64,000 nucleotides of DNA from Branchiostoma floridae (lineage: Eukaryota > Chordata > Leptocardii > Amphioxiformes > Branchiostomatidae), in assembly GCF_000003815.2 (NCBI RefSeq), contig NC_049993.1, positions 14,885,642 to 14,949,641 of the forward strand, in the 5' to 3' direction. The translations under genes were made by a program, and so were the position numbers. Of this stretch, positions 1-64,000 are shown one piece after another. The notes beneath the pieces are model-generated. The model ran no database searches, was not told where the DNA came from, and saw nothing but the letters and a program-made list of their open reading frames with translations. How positions within the stretch are numbered: position 1 is the first letter of the stretch; each line of letters starts with the position of its first letter.

Positions 1-2170
1 CATCGTCTTAAAAAAACTGTAGACGATGTTAATTCTGCATACAACTTTACTAGTATGCTTCGGAAAAATTGAAATTGAAAGTGTTACTTTCTTGGAATTA
101 CACGATGCATAAAAAAGATTGCTCCATATTTTATCTGTAAGATTGAAACTTGTAGTCATCAGAACTCCGTCTCTGAAAACATCTCAATATATAATATAAA
201 GAATTGTTTTTGTAGGAGGTACATCGGTGTCAAACATCCGTTTAGTTAATCCTACACTTTTAATACGTATAGTTGGTAAATAGTGCATTTTGACCAAGAA
301 CTCTTGTAAAATTGTACCTTTAATGCACTTTGTTGCCAGGGTTGTTTGTTGTTCTTCTTCTGCAAGTATTGGTTTTCAATATTCTTTGCAAAATGTATTG
401 CAATGGTCAATGTTTATGTAGTTCTTTTCAAATATTGTTGTTATCTTTTTTTTATACTTAATATCTAGCCAAAAGCTATTGGTGTAAGGTACACAATTGG
501 ATACAAATGTCACACTTCAGCAAATACAAGGACAATGCGATTGAAAATACGATGTATAAATAAGACGGATAGAGTTGCTCATGAGATGCCTTAACATTTG
601 TCGGTACGGTCCGTATTTGTAAACTAAAACATCGCCTAAAAATGTAACTTTGTGATGTTTTGTACAGAAAACATGTAGACATCAACAGTATATAACTGTA
701 TTTGATTAATAGACGTTAACTGTGCAAACGTGTTTCGTTCTATGATCATGTGGTTGTCTGTTGGTTTCAAAAATATTCAAGTATTGTAGTAAATTTGTAG
801 TAAAATGTAAACTCAGATTTGTGGATGTGTTGACATTGTTGAAATGACTGTTTGAAGTTACTTTTTACATATGGCTGATGCGACTTAGACAACTAATCGT
901 ATTTTTAAACTTAAAATTGTAAGAAATTACTTGATCTGAAGCACCATGTATAGATAAGGATGATGACAAAAGCGCATGTATGTAAGAAATGTACATAATA
1001 TATATATTTTCCCCATTCCTAGCCAAGCATAAGTCTTTTTTGAAATAAAAGAATTTTACTCTTCAAAGATCAAACTCAGCTGTGTGGAATGTATTGTTGT
1101 GCTTGTGGGGTCACTTGAGACTGATATTAAGCCAATATAACTGACACTCAAATTTGGCACATATTCAAATGCTAAACAGAGGAGTATTTGAATTTTGTAC
1201 CAACATGAATTCTCGTAATATTACACTTTTCCCTATAGCTACAATATTTTATCTTTTGAATCAGCTTTAGTGAGAATTTTCCTGTTTTCAGGCAACATAA
1301 TTAATCATTAATGGACTAGTACACGGTTTAGTATGGAAAACTACGGTTATATACACAAAGGGAAACTAATAAGAAATCGTACACACACAAGTCTTAGAAT
1401 GGAACAAAACATTTTACTCATTGAGTGATTTCTTACGTATAAAATCCTTTTAATCATGTACACATTAAATATTACACGTACAGCACTCGTTAAAAACGCG
1501 AAAGAAAAGATGCATTTTGCATGTCATTATATTATGCTTCTTATTTCAGGAAAAGATCTAACCAATGAAGACCACCTACTACATTGAATGTAAACAAACT
1601 TTGTGTAATTTACGTTGACCCTTGGGGAATTATACAATGCATATGGTTATAAGAAAATGTCGAACTGTACGATAACATTTCACTAGAAATTTAAACGTAA
1701 AATAGTCATGCCACTAACAGCTAGTCTCGGGATGTGAAATCCTCGCGTTCAGTAGTCCCACAAGTCCGCTCAAAGATAAAATCCTGAATATTTGACAAGT
1801 TTGAAACTTATGAAAGCTTGTAAGTCCTTATCCATCAGCCATCAGATACTACATATAGAAAGAATAATGAAACGAATAGTCTTGGAATACATAACACACA
1901 ACGAACGTCACTGAAGAGCAATGTAGCTGATATCACTATATCCCATACCCTCTACCGGCTATAACTGCAAATACATCCATTCAAATCTTATAAAAATCTG
2001 CCAAGTACAAGATCCCAAATGCTTTAAGCCACAGACGTCATGGTTTGCTATTTTTACATATTGTTCAGTGTAAAACGTCACAGGAAATCCCTTGCTACTT
2101 CTTGCCCAGGATATTGCTTAGCCAGTAATGCCGATGGGGATGTCAACACGTCAAAGAGGCGGGTTGTACA
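1..2170. other. AT-rich stretch, no gene seen
   Basis: No coding exon recognised on either strand. A plus-strand AATAAA at 1043-1048 in AT-rich DNA could be the end of a 3' UTR of a gene lying to the left of the window, but nothing else supports this. Confidence 0.3.
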
Positions 2171-2412
2171 AAGGTGGTATCTCACTGTTCTGAGGTCACT
2201 GGTGCGGCACTGCGGGCTTCGAAACTAATTTAGGAAATAAAGAACGAGTTTTCTTTCGTTTTGTGTATTTTGTTGTCTTCTCAGTCATTCTTTACTTATT
2301 ACCCAATATCTAAATTGTAAAAAACGTCGGCAAAAAAACCCCACAGCATTGGCGCAGTGAACGAACTCCGCAGTGACGCACCGGTGCCCCGAGTGCAGTG
2401 AGATACCACCTT
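2171..2412. mobile_element. MITE with AAGGTGGTATCTCACTG inverted ends (copy 1)
   Basis: The left end AAGGTGGTATCTCACTG and the right end, read inward on the other strand, are the same. Subterminal blocks such as GGTGCGGCACTGCGG are also inverted. The 240-bp element has no coding capacity. It shares sequence along its length with 19540-20032 and 35011-35257, so it is a multi-copy non-autonomous DNA element. No clear target duplication is visible. Confidence 0.7.
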
Positions 2413-2842
2413 AAGCTCGTGGCACAGAGTGTTGTATTGCTTTTCATGGCTTGAAGGTACGATCCGTCAGTCGTCTCCAAAGTCATCATATGATATTGGA
2501 AGCCTGCTGTTGACGTTGGCACGAGCACCATCGGGCAGCGGCAAAGTCGTCCTGGGATAGTTCCGTGATCCCTGCTTTCAGGGAAAAGTTGAGCTATAAG
2601 TTAGCAATATTGCAAGTTGATCCCTTGTGTACAAGTGTCAGTGATATGCAAAATTACCTCAGTAGGAAGTTGCAAAATGACGGCAACGATGAAATTGCGA
2701 CGATGTTTTTCTTAATTTTTTTTTTTAATATGATCATGATACAATGTTTTGGAGATCCAAATATTCCTCTTTTTTCATTTTTAGCAGTGGTTTGGTCATG
2801 TGGCATGGTCGGCAAATTCAAGATGGCGGCCACGGACTCATA

Positions 2843-2860
2843 CTATATATATATATATAT
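2843..2860. repeat. TA microsatellite
   Basis: A run of alternating TA shortly after a YY1-like AAGATGGCGGCC at 2820-2831 on the plus strand. Confidence 0.6.
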
Positions 2861-3084
2861 TTACTACACAATGGAGTAATCAAATATTTACCAGGCAAGA
2901 TAGGAAAGATCCAATATGAACAAGGGAAAACAATTAACGGTATGTCCTAACAAATCTCCTTTTTACACAAGACATCATTTTTCTAAATAATCTATCGAAT
3001 GCCATAATGATTATGACTATTACTTTACTGAAGGTTGGACATTAATGACATGAAAAAAAAGTAACGATATTATCGGTCAGCAAA

Positions 3085-3227
3085 TCAGTAATAGTATTTT
3101 ATAAAGCACTGTTTTACCGGAAATAGCCGAGAGCTTCCGTTGTCACTGTCAACCGGAAGTGTTCCCAAAAGGTCAACATTTGTTCTGTAGCCGATTGGTG
3201 ACATGTGCGCTGGTTTATCCTCCTGCC
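3085..3227 (-). CDS. Exon 8 (last) of the Ig receptor: C-terminal tail after SH3
   Basis: After acceptor TTCCGACAG at 3229-3228 the phase-1 frame reads QEDKPAHMSPIGYRTNVDLL and continues to VKQCFIKYYY before TGA at 3087-3085. The hydrophilic residue mix fits a cytoplasmic tail, and the phase matches the SH3 exon donor. There is no domain match, so support is only splice-site, phase and composition. A variant poly(A) signal ATTAAA on the minus strand near 2727-2722 could end the message. Confidence 0.45.
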
Positions 3228-6200
3228 CTGTCGGAATATACCATTATCGTGAAGTAAGTGGCTTTTTACAATGCAAAAGTTACTCAAACAGCTGTGTAGG
3301 TTTTGCAAACATCCCGACGTTTCGAATAACATCCATAGCATTACGTCTAACTCAAGTTCGAAGTAAAGAAATTTCCTCAACCGTGTTTCAAAACATTTTC
3401 CGAATTCTTCGACGAAAGACAAATGCTGATACACTAAAATAACATGTAACAAATACATGAGGAACAGAGGCAGGGACTTGCTGGCACTTGCGACTTGTTG
3501 CTGCAGTTATGTGGCTTTAACGGAACATTCTGGAAATAGCAACGGAATCATTTAAACAAGTCATACGGAAAATGGTGAACGTGTTAATGTATTTTGGTCT
3601 TGTTTTACAGAAGAAATTTTATGCTAAAACACAATGTTGATGACATACCCATTGATAGACGTCTTCTTCCCGTGATCATGATAACAGCTCTTGCGGGGAA
3701 GAATCCGAAACTTCCCCTTAGATACCCGTACCACCAGCCGTCTCTTCCCATATATAGTAACTCCACGATGTCATTAACCTCCAGCGTGAGACCACCCTCC
3801 TGTGTAGGTTTATAGTCCCGGATGGCTCTGGCAAGGTATCGTCCTGTTGAACGACATAACGAATGTAATAATACTAGTATACTATATGGCTCGCCCCTGA
3901 GGCGTCACCAAAACACCTCGTATCAGTAAAAAAAAATAGCAGTAAACAAATACTGTACATTAAAGACTGTGGAAGACGAAACGATTTTTTTAAATCCCTA
4001 ATTGGTCATCTACCCATGTCGTAAGAACCACATTGCATATAGAACATATGATGACAGCCAAGACTTTTTTGTACATTCCGACTTTTATATATTCACAAAG
4101 GAACAGAAAACCAAATCATTAAAAAAATGGACTTATTTAAATACATAGCCAACACTAATACTCTAAAGTATTTTACTACGTTACTGTCAACCAACCGCCC
4201 ACTGTCTAATGTCACATGCATATCTCCTATGTTCGTATCATGTAATTGCAATCAGCCGTCGGCTTTAAACTTATCAATAGATTTACGCCAAATAATAACA
4301 GAGAATCGAAACGATGCATATGGCAATCAAAATCAAACTACAAAGTAGTTCAGCAAATTCCGACGTAGATTCCGATTCACAAGACGCAACATTCTGTAAG
4401 AAAAATACCTGCCTTGAGGTACTAAGGATTATATCAAACGTGGAACTCTTATGGGCACAGTATAATGTACTTACGTAAACTCCACTTTACCAGCGATGTC
4501 ATTTTATTACATATTGGGAAGTAATAGTAGGAAAGGAAATATGTAGTTAGAGAGTATCAAGGTTTATCTGATCCAACAGATCCTCACAGAACGCAACCAA
4601 TAACTGACCTGACAGAGGTTTCTCGGGGTCAAGGTTTCCCGCGGTGTGGGCTTGCCTGCTCATATCGTCTCCTATCATATGCAGATTAGGCTGGCTATGA
4701 CTGATGGCCAAGACGTGGCAGGTTTGACAACCGCCACTCTTGGACTTCCGTCGCTTGGCAACGAATATTATAATTAGGAATGACGTCAGCAACAGAGTCG
4801 TTCCGACCACGGCCCCACCTACGATGATGCCGAACTCCAACCAACGCTCTGAGATGCTCATCTCTGAAAAGGAGTGTACTTCTTAACTTTACGATTTTAC
4901 ATGGAGTATATACACCGATTAAAAATGTATTTGAACTAAAGTCGCTTTTCTCAATCAAAGGTGTATTAGTATATAAACGAGATTGCTACCTTATGTAGGG
5001 TAACACCACGTGTTCCCTGCTTTTTTATAGTGACTTAACTACGGTGACTGCCAATTGTTCCAGGTCATAGACTTAATTTCTTTCGAACGGAAGAAGAGGT
5101 AGAGTGACAGCAACATGTTTCTTTTCGATGAACCATAATAAAATAAAGGTTCATGACACACCTAGAGTTTATTATTATTTTCGACCTTAAATAAAGCAAC
5201 TGATGAATACCTTGTATTTAAAAAAACATATTTTGTATTTCTCTTATGGTTTAATATCATATCTACCTGATGAAGACGATGATGCGGTGACCTCCACCCC
5301 ACCAACAGACAGATACACAGTTCTAGAATCCTGGCCAAGTCTATTGGACGCCGTACATTTGTATTTCCCAATGTCAGAGGTCCGGGCTCTCTTGATCTTT
5401 ATAAAGGTCACATTTCCTTCTGTGGTGACTCCAGAGTATATCTTTCGGCCATTTTTGTACCACGTGACTTTGGGGGCAGGGTAGCCCGTTGTAGTGCACC
5501 AAAGTGTCGTACTGTCCCCGGCTGTTAGGATCGGCTGAGTGGAGATGTTGGTAACGCGAGCAGGATCTAAAAAAACAACGCAAACGTATTTAAACTTGGG
5601 CACATATTCAGTGATTTCTACCTCATGTGAAACATATTTCATATACAGTATCATGTTATTTATAAAAATTAGTAGTAGCCTTATTCACGACAAAGTGTCC
5701 TGTAGAGAAAATAAAAAGCATCCGAATGTAAAAGGTGCCTCCAATTATCGAATTTACTATAAACACAGTAAACGCATATTATGTAAATCTAAATAGTTAC
5801 GACATGTCGACCTTTTAGAACCCTAAAATCAAATGTTAATTGGTTATGAAGGTAACTGACGTCTATTAGATATTTATTGCTGATAATATCAATAATCGTG
5901 TATATAAATTTATATACACCACACACTCAGGCGTTCTTCTACACAGAACATCGTCCACTTCTGGCCTCAAAATATGCCTTGGGGAGGCTGGTTACAGGTT
6001 GTTTCGCAACAATGTCAGTTCGCAACCGTCAGTTCGCAACAAGGCAAGTATTTTCGCAACAAGGTACATGTCGTTTTTTTGCAACATTTGAATGTTATTA
6101 ATCTTGGTAGCCTAGTAGTATTAGAAGTCGTATTCTTAAAATAATTATGCAGCTGCCTGTGCACGCCGCGTGTGAAACTGTACCGCCCGGCGAAAATCAT

Positions 6201-9200
6201 CGGGCTGTCAGGTCCATGCTGCCCCATGTTGCTCTGCCGCGGGGTTGTCTTTCGCACCCGGTAAAATTTGGAGGCTCTGCAAAACCGACCTGAGGTTTTA
6301 CTTTTATCATCGTGACAATAGCTCGTATAGGAGATTCTCTGACTGACAGATACATGGCAAGGAACTGCATGGAATAGTGATACAATATTACTTACAGTTT
6401 GCTTCCAAGATGGCGCTTCCTGTTTCCTGGCTTTTCAAGGACTTCGCAACACAAGAGTAGTTTCCGTTGTCAGCCGATGTAAAGTTTCTCAAGACTATAG
6501 ACGACCTGTAGAAGACCTTGTCGGTGAAGTCAAATCTCTCAAGTGAAGGCAACGTGAGAGGGCGGCCATCTTTGAACCAATTGACAGAATATAGAAGAGA
6601 GTTGCTCTTGTCAACAGTGCAGTTCAAGCGGACGTCAGTTCCTACTGGTGCTCCGTATGGACTCTTCACTCCCAGGTCCACGATAGGCGGTACTAAAGCA
6701 AGCCGTTCAAAAACAATAAAGGACATAAGTTAACATCTTCTTTAGAGATGTTATGTTTGTGTGTGGTGTACTTAAACTAACCATTTCCCCTTGATAATAA
6801 GGTTCTTTATTCACAGATACTATCTATATTCAAATTTAAGGCTGCGTTTTTTTGGGTGACTGAATTTCACAATCATTCAGGGCAATTCTGACTAGTATTC
6901 TTCCGCATTGCAGATGAGGTGTCACTGATATCAATGTGGCGTTGAGCACATCTTTTTATATATGACTACATGTTGTAGAGTAATGTTTAGCAGTGACATA
7001 TTAGCTTTAGACTGAAGCAGTGCTATTCAGAATTGTCTTGAGGGAGGTGAAAGACAGTCACTGAAAGCTGCCTTTTTGGCTGTTTATTGATTCCAGTTAT
7101 GAGTAAAGAACAATGTTACCGAGGCATTTTTCGACCTAATGAAATTATTAATGACCCTTTCTCTTTCAACTAGAACATGATGTGGGGATAAATATAGTAT
7201 ATAAAAAGTATATCAAATTTGCTGTGACTTTGTATTTGTGACAATTGTGGAAAATAGCATCAAATCCATCTCAACTGCGTCGTACAGATCCTTAGACATT
7301 AACAATCTGCTGACAAGTCCAAAATAACATTCTCCAAAGACCAATCAAAAACAGCATTTAAAAAAAATTGAGTTAGCAAAAAACTGAATAAATTCAGGTG
7401 AATTTTGGTGAAATGCTTTTCTTATTGAAATTATCACTCCCCTTTCTTTTAGCGTAACAAAAATTCTAGACGCCGACTTGAGTAATATGCAAAACTTCAA
7501 TTGGTGTCAATTTTATCACAGCTGTTACCTTCAAAACATAGCCTGGCTTAATCCGTTTTACCTTGCACTCTTCACTTTAAATGCATCTCTTCACGCAAGA
7601 CATAAAACACGCCCACAAAAGGGGACCCCTCGAACTCAAGGTTAATTAAACGGCTACTCTTTATAACAGCAAAACCATCTAAGTGTATCCGTTTCTGCCG
7701 TCCCGCGACGTTAAAGTTTCAAGGCTTAAAGATGATCAAGCGAGCGAATTACCTAAACGTGGTCATATCATTAAGATTAATGTTGCATTTGACCTTTTAA
7801 GACCGCCGGTAGATGATTTATTTGCTTTGGCCTTTACCCACTAGCACCGAGAGCGACAGTCTTACTTTGTGAATGACGAATGTCTCGAAGGTCTAAAAGT
7901 AAATGTCAAGAAAGTTCAGGCTGTATTCTAGTTCGTTGGCTTTAATGTAGATCAATATGATTGTCTTCGGAAATGCATTATGCATTAAGAGAGGTGGGTA
8001 AAGATACACCTGGAAGCCCTCAAGCACAAATATGGCTGTGTAGATTTTGAAAATGTGAGATATACGTAGTTCTTCTTGCATTTCAATGACACTTTCAATC
8101 AGTATTAAGCGTTGTGGTAACAGGAATGTGATACATATGTCTAGAACGATCTATCTAGTTCCTTTTCGACCAATTTGTACATTTTTTCATACATTTTGTT
8201 AAAAAAGCTTGTACCAATCGTAAGTTTAGTAGAGGGGATATTTGCACACTGTTTTAAAAACCGTACATTAAAAAGTGAGTCTGATTACTGAGTCTGAGTC
8301 TTTTTTAATCAGTACCGTGTAGGTAATGAGCCATTTTACAGTTTCGAATGCGCCTGTTTAGTATGATCCTATGTGGTCTATAATAAAATATCAATGCCCC
8401 TGGCCTGTATTTGTCTACAGGCAGGGACGTCAACCATTCCAATTCAATACTTAACGACCTCACATGCGCAATAGAAACGGTATCATTCATTACTTTAGAT
8501 TATAAGCTTTCGAAACTTAACATTAAAGAGATATCATTCATTACAACTGAAATTTGAAAACCGTACCAACAACATCTAACTTGACAAAGTGCTCTCGTTG
8601 TCCAATGACGTCGATGAGTAAAGTCATGACGTATTGTCCCTCGTCTTCCTCCCGAATGTCCCGGATGGTGAAGGAACCGTTCTTATGAAACACTGCCCTC
8701 CCCTTCAGTTCGTCCGATGCCACAGAGGTTCCGTTTGGTGTAAACATGTGAACAAAATGGCGTGTACCTGGATAGTATGTAAAGAAAGTAAATATGAAAA
8801 TAATTCTTGCATTCTCGAATGTAATTTCATCTTTGACGGTAGTAAATATTTACGATACAATTTTAATAACCGTACAAAAAGCGCTTACCAACGAGCTTTT
8901 AAACAGTCCTCTGATCTTTTTTTGGCTTTGGGTCATTACAACTTGAAAGCCGGTTGCTAAGAGCTTTTTTTAAACAGTTATAAAGTTTAGAATTACATCA
9001 TAATTCTTGCATTTTTAGACAATACGGCAAGAAGGGGTGGTCACATCGCTACGATGCTGCGAGACATCTAATTACCCATCCTTACAGGCCATGCAAAACT
9101 TGAGATACCTTTTATGCTGATTTGTATCAATATCAGTACTACCAGGACAAACATAAAAATCACACTTTCGTAAACGCTTGAATTTGACGATAATTTACTA

Positions 9201-10043
9201 CGTCTTTATCCAACTAATTTCCTATATAATTTGTTTTCAAAAACAAAACGAAAATATTACCATGCATATAAAAATATCAAATACTACTATCATCTGTAAA
9301 AATCAGGTACCTTCTTGTCGTGGATCGAGTTTAGTCCACGTCAAAGCGATAACGGCTTCGTCGTGGTCGTACGAGAAGTTGGCCGGTAGTGTCACTGTGT
9401 CTCCCACCATAGCCTGGACTATTATAGACTTTTCCGTCTGGGAGATTGCTCCTAGTGGGGAAAGTCAACAAGGTTTACAGTTCTGGGTAAACTAGACTTT
9501 AACTAACCAACACTATGATTGATTGGGACGTACCCCTAACTTCCCAGGCAACTTCAGCAGCCTTGTATATGGAATAGACATGTTTGCTGTACCTTTTGGA
9601 ACGTGACGTCGGAGACACGTGACTACATCAGAGGGTCGTAAATGCCAGATGTGTCGCCCCCCGTCTCCGTTTAGGGATGTACGGTGGGCGACTAGGCTGA
9701 CATGCACTTATCAAAGAGAACACCGGGTAGCACAGTAAACTGAAGAATGGCTGAGCCCCTATTTACTAGAGGATGATCGCGTTGATATAGATCTAGCTTT
9801 GTCACACGTTTTAAGTACATCGTATCTCATACAATGTCTAAGCATCAGGTTGCGTATTTGTCCAGAACGCAGATTATATGGACAACCACTATGTAGAATA
9901 TTTGCTATTGATACGATGAAACTAGTTCAAACAAACAATAAGTAATTACCTTTTATCACAGCGCAGAGTGAGATGATCACCAATGGATGAAATAAGCGTC
10001 CTCTCCCGACAGAGAATACTTCGGTCATGCTCGGTCCTTATAT
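3085..10043 (-). CDS. HEPACAM-like immunoglobulin-superfamily receptor with predicted cytoplasmic SH3 domain (long isoform, 8 coding exons)
   Basis: Predicted single-pass cell-surface adhesion or receptor protein. Coding exons in order: 10028-9950, 9451-9311, 8767-8567, 6692-6396, 5566-5267, 4863-4609, 3843-3649, 3227-3085. Every internal junction is phase 1 with GT-AG ends, and the coding lengths sum to 1611 nt (536 residues plus stop). Domain order: signal peptide 1-30, V-set 34-140, Ig2 141-239, Ig3 240-339, transmembrane helix about 351-375, tail, SH3 about 425-480, short C-terminus. The nearest family I recognise is HEPACAM and relatives, because of the cysteine-less V domain with a KNGSFTIRDIREEDEGQY-type F strand followed by a cysteine-bearing Ig domain. 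SH3 is not part of HEPACAM. Seen: exons, phases, motifs. Inferred: that the last three exons are joined in one transcript. An acceptor just upstream of the start codon (AG at 10045-10044) implies at least one 5' non-coding exon. Confidence 0.8.
3649..3843 (-). CDS. Exon 7 of the Ig receptor: SH3 domain
   Basis: A 195-nt phase 1-1 exon reading ARAIRDYKPTQEGG, then NDIVELL, DGWWYGYLRG and FGFFPARAV. These match the SH3 landmarks: ALYDY-type start, double tryptophan followed by glycine, and G-x-FP-x-x-x-V at the end. SH3 domains bind proline-rich peptides in the cytoplasm. The acceptor CAACAG is at 3844 and the donor ATGG|GTATGT at 3649. If that donor is skipped the frame stops at TAA 3607-3605. 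No other exons of a separate SH3 gene are visible, and the symmetric phase 1 matches the upstream receptor exons, so I assign it to this gene. Confidence 0.7.
4503..4508 (-). terminator. Poly(A) signal AATAAA for the short Ig-receptor isoform
   Basis: Perfect AATAAA read on the minus strand, about 40 nt past the TAA of the composite terminal exon. Confidence 0.5.
4547..4863 (-). CDS. Exon 6 of the Ig receptor: transmembrane helix and proximal tail
   Basis: Begins AG|ATGAGC after acceptor TTTTCAG. Encodes a roughly 25-residue hydrophobic helix (GIIVGGAVVGTTLLLTSFLI and following) with a stop-transfer cluster KRRKSK. The exon contains the strong internal donor CTGTCAG|GTCAGT at 4609/4608. It can therefore either end there in phase 1 or continue to the TAA at 4547. 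Confidence 0.85.
4547..10043 (-). CDS. Short isoform of the Ig-superfamily receptor, ending in a composite terminal exon without SH3
   Basis: If the donor at 4608-4607 is not used, the transmembrane exon runs on from 4863 to a TAA at 4549-4547. Together with exons 10028-9950, 9451-9311, 8767-8567, 6692-6396 and 5566-5267 this gives 1335 coding nt, or 444 residues plus stop. The tail is then about 69 residues beginning KRRKSKSGG after the membrane helix and ending DQINLDTL. A perfect minus-strand AATAAA lies at 4508-4503, about 40 nt beyond the stop, which fits use as a real 3' end. This arrangement (unused donor plus local poly(A) signal) is what intronic polyadenylation looks like. Confidence 0.65.
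5267..5566 (-). CDS. Exon 5 of the Ig receptor: third Ig domain (I-set/C2-like)
   Basis: A 300-nt phase 1-1 exon. The residues LWCTTTGYPAPKVTWYKNG and DIGKYKCTASN give the cysteine-tryptophan-cysteine signature of an I-set or C2 domain, as in many adhesion receptors. It ends in a serine-rich membrane-proximal stalk (TASSSSS). The acceptor is a run of seven T followed by AG at 5567; the donor is CAG|GTAGAT at 5267. Confidence 0.88.
6396..6692 (-). CDS. Exon 4 of the Ig receptor: second Ig domain
   Basis: A 297-nt phase 1-1 exon encoding one whole Ig domain (residues about 141-239). It has the B-strand cysteine in VRLNCTV, the core tryptophan in VNWFKDG and the F-strand cysteine in DNGNYSCVA. 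Several N-glycosylation sequons (NCT, NFT, NYS) are present. The acceptor is TTGCTTTAG at 6693 and the donor ACT|GTAAGT at 6396. Confidence 0.85.
8567..9451 (-). CDS. Exons 2-3 of the Ig receptor: V-set domain without the canonical disulfide
   Basis: Exons 9451-9311 and 8767-8567 each encode half of one V-type Ig domain (residues about 34-140), joined at phase 1. The B strand reads GDTVTLPANFS, where a cysteine is expected at the alanine; the F strand reads EDEGQYVMTL, where a cysteine is expected at the methionine. The core tryptophan (LTWTK) and the DEGQY motif are kept, so the fold should be intact. Loss of both cysteines together is a known trait of HEPACAM and of CD2/SLAM-type N-terminal V domains. 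Acceptor at 9453-9452 follows a pyrimidine run; I preferred it to CCCAG at 9439-9438 because only the former keeps the signal-peptide exon in frame. Confidence 0.75.
9950..10043 (-). CDS. Exon 1 (coding) of the Ig receptor: signal peptide
   Basis: ATG at 10028-10026. The 26 residues contain the hydrophobic run LVIISLCAVI after a basic stretch (VGRGRLFHP), a classic signal peptide; cleavage is likely a few residues into the next exon, near AIS-QT. The donor AAAAG|GTAATT at 9950 leaves phase 1. The exon acceptor at 10045-10044 (ATATACAG) shows the transcript starts further upstream. Confidence 0.7.
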
Positions 10044-10608
10044 CTGTATATTCAAAAACAAAATTCATATTTTATCAATTGTGTATACTTATTCGGAAAA
10101 CACACTAACTTATTAAAGATATACACCTCGGTCTAGGATGAACTGAACTGATCTAATCATTTCATAAATGAAGCTAGGTCGTTTGCTCGCTTGTCTTGTG
10201 AATTATATTCGCTATCAAGAGATTGTCGTAACGTATACATCATATTTTATCCATTTCTGAAGAAAAATGTATTCCGTTTCTGACCTTAAAAACCATCTCC
10301 CCTCAGTCCCTTGAGTAGTTATACAAACACGTTTGACAATATACACTATTTACGATCAAACCAATGTAACATGATAAAGCAAACAATCCTACCATCTACG
10401 AACTTCCATATAGAGGAAATAGGTGTAATACAATGAAGTATATGCAAAGGTCGAATACATCGATGAAGAGGGCAGAGTTGCAAACTGTACCGCTCGTTGC
10501 CGCGTGGGGAGGTCAACGCCCTTAAAGGATTACTGACGCTGTTGCTGCCGCTTCTGGTAAGGGGATGTGTTGGAACCTACTGACAGCTGCGGTCTTAGCC
10601 GTTTCTTC

Positions 10609-11059
10609 TAGGGGTGGGTACTGGTACAGAATATTCAGGTCCAGGTCCGGTTTATGTACAGATGATCAGGTACAGGTTTGAACCTAAACCAGACCTGATT
10701 CAGTATGTGAGAACTTGAATGGACGATACTAAAAACAATGGTCCATTTCACTTCAGACAGATATGTTCAGTGGAGTACTCATTTCCCACTGACGTTTTAA
10801 CATCCTACGAGGCTTACTACCTTTGTAAGATTGGCTGTAAAACTTGGTAGAAATGACCAAAAACCCTACTATATTTCGCTATTGTTATTTTCCTCGACCG
10901 GTAATCCCCAAACGTGTGAATACTTGATAGTACAATCTGTTCATTTTCCAATAGGTCCAACATCCGGTCAATGTTTTTTTTCAGGTCCGTTTTTTCCCCG
11001 ATCGGCCCAACAAGAAAAAACGGTTTCGTACCGGTACACTGTACCAATACCAAGCCCTA
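10609..11059. mobile_element. Degenerate hAT-type MITE (TAGGGGTGGGTAC ends)
   Basis: The left end TAGGGGTGGGTACTGGTAC is mirrored by a right end closing in CAAGCCCTA. The body is rich in GGTACAGGTCC-type words, as in the well-preserved element at 30136-30600. The flanking octamers GTTTCTTC and GTGCCTCC agree at five of eight bases, consistent with an old or coincidental target duplication. Confidence 0.5.
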
Positions 11060-12367
11060 GTGCCTCCCCTTGCAGAAAAGCGAGTCGACCCTATACGAAT
11101 CCCAAGCAGAGAAGGCTCTCTTTCATAATTAGGTAATAAATCTTTCCCTACGTCCTGGTGTGAGGTTGAGTGCCACTTGTATAAAAGGGCCGTAAGGTCA
11201 GGGACAAAGCCATTCATCACTTAGGTCCTGGTAATAGGACATGGTCGCAGTGGTCATGCACACAGCATGGAGTATGGGTTGTTTAGAAACGATCGGTTGA
11301 CATTCAAAATTCAAATGGAAGATATTCCGACATAACTATTTCTACTGCTACACCAATGTATCAATAAATGAATAAATATATCCAATGATGCATTTTGGAA
11401 TACCTGGGATTTAAAAAGTCATTATGATCATGAAACAATAGATTGTTTGATTTTTAAATGTTTATCCGATTCTACTCCTTGTTTTATTCAGGGCAAATGC
11501 ATGTAACTCTATACTACTATTACATTAATCGACAAATGATAGATTTAGATGATGTTGAAAAAAGCAAAAGCCTTGAGGAGGGCAACACTGAAACACGTTA
11601 TAATTTATGGCTTATACACACAGTTCTTTGTAGTCTACTGTATGGAATTTTTCACCGTATTGTCATGAGTTTATCACTCTACTCGTTTACTTAAAAGGCT
11701 AGCAATTTATATTCAATGGTCAAGTGCATATCGTTTCATTTCATTTGATTAGATCGTTTATTACAGACACTTGTCTAACAATGACCATGAACTTGATTGA
11801 TCATTATTGTACTTTAGTGACGCTGATGACTAAGCAAAAGGGCCGTGAGTTGATTGCTTTTTCCAGAAGGGTCAGGTCAGGTCACTTTTATCAAAGCTAG
11901 GTCTATCTCATTGGCCCGAAGAGACGTGGTATGGATTATGGACAAAAATCATGCCTAAATCTGTCGCTACAGTAAAGAATAAAAATACGAATTCATATCT
12001 GTGAATAAGATTTTTTTTTAAACTGTGTACATAAACAATGACCGTACGGTGTGTCTAGTCCTGTCCTACAAAATAACTAAAAAATGAAGAAAAAAACTTC
12101 GTTCTCCGCTATTTGTAGAAACAATTTCATACTGCCGTGAATTTTGTAACAGAATCTGCAGTCCGCAATTCACTAGGCTTCGTAACATTACACACCCAAG
12201 CGTTTGGTGTGCTATCGGCTTGCATACGCTAGACGAAAAAACTCAACTTTTGGCGCCCTTGGTAGAAAAATGAAAACGGTTCAATACTACAAAGAAACTA
12301 TCAAAGAAGCACAGTAGTAGATCAAACTTTTGTGAAGTAGGGGGTCATGATATGTAGTGTTGTTACC

Positions 12368-12837
12368 TGACAGCGGAACCGGATGAAACCGCCATTTTAC
12401 TATTTGGGACCTCGTTCAAAATTTCTAAAATAATCTTAACTAAGGGAGAAAGTGCAGCTGCGAAAGTGCACTAAAGATCTTGTAGAATTATTGGTAGCTT
12501 AAATCTTGCAGACACAACAAACTGTACAAATCATTTGCTACAGCCGATTCTCTCTCAAATTTCGCGCCCGGGACGACAAAAATGGGGCCACGCCAGCTCA
12601 TTTCCATATCACTGCCGTCCCAGGTAAGTTGTTGTTGTAAGAACGTACGGAGGCGAGAAAAAACCGCTCTGATGTTCGCCGACAACTTAACTATAAGTCT
12701 AGAGCATAGACATTCTTCCACGTGAAAATCTGAACAAAACGTACAATTCGTATTTTGAGCCATATCTACCGATAGTTTACACTTAAGCTGACCAAAAAAA
12801 CTTCATCGTGAAGAAAAAACTATCGCCGCCATCTTGG
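12368..12837 (-). promoter_or_regulatory. Candidate promoter and first exon, with a 91-codon ORF
   Basis: A more GC- and CpG-rich stretch within AT-rich DNA. On the minus strand it carries CCAAGATGGCGGCG (12837-12824), a YY1-type element usually found at transcription starts. An ATG in good context at 12763 opens a 91-codon ORF that I do not recognise. A minus-strand donor CTGTCAG|GTAACA at 12368 could splice to the acceptor at 10045-10044, just ahead of the Ig receptor start codon, making this its 5' exon. A strong plus-strand donor (CCCAG|GTAAGT near 12624) also exists, so the reading is ambiguous. Confidence 0.3.
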
Positions 12838-14349
12838 AGAAAAAATCAATCGATTCTCTTCCATCGCTGTGGAACTATGGGACAAAACGTAGTGAAAATG
12901 TGACAAAATTAGCTAGAATGTCGTAGACACTTAAAATTGCATAAGGTGGAATATTCTTAGAGGTCCTAAAGTCTAAAGCATAGGTCAAAGCTTTGCTAGG
13001 TGCGTAAAATAGAGCATTAAATTCAAAGTTCAGTGACCTAAAACGACCTCCAATACGCACATGGAACAGCGGGCGATTTGAAGCGTTTTGCACATGGTCA
13101 TCCCAAATAATTGAGATATTTTTAAGGCGAACTAATGTAATTTTCGTGTGCATATATTTTTTTCCTGATGTGATAATCATATCGTGCGTTATGTTGGATG
13201 AAATTTGTGTTGTTTTTTTCACACCGCCACGGCTCGCGCGGGCCGGCTTGTGGGCGGAGCACTCTGGCCTGGCAACGCGGATAATACCCTATCAACGTGA
13301 CCACCGTGTTACTAGTATTCATTCATTAGCTTATCTATAGTGCTTATGTTATACAAATTACATTCTGTTGGTCCAACTATAACTGTCCTGGTTGTTCGAT
13401 GGTGCAGCAGGGCCAATAACAAAATAATATCGCTGGGCAAACTACCAAGTACTAAGCTAGTTTATTGTCGGTCCTTTGAATATGGCCCACTCTGAGGAAT
13501 TCATGAAAACAGACATTGAAATTTCGTGATTATCATTATCCGTGCGATTACTATATAAGCGGTTTCAGGGCTGCATTTTTCTTGAAAATTCTTAATAGAT
13601 CGGCATGCCTTGCCGATATTACAGGACTTTGTTGCCCATGGCAATGTATGTTAATTTACATATTTTTTAGCTAGCTGGTCAACGATCATCAACGTGTCCC
13701 CAGAAGCCTCAATGGATAGTATATATTGGCATACGAATGTTACGAAGTAGCGAGCATAGCAAAGAAGTCTTTGAAATGTTCGATACATTTTACTGTTATT
13801 AACTCAGCTGCCTTTCCTATCCAGACCGCCAAAAGTTTTAGTGTTGCAGTCTATGATGCGTCAATCAACAAAGGATTCTGAAACGATATGAACGCGCGAT
13901 AAGATGGCAAAAGCCTACGTGACAAATTCCTAACCGAAATAACCAGAAATTGGATTAGTATCCAAAGACCTAAAGAGATATTGATGCAAAAAATGCAACA
14001 GAAAGATGTTTTACATTTTCAAGGAACAGAATACACTACAGATATTGACCGTAAGGAGACCTGCAAATATCTGATTTAAAGTAGTGAGATCGTCAAAAGT
14101 GCAAAATCAGATATAAAAGGACAAAGGCTCTTAGTCACGCCATGATAATGCTCCATCGCAGATTACACCATCAAGGCACCAAAATCGAAACCCAATTTGT
14201 TGAATGCAACGATTCCTTGTGAAAATTTACTACATAACGAGTTTTGTCCCAGACAGAGATTTGAAAATGGAAAATCGTAAGCTAACAATGCATCTCCTAT
14301 TGTGAACGGCAGTACATTTCTTTCACTACTTCACCTTTCTTTCTAGAGT

Positions 14350-14440
14350 CAGACAAAGGCGCCAAAACAAAGTCGTAAAAGAGATGACAAAGACGATATT
14401 TACCAACCCCTTGGCTAAACAGTTGTAAAATAAAAACTAT
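14350..14440 (+). repeat. Dispersed repeat, related to 16785-16880
   Basis: Shares the order of words CGTAAAAGAGATGACAA, CCCTTGGCTAAACA and the flanking text with the stretch at 16785-16880 (CGTAAAAGAAATGACAA, CCCTCTGGCTAAACA). Family unknown. Confidence 0.45.
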
Positions 14441-14871
14441 ATGTAAAGGTAAGATAAATCACAACTACAACTGAGTTTGGTATACCATTTCTAAAAAGTA
14501 AGTTTTCACTCTCGTAATTTTTCATTCTAATTCTTATAGAAATACGTCATAGCGTTCGATATATCAATCGAAATCTTACTATTGTCAGTTTTGCTAATTT
14601 GACAACGCTAATAACACAAAACAGAATTTAGATAAATATATATTAATATCAGGCCAACATCCAAACCACATGTGCCGTAGAAGAATTTAAAATTGGTAAA
14701 ATGGCCACGTGTTCCGACCGTCAGTATTTATGCAAGAAAACGTAAAGACAGGGAGAACGAGTGGTTTGACAACGGGAAAAATTTGAGAAGGCATTCCACA
14801 ACGTGAAATACTGAGAACAACAGACAGACCGGTATAGGCATTATGTTACGGATAAATGTTATGTGAGAACA

Positions 14872-14925
14872 GTCTCTATCTCTTTCCTTTCTCTCTCTCT
14901 TTCTCTCTCCCTCTCTCTCTGTATA
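14872..14925. repeat. CT-rich microsatellite
   Basis: Interrupted CT runs followed by a short TATATA tract. Confidence 0.8.
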
Positions 14926-16784
14926 TATAGCATATATACAATATATTACTATCAAAGCAATTTGATTGCATGTATACAGCACAAGGTAAAAGTGACTGAT
15001 TGTCGACGCCAAGAAATGTTTACGTTACAGTAAACACGGTGACAAAGACATACGACAGAGCCATCGCTGCAAGATGCGTCGGCAGCTTAAAGTTGCTACA
15101 CCATGAACAGGCACTGTTATTTCCTCACATCAGCAGAAACAGTAAGCTGCGTTCATCTTTGATATCAATTAATCTTCAAGTTTTGTCGATAGATTTTCAC
15201 CCCCCTCTGGAAACTTACACGTGTTGCTTACTTTTGCTTGACCAAGCGAATCTTAAGATCAATACATGTGTGCCTCTTCAGACACTTTTTGCTAGGACTG
15301 TTCCACTAGATTATTCTTCGTTAGGACTTGCTACCAATGTGGCCTCGATGGTGTCAAAGTCGCGTTATGGTGCATGAAGTATAATTAATTTGATTTGAGA
15401 TGATAATAAAATAACCACTTGAAACTTGTTTAGACACCGATACACACGCAGTTTGGGATACCAATAAATAACTTCTTAGTACGTTTAAGCGCAAAAATTC
15501 TTTCAAAGTTCGAGAAGGAGATCTTGCAAGATTTAGCATCTAAGACCTATTCGTTATAGACGCTTTTATATGTCTATAATCATTTGTATTATATATTGTT
15601 AAGTTACCAAGGCTAGCCCTCTTGACGAGCCTTTAGCTAGTTGCTCTGATTGTATCGTATCATGCGGCATGATAAATTTGATCAAATGAAATCAATATGC
15701 ATTAGCAGGAGTATTAAAGTATTAAAGAAGAGAGACAGTCGGCAACTACATAACAAATCGGCAGCAACAGACGAATAACGTAGTAAAATTACCGATAATG
15801 AGAATATTGGTGATATTCCTTTTTAAATTGCCAGGTGTCTTGGCATATGCTGTATGGATTTTTCGTCATGATACATATTTAATTGTATATGATGCCTATA
15901 TATATATGACTTTATGCATAGAGTTGTTAATGCAGCTTTAGAATCTTTTTTCAACATAAGTTTAAAACAAATTCAGAAAACTCCCAAAGTCTGAGATAAG
16001 GTTAGCTCCATGTTAACATTTCGTCTTTGAGTCAGATTAGAACATCGGAACGGTGAAACACGGGTCAGGCAAGATGAATTAGGTTACATTCAGGAATTAC
16101 CTGGGGAACCCTTCTTCTGGCCCATGGCCAAAGTTCAGTTTCAGGTATAAGAAATTGAATAACTTCGGTGACATCTTCGATGGGATATTGGCTACCTTGA
16201 CATTAACCATGATAGGAGTAAGCAACAGAAATTGGGTTCAGTAGTTGCTGAACCTTTACTAAATTGCAAAACATTGGATGCCGCAAAGGTCGCATTTGAT
16301 TAATTTTATATCATCTACATAATGACATCTACTGTTGTCTGTATTGAAGATCTTTATTTTCATTAAAATGTGTTCTCTTTGAACTACAATTTTTTTTTTA
16401 TTCAACGGACAGTTCAACAACATTTTGGTCACCTTTCTAAGGACAACTGCGTCATGCTGTATTGCAGATATAGGCGTCGCTGCTTATTGATGTGGTCACA
16501 AACGTAAAGTAGTTACATATATAAATGATTGCTATATTTACAGTGCAGTGAAAAAGACTACGTCACATTTTCTACCTGGAGCCAAGCCAGGACAAGGCAT
16601 GCTTTTAAATCTTTTCCCTTTTGCATTTTTGTTGTCTATTATCTGATATTTTTCAAACCCCTTTGTGGAGTTGTGATGTTAACCTACATAAATGAATAAA
16701 AAAATTCCCCGAAGTTCTGAAGACTCATAATTCAAAGGAGTAATAAAAGATAATAATAATTTGCCTTCCTATATTGAGGTATAA

Positions 16785-16880
16785 AAAGACGCCGATACAA
16801 CATCGTAAAAGAAATGACAATCATAACATTTGCAAACCCTCTGGCTAAACATTTGTTACATGGAAAATATATGTGTCACA
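16785..16880 (+). repeat. Dispersed repeat, related to 14350-14440
   Basis: Second member of the pair, same orientation, about 2.4 kb further on. Confidence 0.45.
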
Positions 16881-17699
16881 GATGATCAACCTAGTAAAGT
16901 TTAAGAAATTTGTCTTAATGATAACGATTCCAATTTGCATGGTCACATTTATATTGTTATAAAATCTTGATTTTAAAGAGACTGTCACAATGGTAAGGTA
17001 TTTACATATAGATAGTTAATGTGTTCGGAGAGAGCAACAACTTGAGCACGCTTAAGAACACATCACACTTATCGAAAAGAGTAGAGGTCCTTCAAGGTGT
17101 GAGTGGATCAAACCTTACAGTCTGGTCTCCTAGTTGACACCTTGCAAAGGTGATAGACCCCATGTTACCATGCTTATCCTTAAGAAAATTTGGTAAAACT
17201 AAACAAAATCTTTCCCCGAGAGTGGTAACAGACGATCACCAATTGCGATTGAATGAAACTCGGATATGTACATTACTCCTCTATTCAGTGACGAAGCAAC
17301 ATTATGAAACTTTGTTAAGAAAAGTTGCGTATCAGGAATTGCCCTCTTAACTTCTAGACGTTATTGTCTATCACAGAGCATATCGGTATCTTTTAAGTGT
17401 AGTTACAAACTTATTAGCTGTCACCGAACAAAGCCATCATAAGCTTTAGTAGAAAACCCAACTCATTTAAAAGCTTTAGGTGGCTTTTATGGGTGACATT
17501 TCATAAGTTTTTGGCTTTTATTGATTGATCCTTTTTATCCAAGAGCATAATTTTCATACAAGAGTCTCCAGAGAAAAGTCTACTTGCTGTGTTATGTCAT
17601 AAAAGTATATCTAAGGAAAAGGTACCTTGCTGTGTTAAGTCATTGATTTTTCAAACTCATTTGATGCGTATAGTCATTGCGTGAGTTAACTGCTCTTTC

Positions 17700-17815
17700 T
17701 TCACAGTTAGGGGCTGTATTATAAGCTTACAATAGGTGGAGCTAAATCGCAGCGGTCTGAAATGGCAGCCTATATACAGAGCCTAGTGACCCCAATACGA
17801 CAGTAATAAAACAAT
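17700..17815 (+). repeat. Dispersed repeat, related to 35930-36090
   Basis: Contains TTACAATAGGTGGAGCTAA and the following ATCGCAGCGGTCTGAAATGG and CCCCAATACGACAGTAAT words. The stretch at 35930-36090 has the same words in the same order with substitutions. Confidence 0.5.
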
Positions 17816-19539
17816 GTGAATGAATCAGCACCTCTCTCCAATGCAAACTCTGCTTTTCTATGCAAATTCTGCTGTTTATCCAGCAATGACAAGGCCTTAG
17901 ACATCTGCCGATACAACTGTTTAGTGTTGGTGTAAATTAAACATCATAACAGTAAAGATCGTAGTCTTACATTTGAGAGTTGCACTAAAAACATTTCGGT
18001 TTGCGCGGTGAAAACAACAATAAGTTGAACATTGAAGGCTAGCGCTATGTCTTTAAAAATATAAACTATTAGGACACAAATCTGTACCTTTGAGGTCTAA
18101 AAACTATTTCAACTGTCATGTGAATAGTGGGCATGCTACCACATAGTTTCACCGTAGACTGACCATGCTAAAGCATTACTCCGAAGTGCATATCTAGCAG
18201 TTACTTGACAAATGATTGAAAAGAAAAGTGGATGAAAATGAAATAAAAACATACTCAAAAGGATACCAAATGATGAATTGCATGGATTTCATAACTTGAT
18301 GTTTATAGCACATAGACTTTTAAAGACTTTCTCCGGCCCCATAGCGAAATCTTTAACACACTTACGAAAAACCCCATCCAATAATGCGCGATACCCAAAA
18401 GACGTTTCCAGATGTTTTTGCTCTTTAGAGAATTCGATGTAGTTTTAGCGGATCTCTGTGAGATAGAAAAGGGATGAATTCTAAGCGGCTAATTCAATAA
18501 CGTCTTCTACGATAGATCCATCTGCGTTACTGTATCACCCCTCCTGCGCTATGGTCGTAAATCATTTGGTAACTAACTGTCAGGAGACACGCGTGTGTGC
18601 TGCCTCTAAACTGAAATGTGCTTTCAAGATATCAAGGAGAATTCTTATCACAACAGTGAAGAATAGTTTTGTCGGAAAGCAATATTCATTCCTTGACCCG
18701 GGTTTGTGTACTATGTTCTTGTTTTTATCAACAGTATAACTCACGAATACTGTGTTACCTTTTGTTAAAATTAATTGTGTGGTTAGAACTTGAATAGGCC
18801 TTGAAATAACTTTGGGCCATCTTACGACGTATATATTATAGCACTGTGGAATCTTTGAATTTTTTTTTCGACTGTGCAGGTAATAATTATAATTATAGAG
18901 AAAAACCTATTCAAGAAATAAACTTCATGAATCAAGCGATATCAATTTAAATCTAATATTTTCGGAGATTATTTCCATATTCAATCAACAGACATTCTAA
19001 TTTAGGGCTGGTATAGCTTATTGAACGGGCAATCATACAATGATTCAGGCCATTATGAAGTTTAATAATGATTCAAAGCCATATTTTTTGGACATTATTT
19101 TATGTTATTGTGTCAATAGAATTTTTAGAGGGAGCTTTGTGATTGAAACGTAGAATGCATTCAAATATTCCTGTGTATGTGAAAATCATCGTCCATTTTT
19201 CTCCAGTGTCGATAACGTTAATGTTCAACCGAAATTATTTGATACAGAAATATTCGTACACTAACGAGATGGCTAGACAGAGATATCGGTCATTCGTAAC
19301 TCGTTCAATTATCAGTTAAGCAAAACCACTATGTGGCTGGATGTTCTCAGAACGTCGATAACAGACGGCCATTTGCACCCATGGGTTTCCGTTTAGGAGG
19401 AAATCAGATTTACCTGTGACTGTTTGTTGAATGTGTATAGAAATCTCCGTCTGTGATCACATTAACACGGCGCCAACCAGATCTAAGGATACAGCCGATC
19501 AGCGTGAATTGGTCGGAAGACGCCCATTTGTGTTATTTC

Positions 19540-20032
19540 AGGTGGTATCTCACTGCTCTTGAGGCACCAGTGCCGCATTGTGGAGTTTCTTCACTGCGGC
19601 ACTGTTGTGTTATTTTCGCCGACTTTTTATTTATCTATTTATTTTTTTTTATTTTATTTATTTTTGTTTTAAAATCAGGTTCGTAGGGCCTGATTTTACC
19701 ATCATGAAGATGAAAAGCGGCCCACAGCGATAACTGTAGCAGCATCTCTTCTCCCTAAGCCAGAAACATCAAGCTTAGGCAAGCTGGACTTAACTGACTG
19801 AATAGGAGAAACAGGGGTTACGATGCTACTAGCTATAGGGAAATGCCCTACCCCATTTTGATTTTTTTTAATTTAGATGTTGCAAAATACGTAAACGTAT
19901 GATAGTCTTAGAAGACAACAAAGTGCACAACACGTAAGAAATTCCGTTCTTTATCTCTGAAGAAATTCGTTGAGTAATATTTTGAACCCCGCATTGCCGC
20001 ACCGGTCCCCCAAGTACAGTGAGGTACAACCC
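19540..20032. mobile_element. AGGTGGTATCTCAC-family MITE, longer copy (copy 2)
   Basis: Starts AGGTGGTATCTCACTGCTCT and ends in the inverted counterpart (GTACAGTGAGGTACAACC). The outer parts match the 245-bp copies in reversed orientation. The middle (about 19625-19870) is extra: a T-rich run and then unrelated sequence. It is either an insertion or part of a longer parent element. Confidence 0.6.
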
Positions 20033-23000
20033 AATTCGATATGTCACCTTCAATTCTTCAATCCATATCATCATAATCTAACAATCATGTGGCGTCTTGC
20101 CCTTTAAAGTAGCCATTACCATACACGGTACATGAAACACCACGGTTAGACTACCTATATTTGTATAGACGACATTTAGCCTTTAGAAGATGTTCTTTTT
20201 TGACGGTAAACCTTTTAAAACGTCTTCTGAAATGGATCGAATTAAGATCGACAAAGGTGATTATGTATCAAAGTCTGCAAAGCCAGATAAAACATTACGT
20301 TTGGGGGATGGTATTTTGCGTGGTATTCAATGTTCAGTGGTGACATAGTGATCTTATGGTTAGGAATGATAAGTATGAATCATTGACATGTCTTGATGAT
20401 TTGTCCTCGGAAAGGTTGTTGGTACTAATGTCTTCAATTGACTTTCAAGTGTAAAATAGGTCTTAGCTTCGGCTAGGTATGCCGATCAGATAGGGCATTA
20501 AATGGAGGTTTAGTGTTAAAAGCCGACGCCAAAACACCGCAAATACGATTTCTGATAAGATTATGGGTCCACGCCGGTGTGAGTCGATAAAATAAGAAGT
20601 TCAGACATTCAGATTGTACTCCTCAATACAAACATCTGACGTGTTACGCAATCAGGCTGTTTACTAGATATGGGAAATACAATGTACAGATAGAAGCAAA
20701 ACGAGGAAAGCCTTTGAAGTACATATAAGGAGAAGATCAATTCAACTTCAATGTAGGAAAACATAACGTTTCTCGTGTTTTTGTGGTATTATTGTACAAA
20801 TAGTTCATATTTTTGTACAATGTGAATTAATTAAGAAATGAAGTTTTATCATCGTTCCTTGTGACGTCGCGTAATTTGTTTATTGATAAATACAAAAATT
20901 TGATCATGTTACGTTGTATGCGTTCCAAATACATGTACATTTTTTCTGATTCTCTCTAGTTTATTGAAAAACTGAAGAAAAAAAGAACGTGTTCACCACG
21001 GCATTTAATAACTACATAATAAAATATCGGTAAATTTTACCGTGGTGAGTAACACACATTATTAAGTACAGTTTGCGTACAGCCCATTACGTAAAGTCCC
21101 TCGTCTACTCTTTTCGTCTATGCTTCAACAATCAGATGCTAAATGTTATAGATACTACTATTCATTACCCCAACGCATGACCACTCATCGGCAAAAAAAC
21201 TATAGTATTTCAATGGAAATGTTACATCTGACATTTGATGATTCGTCAAGGCTAATAAATCAGGAGTCTAATACCCTATGTGGCCATTTGGCTGAACTCT
21301 CTTTAGGGTAAAACGCCCACGCAAAGCTGCCCTCCCACTTAAAACTAATGTCAAGGATTCAGACAACGGTGGTCGTTTGTCAGACGATCATTGCGTTTGG
21401 TACGCTTGGGTTGCCGGCTAAAGCCACGGGCGTTTATTCTGGTTTTGCTTGCACGCACTTTGTATCAAACTCTTACTGCAGTGAGACCTCTGTACAACCG
21501 TGGAATGATCCACTGTGGTATTTTTTTGGGGGGGACTTTAGAAAATGATAACCGGGCATTCAATAAAATGATTTTAAAGATTTGCTGAAATAGGGAATGA
21601 GCATACACGGCTTATACCAGACTACTTCAAAATCTTATAAATATTCTAATCATGATAGTGGAGATATCTAAAGATCAAATAAGGGACAATTGAAAACTGA
21701 GCATGTCAGTGGATTGCAAAATTACAGTTTCCAAAAACATAAGGCACGGATATGTTTTGATAACATTACTGTTTAACGAATCCCAGTTACAAACTTACTG
21801 CTATATAATAAAATAAAAAAGTGCTTTGGTTGGATAGCCGACTTTTTTAAACAGTGAATATAATCTATGTTAAACTTGGTTATGTATGATTTGTGAAACA
21901 AAACTGGATTTTAGCGTATACGAATGACTTTTTTTGCTCGGTAATTTGCCATTCAACTTTTTTCACCTTTATCAAAGGGAACATCCAAGGATGCCATTAC
22001 ATCTTTAATGTTTACGGAATGCTTAGTTGCAGCTTGGTCGCAGGAAGGTCACCGACGTAGTCGTATAGGAGTTTAACCAATTGCAAGCCTAGCTATATAG
22101 TGCAGCAGACAGCATCTAAAATGTTCATGAGCTGACAGTGTGATTGAGTGTAATGGGTAGTTCACACACCAAAGAGATACAATCTCGTCTGGCGAATACC
22201 TCGTTAAAGTTGTCCTTAGCGGCCCGCAAGAGGGTATTTTTCTAAAACCAAACAAAGACTTACAAATTGCTTGCAAGTACCAATAACAGGCAATGGTTTG
22301 CAGAGAATTGCTTTATTCATCGGGGACTTGCAAAGCAATCAAACACACTCTGTAGGAAATACATGATGTTTTAAAAGTCATTTGTATCATCAGTGCCGTG
22401 ATAATTTTGATGAAGTCTTAAGTATATCTTATTGAAGAGATTGCTTAATACTCAATTATAACTAAATATTGGCCTCACAGTAATAAGAATACGTAATCAC
22501 AGACGATGTTGGAAAATGATCCAATATATCAAATGTATTTAAACAGTCCCAAGGATACAAAAACACATTAAGTGTTCCTGGCAGTACAAATCAAATAAGC
22601 TTATAAATTGCGAGTCATGGTCTAAAAGTATAATTACAATGATATATGATTGTAATATCTCACTACATTTTGTTACAATGAATGGTATATAAAAGATGTA
22701 CAAGTTCGATTTTTTAAGAAAGTTAAAAAATGCATAAGAAAACCGAATTTAACTGTGTTAAATTGCTAAGAAAATAAGAATATGCAATACTGACTTAGGC
22801 CCACATCACTTATATTAAAATATAGCGTTCTGCCATTTTCTGCTCGAAGGTTTTTATTCGTTTTTTTTCCGTTAGTCGAGACTTTGAAGGATTGTATATA
22901 TCATTAATTGAGACTGTCTAAAGAGGCAAACTCACCAGTCCTTGTCCTTCGACCATTAATGTAATGGCGCGAGGAAGCCTTCAGCAAATGTTAGATATAA

Positions 23001-24354
23001 ATTATGATATTTATCACGCCAAATGCTCAGTACAGTTCAGTAACCGGCGACCAGATGGAATATGGTTAATGTTAGATAGTAGGTATTTGAGTTTTCGTTA
23101 CTCCAATTTGATTATTTATGGTCTGTTGGTTGTGTTTTTCTATTTTATTTGAATATCGTGTCATTTTTTTCAACTCATTAAAAAAATGAATTTTTGACAG
23201 GATGTAAATAAAAACGTTAATCAATCTCAAACTACAAGTTTGCCTTGAACGTAGAAAATTATGACATAAAATGATAATTTCATACAATGTATTATTAAAG
23301 ATGATACAAAATGCAATGCTATATAAATTTTTCTTTTGATGTGAATCGACATAAATGGCTTAAGTTTGGATAACCAAGCGACCATTTCTAGAACTGCACG
23401 GGTGTATTGTCAAGTTATTTATCGACTGATCTACTATCCGATGCAAAAGGGGTTCGTCTTTCATATTCTTGCAGTAAAATAACTTACAGGAGTAAAATAT
23501 TGAGTAACTACTGATAAATAGCTGGGCCCACTACATTAGATCACCGGTGTATAAAGCTATGTCTGGTGGTATATACGTGCCATAAAACAAATATCGATTT
23601 ATGAAAGTTTTCTTGTTATTCTTTTCTGGGTTCGTTAAATTTTACGTCTTTGGTTATATAACTAGTGGAGTGTGTCTATCATGTTATCCGCCAGTCAGGT
23701 ATATCTAATAACTGAAGTAGTAACGGTTATAATAGACTTAAAGGCGGCACGATGGCACACTAGGTTGGTGAAGTGAAGTGCGTGTCATTATTCTAAACAT
23801 ATGTCGACGTTACAGATTTTTTAAGGAATAGTATGCTAGTTATTCTGGTCATATTTTCCGATAACGTCATCAAAGAGAATACTTTAGTTTAGTCATATTG
23901 AATTGTGGATGATATTCTTAATGAAATTGTATTTTATCCATGTACCAAATAAATAAAATGGCAAATAAAGTTGAAAAATACATTGTTAGACCTAAAGTTA
24001 GAGATTTTCGTGAAAAATGTTTCGTGAAAAAAGCTTCCATATTACACAAAACTGGAAAACAGGCAAACTATGTAACATTTTTCACAACTAAAGTTTACGA
24101 AAACTTACTGAATTTGGTGGCCCTAGCGTAATTCCAAGTTGACCAACGCAACAGTGTCGTGGGAGGATCTAAGATCTAAGATAAGATAAGCGTAGGCAGT
24201 TCTGGCTATTCAACATGATAATTGGAAGCCCCCCCCCCCTAATATGAATAGGGTTAAAATGGTTGCCATCATATCGTTGACTTTAATTTTGCGATATTGT
24301 GCAAATGGCGATTCTTAGAAAGTTTCTGAAACAAAATCGCCATTTTGCGTTGTT

Positions 24355-24545
24355 ATACCCCCCTCACATTAGGCGCGATTCGATCGGACGACGAGTCTGC
24401 GAGCTCTAAATTACGAGGAGGCATGACCCTGATGGCAAGGGGGGGCTCTGCCATTTCTTCGTCGGCATCAGGGTCATGCCTCCTCGTAAATTAGAGCTCG
24501 CAGACTCGTCGTCCGATCGAATCGTGCCTAATGTGAGGGGGGTAT
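24355..24545. mobile_element. Foldback element: two 80-bp arms around a 31-bp loop
   Basis: Left arm 24355-24434 and right arm 24466-24545 are inverted copies with two visible mismatches (GCGCGATT against GCACGATT; CTAAATT against CTAATTT in arm orientation). The arms end in CCCCCC/GGGGGG next to TA-rich flanks. Such a structure is typical of foldback transposons or very short MITEs. A smaller inverted repeat (24301-24349, AAATGGCGATT with AATCGCCATTT) sits directly to its left. Confidence 0.75.
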
Positions 24546-25520
24546 TAGGCATACCATCTACCCGGCTTTCAAAAACTGTGTCAGAAAGTAAAAAACAGTC
24601 CATTAACACAACTGTATCCACCCATAGAGGCTGAAAACTCAATTGACGCAAATCATTTCGCCATTCTTTATCTCCAAAAGAATAATCAAACCCAATGGAA
24701 ACCGAAATTGGAAAACGGACGTATCATCACTCAACGTTTTCCATTTTTATTTCACCCCCGTGAAAGTGCTCCGTGAGTTGAAGTACATCAATGTTCTGTA
24801 CTGATATTGATCTGGGTATGGATATGGCCCTCCATCTAGGACTGACGTCTGCTCACTCATCACCTGCTATCGCCTTTATAGCCGAACAATAGAGTGGAAA
24901 TGTACAGACGCGTCTGTATATAATACGTCGGCACTTCATGAAATTAAAGTATTCGTCTTGTCTGGTATAGAAGCGTATCCATACGGAACAGTAGTTTAAA
25001 CATAATATAAGGTTATCTTTTATGACGAATGTAGGTAAGGAATGAGCATATAACATTGCATTTTTAAATGTAAGATATCACTGTTCAACAGTAAGGCATT
25101 AGGCATCTTTTTTATTTAGTTTTTGGGATTGAATTGTATTTGAGTAAGGTATCTTAGCATGCGTAAAGTATGCTTGATTCGCTGTTCATCCTTAACACGT
25201 GTTCGAAAAGATACAATTCACGTTGGCTTTCCGAAGAAGTGAATAAAATGTTTTTCTAGCCTCATTTTATCAGTTAAACGACGTCGAAAATATACATCAA
25301 TGAAAGTTATTTTTTTATCATTCTTCTGTCGTAAAAGTAGAGCGCAGCAGGTGCACATACTTCTTGAAAGCAAGTTGTTGAAAGATAAATAATTAGTTTC
25401 TTTTGAAATATGACTGAAAGGGCTTTTTATTATGGGTAAAGGCATCAATGTCAACTTCCTTTCACCGAACCAACTCCATTAGCGTTCCTCCAGCTGATCG
25501 GAAACGATCGAAACTCTGGC

Positions 25521-26010
25521 ATTGTAACTCCATTTAGGGAGTTTAATCAATCACAAGAGAGAGGCATCCCCGAAGCAAGTTCTTCATTATAACGTGGAGG
25601 CACATGTTCTGGCATTGAGCCTAAGGACCCATTTGGAGACAGTATATTAGCAAAACATTTAGTTTGTCTTTAAAAACAAAGTTGTGGAATTTGATTTCAT
25701 TTTGGCTTTATTTCGGGAGTTGAATCAATCACAAGAGAGTGGCATCCCGGAAGCAAGTTATCCATTATAACGCGGGGGTACTCTTCTGGTAGTGAGCCTT
25801 AGGACCTATTTAGAGACAGAATTTTTTTTTTCAAAACATTTAGGTTGTCTTTTAAAACATAGTTGATGGGATTTGATTTCATTTAGTCTTTATTTAGGGA
25901 TTTTAATCAATCACAAGAGATAGGAATTTCTCCATTATAACGTAGAGACACTCTTCTGGCATTGAGCCTAAGGAACCATTTAGAGACAGTATTTGGGCGA
26001 AACGTTTAGT
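25521..26010 (+). repeat. Tandem repeat, about three units of 180 bp
   Basis: The word TTAATCAATCACAAGAGA or a one-base variant recurs at 25542, 25720 and 25902. The sequence around it (GGCATCCC, CATTATAACG, GAGCCTAAGGACC, TAGAGACAG) repeats in the same order. The last unit is shortened. Confidence 0.8.
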
Positions 26011-27344
26011 TAACTTCACTGTCAGTGGCCGGTATTCAATTGAAAATAGTTTAATCTTTGGAAACGGTGTAAACAAATTGACAATGTATTTTCAGCCAGC
26101 TAGCGATTTGATACACTGTACTGCCATTTTATTGAACTTAGAAGTATATTAAAACCCTCGATTGGTACAATAGAAGCCAGCTAATTGCACAGCGGATCAC
26201 CGCACACTTCTGATTATTGCACCGAATCCCAAAATACTGTGGTGGTGAAGTGCAGCTAAGATAACTTTGCGTTGTTGCACCAGCCGGATAAATGCACGGA
26301 TTATGCTGACAAATTGGATGTACAATTAAACGGCTTCTACTGTATTAACATTTTAATTTTTTGCACATGGTATGATCAAATGTTTCAGTCTTTAGCCTTT
26401 TCTACATCTTCTTTACACAGTTATTCATGTAAATTGCAATATTTCAAACTGAATTAGAACCGTTTTGTAGAGAGCATTTTTTTTAAATAAAATGGATGTA
26501 AGCAAAATTTCGTAAGCATTTCAAGATTTGAATCGTAAGAATATCTTCATTTCTGTACACTTTTGAACTACCATCCATACAGACAAATTAAGTTTACAAT
26601 TACAGACACCCCCTGGCAACATTAAATAGAGACTGGAGAAGACACAAGTTGCCTGATACTTAAAAACTGTTAATGTCGTCACTTGTCACTGGCGACACTG
26701 GATCTACCTGAATTCAGTTATCCGTTTAAGATTTTATTTACAAAGTTTAACAAAATGAACTTTCATGCCGAGATTCTATTACTTATACTTTAATAATTTG
26801 CTATGGAAGAAGGGGGGTATCATCACAAGTTAAGATCCAGTAATAATCGAAAGCTACGGCACATATTATCTAATATCGCAAAAGAGTTTTTTTTTTCATC
26901 AGCCACCACTTCGTCCATTTTTGTTGATGGAGGGCAACTGATGGCGTAACGATGTACTAGAAACTCAATTTCAGCCGAACCATTCTTTATATCTTCGCCA
27001 TTAATCGATCGAGGGACCTCCTGACACGATCCAAAACCCTCTCTCTGTGCGGGAGGAGAACATATGCGCCATAAGGCCTGGTCATTTCTCGGTCATAAAG
27101 CCAGGAAATGGGGCGGGGAATACAACCCAGACTTGCTGACAGATAGGTTAGGTCACCGCCGACAGTAGATGGGGGACGGCGTCAATTACGTTTGTCCCTT
27201 GGGAAGGGCAAACGTGATCCCCCTTAGATGTCAATGACACCATTATACACTTCTGACCGTATAGTTACAGCTACATTTCTACGGGATGTCGACCTCATTA
27301 CACAGGACTACGATCGAAGTTTTTTTTTTTTTTTCTATTCGCTT

Positions 27345-27462
27345 TTGGACAGTAGTCTTTTACCTTTTGTAAAGTGCCTTTTCACAACGTCGAGGGCACG
27401 GCGGGTATTGAACTCGGGACCTCTAAATGTTTAGCCGATAGCTCTACGAGTTACGCCAAACA
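27345..27462 (-). mobile_element. tRNA-derived SINE fragment (head and start of core)
   Basis: On the minus strand, a box A-like GGCGTAACTCGTAGAGC is followed by a box B-like GGTCCCGAGTTCAATACCC and then TTGTGAAAAGGCACTTTAC. That is the same order as in the SINE at 54722-54985. The copy is truncated after the core start. Confidence 0.65.
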
Positions 27463-28496
27463 CGAAAAGATACATTTTAAAGAGTGCTAAATAAATTTCA
27501 TTGATAAAAAGAGAATATTTTTGCACGTTGTATGTTTTAATGATTTTATCTTGATCACACTCACACATTGTGCTCATAAAAAACAGGAATTGAAAAACAC
27601 GATTTAGTTCTCAGCTAGATTGCAGTGCAATCGCCATCGCCACGTTGAGAAAGGTCTTATAGTCTTGTACCCGTGCTCAATGAATTCTATTGGTAAAAAG
27701 TGAATCTTTTTGCACTTTGTTGTCTTTTTTGTCTGACATAGTATGCTAAGAAATTCAAGGCTGCTAAAATACAATTTGAATCGCAGCGACGTCTCAGTGT
27801 AATCGCCATTACGTAGACAGGGGTCTTATGGACTTGTATTCGTGTAATATTGATTTTTTGTGCAAAGTCTCGAAGATTCTAAGTGTATTGATGGTGGCAT
27901 TTAAAATCTGGTCCGCTGTTGTAGATAGATCAGCAGATCCATCGGCGGGTTGTCAGTACTCAGAGCCAATGTATTCAGCGTACAGTGGCGACATATCTAA
28001 GCTGGCCACCTTCAACGAATTCAATTACTTCAATAACAAGAGTCTTACACGTGAACTCGATACGAGGCTATCGCTGGTTCTCTATATTCTTCCGGGTAAT
28101 TGCAATAGCCATGCTCTATACCGAGAAGACGAGACAAATTATATTCTAACTGTCTCCTAGATGATAATAATTTGTCAGTATCTAAAAGATAAGATTAAAC
28201 ATTAACGAAAACACCCCTGCTGCGTGACTACAAAAGAAAATAACTCTTTTTTTACTGGAAGTCTAGCTGATAGTCCTCTGCCCATCCCATGTTGAACATT
28301 GCCATTTAGATGACACTGATACATTTGTTTACTTTGGGGGGGCTTAAGTACTTTAAAAGCACCTATCTGAATATCTTCTATCTACCTATCTATCATTCTC
28401 TCTATAGCTAGCTATGTGGGAGAGACTGGCATTCTGGTATAGAAATCTTTAGCTGTAGCTGAAGCTGTATGGATGACTCAATTAGGATTCTATCAT

Positions 28497-28941
28497 NNNN
28501 NNNNNNNNNNNNNNNNNNNNNNNNNNNNNNNNNNNNNNNNNNNNNNNNNNNNNNNNNNNNNNNNNNNNNNNNNNNNNNNNNNNNNNNNNNNNNNNNNNNN
28601 NNNNNNNNNNNNNNNNNNNNNNNNNNNNNNNNNNNNNNNNNNNNNNNNNNNNNNNNNNNNNNNNNNNNNNNNNNNNNNNNNNNNNNNNNNNNNNNNNNNN
28701 NNNNNNNNNNNNNNNNNNNNNNNNNNNNNNNNNNNNNNNNNNNNNNNNNNNNNNNNNNNNNNNNNNNNNNNNNNNNNNNNNNNNNNNNNNNNNNNNNNNN
28801 NNNNNNNNNNNNNNNNNNNNNNNNNNNNNNNNNNNNNNNNNNNNNNNNNNNNNNNNNNNNNNNNNNNNNNNNNNNNNNNNNNNNNNNNNNNNNNNNNNNN
28901 NNNNNNNNNNNNNNNNNNNNNNNNNNNNNNNNNNNNNNNNN
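28497..28941. other. Assembly gap (445 N)
   Basis: Run of N. Apparent open frames across it are meaningless. Confidence 0.99.
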
Positions 28942-30127
28942 CATGTCGCGAACAAGAGAGCTAACCCTTTTATAAAATCATAGTTTTTTATAAGATATCA
29001 AAAAGAAGCCGGCAATGGAAACCCATTATCTCATAACAAAAAAAATGGGTTTTAAGTATAATCTTTTTGGTATGTAAGTATCGGTTGTAAGCAAAAATAT
29101 TAGTTGCTTCCGAACAAGGAATTACGATTATTCACTCTCACACTACAAAATAGTTGCAAAATCGTTAACCACATTTCTTGACATCCCACCATTTATTAAA
29201 TGGATTTCTTAAAATCTTAGGTATTATTTCTATTGGACAGTTCCGACAAATCAAAGCTCTGTCATAAAGTAAGTTGCTATTTAAAGGCCGCACTGACTCA
29301 GAAATATTCGCTATCAGCTCTTTGTCCTTGATGTTTGATAGCCGAAAAGAGGGGCATCTTTCATGATAAACAACGGTCATGCTTTTAATGTGTCAAACTG
29401 GTCACCAAAATTCTTAGCAATCGCCAATACTCTTTAGACCTTGTTCTTTAACGATTAATGTTGTTTATCTTTATCACTAATTACCTCATGTATTCTTCTC
29501 CTGTCTTCATTCATCATTAGGTAACCTGTTGATTCACAGGCAATGGCATTGCCTTTACTTTTCAAATGAATAAATCATTGCAAGTCCCTCGAGAAGAATA
29601 CTGGAGCCACAGTGGCTTCAGGCAACTCATGCGCACATACATCAAACGTTACACGCAAAGAGGAACGAACTTTCCGTTGCCTTGAGTACGAATCCAGCGT
29701 GTTAAAAAGTTACAGATAGAGAGATAGGGTGTAAAAGTCAAATCCATAAGCCCTAAAAGCTTTTTTAGTCTTCATCGCGTTGGCCTCTTTTTGCTAACAA
29801 GTATCAAGGGGGCAATTATCTTTCATAATGGGAATCTACTTCAAGATCTTGGAAAATTAAGGACATCAATCTTTTCGAGTTTTTAGATTGTTATCTCAGT
29901 GGGATATATGGCCATGAACGATTGTAACTGATGACTCTAAAAACTCATAATTGATCCCCAAAGATATTTAAAAGTATGAATAAGAATATTTGCTTCTAGC
30001 ACCCAGAGGTATTGGACAAATGTAAATTTGTATAATGTTGTACCGATGACCGATGCTAATACATATCGCAACCAAGACTGAGTAAATTCTTTGTATCTAA
30101 TAAACTAGTTCGAAAACCACGTCCTTT
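28942..30127. other. AT-rich stretch, nothing recognised
   Basis: No exon, RNA gene or clear repeat seen. Confidence 0.4.
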
Positions 30128-30135
30128 GTGGCAAG

Positions 30136-30600
30136 TAGGGATGCGTACCTAAACCCACGTTTAGGTACAGGTCCGGATTCGAATCCAGAGGTTTAGGTAC
30201 AGGTCCGGACCTAATGAGTCCGGACCTGAATGCATGGCATTGAATATTATATCATAATATTATATTATAATATGTTATAAAGGCAAAACAATGTATTAAG
30301 AAGGATAGAAGCATGTTTGAACCAATAAAACGTGTTTATTATGGTAGACACATGATGCAACAAAAATTTGACCCTTACAAAATTGTTGTTTTTCCCTCAC
30401 TGGGGCTCAGAGACTGCAATGGTAATTTCACAGTAATTTTATCTGTCAAAGTGGCCATCCCCTGACCTGTTATCCTGCCTGGCTTGCACTAATTAGATAC
30501 AGATCCAGTACCGGTACACCAGTGTTCCGGTAATTTTGTACCTGTACCTAATTGATTGTACCGGTACTGTATCGGTACACTGTACCGGTACACATCCCTA
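30136..30600. mobile_element. hAT-type MITE with 8-bp target duplication
   Basis: Starts TAGGGATGCGTACC and ends with the inverted counterpart GGTACACATCCCTA. It is flanked on both sides by GTGGCAAG (30128-30135 and 30601-30608), a perfect 8-bp target duplication as made by hAT transposases. The body is built from GGTACAGGTCCGGA and GTACCGGTAC words and has no coding frame, so it is non-autonomous. Confidence 0.85.
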
Positions 30601-30854
30601 GTGGCAAGATATAACAAAATGTTAGGCTTGAGCTAATTTTGAATCCATTGTAGTCATTTATAGTTAGTTGATAGGAAATAGTAACGCATCGGTGGTTCAA
30701 AACATGTTGCCAATATCGATTAGAAAGTAAAAATTCAACACTCCATTTGACCAGTTTGTGACGTGTCGGTGGTATGTTTGCATATTTCTTTCGTGAACAG
30801 TTACCAACAGGCCGATTGAGATAACTGCTTTATCTCAGCGACTCCTTGTGTAGC

Positions 30855-31384
30855 TGCTGCGACAGTGTTCCAGTGCTGCTGTGACAGTGTTCCAGTGCTG
30901 CTGCGACAGTGTTCCAGTGCTGCTGTGACAGTGTTCCAGTGCTGCTGTGACAGTGTTCCAGTGCTGCTGTGACAGCGTTCCAGTGCTGCTGTGACAGTGT
31001 TCCAGTGCTGCTGGGACAGCGTTCCAGTGCTGCTGTGACAGTGTTCCAGTGCTGCTGCGACAGTGTTCCAGTGCTGCTGTGACAGCGTTCCAGTGCTGCT
31101 GGGACAGTGTTCCAGTGCTGCTGAGACAGTGTTCCAGTGCTGCTGTGACAGCGTTCCAGTGCTGCTGGGACAGCGTTCCAGTGCTGCTGTGACAGTGTTC
31201 CAGTGCTGCTGGGACAGTGTTCCAGTGCTGCTGGGACAGTGTTCCAGTGCTGCTGGGACAGTGTTCCAGTGCTGCTGGGACAGTGTTCCAGTGCTGCTGT
31301 GACAGTGTTCCAGTGCTGCTGGGACAGTGTTCCAGTGCTGCTGGGACAGTGTTCCAGTGCTGCTGGGACAGTGTTCCAGTGCTC
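30855..31384. repeat. 22-bp minisatellite, about 24 units
   Basis: Unit GACAGTGTTCCAGTGCTGCT plus two variable bases, repeated almost without length change. Variation is confined to a few positions (GTGTT or GCGTT; TGTGAC, TGCGAC, TGGGAC or TGAGAC). Because 22 is not a multiple of three, translation cycles every 66 bp, and long open frames appear on both strands. I do not regard any of them as a gene. Confidence 0.95.
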
Positions 31385-32204
31385 CGTCTAAAAAGGTCAA
31401 ATATAACAAGATGGTCGCCATTTTATCCAAAATCTCATCTAATGTATATCAATACAAAAAATACATTCAGATTGCTTCAATTTCGGCACGGTGTGACGAA
31501 AGCCTTGGGGATCCGAACGTATCACCATAAACAGGTGATAAAAACCCCTAAACGGCTCAGCGGAACCGCGTAATTGCGCTTTTAGGAGACTTTTATGGAA
31601 AGATCGTTACGGTGTATGTGTCTGGACGATAGACCGGAAATGGAGTAGCCTGGGCTGTGCGATACTGAATCATTTGGATTTACTTTTCTCCACCTCTTCT
31701 TAACCTTTTCTATACACCATTCACTCCACGTGTATACTGCCCATTGAGTAGAATAGTTCGAAACTTTAATAGACTTTATGGGTGACAGAACTCTTGCATA
31801 TACATCTATAACTCTTTTGTGGTTTCTGATTACGTGAAGTTTGCATATGCTATTTTTTTCCTGTGTGTAATAATTGATTACAAGAATGAAAATCTTTATC
31901 ATCTAAGAATCGCTTCTATTCCATCGTTAATAAACTTCTATTCAGTATTATCTCCGAAAGTAGACATGGATTTGAAGTTAAAATTCGTAAAAATATTTCA
32001 TTTTCAAAGCATGCAATGATGCACAACTTCATGTTGTATCAAACCCAGATACAGATCTTTTGCGCGATGTTCCGATTGGCAATACATCATGACATCGTTT
32101 GTACATCTTGCAGACAACATGACGCCATGCAGTTCCGAAGAACAGTTTGTTATCAAATGTGACAATGACTATTGTAGAATTTCACTATTTTCTAACACTC
32201 GGAT

Positions 32205-32490
32205 GTCCCTGTAGCTCAACTGGTAGCAGCCTTACAGTTGAGTTACCGTTTGCACTTGTTTTGTAAATGGGAGACCTAGGTTTAAATACTGGTTGGAGCT
32301 ACGAACTTGTACACATGCACTTCGGTAGGGGCGTAAATGGGTAGGGTATGTTTGGGGATACATACATCGAACAAGTAAAGGAAGAACAAGCGATGAGTAC
32401 CTATAAAGTATACTTTGATACTCAAACAGCAAGGACACTTGCAGATACATGTGCCACTAGGGACTACAATGGCCTTAACAACAAATAGAT
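32205..32490 (+). mobile_element. tRNA-derived SINE
   Basis: Box A TAGCTCAACTGG at 32212-32223 and a decayed box B GGTTTAAATAC at 32279-32289 are spaced 66 bases apart, as in a tRNA head. A unique-looking body follows, including GCAAGGACACTTGCAGATA. A related but headless text occurs around 36400-36480 (AAGGAAACTTGCTGACCTA). Not a functional tRNA: the stems do not pair properly. Confidence 0.55.
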
Positions 32491-33190
32491 GCATTCTTAG
32501 GTCAATAATGTAGAGCTACTTGTTCTGCCTACTTGTTCTATTTTTCTTAATAAGATAGAATGTATTTCTTTAGAGTAAAGACACCATCTGAATTTACACA
32601 CGGATATAATGATATTACATAGGTCTATTTTCTTCATTGATTCATTTCAATCATAATTCCAATCATAAATATCTTTAGATATATAAATGATAATGAAGAC
32701 TTTGAATATCTTTTCTTATCATGAACGCCAATTCCAATTGATACCGATGCCACTTGGTTCCATCCATTGTCACTTTAAATACAAACAGATGAGTAGGATG
32801 AATAAGTATTGACTCCATGTTAGGTATTAGAGAAAATTAGAATTGATCGGCAAATTTTCTGGACTTCATAGAGAGAGAATCGATGATCGTCCATGGACGA
32901 ATCTATCATAACATACCCCTATAGGGGGACAATGCCAATTAGGAAGTGGCTGCTTCCTTTAGTCATTTGTCAAATGCGGCATCTTACATAGAACTATTAG
33001 TTTCCCGAGTGTTTATCGGAAGAGAAAAGGAGGGTTGCTTGTCTTTGATAGTCACTGCGCGTGCGTTTCTACGATTTCCAATACACACAGCTACTGCAAA
33101 GACAATACAGAACTTGTAATATATCTAAGGAATTGGGTTTAGGTCCACCATTTCTGAATAAGTGACAAATGAAAATATAGATTTTGTTAT

Positions 33191-33236
33191 CTCCCTCTCT
33201 CTTTTTCTCTCTCTTTGCGTGAGTGTGTGTGTGTCA
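33191..33236. repeat. CT and GT microsatellite
   Basis: Short CTCTCT runs followed by GTGTGTGTGT. Confidence 0.7.
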
Positions 33237-35010
33237 ATGTTTTTGTCACATATCTGTTAGCATAACTTTAAGAATCTCTGAATGGATTGTGATTGTACTT
33301 GGTATACTGGAAGGTCTTCAGCAAAAAATGGCCCTCCTGGTGTGTGACCTTGGTACTGCAACAGAATTTACGCTCTTAATATCCCGTGCTCTAAAAACAA
33401 GCACGTTTTATTCAGGCGTCGAAAGCTCTTGAGCTCGTAGGTTTGAATTCCCTTTTGGTTCCTTGGCAGAGTGTTCGCTTTTTGTATGGATATATTTATC
33501 AGACTTAACTAATAGAAGCATATGGCAAAATACTACTTTCACATAACCAAATCTAGCGTCTCAACTTTGCAATTTTGATCTAGTATCCTGAACATTTTTT
33601 TAGGTACTATTTGAGCCAAGTAATACATCCAAAACTTTAAGACGAAAGGCACGTATGGTACGAAATTAAAGACTTTGTATTCACAACATGAAATCAGGAT
33701 TACTTTCCGATGTTGCGCATAAAAGACGGATTACAGATGGTGACTGTGCAATACGACAAGGAATTACGGTGAAATCCCTCTATTACAACACGTCGTAAAC
33801 GTTCTTGTTTTCGTTAATGACTGGCAGCTGTCAACTAATAGTATCGTCTATCAAACACCGTATAACAGAATCATTTCAGGGGGCCGTAATAAAACTTCGT
33901 AGAAAAATATGTTTAGACATGTTCTAAAAGAAAAGGCAAAAAGAACAGAAAAAATACAATTTGCCTTTCTAAAACCTCGGCATTTCACAGGGACTGGTCG
34001 CTAGTTCTAAGTACCGTTTAACGTTCTTAAGGCGCCTCCTCGAACTCAGAAACTCAATTTTACACTCCTTCTTGAAGACGACGCAGCTGGATTTTGAAAC
34101 GAGGGTCTTCGACCTAATTATTAAGACGCTTTTTAAAAATCTTATTCTACACAATAGTTGTATTTCGTATTCTAGCGTAACTATAGTGCAGTTTCCTTGA
34201 CATATAATATTGTATTGGTATGATTTATCTGTATATCCATAACGTACATGTATAGGACCCCAGGAATAATAGCTAACTGCAAAGTCCATGCCAAACTGTA
34301 AAGTGTAGCTTCATGGAGTTGAGTAACATAGAACAGAAAGCTACTCTAATAAAAAGTAACTCTTTACTTTGATTTCTACTTTAACAGAATGTAAGACAAA
34401 AACAACGTGAAGCTTCTGTGATGTTTATTGCAAAAAAAAGTTGACGACAAGTGATTTGAAATAAAAGTTGTTTTCTTTGGGAAAGGAGCATGAACCTAGA
34501 TACTAATTAGGTAATCTTTTGATCCATCACTTATTTTACATGACAATTGCCAATTAAGAAAACGCCCGGGGTTCGGTGTAGAGGTCAAACAATAGCCACA
34601 CATGGCGGGTTAACTGAATCCCTGAGGTCAGGGGTGATGGTCGCGTCTGCAAGGGGAAAAAGATCGATATTCCAAGCCGTGCAAAAATCCTCATACCGTA
34701 TGCAGCGTATCGCTACGTAAGGCCAAAACGCCAATACAATAGCCCCGACGGGTAAAAGGCAATTAGCGTATGACAAAAGAGGGCAGGGGATGTCAGGACC
34801 TACCTTGATCAAGGTGGGGCATTACTTGTGAAAGTTTTCGGGGGGTCAAGACCTTTCAAGATTGTCATAAATGGGACACGCAATGTATACGATTAATAAT
34901 TATTGCACATGACAAAATTGAGCAGATATCAATTCATCATAGTACTGCTTTGAAAGAAAGCACACTTGCTGATACACTAACATGCGTACTTCTATTATTG
35001 TACAATAAAT

Positions 35011-35257
35011 GTTTTATCTCAATGCACTTGCGGCACCGGTGTGGCACTGCGGGGTTCGAAAGATTACTCAACGAATTTCAGAAATAAAGAATGAATTTTC
35101 TTACGTTTTGTGTATTTTGTCGTCCTCTCTGTCATGCTTTTGAGTATAACGCAATATCTAAATTATGCAATATTTGGCGAAAATAGCACAGCAGTGCTGC
35201 AGCGAACGAACCCCGCAGTGCTGCACCAGTGCCCCAAGTGCAGTGAGATACCATCTT
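35011..35257. mobile_element. AGGTGGTATCTCAC-family MITE (copy 3)
   Basis: The right end reads, on the minus strand, AAGATGGTATCTCACTGCAC; the left end is decayed (TTTTATCTCAATGCAC). Internal words (GGTTCGAAAGATTACTCAAC, TTTTGTGTATTTTGTCGTCC) match copies 1 and 2. Confidence 0.65.
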
Positions 35258-35929
35258 AACATACGCACCTCCCATATCTTATCATAAGGTCTTGCACCGT
35301 ATATCGCAGCGCTTAACACCATGTACAATAATACCTGAGGCATTTTTTTCACCATTACAAATTGTATATGATGATAAATGGTTTTAAATATTATAAGATA
35401 GCAGGTTTTTTACTTCAACGTTTTATCAGATAGCAGGAACTTGCTACATATAATCATCTGTATCGCTTTTGATATTTCAAAAACATATTAGACATCGAGT
35501 GATTAGGTGTCCCTGAAGAAAGCTCGAATCCAATATTTGCTTCTACGAGATGCGTTATCATCTTAATGCCGATCTGGTGGGTTTCATAAAGTAATGACCA
35601 GATTTTAATTCTTCTCTGATATGCGTAGTAATATCGGGACCAGTAATGTAGCGTGGGATATGAAAAATACTGTTGATATATTCTACTCCATATTTCTATT
35701 CATCAAAAGCATATAAGTAGTGTTACTTTGAATTGCGTATTCCAAATGTTTCAAAACTAAGCTACTCAACTGGCAAGGATTTCACAAATACAGTAAATTT
35801 CACTTGGAGGTCGCACTGTTTTTTTTGTTTTTGTTTTGTTACAACGGAAAGAAGATTAAGTACAGTCCCCAGTGGTGCCGTACTTATTGTTCTTTTGTTG
35901 TTGCTGCTATTGGGCCGACCACTTACTCT

Positions 35930-36245
35930 TTGCAGTCCGGGGCTGAATTGCGAGGAGTTTACAATAGGCGGGGCTAAATCGCAAGGGTCTGAAGCGAGCT
36001 GCCATTCGTCGCCACTCAGGTGACCTCAATACGACTATCGCATGCGCGCAAGTGTCTGAAGCGAGCTGCCATTCGGCGCCACTCAGTTGACCTCAATACT
36101 ACAGTAATTGCCCCAGGTGCGGCCAAGGTACTGTAGGTTTTGAACCACTCACACCGCACCATCGCACGTGTGGCGGGTTCTTTAACGTACCTGGGGCATG
36201 GCTCTCCCCAGACACGGGACCTCCATTTGAAGTATTATCCGAAGG
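35930..36245 (+). repeat. Composite dispersed repeat with a 68-bp internal duplication
   Basis: The block GTCTGAAGCGAGCTGCCATT to GACCTCAATAC occurs twice in a row (about 35987-36033 and 36053-36099). It is followed by CACGTGTGGCGGGTTCTTTAA and CACGGGACCTCCATTTGAAG. The last part recurs, diverged, at 61180-61255, and the first part at 17700-17815. Confidence 0.6.
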
Positions 36246-37345
36246 ACTTTAGCAGACTGGCTCTATAGCTTATATTAATGGCACCACTGGACAAAACATG
36301 ATGCATGACATATTAGAGAAAACATGTAAACGGGAACATCTGATGCACAGGAACAGTGTCGTACAATTGAATTACAGTAAGAGGAAAAACCCCATGTAAA
36401 AGAATATATCCTACTACTGAAAAAGTAAGGAAACTTGCTGACCTATGTGCAACTAGTTAACTAAGCACTGCAATGTGAAAAAACAACAAACACTGCCAAT
36501 GTGTATTTGGAGAAGGACAACCTCAAGCCAACTGTTCAAACTTACGCCACATCTTCAGAAAATACGCTAGACCCGCATGTTCTCCGTTTAATGCTTTATT
36601 CGAACCGACATAAAGCAAACATATTTCTCAATGTTACGGGCTCGAACCAAACACAAAACAAACACTGCCAATGTGATAGGCAAAATCTTGAATTGAAGAG
36701 CAATAAGAACCGTATACCTTATAATCAATACGCTTATTACAAGCCAGACAAGACACTCAACGACAAGGAAATTGATATTGATGCTTTCTCTATTGGGAAC
36801 TAGGCCATCGACATATATTGACAACCAAATGATCCCGTGGTAACCATCAGAGTATAGCGGAAAAAAACATTATCTTCACCATATAACAAGTTTCTATAAT
36901 GACTAAAACGTTGCTAATTTGCCGTTTGTTCATGTCTTTAGAAATAATTTATAAACAGATTAAGCTACAATCATGTCTGCCATTTGCAGTTATCATAGAC
37001 AATAGCACTTTGCAGTTTATGACATTATTTGACGGAATGACCTACTTTTCTTTGACCTTTGAATTGATGTAACTCCCTCAAAATCGTTCCTTTAGAGACC
37101 TCGTGCCCTTTTAGTAGATCCCCTCGCTATTGACATTTACGATGGCATATTAGGTCGACTTGCATGCTAGCTCTGACTTCCAAAAACGCATATAGTGGCA
37201 AGGCGAATCAGAGCGGAGGTATACATGATAAATTTGTGGAAAAACTAACTCGAGAGTGTTACCAATCATCAATGATTTATTACAAATGAACTGTCTATTT
37301 TAGTTAATGTTTTATATTCTTCTATTTTTCTCAACACTCTTTTTG
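36246..37345. other. AT-rich stretch, nothing recognised
   Basis: No supported exon or element seen. Confidence 0.4.
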
Positions 37346-37526
37346 TTTACTGAATTACATGAAGAGATAACAAAAATAGAGTCAAACGAGAGTCATTCAA
37401 CAAAAAAATACAATATCAGTATGAGAGCAAATGATAAAAAACTCGAAATTTTAAAGAGCATGGTTTTGTACATGGTACACGATTAAGTCTAACATGCATA
37501 TTTATTGCCACAACTTTATCATGTCC
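37346..37526 (+). repeat. 181-bp flank block, first copy (matches 41078-41258)
   Basis: As far as I can read, identical to 41078-41258. It lies 67 bp before the first transposon left end. In the second copy the spacer is 69 bp and unrelated in sequence. Confidence 0.85.
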
Positions 37527-37584
37527 TGCAAAAATTGAATGCACGATCAATTCTTTGGTTTAAATTATAATATCTAATCATATA

Positions 37585-37593
37585 TATTAGGGC
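37585..37593. repeat. Left target-site duplication TATTAGGGC
   Basis: TATTAGGGC directly precedes the left terminal repeat here and directly follows the right terminal repeat at 53188-53196. The next base is C on both sides, so the duplication could be read as 9 or 10 bp. Confidence 0.75.
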
Positions 37594-38352
37594 CAGGGGG
37601 AATTTGCATATATCCCATGATGCACCGCGGTCTCAACTATATATACGCTCGAGCCGTGACGTCATCATTTGAATAATGGCGGGTCCTGGCGCTGGACCTT
37701 CCCCGGGAGCCGCTATAAACACTCTGTATACTGTGCAACCAAAGCTTCTGGACCATAATCCTGAGGTTTTGCTTTGTTGTCTGGACACGCGCAGAGTCCC
37801 GCTGCGGTTCTCGGGCGTTTCGTGTCTGGAAATAGTCACGAGACGCTGCCACATTGCGGTAACCGGCGATCCACCGAACGTCCGGCGGTTGTGCCTGATG
37901 CCTGACCGGGACGGTGACAGGATGTTTGCCGGTGTGCTGTCCCCGGTAAAACTACGCATCAAATCGAGCTCAACCATCAAAGTAAGGATTACTTTATGTC
38001 GTTAATCATTCTTGTGACCTTTGTGATTTTTTTTTGTGGTTGAAAGACGATTAATTCCGCAGCAAAAATATAGAAAATAAAACAGGCTACGAATGGGGTG
38101 GGAGTGGGGGTGTGGACACCGGCATAATTTGTCGTGTTGCACATTTCGGTACTGTCTCCTGTAAAATCGCAAGTTATACAATTTTCTTACTTGACAGGCC
38201 TTTTTGATTTCGCACGAACCCCGGTAATTTTTGTTGTTGTTGTCGAAATTGGAGTATTTTGATAGTAAAAAAGTTGTGTTTGGGCAGATTGATTACAGAA
38301 AACACAATCAAATCAATTTCTACAATCAATGCTTTGTGTCCAAAATGTCTTT
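37594..38352 (+). mobile_element. Duplicate left end of the large transposon, cut off by a gap
   Basis: Matches 41328-42087 almost base for base; the visible differences are one extra T in a T-run and one base in a G-rich run. It contains the terminal repeat, promoter and first coding exon of the HIRAN-like gene (37676-37981) and ends exactly at the 100-N gap. It is probably the same or the other-allele left end, assembled twice. Confidence 0.8.
37676..37981 (+). CDS. Exon 1 of HIRAN-like transposon gene, duplicate copy
   Basis: The 102 codons and the AAA|GTAAGG donor are the same as at 41410-41715. The second exon is missing because of the gap at 38353. Treat it as a partial or assembly copy, not as a second gene. 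Confidence 0.6.
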
Positions 38353-38452
38353 NNNNNNNNNNNNNNNNNNNNNNNNNNNNNNNNNNNNNNNNNNNNNNNN
38401 NNNNNNNNNNNNNNNNNNNNNNNNNNNNNNNNNNNNNNNNNNNNNNNNNNNN
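38353..38452. other. Assembly gap (100 N, placeholder size)
   Basis: Exactly 100 N, the usual placeholder for a join of unknown length. The sequence on its left continues, in the other copy, at 42088. Confidence 0.99.
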
Positions 38453-38887
38453 GGCTGTCTTCAAGGCCCATCCCATGTCCCAAGATAGTAATTTGCTTGT
38501 TGGGATGGATAGACATGACAGCCGTTCCGTCCAACGATATGAACTACATGACATGAAATTGATGAAAATGTACTGCTGTAAGCTTAAAACTATATGATTA
38601 GCAACTTAAGTCAAATACAAGGCTCCCAAACAATGGGATGAGTGGGATAGAATAAAAATCTATAAAAAAAATGTAAAGGAAAGACAGCGCTGATCTCTTT
38701 GAGTTTTTTTCTTATTTTCATTTGTAACCACCTTGAAATTTCTGCTGCTGTAGTACCTGACCTTGATAAGATCAATTTGGCCTTCACGAAAAAGTGATTT
38801 ACAGTGATTGTAAGCTTAACTTGAAATAGGAAAACAGGGTTGTCTTTGCAAGCTAGCAAGATTTATTTCCATTCTTTTCTTCCCCAG

Positions 38888-40387
38888 CTTGTTGTGGATG
38901 CTGGAGTGGTGTCCAGACTGGTGCTGCTGCTGGGGTGTGGGGAGTTGTCTGTGCAGACGCCCTGTCTCCGGGCTGTGGGCAACATTGTCACAGGAAATGA
39001 CATCCAAACTCAGGTATGTTTTTTCTGGATTGTTTTAACACCTAGAAATGCAAGATAGCAAAAAACTATTCTGTATGTATGTATATCCAATTACTTAATC
39101 TTTGTATGTTAGAATTTAGATTATTTACCTGTTTTTAAATACTTTACGTATTTAGTTTTGTTCACTTGCAATTAGCCCCATGGGAATGAATTTACAATAA
39201 AACCTTTTTATTAGATTTTTTTTCTGCTAGCAGAATGATTATCAATGCATAATAGATAGTCTAAAGTAGGAATCATACTCCCATGCTTTAGCCTAAGTAT
39301 ATGTATTGAATATTGGCTGTGCACAGAAACATTTTATTAGCAATAGTCATGTTGGTTTTATGGAACAATGTCTTCTTCAGGCATCTGTTTTCACTTCATG
39401 AACAAGACCTACCATTACCTGAAACTACAGCAGACAGAAACTACAGCAACACTGATAAGTGTAGTATAAACATAACAAGATGATGGTGGCCACCTAAACT
39501 CAAAGAAGAAGACCAATGTTGTACCTAAGTACACACAGAAGAAACTAACCAGTTATTCTTCCTGCCAGGCTGTGTTGGACCAAGGTGCCCTGGCCTGCTT
39601 CCCTGCCCTGCTGCGCCACCACAAGAACAACATCCAGAAGGAATCAGCCTGGACCATCTCCAACATCACTGCAGGGAACACCATCCAGATCCAGGCAGTC
39701 ATCGACGCAGGGCTCGTCCCTCCCCTCCTGGAGGTGCTACACAAGGTGGGGGAGCAGCCATGTAGTATTGTTCAGTTAGATATCCTTCCCGCAACTATCA
39801 GTGTGCAGGGCACATCTCCTCATTTTTTTACCCCTTGTGCCACACACAGTTGTGCAAGCTCTACAGCTTGTCCATTCTTCTGAGTTTATGCTCAAAAGTG
39901 ACTGGTCATTGTTGATTCTGAAGAGGGCGACGTTGAAAATTTGATTCTTGTACACCTTTATGTTGGAAGAAAGTTAAGCTTTAAAAATGATTATTACAAC
40001 CAACACAGATGAGCCTCAATGATACCTAGTCCGCTGGTTTGTGTAGTACTCAAAGAAGAGATGTAGATCATTCTGAAACTATTCTTTATAAGACGTAAGA
40101 CTACTTCAATGGACTGGACATTTTTAACACATCAGCAGTGTTTTTGGATGAAATTTCAAACTAAGGAAGTTGTTTCTGACAGTTGAGTGATGTTTTGTTC
40201 CCAGGGAGATTACAAGAGTCAGAAGGAAGCAGTGTGGGCCATCACAAACTTCACCTCAGGGGGCTCCGTGGAGCAGATTTGCCAGTTGGTGAACGCTGGT
40301 GTTATCAAGCCGCTGTGTGACATGCTTGTCGTCAGGGAGTCCAAGATTGTCCTGGTCATCCTGGACGCCATTGGAAACATCTTCACT
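38888..40387 (+). CDS. KPNA2: Importin subunit alpha (KPNA2 type), three internal exons only
   Basis: Importin alpha carries classical nuclear-localisation-signal cargo and pairs with importin beta. Exons 38888-39013, 39569-39745 and 40205-40387 are all phase 0 with good GT-AG ends and join into 162 residues. They cover about four ARM repeats in the second half of the protein. Landmarks: [29 protein letters not shown] and [19 protein letters not shown], with the W-N pairs that bind the cargo's basic residues. The wording ILDAIGNIF and ALACFPALL is closer to KPNA2 than to KPNA1/5/6 or KPNA3/4. The N-terminal importin-beta-binding region and first repeats, and the C-terminus, are not in the window on either side. 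It is therefore a fragment: misplaced contig, split gene or partial duplication. Confidence 0.85.
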
Positions 40388-41077
40388 GTAAGGGACAGAT
40401 GCTTTTAGTCTTATCTACATGCAGGTGTAGAAAAGGAAAACTGTTTGTGATATATTAATGAAAGACATCCAGGTAGGAAGATATGACAAATTACCCAAGC
40501 AACTGGATATTGTTTTGGAAATCATACAGAAAATCCTATCCAGTTGCTTGAGTACCCGGCAACTGCTATTTTGCATAGCAAAATTGTAATGCTTCTCAGG
40601 TTCACAGGTCAGGGAAGCACCAGGTATTTGTTTCACAGAACTGGGAGCTTGATCTTGGCTTCTACGTCTGCTTGAAGATTAGCTTTGGTTCATGTGTCTA
40701 GAAGTCTTTGTAGAGTTGTGTTGACTAAATGCCATCACAAACAGCTACCTTACCGTACCAGCATGTCAAATTTCAAGTAAGTTTATGGTAAAAGATGCAT
40801 TGGACTTTTTAACCATCTATTGCCTAGAAAAAAGGACCATATCAAAATTAGCAATTGCTTATTAGCAGCATACCACCAGCAAAATCTCTGTTTAACTAGT
40901 TGCCACCTATGTTGGTTTAATGTTGTATTTTGTTAGAATGCCATCCCTCTGTTAAGTTGGTTCAGTCCAACCACAGACTCCTAAAGTCAGTCATGTTGGA
41001 AATAAACTCCTCACGTTTGCTGCATTAATGACAATTCCCATAAACGGTCTCACTCGGGACTCTAATCAGCTCGAAAT

Positions 41078-41258
41078 TTTACTGAATTACATGAAGAGAT
41101 AACAAAAATAGAGTCAAACGAGAGTCATTCAACAAAAAAATACAATATCAGTATGAGAGCAAATGATAAAAAACTCGAAATTTTAAAGAGCATGGTTTTG
41201 TACATGGTACACGATTAAGTCTAACATGCATATTTATTGCCACAACTTTATCATGTCC
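41078..41258 (+). repeat. 181-bp flank block, second copy (matches 37346-37526)
   Basis: Begins TTTACTGAATTACATGAAG. See the first copy; the 69 bp that follow (41259-41327) have no counterpart at 37527-37593. Confidence 0.85.
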
Positions 41259-41327
41259 ATAGCAAGACAAACAGTGTGTGGCTTTTACGGCCATTCACGA
41301 CGTCCCCAAGCCGCCTGTAGCTTCCAC

Positions 41328-41359
41328 CAGGGGGAATTTGCATATATCCCATGATGCAC
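41328..41359 (+). repeat. Left terminal inverted repeat of the large transposon
   Basis: Thirty-two bases pairing with 53187-53155. Contains the octamer ATTTGCAT and the start of a STAF/ZNF143-like site. Confidence 0.85.
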
Positions 41360-41409
41360 CGCGGTCTCAACTATATATACGCTCGAGCCGTGACGTCATC
41401 ATTTGAATA
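41334..41409 (+). promoter_or_regulatory. Promoter of the HIRAN-like gene inside the transposon end
   Basis: In order: octamer ATTTGCAT (41336-41343), STAF/ZNF143-like TCCCATGATGCACCGCGG (about 41347-41364), TATA box CTATATATAC (41371-41380), full CRE palindrome TGACGTCA (41391-41398), then ATG at 41410 in the context AATAATGG. With a TATA box at 41372 transcription should start near 41400, leaving a 5' leader of only about 10 bases unless an upstream start is used. The copy at 37594-37675 is the same. Confidence 0.6.
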
Positions 41410-43330
41410 ATGGCGGGTCCTGGCGCTGGACCTTCCCCGGGAGCCGCTATAAACACTCTGTATACTGTGCAACCAAAGCTTCTGGACCATAATCCTGAGG
41501 TTTTGCTTTGTTGTCTGGACACGCGCAGAGTCCCGCTGCGGTTCTCGGGCGTTTCGTGTCTGGAAATAGTCACGAGACGCTGCCACATTGCGGTAACCGG
41601 CGATCCACCGAACGTCCGGCGGTTGTGCCTGATGCCTGACCGGGACGGTGACAGGATGTTTGCCGGTGTGCTGTCCCCGGTAAAACTACGCATCAAATCG
41701 AGCTCAACCATCAAAGTAAGGATTACTTTATGTCGTTAATCATTCTTGTGACCTTTGTGATTTTTTTTTTGTGGTTGAAAGACGATTAATTCCGCAGCAA
41801 AAATATAGAAAATAAAACAGGCTACGAATGGGGTGGGAGGGGGGGTGTGGACACCGGCATAATTTGTCGTGTTGCACATTTCGGTACTGTCTCCTGTAAA
41901 ATCGCAAGTTATACAATTTTCTTACTTGACAGGCCTTTTTGATTTCGCACGAACCCCGGTAATTTTTGTTGTTGTTGTCGAAATTGGAGTATTTTGATAG
42001 TAAAAAAGTTGTGTTTGGGCAGATTGATTACAGAAAACACAATCAAATCAATTTCTACAATCAATGCTTTGTGTCCAAAATGTCTTTTCATGATCACCAT
42101 AATTTTATTGTGGTTGAAACACAAGTCAAAACAGGAGGACAGGAGTAAATTCCACAACAGAATCATGCTATGAATGACTTCAGTGCATTGTTTGTTAACA
42201 TTACTAGTATGATATCCTCTGTAAAACTGTAATTCTGATCAAGTTACTAGTCTACTATGTATGTATGTATAACGTTAGTGGTTTTCTTTATTTAACATGT
42301 CTTTGTGATGTTATTTAACCTCTGATAATTATGTTGTCAGAAGTCGAGGGTTTTTGTTGCAATAAAAGGGCACGTGTACAAGGCAGCTTTGCAAATTATT
42401 GTGGCAGAAAGTGACCAATATCTAACTTATCTTACAGTCCGCATGTTTTATTTGTTAACAAAAATGTGTTAAATGCTTTACTTGATATTAGATTAACTAT
42501 GATGACTTCAGTGTCTCAAATTATGACAAGACTTGAAGAACTAAACAATGGTGGCTTTTTTTTTACAGTTCAACTGTTCTCAAGATGCCAACATGGAGGA
42601 GGCACAGGGGACACTACTGTGGGAGTTTGAGGTGCTGCCAACAGACAGGACAGCTTTGAAGCTTCCACTAATCACAGCAGACATCCCAGATCTACCAGAT
42701 GATGTGGACCTTCAACCTGTCGACCCCAGCTTGCTGCATCCGGACCAGTGTAATTGCCAGAAATCTACACAGTCACCTATGGTCATTGTTGACATGGAGC
42801 CAGACATGCAGTTCGACCCTCTTTCAGAGACTTTGCAGGACATTCAATTGTCTGGGGAAGAATCTGATGGCTCAGATAAAAATGAAGACTCTGGCGGAGA
42901 CACAGACACTGAGGAACGGGATGACCAAAGGCTAAGTGGACAGATATTTCGTGTTGCAGGGTCAACGTGGCAGACATGCTATCAAGAAGCACTAGATGCA
43001 TGTTCTACTTTGCGACGAGAAGGTAAAGATATAGAAACCCGTGCAGTGTTTGAGAGGGACAATATAAAGGACAAAAATGCTATTAAGTTTGAAGTTTTTG
43101 TTGATAACTCCTGGCAGATAGTAGGCCACTGTCCAGGTCCTAAAATTCCCAAATTGACCAGGGCGATGAAGAAAGGCGTGGTCATTGAGATAACTTTGCA
43201 CAGATTAACACTTGATTATTGCACCCCTGCTAAGAAGAACCTGTACAAAGCTTATGTAAAAATTGTAAAGGAAGGTACCTGGGAAAAGGATAGTGTGAAC
43301 TATCAGTACAATTCGTTTATTGCAACATAG
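41410..43330 (+). CDS. Transposon-encoded HIRAN-like domain protein, 355 residues, two exons
   Basis: Exon 1 41410-41715 (102 codons, AAA|GTAAGG) joins exon 2 42569-43330 (acceptor T-run then ACAG) in phase 0. Residues 1-102 are an unrecognised N-terminal module (VLLCCLDTRRVPLRFSGVSC region). The middle is acidic (about 198-221, with GEESDGSDKNEDSGGDTDTE). Residues about 229-340 resemble a HIRAN domain: FRVAG, then ERDNIKDKNAIKFEV and IVGHCPGPKIPKL, matching the HIRAN pattern RExDNxxDxNAIxV followed by a glycine turn. HIRAN domains of HLTF and Rad5 bind single-stranded 3' ends. Here it could bind transposon or break ends; that is inference. It lies tail to tail with the transposase gene, 1.4 kb apart. 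AATAAA at 43373-43378 can end the message. Confidence 0.75.
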
Positions 43331-43372
43331 ATGTTCCTTTCCAAGAATCTCCAAAATATGGTCTTTGATGGA

Positions 43373-43378
43373 AATAAA
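43373..43378 (+). terminator. Poly(A) signal AATAAA for the HIRAN-like gene
   Basis: Perfect hexamer 43 bases after the stop codon; another AATAAA lies near 43403. Confidence 0.55.
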
Positions 43379-43508
43379 TAAGGCTTAAGGACACCATTCT
43401 TTAATAAATATTATTTAGCAACTTCTTGTTACAGTCTAACCTAGTCTTGCCACAAGTGAAATATTTAGCATCTTTTGATATCTACGCAGAAACAAAGATT
43501 AAGACTTT

Positions 43509-43624
43509 AGTATTGTATCCCTGTTAATAAGAACCTGTACAAAGCTTTTGTCAAGATCGTAAAGAAAGGTAACTGGGAGAGGAATACTGTAAACTACAAG
43601 TACAATTCGGTTATTGCAACATAG
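43509..43624 (+). pseudogene. Extra diverged copy of the C-terminus of the HIRAN-like gene
   Basis: About 116 bp repeats the last 38 codons and stop of the gene just upstream (KNLYKAFVKIVKKGNWERNT against KNLYKAYVKIVKEGTWEKDS). The frame is open and changes are mostly conservative or silent, and it ends in the same NS-IAT-stop. It has no start or upstream part, so it is a fragment: a tandem duplication, or a piece of a related element. Confidence 0.75.
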
Positions 43625-44440
43625 AAACCAGGCTTTTAGCCAGGCAGGCGTACACTTACTTGGAAACTATATTCAAATTCCTTCTATTCTCTATGTCTTA
43701 TCAATGCAACATGTATCTCCCGACTTGCAACAAAATAGCATCTTTTATGAGTATACATTGAGTAATAAAACCAAAGTTTCTGAAGAACACAGGATCTGAA
43801 GATCATGCCTCATATGTACAAAAAACTAGTTTGACACAAGGCAAAAACTGATATCTTATAAGGTCAGAACCTGTATAACACTTATGACTATGTCTATACA
43901 TGTGTTCTCCTCTTTCCTGACTTGCAACAAAATAACATCTTTTATGAGTATCATTGAGTAATTAAACTTAAGGTTCTGAAGAAAACAAAATCTGAAGAGC
44001 ATGCCTCATATGTTCAATAACTAGTTTGACAGTTACAATAACTAGTTACAATAACTAGTATAACACTTGCAACAATGTATATACCTGAGTTCTCTTCTTT
44101 CTTGACTTGCAACAAAATAGCATCTTTTAAGTATACATTTAGCAATTAAATTAAAGGTTCTGAAGAAAACAAGATCCGCAGTGCTTGCCTCATATATACA
44201 ATAACTAGTTTGACAGAAGGATACTTCAAAGCATATAACTAGGCAAAAACCCGTATAACACTTGCGACAATGTCTATATATACCTGTGGTCTCAAGATCA
44301 AAAACTGATTGTCATATAAGGTCAATACCTGTATAACACTTGCAACAATGTCTATACCCGAGTTCTCTTCTTTCCTCACTTACAACAAAATAGCATCTTT
44401 TACAAGTATACATATACAGAATAAAAAGTAAGCATACATA
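43625..44440 (+). repeat. Tandem repeats of roughly 190 bp between the two transposon genes
   Basis: The word CTTGCAACAAAATAGCATCT or a near variant recurs at 43724, 43921, 44106 and 44379. Each is followed by AGTATACATTGAG, AAGGTTCTGAAGAA and TGCCTCATAT words. Unit lengths are 197, 185 and 273, the last enlarged. An earlier, more decayed trace starts near 43444. Confidence 0.8.
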
Positions 44441-44699
44441 AAATAAAAGACTTAGATATATACAACAGTGGTGACAGGTGGAAACAAGTGGCTATAGGCA
44501 CTTTCTTCTGTAAAAAAACAAACAATGCTTGGTACCATGACTAAAAAGTACATTTATATCAAAATCTCACTCATCAAAAAATCGGGCAAGTGGGGTAGGA
44601 CATGAGCTTGCCCAATCAGCACTTTCACTTGGCTAGGACAATAAAACTTTTGGACTTGTCCAACCCTGGATGTGGATATAACAGTTTAAAAGTAATCTT

Positions 44700-45416
44700 C
44701 TAAACAGGTGGCAAGCTACTTGGGACCTCAGGCAGTGGCACTTCTGGTCTGTGCATTATCTGCCTGATGGTCCCCCTGTTCCTGACCGGCAGGACACCCC
44801 TTGCAGTTGTGAAAATCGAAGCGTCTTCCCTTCTACAAGTGCGCAGTCGGTGGAGGCGCAGACGACCATCCTCAGGGTCATCATTGAAGGATGGGTAAGT
44901 GTCTTCTGCTTCCCTGAACCTCTCACTGATTGTCCAGTAGTAGAAAGGCAGGTCTGGGTCAATTCTCTTTGAGAATTCCCTGTGAAAGACAAATAAATAA
45001 TTACAAACCTGTTCAAGTGAAATAATACATGCCATGGACACAAGAATTAAGAATACTGCCCATAATGACCTGTTCAAAAGTGATTTGTAATGTACGTCGC
45101 AAGTACAATGTGAGTACATGAAACCTTTCAATAATTTTACAAAAAGACCATACTGTAATTGTAAATGTTTGAAAAGATACTTAAATACCTGACTTCTGTA
45201 GGCCATCGAGCATGCAACTCCTTGAGGGTAAAGGTGTTTCCCATGTGTCGGTGAAGTCCAGCAAAGAAACACTCTACATCGTCTGTCGTGCTCGCTCTTG
45301 GATGCTCTTCATAGCCAATTGTCGCACTCTCACTTCTCCGCAGCTCCATTGACTCGATATTTGTTGTGACCGCGATGAGGGTTTCTCGGCTCCACCCAAG
45401 TACTCCTCGACCGAAC
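44700..45416 (-). CDS. C-terminal exons of the transposase with DDVECFF block
   Basis: Exon 45416-45189 has [20 protein letters not shown]; exon 44979-44700 has [15 protein letters not shown] and ends [16 protein letters not shown]. From memory, and without a search, this combination recurs in long uncharacterised predicted proteins of corals and lancelets, which would fit a widespread transposon family. The D-x-x-E in a helix near the end recalls the position of the catalytic glutamate of P- and hAT-like transposases; this is inference. Confidence 0.5.
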
Positions 45417-48400
45417 CTAAAAAAAGCGACCAGAACAAAGATGTTCATTTCACTGGGTCTTTAATCCATCTAGGCATTCTCGAGTTATACTATTTGGTAA
45501 AGCCCCTATCTCACTGGATTTGCAAGTTAAAGAGAGCGGTTACTGCATTTTTTATATCTAATCATATTCATTGTGTAGGGTTTTCTTGCCTGTTGATGTC
45601 AAGAGTTGAGAAGTCTGGAGGGTAACGGCGCCATGGGGGGGAACGGTGATATGGCATCAGCTCATCAAGGATCATGTCCATCATGGCTGTGTTCTTCTCC
45701 TTCCTTTCTTCCTCTGAAAGCCCTCGGCCATCAGCTGCTTCATGCCATCCAGCAACAACTTCGATATAGCATGCTTCCCGGTGATACCCTCTGTGTCGGA
45801 GAAACCTGACCATGTTGTAGGACAGCAAGATCTCTGCATCGGTGACAGACTGCTTTCGGAAACCAAACAGGGCTGCCTCTGTTAGCCCTGGCTTGGGCTC
45901 ACCATCTTGCGGATGGAGCGCTTCTTCGAGAGCATGGTGGTTAAACCACCGGGGAGGCTCTTTTCTGAGGTGACCAGCAATTCTCTTGAGGAGATGGCAA
46001 TGATCTTCTCTTCTGTGAAGGTAGTTGAGGCCGTCTTTCTCTGGGACATACATGTGGTGTGTGAAATCAACCCCCTCAGTTCGAAGTTCCTCTATTCTGA
46101 GACGGTATCTGTATGTGGCCATTATTGATCGCAGCATGTCAGCCATGCACTCAGGCGAGTTGGCACGGAAGGTTGAGGGGCCACAATCTGGGGGCACGAG
46201 TTGTCCACGCAGTCTTACTACAGCATCCTCCTCTCTCATCTGCTCCACTGTTGTGAGTTTGTGGTATTCTTCAATCACTTCTGGTGGGATAGCCTTCTCC
46301 CTCATCTCTGTCAATGGCATGCCATTGTCATCCTCTGCACAGTGAAACCACAATCATCAATTAGTACAAACTGATGGGGAGTTCAGAGTCTATTGTGACA
46401 TAAGCTGAACACATTTGGTTCGACAAGGGCAGAATTTGTGAGAAGATACAAGATGGCTTCACCATATTCCCCCTGCAGAATATCCCTGAAATCAGGTGAA
46501 TTTGTTGCATTGTAAGTGTACTTGGGCCAAAGATATATCACACGGATAAAACATACTAATGTCAGTGGTACTGCACAGTCTGATATAATAGAGAGGCCAA
46601 ACATTAAAGTCAAGTCAGCAGAGAAAGAAACTAACCTCCAACTTTCCGGAGTGACTTCAGCACAGTGTCAGAAGCCATCCTCCTGACACTGTCTTTCACC
46701 CCACGAATGATTTCATAGAGATGAATAGGGCGCTTGTTCCCAAGCGTCCTTAGGGAGTTGAACTCTCCATCCGTAACATCACCTGACAACAAATCACAAA
46801 GCACCACATCACTGATAGATTTGCAAAATGAAAAAGCTCTAAATGGAAAATTAGCTTTGAGTACCTAAAAAAGCCCCCAGCGCACAGGCTCTAGGGCCAA
46901 CCCACTAGCATTGCACCAGAATATACCAATGGTCAACACCTCAGCAAAGACTATGTAGTCTACAAATGGACTTTATCATGAATTTTCGTTGAAATGTCTC
47001 AATAAAGAAGACAAATTTTCCTATAATGGATTTTGTTCAGCTTTGCATCATTCAACAGAAGCACTGTCATATTACAAAATACAGACAAGAGTAACACTCT
47101 ACTTTTACTTTTGTGCTTTAACTTCAACTTTTGTCTTTACTATGTTTATAGTGGAGTTAAGCTTCACATGTAAAGTATAGACTCTTACCAACAGGTATCA
47201 GTCCCAGCTTCTTGGCCTCCTCATGGCACTTGTCCAGGAACTGCTGGAGGAACTGATCCCGGATACTGTGATATGGAATGAGCAGGATTGGCACAGCATA
47301 GGGCTTCTGATTTCGTCTTTCGTCAGACACCATAACGACCAATGCATGATCAGCAGCCACTCTCTTCTTCTTGAAGAGATTGTGCAAGTAGGTTTTGTTG
47401 TCTTCTCTCAGTTCCACCAGACATTGGGCCACACGGCCAGGTTGAGGGGAAGCAGTTCCAAGAGCTGCCAGCAGCCTTTCATACCTACATAATATAGAAA
47501 GCATGTGCATGAAGGTAAAGGTAAAGCAGTCATCCTCAACTGATGTGAAGCATAAATTGTGCTTTTTCAAGTAGCTCAGGTACATGTAGTTGTGCAATGC
47601 GGCTTTGCTAACTACTTGATTTATATAACTATGCAGACAGAAAATTGAAGTCAATATTTCTAAAAGTCACCTTTCATAGAAGGCTTTGGCCTGCTCCAGA
47701 AGGGTATTGTACTCTACCCTGTCCCATGCCAGGTTTTTCAGCACATCTGTAGATGAGTTAGCCTGCTCGAATTTCTTCTTATACCTCTTGTTTGCTGCCT
47801 CAAGGCCACCTTTCAGCAGATCAATGTCTTCTCCAAGATCCTGAAGGAGACTGAGGAGACAGGCCTCTAGATTGCGTGGCACGCAGGACTTCCCAGCTTC
47901 CCTGACAAGGACCATGCGTCTGTCGTTGTCAGCCCTTAGCTTCTCCAGGCTTCCATCCCCAAGATCAACGTCTCCAGCCCATTTGCCCTTTGTAGATGTC
48001 TGCAGAGCAACCTTCAAATCACAAGCATCAGCCTTAAACCAGACACGTGCTCCTGGCTTCATCTTGGCAAAGGATTCCAGTGCAGCGATCTGTATATAAC
48101 AGAACAAACTTTACTGTATACTAATCTGATATGCATAAAATAGTAAAAGTTTTCCCAACATCCATGTCTATTCTTTAGTAGTGTGTCTACCAAATGAAGC
48201 TCAATAATTTCCATTCATAGACATCACAAGGAGCAGAACTGCTGATACTAGTAGTATTACTGCTCTTTTTTTTTTAAGGTTTGCAAACTCACATGGATAC
48301 TGGAGTTGCCATCAAACTTCTCATTCTGTGCCAGTCTGTACATGGTGTCCAGGGAGGGGGCGGCGACATTAATATGTGCCTGTCAGAGAAGGAAGAGAAT

Positions 48401-51400
48401 CATATGTCAAATAAGACATGACAAGTAAAAAAAAATAGACAAAAATTACACAGTAACAGAACAAGATGTACTTTCTTCAAATGCACAGTATTTAAGTGCC
48501 CCTAATTCTTTCACAATTCATGTTATCATACTACTCAAGGTAAATATCACTCTGAGCCAGCCTCCTTAGTACTGTACTAACTTAGGGAATCTACTGGAAT
48601 AACTAAGTATGTCAAATACATACAAAATGGAATTGAAAAGGTATCGCTATTATGGCAAATATTCAGATACTACATTAAGTATATGGACTGGTTATCATCA
48701 CAATTGAAAATTTGTGAAACATAAAAGCCATCTTTATACATGTAGTAACCTTCAATGGGTCCAAGTCAGTGCTTTCCAGGCCACTCCACCCTGGCCCCCG
48801 AAACAGCCTCAAGAACCTGGTTGGAAACTCAGCACACATGCTCTCCAACCAGCTGGCATAGTCTGGAGAAATGCTGACCTACAGAACATACATGAGTACC
48901 ATTGTATAAATTAATACCATAACAAGTTGGACATAACACTGTCTCTTGCTATGAAGTCTGCAATCTTCATCATATCTGATATCACCATAGATAATTTGTT
49001 CACACCCTCCTACCACAATGAACAAAGTTCCTGATCACACTTCTAATTGCCCAACACTACATGGCTTGGGGCCTGGCTAATTGCACAGGAAGATGGTAGC
49101 AAAAATGAATTGGGGTTTTCGGAAAACCCTGTTCAGTCCAGACAGGGAAATGGGGCGGAAAACCCTGTCCAGTCTGAAAAGAGGGTCTGCATAGGGGTTC
49201 CTGGCAATGCTTAAAAGTATTACTTCAGACAGCACTTACACAGCATAATGAGTGACCCAAAGGTGCAATATGCATGCACACAAAGTCAGTTCTGTCAAAT
49301 GCAAAGTACCCAATTAACACTTATCTGGTAGGACATGAGGGGAGAGAATTGTCCATCAAACAATGGATAGTGAGTGTCCGTCAATTTCGGGTTGTTAAAT
49401 AATGGCAATACATTACAAAGACAGGCTTTGAAGAGCTGGTCTGTTTAAATCCTGGTCTGTTTAAATCCTGGTTTAATAGAATGACTGCGAAAGGTTTCAA
49501 TATCAACACGACTTTAGTACACAATGTTATAACATTACATATATTTTACAATGCACTACAATAAAGCCGAGATGGCATTTTTCAAACGATAGTACAAGTT
49601 GTGAGCTATATAGAACTATGTATCCTTTTAAAAATAATGTGTTTTATTTGCAAAATTATGCCGTAAGGCTAATAGCATGTTCAGTCTCAAAGACTTAAAG
49701 AGTAGACGTTTTTTATATGATGAGAAGTAACAATGATGGATGATTTTTGTTAAGTAATAATTTTTGTATGACATTGTGTCACACTTCAAGTTGATGTTAT
49801 TTCTGTGCTTAGCCGTATTAAAGATTAAAAAAAAATGTTGTTGTATACTAGTACTTAGTAGCTTACACCGTATACCCCCATGCAGACCCTCTTTTCAGAC
49901 AGCTTACAATGTATACCCCCATGCAGACCCTCTTTTCAGACTGGACAGGGTTTTCCGCACTCCGGACTGGACAAGTTTTTCCGAAAACCCAAATGAATTG
50001 AGGTAATTAGTTACAAAATTAGACAAAACTAGCCAAAACAACAAACAAAAAACTAAGAAGGCATTCTTTACTGGAAATGCTATCATTTTAAATTAGTAAA
50101 TCAGATAAGTATCATTATATACTGATGCTAACCTGATGTACATTGGTGGCACTGAAGAACTCCATCTGGTATTGTAGTAATCCAAATGGCATCCTGTCAA
50201 TTTGGAGCAGAGGGGTGGAGGTGCCAGGCCTGTTGGTGCTCAAGATGTGGGCAAACTTGTACAGGATGTTGGGCTTGTTGTGTTCTTGTAGGGTGGACAT
50301 GGCATTGATGGACTTTGAAAAGAAGTCGGTTGGGTATGTGGAAATATTCTTTGCTGTAGCTACAACTGAGAACAGTTTATCACCAAAGGATAGAACTGAA
50401 GATGATTGAACGATTTGAGGAAGCAGCATAAGCATGAAAGAATCAAATTCTGATTGGGTCAGGGCCTTGCAAGAAGACAGTACTGTTGTGACATCATCCT
50501 GGCAGCTATGTTCAGTTTGTGTTTGCTGGTCCACAGTCAACTTCTTTGTCTGGCATCCCCTGCTGACTGTTTCTTTGGTTTTCTTTGCACGGCTGATTGA
50601 ATTCGTCTCAAGACCAAAAGACTTCACAGCAGCTTCAAGGGATTCGTCGAATTTCGTCCTCCACTTCCTGCACCTGTTCCTCACTGTGTTTGCTGTGAAT
50701 AGAAAGAGAAACAGTGTGTCACTTAAGAGAAACCTTTGCTATTGACAAGGTATGACTTCATATCCCAACACCTTGAGGGACTACACTCACACTAAATGTG
50801 AGAAATAATAGAACTTCTTTTGATTTCTATCAGTTCTAAACTTGTTGCAATAATCTATCAAGGTAAAGACAGCAAGAGCCATTGTTTTTCACTGACCTGA
50901 AAGAAGTTCACTGCTCCTGGTTGCCGTCTTGATTGATGTTGCAGCCTCTGTCCAAAAGGGACTGTTAGCGTGCCTCATTGGCCAGGATGCTGTGTCAGTG
51001 ACATTTTCATCCTGATCAAGGTGGCTTAGATCCAAAAACTGGATCAATGCCTTGTCCTCCTTATCAGTCCACTGATGGTGTTTCACAGGCCGAGGGGACT
51101 TGGCCAGTTGAATCTTTGGGGTGAGCATGTGCCCCAAAGATCGTGTTATCTGTTGCAAATACAGGATACATGTAATTTGTAGCAACAAGGAGAAACTATA
51201 GCAAAGTTTGCTATAGTTTAACTGTTACTGAGTGTCATCATCAGTCTTGGCTCACCAATCTTACTCGACTTCTGAATAGTTTCTGCAGGGATTCATGATG
51301 TAATAAACATACTATGAAATTACATCACATCAGTGCACTATGAAATAACATCACATTAGTGAAATAATTGTATTAATGGTATAATTGACAACAGTAAAAC

Positions 51401-52500
51401 TGTCCTTAACCTGTAAGGTCATCAGTGAAAGCTAACAATTTGTAAATTTGCTACATCCTGTTGGACCATTCCACAACAGCCAATGATGATCTTGATCGAG
51501 GAAACATTTTCTGTCTTATGGCAATTAATCACCTTAGGACTTAGGAAAGAGAGAGGTCGGCGAGCTCCTCCATCTTTCTTTCCATGTTTGTGCTGCCTCC
51601 TCTTCCCAGACGGGGTGTGACCACTCCCGCCAACATGTGGCCTCTTTTGGGGCGTTGATGGAGTAGACATCATGACTGAGGGAAACAATATTGGACAGTC
51701 TAAGATGATTTTTACCCTTTTATAGAATATATTTCCTTGAGGTATTTCAATGAAGTTATTGATGACACTTTGCTCACTTTGGGAGAATGAGACACAGTTA
51801 TTGAACATGTCAATAAAGAACCAAAATTAAAGCAAAATGTACCTTTAACATTACAATTTAGGATAATTTTCTATCTATGGATGTCCCATAAGATATAAAC
51901 TGGTCTGGTATGCAATTTTTTTCTGTTTCATTGGCAAGGATTAAAAACTCTCGAAAATAAACTATGATATTCATAAACATCACTGCTAACCTGGGGAATC
52001 AACAATAATCCATAAATTACAAATCTTACACACCACTGCACCACTTGATAACTTACAAATTCTGACAGACTCTCAAATTATGAAACTGAAAGACTACAAC
52101 TACTTTTTGACAAGATTTATTGGTCCAAATATCAACGACAGTACGTATATGACAGTGAAGGTGAAAATGTAGATCAGACTCCTTCGTATAACTCACAAGC
52201 AAGCCTAACCAGTCAATAATGACAAGATAGGTAAACAAGTTCTACGGCTATGTGATCCCGAGCGACCGTCTGTTTAGCGAATATTAAGCCCACAAACGCC
52301 CACCCTTGAAAAGTCTGTGCTACATAAATCTAGTTCTTTTGCAAGTACAGTAATACGTTCAGGTTGGGCTCTCATGAGTTTCAAGTGAATTCATCGACCC
52401 GAAGTACGAAAATCCATCTTGGTAACTTCCGCCTTTGCGACATATACGATACCCACTCACCTCCGCATTTTAAGCGAGTTTCCAGTCCAACCAACAACAT
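44700..52500 (-). CDS. Putative transposase with N-terminal Myb/SANT-like domain, about 1,108 residues, 12 coding exons
   Basis: Exons: 52500-52461, 51675-51533, 51149-50897, 50692-50133, 48878-48750, 48379-48293, 48089-47671, 47484-47189, 46782-46636, 46334-45590, 45416-45189, 44979-44700. All junctions keep one frame to a single TAG. All donors are GT except 45589-45588, which is GC. If the second methionine in exon 2 is used the protein is 1,094 residues. Order (1,094 numbering): basic N-terminus ([10 protein letters not shown]), Myb/SANT-like domain 74-142, a long middle with DACDL and GDVDLGDG near 411-436, and a conserved-looking C-terminus with TTDDVECFF at 969-976. Acidic residues at these places could form an RNase H-type active site, but I cannot align them to a named superfamily. 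Being the only large enzyme-sized gene between the terminal repeats, it is the natural transposase. Confidence 0.75.
45588..45589 (-). other. GC-AG splice donor in the transposase gene
   Basis: Minus strand AACAG|GCAAGA. Using it joins AG to G of the next exon (codon AGG) and keeps the frame. Reading through instead gives a stop seven codons later. The AG|GCAAG context is the normal one for GC-AG introns. Confidence 0.7.
47189..48089 (-). CDS. Central acidic-motif exons of the transposase
   Basis: Exons 48089-47671 and 47484-47189. The first carries [13 protein letters not shown] and [16 protein letters not shown], then a helical stretch ([20 protein letters not shown]). The second continues ERLLAALG to [13 protein letters not shown]. 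Isolated conserved-looking aspartates at 411, 414, 430, 432 and 435 (1,094 numbering) are candidates for metal binding. No family match is claimed. Confidence 0.5.
49113..49990. mobile_element. Nested Mutator-like MITE in a transposase intron
   Basis: Inverted ends start GGGTTTTCGGAAAA on both sides and continue, with changes, for some 90 bp (through CTGTCCAGTCTGAAAAGAGG and GGTCTGCAT). It is flanked by the perfect 10-bp repeat AAATGAATTG (49103-49112 and 49991-50000). A 9-11 bp duplication with GGG-type ends fits Mutator-like elements. The right arm has an internal 41-bp direct duplication (49861 and 49902). There is no transposase inside. Confidence 0.85.
50659..51149 (-). CDS. Myb/SANT-like DNA-binding module of the transposase
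   Basis: Exon 51149-50897 and the start of exon 50692-50133 join in phase 1. They read [15 protein letters not shown], then [15 protein letters not shown], then [13 protein letters not shown]. The spaced tryptophans and the final basic helix with VRNRCRKW are the signature of Myb/SANT-like trihelix domains, common as the DNA-recognition part of DNA-transposon proteins. It probably binds the terminal repeats. Confidence 0.75.
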
Positions 52501-52616
52501 TTTCCGTTTGAATAGGTTTTCCCTGAATGTCTGCTAAGTCCCCATACTGTAACAATCTTTCCAAACTTTCTAAATTGCTTTAGGAAGGTAAAACTACGGC
52601 GCGTTCGTGTTTGTTT

Positions 52617-53187
52617 ACGTGTCCGCCATCTTTTCTTTACCGGCTTATTTGCATATGTTAATGAGTTTAAAGGGCCTCCGCGCGACTGTCAGGCGTATGT
52701 AAACACGACCAACCATGCGATCCTGCGCGGCTGTTTTCGTGATCTTCCTATGAGTGCTTTTTGGTGCTTTTCGTTTTTTTAGACACACAATCAATCTACC
52801 ATACGTAAACTACACTTTTTTTAAAAAAGCACCACTATTTGATTAACCAATGCGGAAGATTTGATAGCACTATATGCAAATCTCCAACATGCGACAACGG
52901 GATTTACGCATGAGAAGTCTATCGGCATTTACCTCAAAATTAAACATGTTCCTCGGGTATCACACACATCAACACTTTTCATGGAAAACTACAATTCCCG
53001 AACTCTAAAAAATGACGAAAATTACCCACCTAATTCTCTTGGCTGCTGTCCAACATGGCCAACATCTTGAAGATGCCCATGCCCTACATCTTGGGCTTTG
53101 CAGTTCCGGGTTTGCCGGCGTTCGCGCGGAAAATCGAACGCGATCGAAAGTAAAGTGCATCATGGGATATATGCAAATCCCCCCTTG
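52617..53187 (-). promoter_or_regulatory. Transposase promoter region and right end of the transposon
   Basis: Reading inward from the right terminal repeat: octamer and STAF-like site in the repeat itself, ACTACAATTCCC (52988-52999, plus strand; the second half-site of ZNF143 motifs), octamer ATGCAAAT (52874-52881), octamer ATTTGCAT (52647-52654), then AAAAGATGGCGGAC (minus strand, about 52634-52621), a YY1-type start-site element. The first coding ATG is at 52500, about 120 bases further. Confidence 0.5.
53155..53187 (-). repeat. Right terminal inverted repeat of the large transposon
   Basis: Thirty-three bases, inverted relative to 41328-41359 and to the duplicate at 37594. Confidence 0.85.
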
Positions 53188-53196
53188 TATTAGGGC
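53188..53196. repeat. Right target-site duplication TATTAGGGC
   Basis: Same nine bases as 37585-37593; a tenth base (C) also agrees. Confidence 0.75.
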
Positions 53197-53749
53197 CATC
53201 AAGGTAAATCAGAATGGATTGGTAGTAACCAAGATCAAAACATATGAAATATGATCTTCAAAATGTAACACATTCTATGAAAAAAATGCCAATTACCTTT
53301 ATATACAGGGCTAACTGAAATTGACATCAGAGTAATCAATCAATGAAGGAACGCATGTACACCGTTTGTTGCTAATTAGGAAAAACGCTATACCTATTAT
53401 CTTAGGCAAAAAGGTATGTTCTGGCAGTGATTGTGTGCTTTTATTTGTGGATGAACAACCATGGATTGTATTTATATTTAGAATGGGAGTGGAGTTAATG
53501 ATACCTTAACATCATTACTCTTCAGGCTTTTTGATTATGCAACATACAAACATGGCAAATATTGTACTTACATGAACCTCCTGGAGATATCAAATCATTC
53601 TATCCAATAAACCAGATGGCTGCTGTAATACTCCAACAAATTACTTTGACAGTTGACGGATTGGTCCGGAATTTCCAACATCGCCTTAGAAATTAGGCTT
53701 AGGATAATCAAAGTCATTATTTGAGCAAACGAGCTTCATCACCAGAGAT

Positions 53750-54235
53750 CTTTTAATCTTGTAATTATAGCTTTCCATTTGCACAGTTTGTCTTGTCCAT
53801 TAATCTATCTGCATTTTAAAAAGGGTTTTGTTTTGTTTATGTCGCAGACTAACTACTGAGTTGGCGCCGCAAAGGTTTTGTATACGTGTTACAATATGCT
53901 ACAAGATATCTTTAAATCTTATGATTATAGCTTTTTATTTACACAGTTTGTCAAATGCATCGATCCATCAACATTTCAAAAAGGGCTTTGTTTTGTTTAT
54001 GTCGGAGATTAAGCACTGAGTTGGCGCCGCTAAGGCTTTGTACAAGTGTTAACAGATGCTACAAGATACCTTAAAATCTTATAATTACAACTTTTTATTT
54101 GCACAGTTTGTATTGTTCATTAACCTATCAAAATTTTAAAAAGGGTTTTGTTTTGTTTATGTCGGAGACAAACTACTGAGTTGGCGCCGCAAAGGCTTTG
54201 TACAAGTGTTAAAAGATGCTAACAGAAGTTCAGGT
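53750..54235 (+). repeat. Tandem repeat, three units of 160 bp
   Basis: GAGTTGGCGCCGC recurs at 53858, 54018 and 54178 (exact 160-bp spacing). Around it are TTTGTTTATGTCGGAGA, CACAGTTTGT and TGCTACAAGATA in each unit. Confidence 0.9.
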
Positions 54236-54721
54236 TATGCTGTTCCTGCTGCGATTCCTGGAGTACTAATTCCAGGGAGGCTGATGTAAATCGCTTAAGC
54301 TTTACATTAAAACATTTGGAGGATTATCTTCAAGGTTTCCACGACCATTCATGCCATTGCCATCGCCTAAACGAGGTAAGCGCAGCATATTGATTCGTTA
54401 TATATTAGCTTAGATTGTTTATTCAATGGCTATTCCAAAGCATAACCTTGACTGTGGATTATGACGGCGCCATTGACGTTCCTTTATATATAGAAAACGC
54501 TACTCTTCCATGATAACACCGTCGGCAATGTGATCATCACCATGCATACAGGCCCATCGCAAATGCACTACCAAACTGGCTGTATGCACTTTGTGCCTAT
54601 TCTATGAAAGTTCTTTGAGCTATCAATAACTTGACCCTGAATAAGTGTCCTGTTTGTAAAAATGCATAGTTTGGCCCCATTCCAAAAGACATGGAGGTGG
54701 TACGTAACTGCAAAGTTTTGC

Positions 54722-54985
54722 GTCGGGCGTGGCGTAACTGGTAGAGCGTTCGGCTCGGAATCTATAGGTCCCGATTCCGAACCCAGAATATGCTGTGGAT
54801 GAAAGCATCTGAGTGCAATAAGCGGGAGATGATGTTTTTTACCAATGCGGCGATGCGTTGTATCAATGCATGAGTTAGTTTTCTTCTCCAAGCTGACGTT
54901 GTGCCGTTGGGAAAGGCACTTTACACGACCTTACTCACTTCACCCAGGTGTAAAAATGGGTATCTGACTTCGGTCGGGGAGGTAA
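54722..54985 (+). mobile_element. tRNA-derived SINE with META-like central domain
   Basis: Box A-like GGCGTAACTGGTAGAGCG (54731-54748) and box B-like GGTCCCGATTCCGAACCC (54767-54784) form a tRNA-like head. The body GGGAAAGGCACTTTAC then CACCCAGGTGTAAAAATGGG resembles the central domain shared by META-type SINEs of invertebrates. The spacing of the boxes and the body argue against a real tRNA gene. Confidence 0.7.
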
Positions 54986-55059
54986 AATACTACCTTTACC
55001 TTCTGTATGTGCAGTGTACCGTGTATGTGGCACTGTTAGTATAAGTTACAAAACTTGAG

Positions 55060-55375
55060 TGCAGTGCCACAAGTCTGTCCAAAAGCAAATAGAAAATAAC
55101 CTGCAAGGTGTTTTGCACGATTGCAGAGTATTTGGCCAATGGTATTTGGCCAAGAACACAGAGGTCCTGGATTCGATACCTGTCATGTTACAGCTCTTGT
55201 GCCCTAAAAAAAAAACACAAGGCCTTTCTCTTTCAAACCAGGAGTAAAAATCTGTACCTGACTTCGATTGTGGAGTGTCAAATGCATTAAAAGGAGAGTT
55301 AAGTGATGGACTCGTCCTTCCAATATACCATGGCCTTGACACAAGCAACTACCTCCAAGGCCTAAAAGGCTATAG
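55060..55375 (+). mobile_element. Second, more decayed SINE next to the first
   Basis: Contains a box B-like GGTCCTGGATTCGATACC, then GGAGTAAAAATCTGTACCTG (the counterpart of the GTGTAAAAATGGGTATCTGA part of the neighbour), and a tail ending GGCCTAAAAGGCTATAGGAA. Confidence 0.45.
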
Positions 55376-56540
55376 GAATACATCCACTTACTAGCACTAG
55401 ACGGATACCTCGCTGCGTCCGACGTTTTGTGAATTTGTCAAATACTTTGAGTATTATGCAAAATGCAGAAGTATGACTGAAAAGGCAATATAAGATGCAC
55501 ATTCAAATTAAAATCATGCAGAGGATGAAAATTGCATTAACAAACAACAGTTCCTTTCGGTTGGAACCACATTACCTCATTCTTACTTTACAATTGGTTT
55601 CTTAGTACTTGATATGTGTATGCGCTAAGGACTGCATTGTTAACAGCGACACCTGGCTACAGTTCAAAGCGAATCTGTTATCACTGCCAGGCAAAAGATG
55701 ACGGAAATTCACCAATTAATTTTAAAAAACATGAGCTTGTACATAAAGGACCTGATTTTCAACGATATAGACTAAGTTGCACAACTTGCTCTTTGTTGTC
55801 TTCAATGTCCAATGCGTCATCAAGATGTTTTAAACCATGCTGTAAAAGAAAAAAAAACTGTCTAAGATAAACCATGGAACGCATTACAACTTCAAATGTA
55901 CTTGTGCATCCATTTACCATAGTGATTACCATCTCCCATAGCCTTAAAAATCCCCATTTTCTATTTCAGTCTCCATTCTGGAAACTATGATCGTCTGTCT
56001 TGCTGCGTAGGGGATTTTCATAACTTTTTCACGCTAGACGAAACAGTAATTGCGTCGCTGATTATAATGGACATATTCGCACAGATTTTGCCATAATGTG
56101 TACGCAATCGATAAATGCTAATCTCGTCAATTTGTATCAATTATTTTAAAAGCGATAGCATTATGACATGTAATTACTCAATATAAGTATCCCAGTTTGT
56201 CTCATATTAATGTTGATCCCTTTTCATAGCTGGCTCTCTTTTTGTGAAAATGAATTCCATTCCAAGCGATGTGGATAAAAAATATAGAAATATAGAGTGT
56301 TCATATTACAGCCAGCTAGCTTAGGTTTGCAAGAGAAATATCTTTTAAAGCCTTTATTGGCTCTCTCTATATAGCGGGGTATCTGGAATATGAACATATC
56401 GCCCCACGGTGTAATATACTTACAGAAAGCATTACTGATATAACTGAGGCATATACAACTATATCTGGCGCATATATTGTACTGTATCTATGGTCCAGGA
56501 ACAACATAGCTGAATGTATACATTACATACATCCATACTG
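55376..56540. other. AT-rich stretch, nothing recognised
   Basis: An 84-codon frame near 55.6-55.9 kb has scattered cysteines, but no zinc-binding spacing I recognise and no splice support; left uncalled. Confidence 0.4.
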
Positions 56541-56544
56541 GAAA

Positions 56545-56880
56545 AATAACGGAAACACGATTATTTTATGTTACAATGATATGAAAATTAAAATGTACAT
56601 ATATTGACACGGAAAATAACAAATGAAAAGACAATTGACAGCGTTAAATATACAGTTGGAATTCATAGCATCTGTTACACTGTGTCACTGTGAATACGAA
56701 ATATTGCTGACACGATTGTTTCATAATGCAATGATATGAAAATTACAATGTACATATATTGATACAAGAGATAGCAAATGAAAAGACAATTGACAGCGTC
56801 AAATATACAGTTAAAAATTCATCACTGTGTCACTATGAATACGTTATATTGCTGACACGATTGTTTTAAAATGCCATAAT
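56545..56880 (+). repeat. Tandem repeat, about 2.2 units of 150 bp
   Basis: The words ACACGATT, ATGATATGAAAATTA, GTACATATATTGA, AAATGAAAAGACAATTGACA and ACTGTGTCACT recur in order, starting near 56554, 56708 and 56853. Confidence 0.75.
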
Positions 56881-58339
56881 ATAAACCATTCTACCGATTG
56901 CAATTTTCTACAGGAAGAATTAAAGCTGGCAGCTTGTTAACCGTTCATTACCCTACCATCCATTCACCAATGACGACAAGTAGCGAAACGTATTCCTCAT
57001 TTTGCTAACGAGCAGATTCGTCTTCACTGGACTTAATACGCTGTAATCTACAGACAGGTTTTCCCTAATGTACATTGATGTATATTTCATATCCATACAG
57101 TAGTATAGATATAGAAATCGCACCTGCGCTTATTCCTATGGTTTTTTTTTATTACATGGATACGTTGCATACAGTAAAAGGTGACACGTTGAACCGTATC
57201 AATGAGACAATTAGACACTTAAAGACGTAATAAGATAAGCTTCTGTTGTAGCATCCCTTACCTTAATTAGTAGTCACCAGACAGGTTGTACAACGAAGCA
57301 CAGTACGGTTGTAGATGGTGATTCTTTCGTGGAGCTTTGCTGGCAGTTGTTGACGCTATCGTAGCTTTGCTGTCATCTGTGCGAGTCGCTTCGCAGCGCT
57401 GTGGTGGATTTGGGTTCTTGGCACCGGCGGCACATCACATGATCAGAGCTCGTGTCGGAGCTATATGAATGGGCAGAGCATTTATCACATCGAAACATAC
57501 AAATAGAAGGGATGTATAAAGTTTACAAAAAAAAAAGAATTTTTCTAAATTTTTGATGCAATACATAGCAAATTTAAAGAGTACAATATGCCAGAAAATT
57601 AGAAATGTGAAAACCATTACGAATGATAGTAATATGTTCTCAATATTTCCTAACAATCAACTATTTTTCAACAGGTTATATCTTAAGCATTTCGCTAAGA
57701 CCGTCGGTAGCTTTGTCTGATCGTCTAGTTGTCGATTTCAGCGCTATTAGCGGAAGTATTTTGTTATTGGTTAGATAGCAACTGTTCCTAAAATGTTTTA
57801 GAATATTGCACACTTTGTACATATCATAGGAGTATGATATAAAATTTATATCTCTTCTTGAAATCGTGTTAAACAGTCTATTTGTTTTTTTAAACAATCC
57901 ACTGGCATCAGATCAAACCCTGATGTGTGGGGACCCCGCCAACTACTATGGTCAGACCAATTTCCAAGACAGATCAATCACCGCCCTTAACGATTTCACC
58001 CCTTGGCTGGGCATTTACCAAGTTTACCTGATATTAGACCAAAAATGTGCAACGGCAAGGTTAAACGATTATTCCCCTACACGGCAACACATCATAGACA
58101 GACTTTCAGGTCACCGATGGGTATCAGATCACCAGAAATAGTATCAGTATGAAAAGAAGGGAAAGGGGATGGAATCTGTCTACGCCAAGTATATATCGAT
58201 TGAACGGTAATAGGGTTGAATGGAGGGTATGAGCTATCTGCATCTGGGCGGAAGCCGGAACGGACGGTGAGGAGACGATTTACCGACTGATCGCTCTCGA
58301 TGATGAAGATACCGAAGGCCGGTTAGACGGTCAATGAAC

Positions 58340-58635
58340 AGGGATGTCCTATCTTATCTGTGTACTGTGGTGTGTGAACGTAGTTTTCAGATACGACAGA
58401 TGAAGCTAACAGTCATTATGCAGTTCTATTAAGTATTATAGTAATTCCATCTGTCCCCAATCTACAGTAACGTTAATTGTATTAGGACGGGAGAAGAAAT
58501 TCAACATGCACAAACTTCCACATGGATGTCCAGCCTTATCTGTGTACTGTGGTGTGTCAACACAGTGATTTGTAGTTTTCATACATGATAGATAAAGCTA
58601 GTGAAGCCATTATATTAGGTATTATGATCTACATG
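58340..58635 (+). repeat. Diverged direct duplication of about 110 bp
   Basis: TTATCTGTGTACTGTGGTGT with nearby GGATGTCC, AGTTTTCA and TAAAGCTA-type words occurs at about 58342-58445 and again at 58523-58630. Confidence 0.6.
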
Positions 58636-58639
58636 GATG

Positions 58640-61170
58640 GGACTAGGTAAGGTGAGTTGATCTACATCTGCCCACGATTAATAATGGTACCAAGAAGCCG
58701 GGGGGAATTGAACATGTAAAAACTAGTAAACATTGGTCATTGTAGTCCGATACCAAATTCTTACATCACGTCACATCCCATCAACATTTCTATACACAGA
58801 TATAAGTCTGCATGGCCTAAACTTAGATAAAATGTATAATGAAAGCCAGTAATTCGTTAATTACTTAAGATAATTCGAATCATAAATCATGAGTATTAGT
58901 AATATCTGTATAGGACAGCATTCTTGTAAGCTATTGGGTAAGAATGTTGTAACGTTTGTTTAATAAGTTTTTAAATATGCCTGGCAAAGTGTCGAAAGAT
59001 TACCGGAACAGTAGACATTACTTTTTTTTTTAATGAAGAAATTAATGTATAGATAATTCCGACTTTATTTGATAATCAATATGTATAATGAATAACGGAT
59101 ATAAATGACGATGACATTCTAAACTCAGTACATTGACATAAAATTGTATTTTTCAAATGGAATGTTTGGAGATACATTTTATGTAAAGAAAATGTTTTTA
59201 CACGTATTTTTAAATACTTAAAAGTTATAATCATTCCATCGGGGAAAATCCCCATAGGACAATAAATCCACCTTCGAGTTGTCTCAGGCAACTCTTTACT
59301 CAATAATATTGCCTGTAGGCATGATTCATCAATAGTTCAAGTCATTGAAATAGCATGACATGCACTTATAAGCATTCCATATCAATGTAAGTGCCCTGCG
59401 GAGTGGACTAACCTTCGAAAATCTTGTAATAAATGTAAGAGACCTTTGTTGGATGTGTCATTTCTCAATAGGGCTAACATGCCCACAAATGGCTGTTGAA
59501 CTAAATGCTTTTGTCAGCGAAAAGTTGTTACTGATGTTAAGTATCGGATCGCGGACCATTGGGAAGAAAGCCAGTTTAACGCTACGCTGTCTTGTATACT
59601 CCCTAGCCACAAAAGGAGAATATCTTTAATCAGGAGTATTCTGATGATCCCTAGAGTATGTATCAATTATACTGTTGTTGTCTTGTTATAACATCTGACG
59701 TAGAGTGCTCAGAGTTGTCATTTAAGAAGACCAAACACGTGTATCTCCAAATGTTTATTTAAAGACCATAAAGGATCTAGAAATGCATTGTTTACACACT
59801 CAATTAACTTCTTTTTACTTTACTAATCCGAAGTTGAAACTAGGTCATGCGTTCTAGATCACTTCTGGGTCATCAAAAAGATCTGACTTCTGATTGCAGT
59901 AAGGATACGGTAGAGCAACGTAAGGCTAAAGCTATCAAATGTCAATTTACAGACTCAAGAATCCCACTCTAGTATGAAAATGTCATTTCAACAAGCACTC
60001 CACTGCTTCTGTGGGAAATTGGATGCACTATGTGAAAAAAAGTTTTAATAATTTGTTGTTTTCCCTTGACAATGCTGTTGATAAATCAATCGCCAGGGTG
60101 ACACGCTTCGCCCTAAATCCACAAAGCGTAAAATAATTTTTCAAGCTGTTTATGTTTTCTGAGCGCTCAGTTGGTCACATCGCAATCATTGCAAGATTAC
60201 AATCTTTGTGGAGAAGGAGTTTTCATGTCGCAGCATGTTATACCATTGTTAAGCAGGGGAGCATTTTCAAGGTGGGGTTAGCTGCAAAAAATGTATATGT
60301 GTTATTAGGAATGATCATAAAACAGAATCAAATTGATTGTAGAGAATGGAAAAAAGACATCTACGCGCTCATCACCTTTCGACCGTTTAAAACGTTTTTA
60401 GTCATACTGTAAATCATACAGAGTAGTCGCATGTCAAATTTTAAAATCCATACCGTAGATTACTAGCACAATATTGTGAAACTTATACAAATGGCATTAG
60501 ATGTCAGTGTAAATTCCAATGCGAAAGAAAAATCTTCTTTTCTGGAAACCGCACCTAGCGTGTTTATTGATTATAATTTGTTTAAACTTTCCTGACCACT
60601 TAATGTTCATATTGGGCCTAACATTACCTTTAAAGGCATGTTGGCATCAGTTTTCATGTTTCTAGGGTATGCCATCCACCTAATCAAATCAACATGGCCT
60701 AACGTACGTTTATTCAAACTGGTGCAGGTGCCTGTCGCCTTTAAGATAATACCGCAATATATGTCATTCGGTGACAAGCGTCGTCGTGGATAGCAAATCA
60801 TAGTTACAGACCATTTACCTTAAGCACTGTTGACAGAAGAGTAAAGAAAACTAATGACCGATTAAAAGAGAGGATGGAGAAATGTTTGCTTTCGTGCCAG
60901 ATGGATTTTTACAAGCGGCAGGTGTTGTGAATTAGCATCGGTTTGTGTCTATTGGCTAGAAACAACCACATCAAATATCATTACACCATCTAAATAATCT
61001 AAATTTCATGATTGAATAAATAATACTTGTGTATCAGTACGTGACATAGGAATTATTTCTCTGTCGTTGTTTGTTAAAGCCTCGTGTTGCAACAGACAAG
61101 GTTTGTCCTAAATACTACAAGCTAACAAATTTATTTGATCCACTCACACTGGAAAGAAACCCTACTAATT
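58640..61170. other. AT-rich stretch, nothing recognised
   Basis: Open frames here are short and without domain signatures. Confidence 0.4.
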
Positions 61171-61266
61171 TGCACATGTGCGGTGTATCTTTTACGTGCT
61201 TGGGGTACAACTACCCATAAACACAGGACCTCCATTTTACGTCCTATCCGAGAGAAATCCCTTATA

Positions 61267-61490
61267 CCCCATTTCCACTAGGACGGCGCTCCCGCCGCGC
61301 TCTCTCTGTGACCAAATAATGACGCATCCCTCGACGAATGGTATAGAAAAGAAACAAATCGTTTTACACTTTGTGTGTTTTGTTGTCTTCTTAGTCACAC
61401 TTTTACGTGTTTTATGGTATTATCAGTAAGGTAAGCGAGGGTAAGGTCGCAGTGAGGGCGTAGCGCGATCGCCGTCTAGCGGAAAGGGGG
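61267..61490. mobile_element. MITE with CCCC-TTTCC-CTAG-CGGCG inverted ends
   Basis: The left end CCCCATTTCCACTAGGACGG is mirrored by the right end GCCGTCTAGCGGAAAGGGGG, and subterminal GCGCTC/GAGGGCG blocks also pair. The 224-bp element has no coding frame. Its middle (TTTTGTTGTCTTCTTAGTCA and around) resembles the middle of the MITEs at 2171 and 35011. Confidence 0.65.
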
Positions 61491-61499
61491 AAAGATAGG

Positions 61500-64000
61500 T
61501 ACCCAATTCTACCTGAGTGAAGTAAGGAAAGAAGTTTAATGCGAGGTTCCCAAATGTACAGTTTGGATAATAAGAAGGGGCTCCAAAACTAGGATCTCTG
61601 TTAACTTGGACAGAACCTCTCACCGTCACAACAATAGTCAGGTTCAGGTTGTTCACACTCTTCATAATAAAATATTGCAACGTCAAATAAAGCACAGCGT
61701 GGTGTTATTTCTTCGAAGCTTATCGCAAAACTCCACTTTTAAATTGCTACATAAAGCCCCAGGCTTAAAACAATTGCCCATGTTTTGTTCCTATTTGTTA
61801 TACTCTGTCTAAGCTGTCGATAGATTGATAAAAGATTTTGCCGCTAGCTAAGGATTTATCAATTCACAACTGTGTAAAAATTGAATGTATGATGAGTATA
61901 CCCAAGATCCGTTATCGGTATTACTGTTGACATATGAAAGTTGAATAAACCAAAAGTTACTGCAGAACTGATTAAATAGTTAGTTCTCCTATACTACTTA
62001 TGTCTGTGATTAATGCATAATTTTTGCTTTGCACCCGTACCCTATGAAACATTACCCCTAGAAATGCAAGACCTTAGCGGGCATACTTTATATTTACAGC
62101 TGAAAGCGATAATATTTATAAAACTTGGGTTATTAATGTTGAGTCGTGTTTCCTCACCCCTTAGGCAGGGACTCTGCTGCGATTGTATATGATTTATCTT
62201 TTTAGAAGTAGCTGAGTACAATTTACAATACCACAAAATACAGGACAAACTTTTTTACAACTTGTTCCAAGTTAAAAGCCGTATCAATCAAGCTAAGGGG
62301 AACTTTCTCGAAGAATGAAGTGCGCAGGGTTTTGAAACTTATGAAAAGTCAACCATCTTGAATAGTTTGGTGAGGTTAAGTCACTGAATAACAAGCTTCT
62401 AAGTACACCACCGAGTTTTTTTTATTCAACCATATCCATTAGTCTTAAGAAGAAGGTAGTAATTGTTCACCTGTTAGCATTGCTACCTAATGTATTATTC
62501 CTGAATAATGACAACATATGTGTTCATAATCTAATATTTGTGACAGCATTCTGAATCTTGCATTGATAATCTGTGTATACGTGTAAATACTTTACGTTCG
62601 GGCCCACAGCTGTAAGAAGCGACACCTATGCTGCAGTGCTAGGTGGATCAGTTCTTAATTGCTCTTAGTAAGGTAAAAACAATGGCTAAAACTTATGTTA
62701 CTTCACTGGTTGTGACCAATTTTTCCCTTTTATTCGGTGACTCCCCAACCTAATGAAAATGTTAAGAAAAAACTTACTTCAAACTGAACTTTCTTACTAT
62801 TAGCATTCTGTGACATTTATTTGTAAAACGACTTTATGCCGCCTTGTTATTCATCATAATGATAAACATGCCAGTTTTAAGACAGACATAATTATTAACA
62901 TTCTTACGGGTGAAGATACTGATCTATTTAGATTGTACCGACGTCAAAAAGGAATCATTTTAAAGCACAGTAAAACGTAGTTATTATCGAAATGCCACTT
63001 GTCGGTAAATGTTTTAGGTTTTAGTGGCGTACTCACTCAATAGGCACCAAGAGAAAGAGGATCTGATAGTATATACTTACAGTGGTTTCTGCCAACATGC
63101 ATTAGCGACGAGCTTGGACCTTTCCTTTAATCATGTATTTATTTGCTTTTTAACAACACATTTCTTGCTATGTACCAAGATATACTTGTAATTATTAGAT
63201 GCCACACACGATTTCCTAAACCTAATGCAGTTGTTATAACAACGATGTCATTAGGAAGGGTGTCATCATTTTCTTTTCTCACAACACATTTGTTCTTGTA
63301 CATTTATAATAATATTTATTAGACACGACAGGAGATGACAAATAATTACCATTTATCTTCTACCCTGGAAGAGAGATGTAATTACTTCTCAGTCTTTCTT
63401 GACAATAAGAATCCCCACATGGTCCTTTTATTATGAATGTTTACAAGACACTCAAAGAAGATATTGCCTCAAATTTGCGCAGATATCTTGGTGTATTTTC
63501 CCTACGGCCACCTCAAGTAAATTTTATAGATGACATCAGCACGTTCATTAATTTTTGCCTGATTTCAGGAAAAAACATTTTCTTTACCTCTTCGAGGATG
63601 GTTAGATCGACCAAAATAGGCAAACATGTTGTGTTGTAGCTTGTAGAAATGACACTAGGAAGGTAGCCATGACTATAGATGCAGAAGTGAAACTTGTTGG
63701 ATAGTTGTAAAAGTGGAAAATGGAAGCTTTGAATATAAAAAAAAAATTACTACACTAGTTCACTTCTTTAATACAGGAATGAATGCTTTGTTAGTGATAA
63801 TGCCTTGTTTTGTCACTTCAAATCTTGTTACGACGTTTATGTTGTCTATTTTGAAAATTTAGACATCTTTTTTTTGCACTCTGTATGGGATGTCATCCAT
63901 CAAATTTACTTGCTGTTGCCTAAGGCACGCGGGTGCGATTTGAACACATCGTGTATTGAACTATTCGTCACTGTATATTCATGTACCAATCTGGCTTTAA
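61500..64000. other. AT-rich stretch, nothing recognised
   Basis: No supported exon, RNA gene or repeat family seen to the end of the window. Confidence 0.4.

Follow-up and report, generated by a model that had tools for sequence, protein, structure and literature searches.

The window analyzed here is a stretch of 64,000 nucleotides from Branchiostoma floridae (GCF_000003815.2, NC_049993.1:14,885,642-14,949,641, forward strand), and the element under study occupies its positions 41,328 to 53,187 (Table 1). Two convergent genes lie within it. Gene 1 encodes 355 amino acids in 2 exons and gene 2 encodes 1,094 amino acids in 11 exons, one intron of which has a GC donor; both spliced frames are free of internal stops. 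An earlier note on this DNA had counted fourteen in-frame coding exons; the convergent genes do join without a stop, and the present gene model has 13. The matched terminal repeats that it described are borne out: the inverted ends (41326-41359 and 53155-53188) are 34 nt long and 94% complementary, and a 26-mer of the element end has 3 matches in the window and none in 100 shuffles.

Table 1. Features of the element and its surroundings, in window coordinates
Position	Strand	Feature	Basis
37585..37593		Left 9-bp target duplication TATTAGGGC, C15 insertion	Identical to 53188-53196
37594..38352	+	C15 insertion: its true left end, covering the element's first 759 bp	99.7% identical to 41328-42087; flank is that of the right end
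directly after 38352		100-base N gap	
38453..41327	+	Foreign stretch; importin-alpha matches 38891-38989, 39566-39739, 40187-40399; C9 insertion site	tblastn
41328..41359	+	Left terminal inverted repeat, of C9 insertion by flank AGCTTCCAC at 41319-41327	
41410..41715	+	Gene 1 exon 1, N-terminal part	Spliced reading frame
42569..43333	+	Gene 1 exon 2 and stop codon; residues 233-304 (~42959-43174) match HIRAN weakly	Spliced frame, profile score, C13 homology
43493..43625	+	Type-A remnant of a second gene-1 3' terminus; 111/133 positions identical to gene-1 3' end	
43838..43877		Approximate switch point: left, diverged from type-B copies; right, 93-100% per 60-bp bin	
44700..44979	-	Gene 2 exon 11 (stop codon)	Spliced reading frame
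45189..45416	-	Gene 2 exon 10, E974 (proposed catalytic)	Spliced frame, lineage comparison
45590..46334	-	Gene 2 exon 9, REDHCH (DxxH), ends at GC donor	Spliced frame, lineage comparison
46636..46782	-	Gene 2 exon 8, TDG (D633, proposed catalytic)	Spliced frame, lineage comparison
47189..47484	-	Gene 2 exon 7, PF21787 match under cut-off	Spliced frame, profile score
47671..48089	-	Gene 2 exon 6, KADACD (D411/D414, proposed catalytic)	Spliced frame, lineage comparison
48293..48379	-	Gene 2 exon 5	Spliced reading frame
48750..48878	-	Gene 2 exon 4	Spliced reading frame
50133..50692	-	Gene 2 exon 3	Spliced reading frame
50897..51149	-	Gene 2 exon 2, weak Myb-like match	Spliced frame, profile score
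51533..51675	-	Gene 2 exon 1 (start codon)	Spliced reading frame
53155..53187	-	Right terminal inverted repeat	
53188..53196		Right 9-bp target duplication TATTAGGGC	

The element represents a real family of large, two-gene DNA transposons, as the earlier note had proposed. Seven insertions in the genome have near-identical ends and matched 9-bp target duplications, and in three of them both ends lie on one gap-free stretch. The copies C7a and C7b (C-numbers are contig labels) are gap-free, 12,454 bp long, flanked by matched 9-bp duplications and open in both genes; gene 2 is open in 4 of 7 examined copies. The "9-10 bp" duplication of the note is thereby set at 9 bp for these insertions, but the flanks of 41328 and 53187 differ. 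As to single, unpaired ends, which the note had named as evidence against a transposon, 7 further ends were left without a partner (some of these not examined) beside the seven pairs with matched duplications. The 141 pattern matches in viral_contigs and the 81 in genome_contigs yielded no confirmed relative outside the host genome.

The copy at 41328-53187 is itself an assembly chimera of two different insertions. Its left flank is AGCTTCCAC and its right flank TATTAGGGC. The right end at 53187 pairs instead with a second left end, at 37594, which lies 3.7 kb to the left of 41328 across the N gap, and together these define the window (C15) insertion; AGCTTCCAC is the right flank of the copy on contig C9. 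Importin-alpha exons, located by tblastn with importin-alpha peptides, lie at 38.9-40.4 kb of the window, and the gene continues beside the C9 copy, with the next exon about 200 bp to the right of that copy; the C9 insertion sits inside the importin-alpha gene. Because of the AGCTTCCAC flank and the importin-alpha continuity, 38453-41327 and some part of the element are assigned to the C9 insertion, and since the interval 41328-53187 joins two insertions, its earlier description as "intact" is not supported. The C2 and C168 copies are likewise scaffolded in pieces. In the same region, 41078-41258 repeats 37346-37526.

The product of gene 2 has the features of a transposase. A D, D, DxxH and E series is invariant across three lineages, and exons 6-8 match the P-type RNase H domain PF21787 (E=0.0028, 18.4 bits, under the cut-off of 24.6). 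The "Myb-domain" enzyme of about 1,100 residues in the earlier note has the expected length, with a Myb match (PF00249) inside gene 2 that is weak at E=0.44. Searches of solved structures gave no match for gene 2; profiles A1 and A2 each returned 7 weak matches there to unrelated proteins, the best at E 1.2 and E 0.097, respectively.

For gene 1, the label "HIRAN-like" holds only through a relative. The window protein scores 13.3 bits against HIRAN (PF08797; cut-off 24.7), and a genome search with this family listed 2 loci, the window gene not among them. The gene-1 homologue on contig C13 passes the cut-off at 26.1 bits, and the window protein aligns to it by hhalign with E 5e-6 and a probability of 86%. 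The N-terminus of gene 1 compared with the C13 protein is suggestive at most (score 16.9, against 13.0 for the highest among 10 shuffles). The likeness to HIRAN proteins such as HLTF lies in this homologue, whereas the window protein itself falls below the cut-off and has no helicase domain. Selection is observed on both genes and, as judged from substitution ratios (dN/dS 0.18-0.29), gene 1 is under purifying selection.

Convergent transposase and HIRAN-type genes occur in four lineages of the genome: that of the window and type-B copies, and three more distant ones (C233, C1 and C13) that retain the pair. In most exons their transposases share 34-71% identity. A further relative, on C10, showed no gene 1 within 16.8 kb containing four N gaps. 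At C13, the exons of an EXO1-like XPG nuclease lie immediately upstream of the gene-1 homologue and on its strand (31.5 bits for XPG_N and 26.1 for HIRAN, each passing its cut-off), and a short G-rich inverted repeat frames both genes; a target duplication was not found at this locus. The nuclease was seen at C13 only, and three pieces of it from there had no match among the other fetched loci.

HIRAN domains occur in host proteins, and another HIRAN locus of this genome, C12:570257, scores higher, at 58.7 bits; gene 1 might on that account be a captured host gene, carried along as a passenger that plays no part in movement. The convergent pairing kept through four lineages with transposases diverged to this degree, together with the purifying selection on gene 1, argues against this, and we consider it very improbable.

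Comparison of element copies suggests a different history for the two genes. Between copies, dS is 1.6 for gene 1 and 0.012 for gene 2, and divergence switches sharply around gene 1. The HIRAN gene thus appears, from these alignments, to have been swapped between elements, and we infer that the exchange took place by recombination. C233 is an independent mosaic, with exon 11 at 98.2% identity and the matched parts of exons 2-4 and 6-10 at 68-77%; DNA identities are used for this comparison, and dN/dS of exons 6, 9 and 10 was left out for saturation of dS. An assembly artefact that joined two unrelated left ends to one common right part could mimic such a swap, given that the assembly has demonstrably mis-joined the window and C9 copies and has also scaffolded C2 and C168 from pieces. 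Nevertheless, both type-A left ends are paired with the standard right end by their 9-bp duplications (TATTAGGGC and AGCTTCCAC), the contig that holds the junction near 43838 has no gap, and C233 provides an independent mosaic, all of which leaves the artefact with little probability.

The earlier note left the superfamily uncertain; the options now reduce to a transposase of the P-like RNase H kind, with Academ as the most likely superfamily. P elements make a target duplication of 8 bp. The element resembles the P element and THAP9-type transposases (PF21787) in its weak RNase H match (E=0.0028 on a piece, below cut-off) and in DxxH, but has a 9-bp duplication. A THAP domain did not appear in a search open to E values of 10, in which the filters of HMMER remove most hits weaker than ~0.1, and a classical P element was rejected on these two grounds. 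PIF/Harbinger elements combine a short duplication (~3 bp) with a separate Myb-like protein; this assignment was rejected on the 9-bp duplication and on a Myb match that is weak and inside the transposase itself. The 9-bp duplication does fall in the 4-10 bp range given for IS256/MuDR in PMC10045372, but the MULE transposase domain has no Pfam match in the window element, and a MULE was rejected.

It is the XPG nuclease at C13, together with the 9-bp duplication, that suggests Academ. According to PMC10045372, AcademH elements encode a helicase and have 9 or 10 bp duplications, and AcademX elements encode an XPG nuclease and have duplications of 3-4 bp. The window element is like AcademH in its 9-bp duplication but has a HIRAN-type protein in place of a helicase: no frame exceeds 122 aa outside the exons of both genes, and neither those genes nor ten scanned non-exon frames contain a helicase domain. 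Its link to AcademX runs through the C13 relative of both genes, where the HIRAN gene is preceded by an XPG nuclease, but XPG had no match in the window's own genes or scanned non-exon frames, and the 9-bp duplication differs from the 3-4 bp of AcademX. Since neither enzyme was found, the family is read as a new Academ variant; we infer this membership and regard it, together with recent activity of the family, as reasonably likely. Open-licence literature searched yielded no paper joining Academ, amphioxus and transposon.

Alternatively, these elements could belong to an unnamed superfamily of their own within the P/hAT/MuDR/Kolobok/Dada group, for which PMC10045372 reports the DxxH signature; the C13 nuclease would then have been acquired independently, or would be an EXO1-like gene of the host beside an old element. 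The sole family-level signal, the P-type RNase H domain, is under cut-off, XPG occurs at one locus only, and C13 yielded no duplication, all in keeping with such a grouping. The position of the nuclease exons, on the gene-1 strand, directly upstream of the gene-1 homologue and inside the inverted repeat framing both genes, weighs on the other side, as does the fit of a 9-bp duplication to AcademH as described in PMC10045372; we consider a separate superfamily rather unlikely.

As an Academ variant, the element might move as follows. Gene 2 would encode a DDE transposase with an RNase H fold and a distant likeness to that of the P element; this enzyme would recognize the 33-bp ends, catalyze a cut-and-paste movement and insert the element with a 9-bp stagger. 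In HLTF, the HIRAN domain grips 3' DNA ends that are exposed. By analogy, the gene-1 product, an accessory protein belonging to the element itself and bearing a HIRAN-type domain at its C-terminus, probably holds exposed 3' ends at excision or insertion. The window lineage would have kept the HIRAN protein without the nuclease, presumably lost, and without the AcademH helicase. That it constitutes a third Academ lineage with the HIRAN protein alone, derived from an XPG-plus-HIRAN arrangement by loss of the nuclease, making a 9-bp duplication without a helicase and trading its HIRAN gene as a cassette, is a tentative proposal to which we give somewhat less than an even chance.

Among the titles found in the open-licence literature searched, none reported a eukaryotic transposon with a HIRAN protein, and a HIRAN-type protein under selection is offered here as a transposon part. 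The near-identical, gap-free copies provide a base for a transposition assay, and convergent genes seemingly recombining near their 3' ends would allow one gene to be swapped while the other stays. It has been suggested in PMC10045372 that Academ duplication length relates to the accessory enzyme, 9-10 bp with the helicase and 3-4 bp with the nuclease. If the proposal of a third lineage is true, the 9-10 bp length would be the transposase's own stagger, for which the helicase is not needed, and this would speak against the suggested link; in an Academ element that makes a 9-bp duplication but lacks both enzymes, length would be uncoupled from enzyme, and the link would become testable.

The inverted ends described in the earlier note are real, with arms of 34 nt that are 94% complementary. 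The genome searched comprises 513.4 Mb in 431 contigs, the window lying on contig C15, and a search with the right end listed 13 places; insertions are named here after their contigs. Both ends fall within one gap-free stretch in C7a, C7b and C1, and all three of these copies have a matched 9-bp duplication (TAGCAGGTG, GGCCACGAT and GATTCCGCC, respectively). Four further end pairs are matched by duplication across scaffold breaks: two involve the window (C15, and the C9 right end with a left end in the window; see the table), and the others are C2 (GGACTGACC, the right partner being a second right end past a gap) and C168 (TCACGTGAC, both ends having been separated by scaffolding). The assembled C9 left end (flank ATATGACGT) and the first C2 right end (flank AGTGTAAAT) have no partner; also unpaired are right ends on C6, C302, C2:9264236, C5 and C7:16605004, flanks having been read for the first three of these.

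The element that the earlier note took to be whole, 41328-53187, is a chimera of two insertions, its left part coming from C9 and its right part from C15, as follows from the continuity of importin-alpha exons at C9 together with the AGCTTCCAC flank. Left-end sequence is duplicated in the window along with its flank, and 100 Ns and importin-alpha exons lie between the two copies. The C9 insertion occupies an importin-alpha gene: the exon at about 40.2-40.4 kb (window position) precedes it, and the next one is found about 200 bp past the right side of the C9 copy. The C2 insertion also has two right ends, one past an N gap, and the left duplication agrees with the second alone; this looks like a mis-join of the same kind.

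Features and their coordinates (window positions unless a contig is named)
Feature	Position	Detail
Tandem array	30853-31383	22-bp step, by self-comparison
Duplicated left end with flank	37346-38352; 41078-42087	about 760 bp of element, 181 bp of flank
C15 end pair	37594 (left); 53187 (right)	duplication TATTAGGGC
Third occurrence of the end sequence (counted with the ends at 41328 and 53187)	37599	
Importin-alpha exons (in the stretch 38453-41077)	38.9-40.4 kb	
Recurrence of C15 flank	41078-41258	181 bp
Left end paired with C9 right end	41328	duplication AGCTTCCAC
Diverged repeats between the 3' ends of both genes	43718-44413	spacing about 185-273 bp; adjoin divergence switch
Nested inverted repeat, gene-2 intron 3	49104-49199; 49874-49999	arms 44 and 39 nt; found in other copies too
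Gene 1 of C1 relative	C1:31739029-31739439	
Gene-fragment cluster	C6, about 19.5-27.8 Mb	22 of 83 gene-2 rows, 12 of 45 gene-1 rows; many with stops
Second HIRAN-type family	C9:22105500-22112500; C17:17299800-17303800	98% identity over 3.3 kb

Gene 1, for the HIRAN-type protein, has two exons on the plus strand (355 aa); gene 2, for the transposase, has 11 coding exons on the minus strand (1,094 aa), with a GC donor after exon 9 in 7/7 copies examined. An exact-string search found gene 1 spliced and open in five of seven copies (window, C9, C7a, C7b and C1), and missed C2 and C168, in which tblastn detected a type-B gene 1 (the version in C7a and C7b), gapped in C168. Four copies have gene 2 open: C7a, C7b, C9 and the window, the last two versions stemming from mis-joined assemblies; C2 and C1 carry frameshifts in it, and the C168 gene is incomplete. 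The gene-2 protein matches the Pfam family PF21787 (TNP-like RNase H, N-terminal) below cut-off, with E=0.067 for the whole and E=0.0028 for the piece from exons 6-8, and its Myb match has E=0.44. Among the gene-2 proteins of three lineages (the window, C1:31.73 Mb, interrupted by an in-frame stop, and C13:11.85 Mb), D411, D414, TDG (D633), REDHxH and DDVE (E974) are invariant, and the acidic residues among them may be catalytic.

Between the window (type A) and C9, C7a, C7b or C1, gene-1 identity is 0.59-0.60, with dS about 1.6 (near saturation), dN 0.29 and a ratio of 0.18; comparison with C233, a more distant relative, gives a ratio of 0.29 for the window (identity 0.85, dS 0.245) and 0.21 for C7a. 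For gene 2, window versus C9, C7a and C7b, dS is 0.0095-0.012 and dN 0.0012-0.0020. In 60-bp bins from the left end, the window and type-B copies agree fully in the first bin and then diverge through gene 1 and its intron; past about 43838 a sharp switch brings identity to 93-100% per bin, as far as 44476. C233 has a second switch. Its gene 1 is type A (amino acid identity 84-87% with the window and 50-73% with type B); in its gene 2, exon 11 is 98.2% identical, the parts of exons 2-4 and 6-10 that match reach 68-77%, and exons 1 and 5 have no DNA match. Recombination between co-resident elements, close to where the 3' ends of the two genes converge, is the simplest reading of these switches; any single junction may instead be an assembly artefact.

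Window gene 1 scores 13.3 bits against HIRAN, under the cut-off of 24.7, and is absent from the list of a genome search with that family, which returned only C12:570257 and the C13 gene. This C13 homologue scores 26.1 bits and aligns to window and type-B gene-1 proteins with E 5e-6. The window/type-B family, C233 and the C1 and C13 relatives all share the convergent pair; at the C10 relative, no gene 1 was found across 16.8 kb containing four N gaps. On the gene-1 strand of C13, upstream of the HIRAN exon, lies an XPG_N match (31.5 bits, cut-off 22), beside further frames that lack a Pfam match and that, by eye, we take to resemble EXO1; three C13 XPG pieces had no match at the other fetched loci. 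A short G-rich inverted repeat, its copies about 11.4 kb apart, surrounds both C13 genes, where a target duplication was looked for and not found. A second dispersed family has a TAG-bearing HIRAN-type gene (8 rows, identity 31-33%); both its copies in the table extend past the fetched sequence, and no transposase was found within 7 kb.

Dispersed copies that agree to 98-99% across the gene-2 half, together with the inverted ends and the matched duplications, are consistent with a DDE transposon active in the recent past, whose movement would be by cut-and-paste. According to PMC10045372, target duplications are 9 or 10 bp in AcademH, a range that includes the 9 bp found here, and 3 or 4 bp in AcademX. 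Since the window element departs from each lineage in a tested feature (the helicase of AcademH; the XPG and 3-4 bp duplication of AcademX), it is filed as neither. Duplication length and the XPG-bearing relative make Academ the best guess at a superfamily.

The end sequences, the stagger length, selection on two genes and their conserved pairing are the observed parts of a mechanism in which the N-terminal part of the transposase may recognise the element ends and the enzyme would carry out DDE catalysis. HIRAN domains, from work on HLTF, reportedly bind 3' DNA ends, and the HIRAN-type protein may likewise bind the freed 3' ends; the window lineage would have lost the nuclease.
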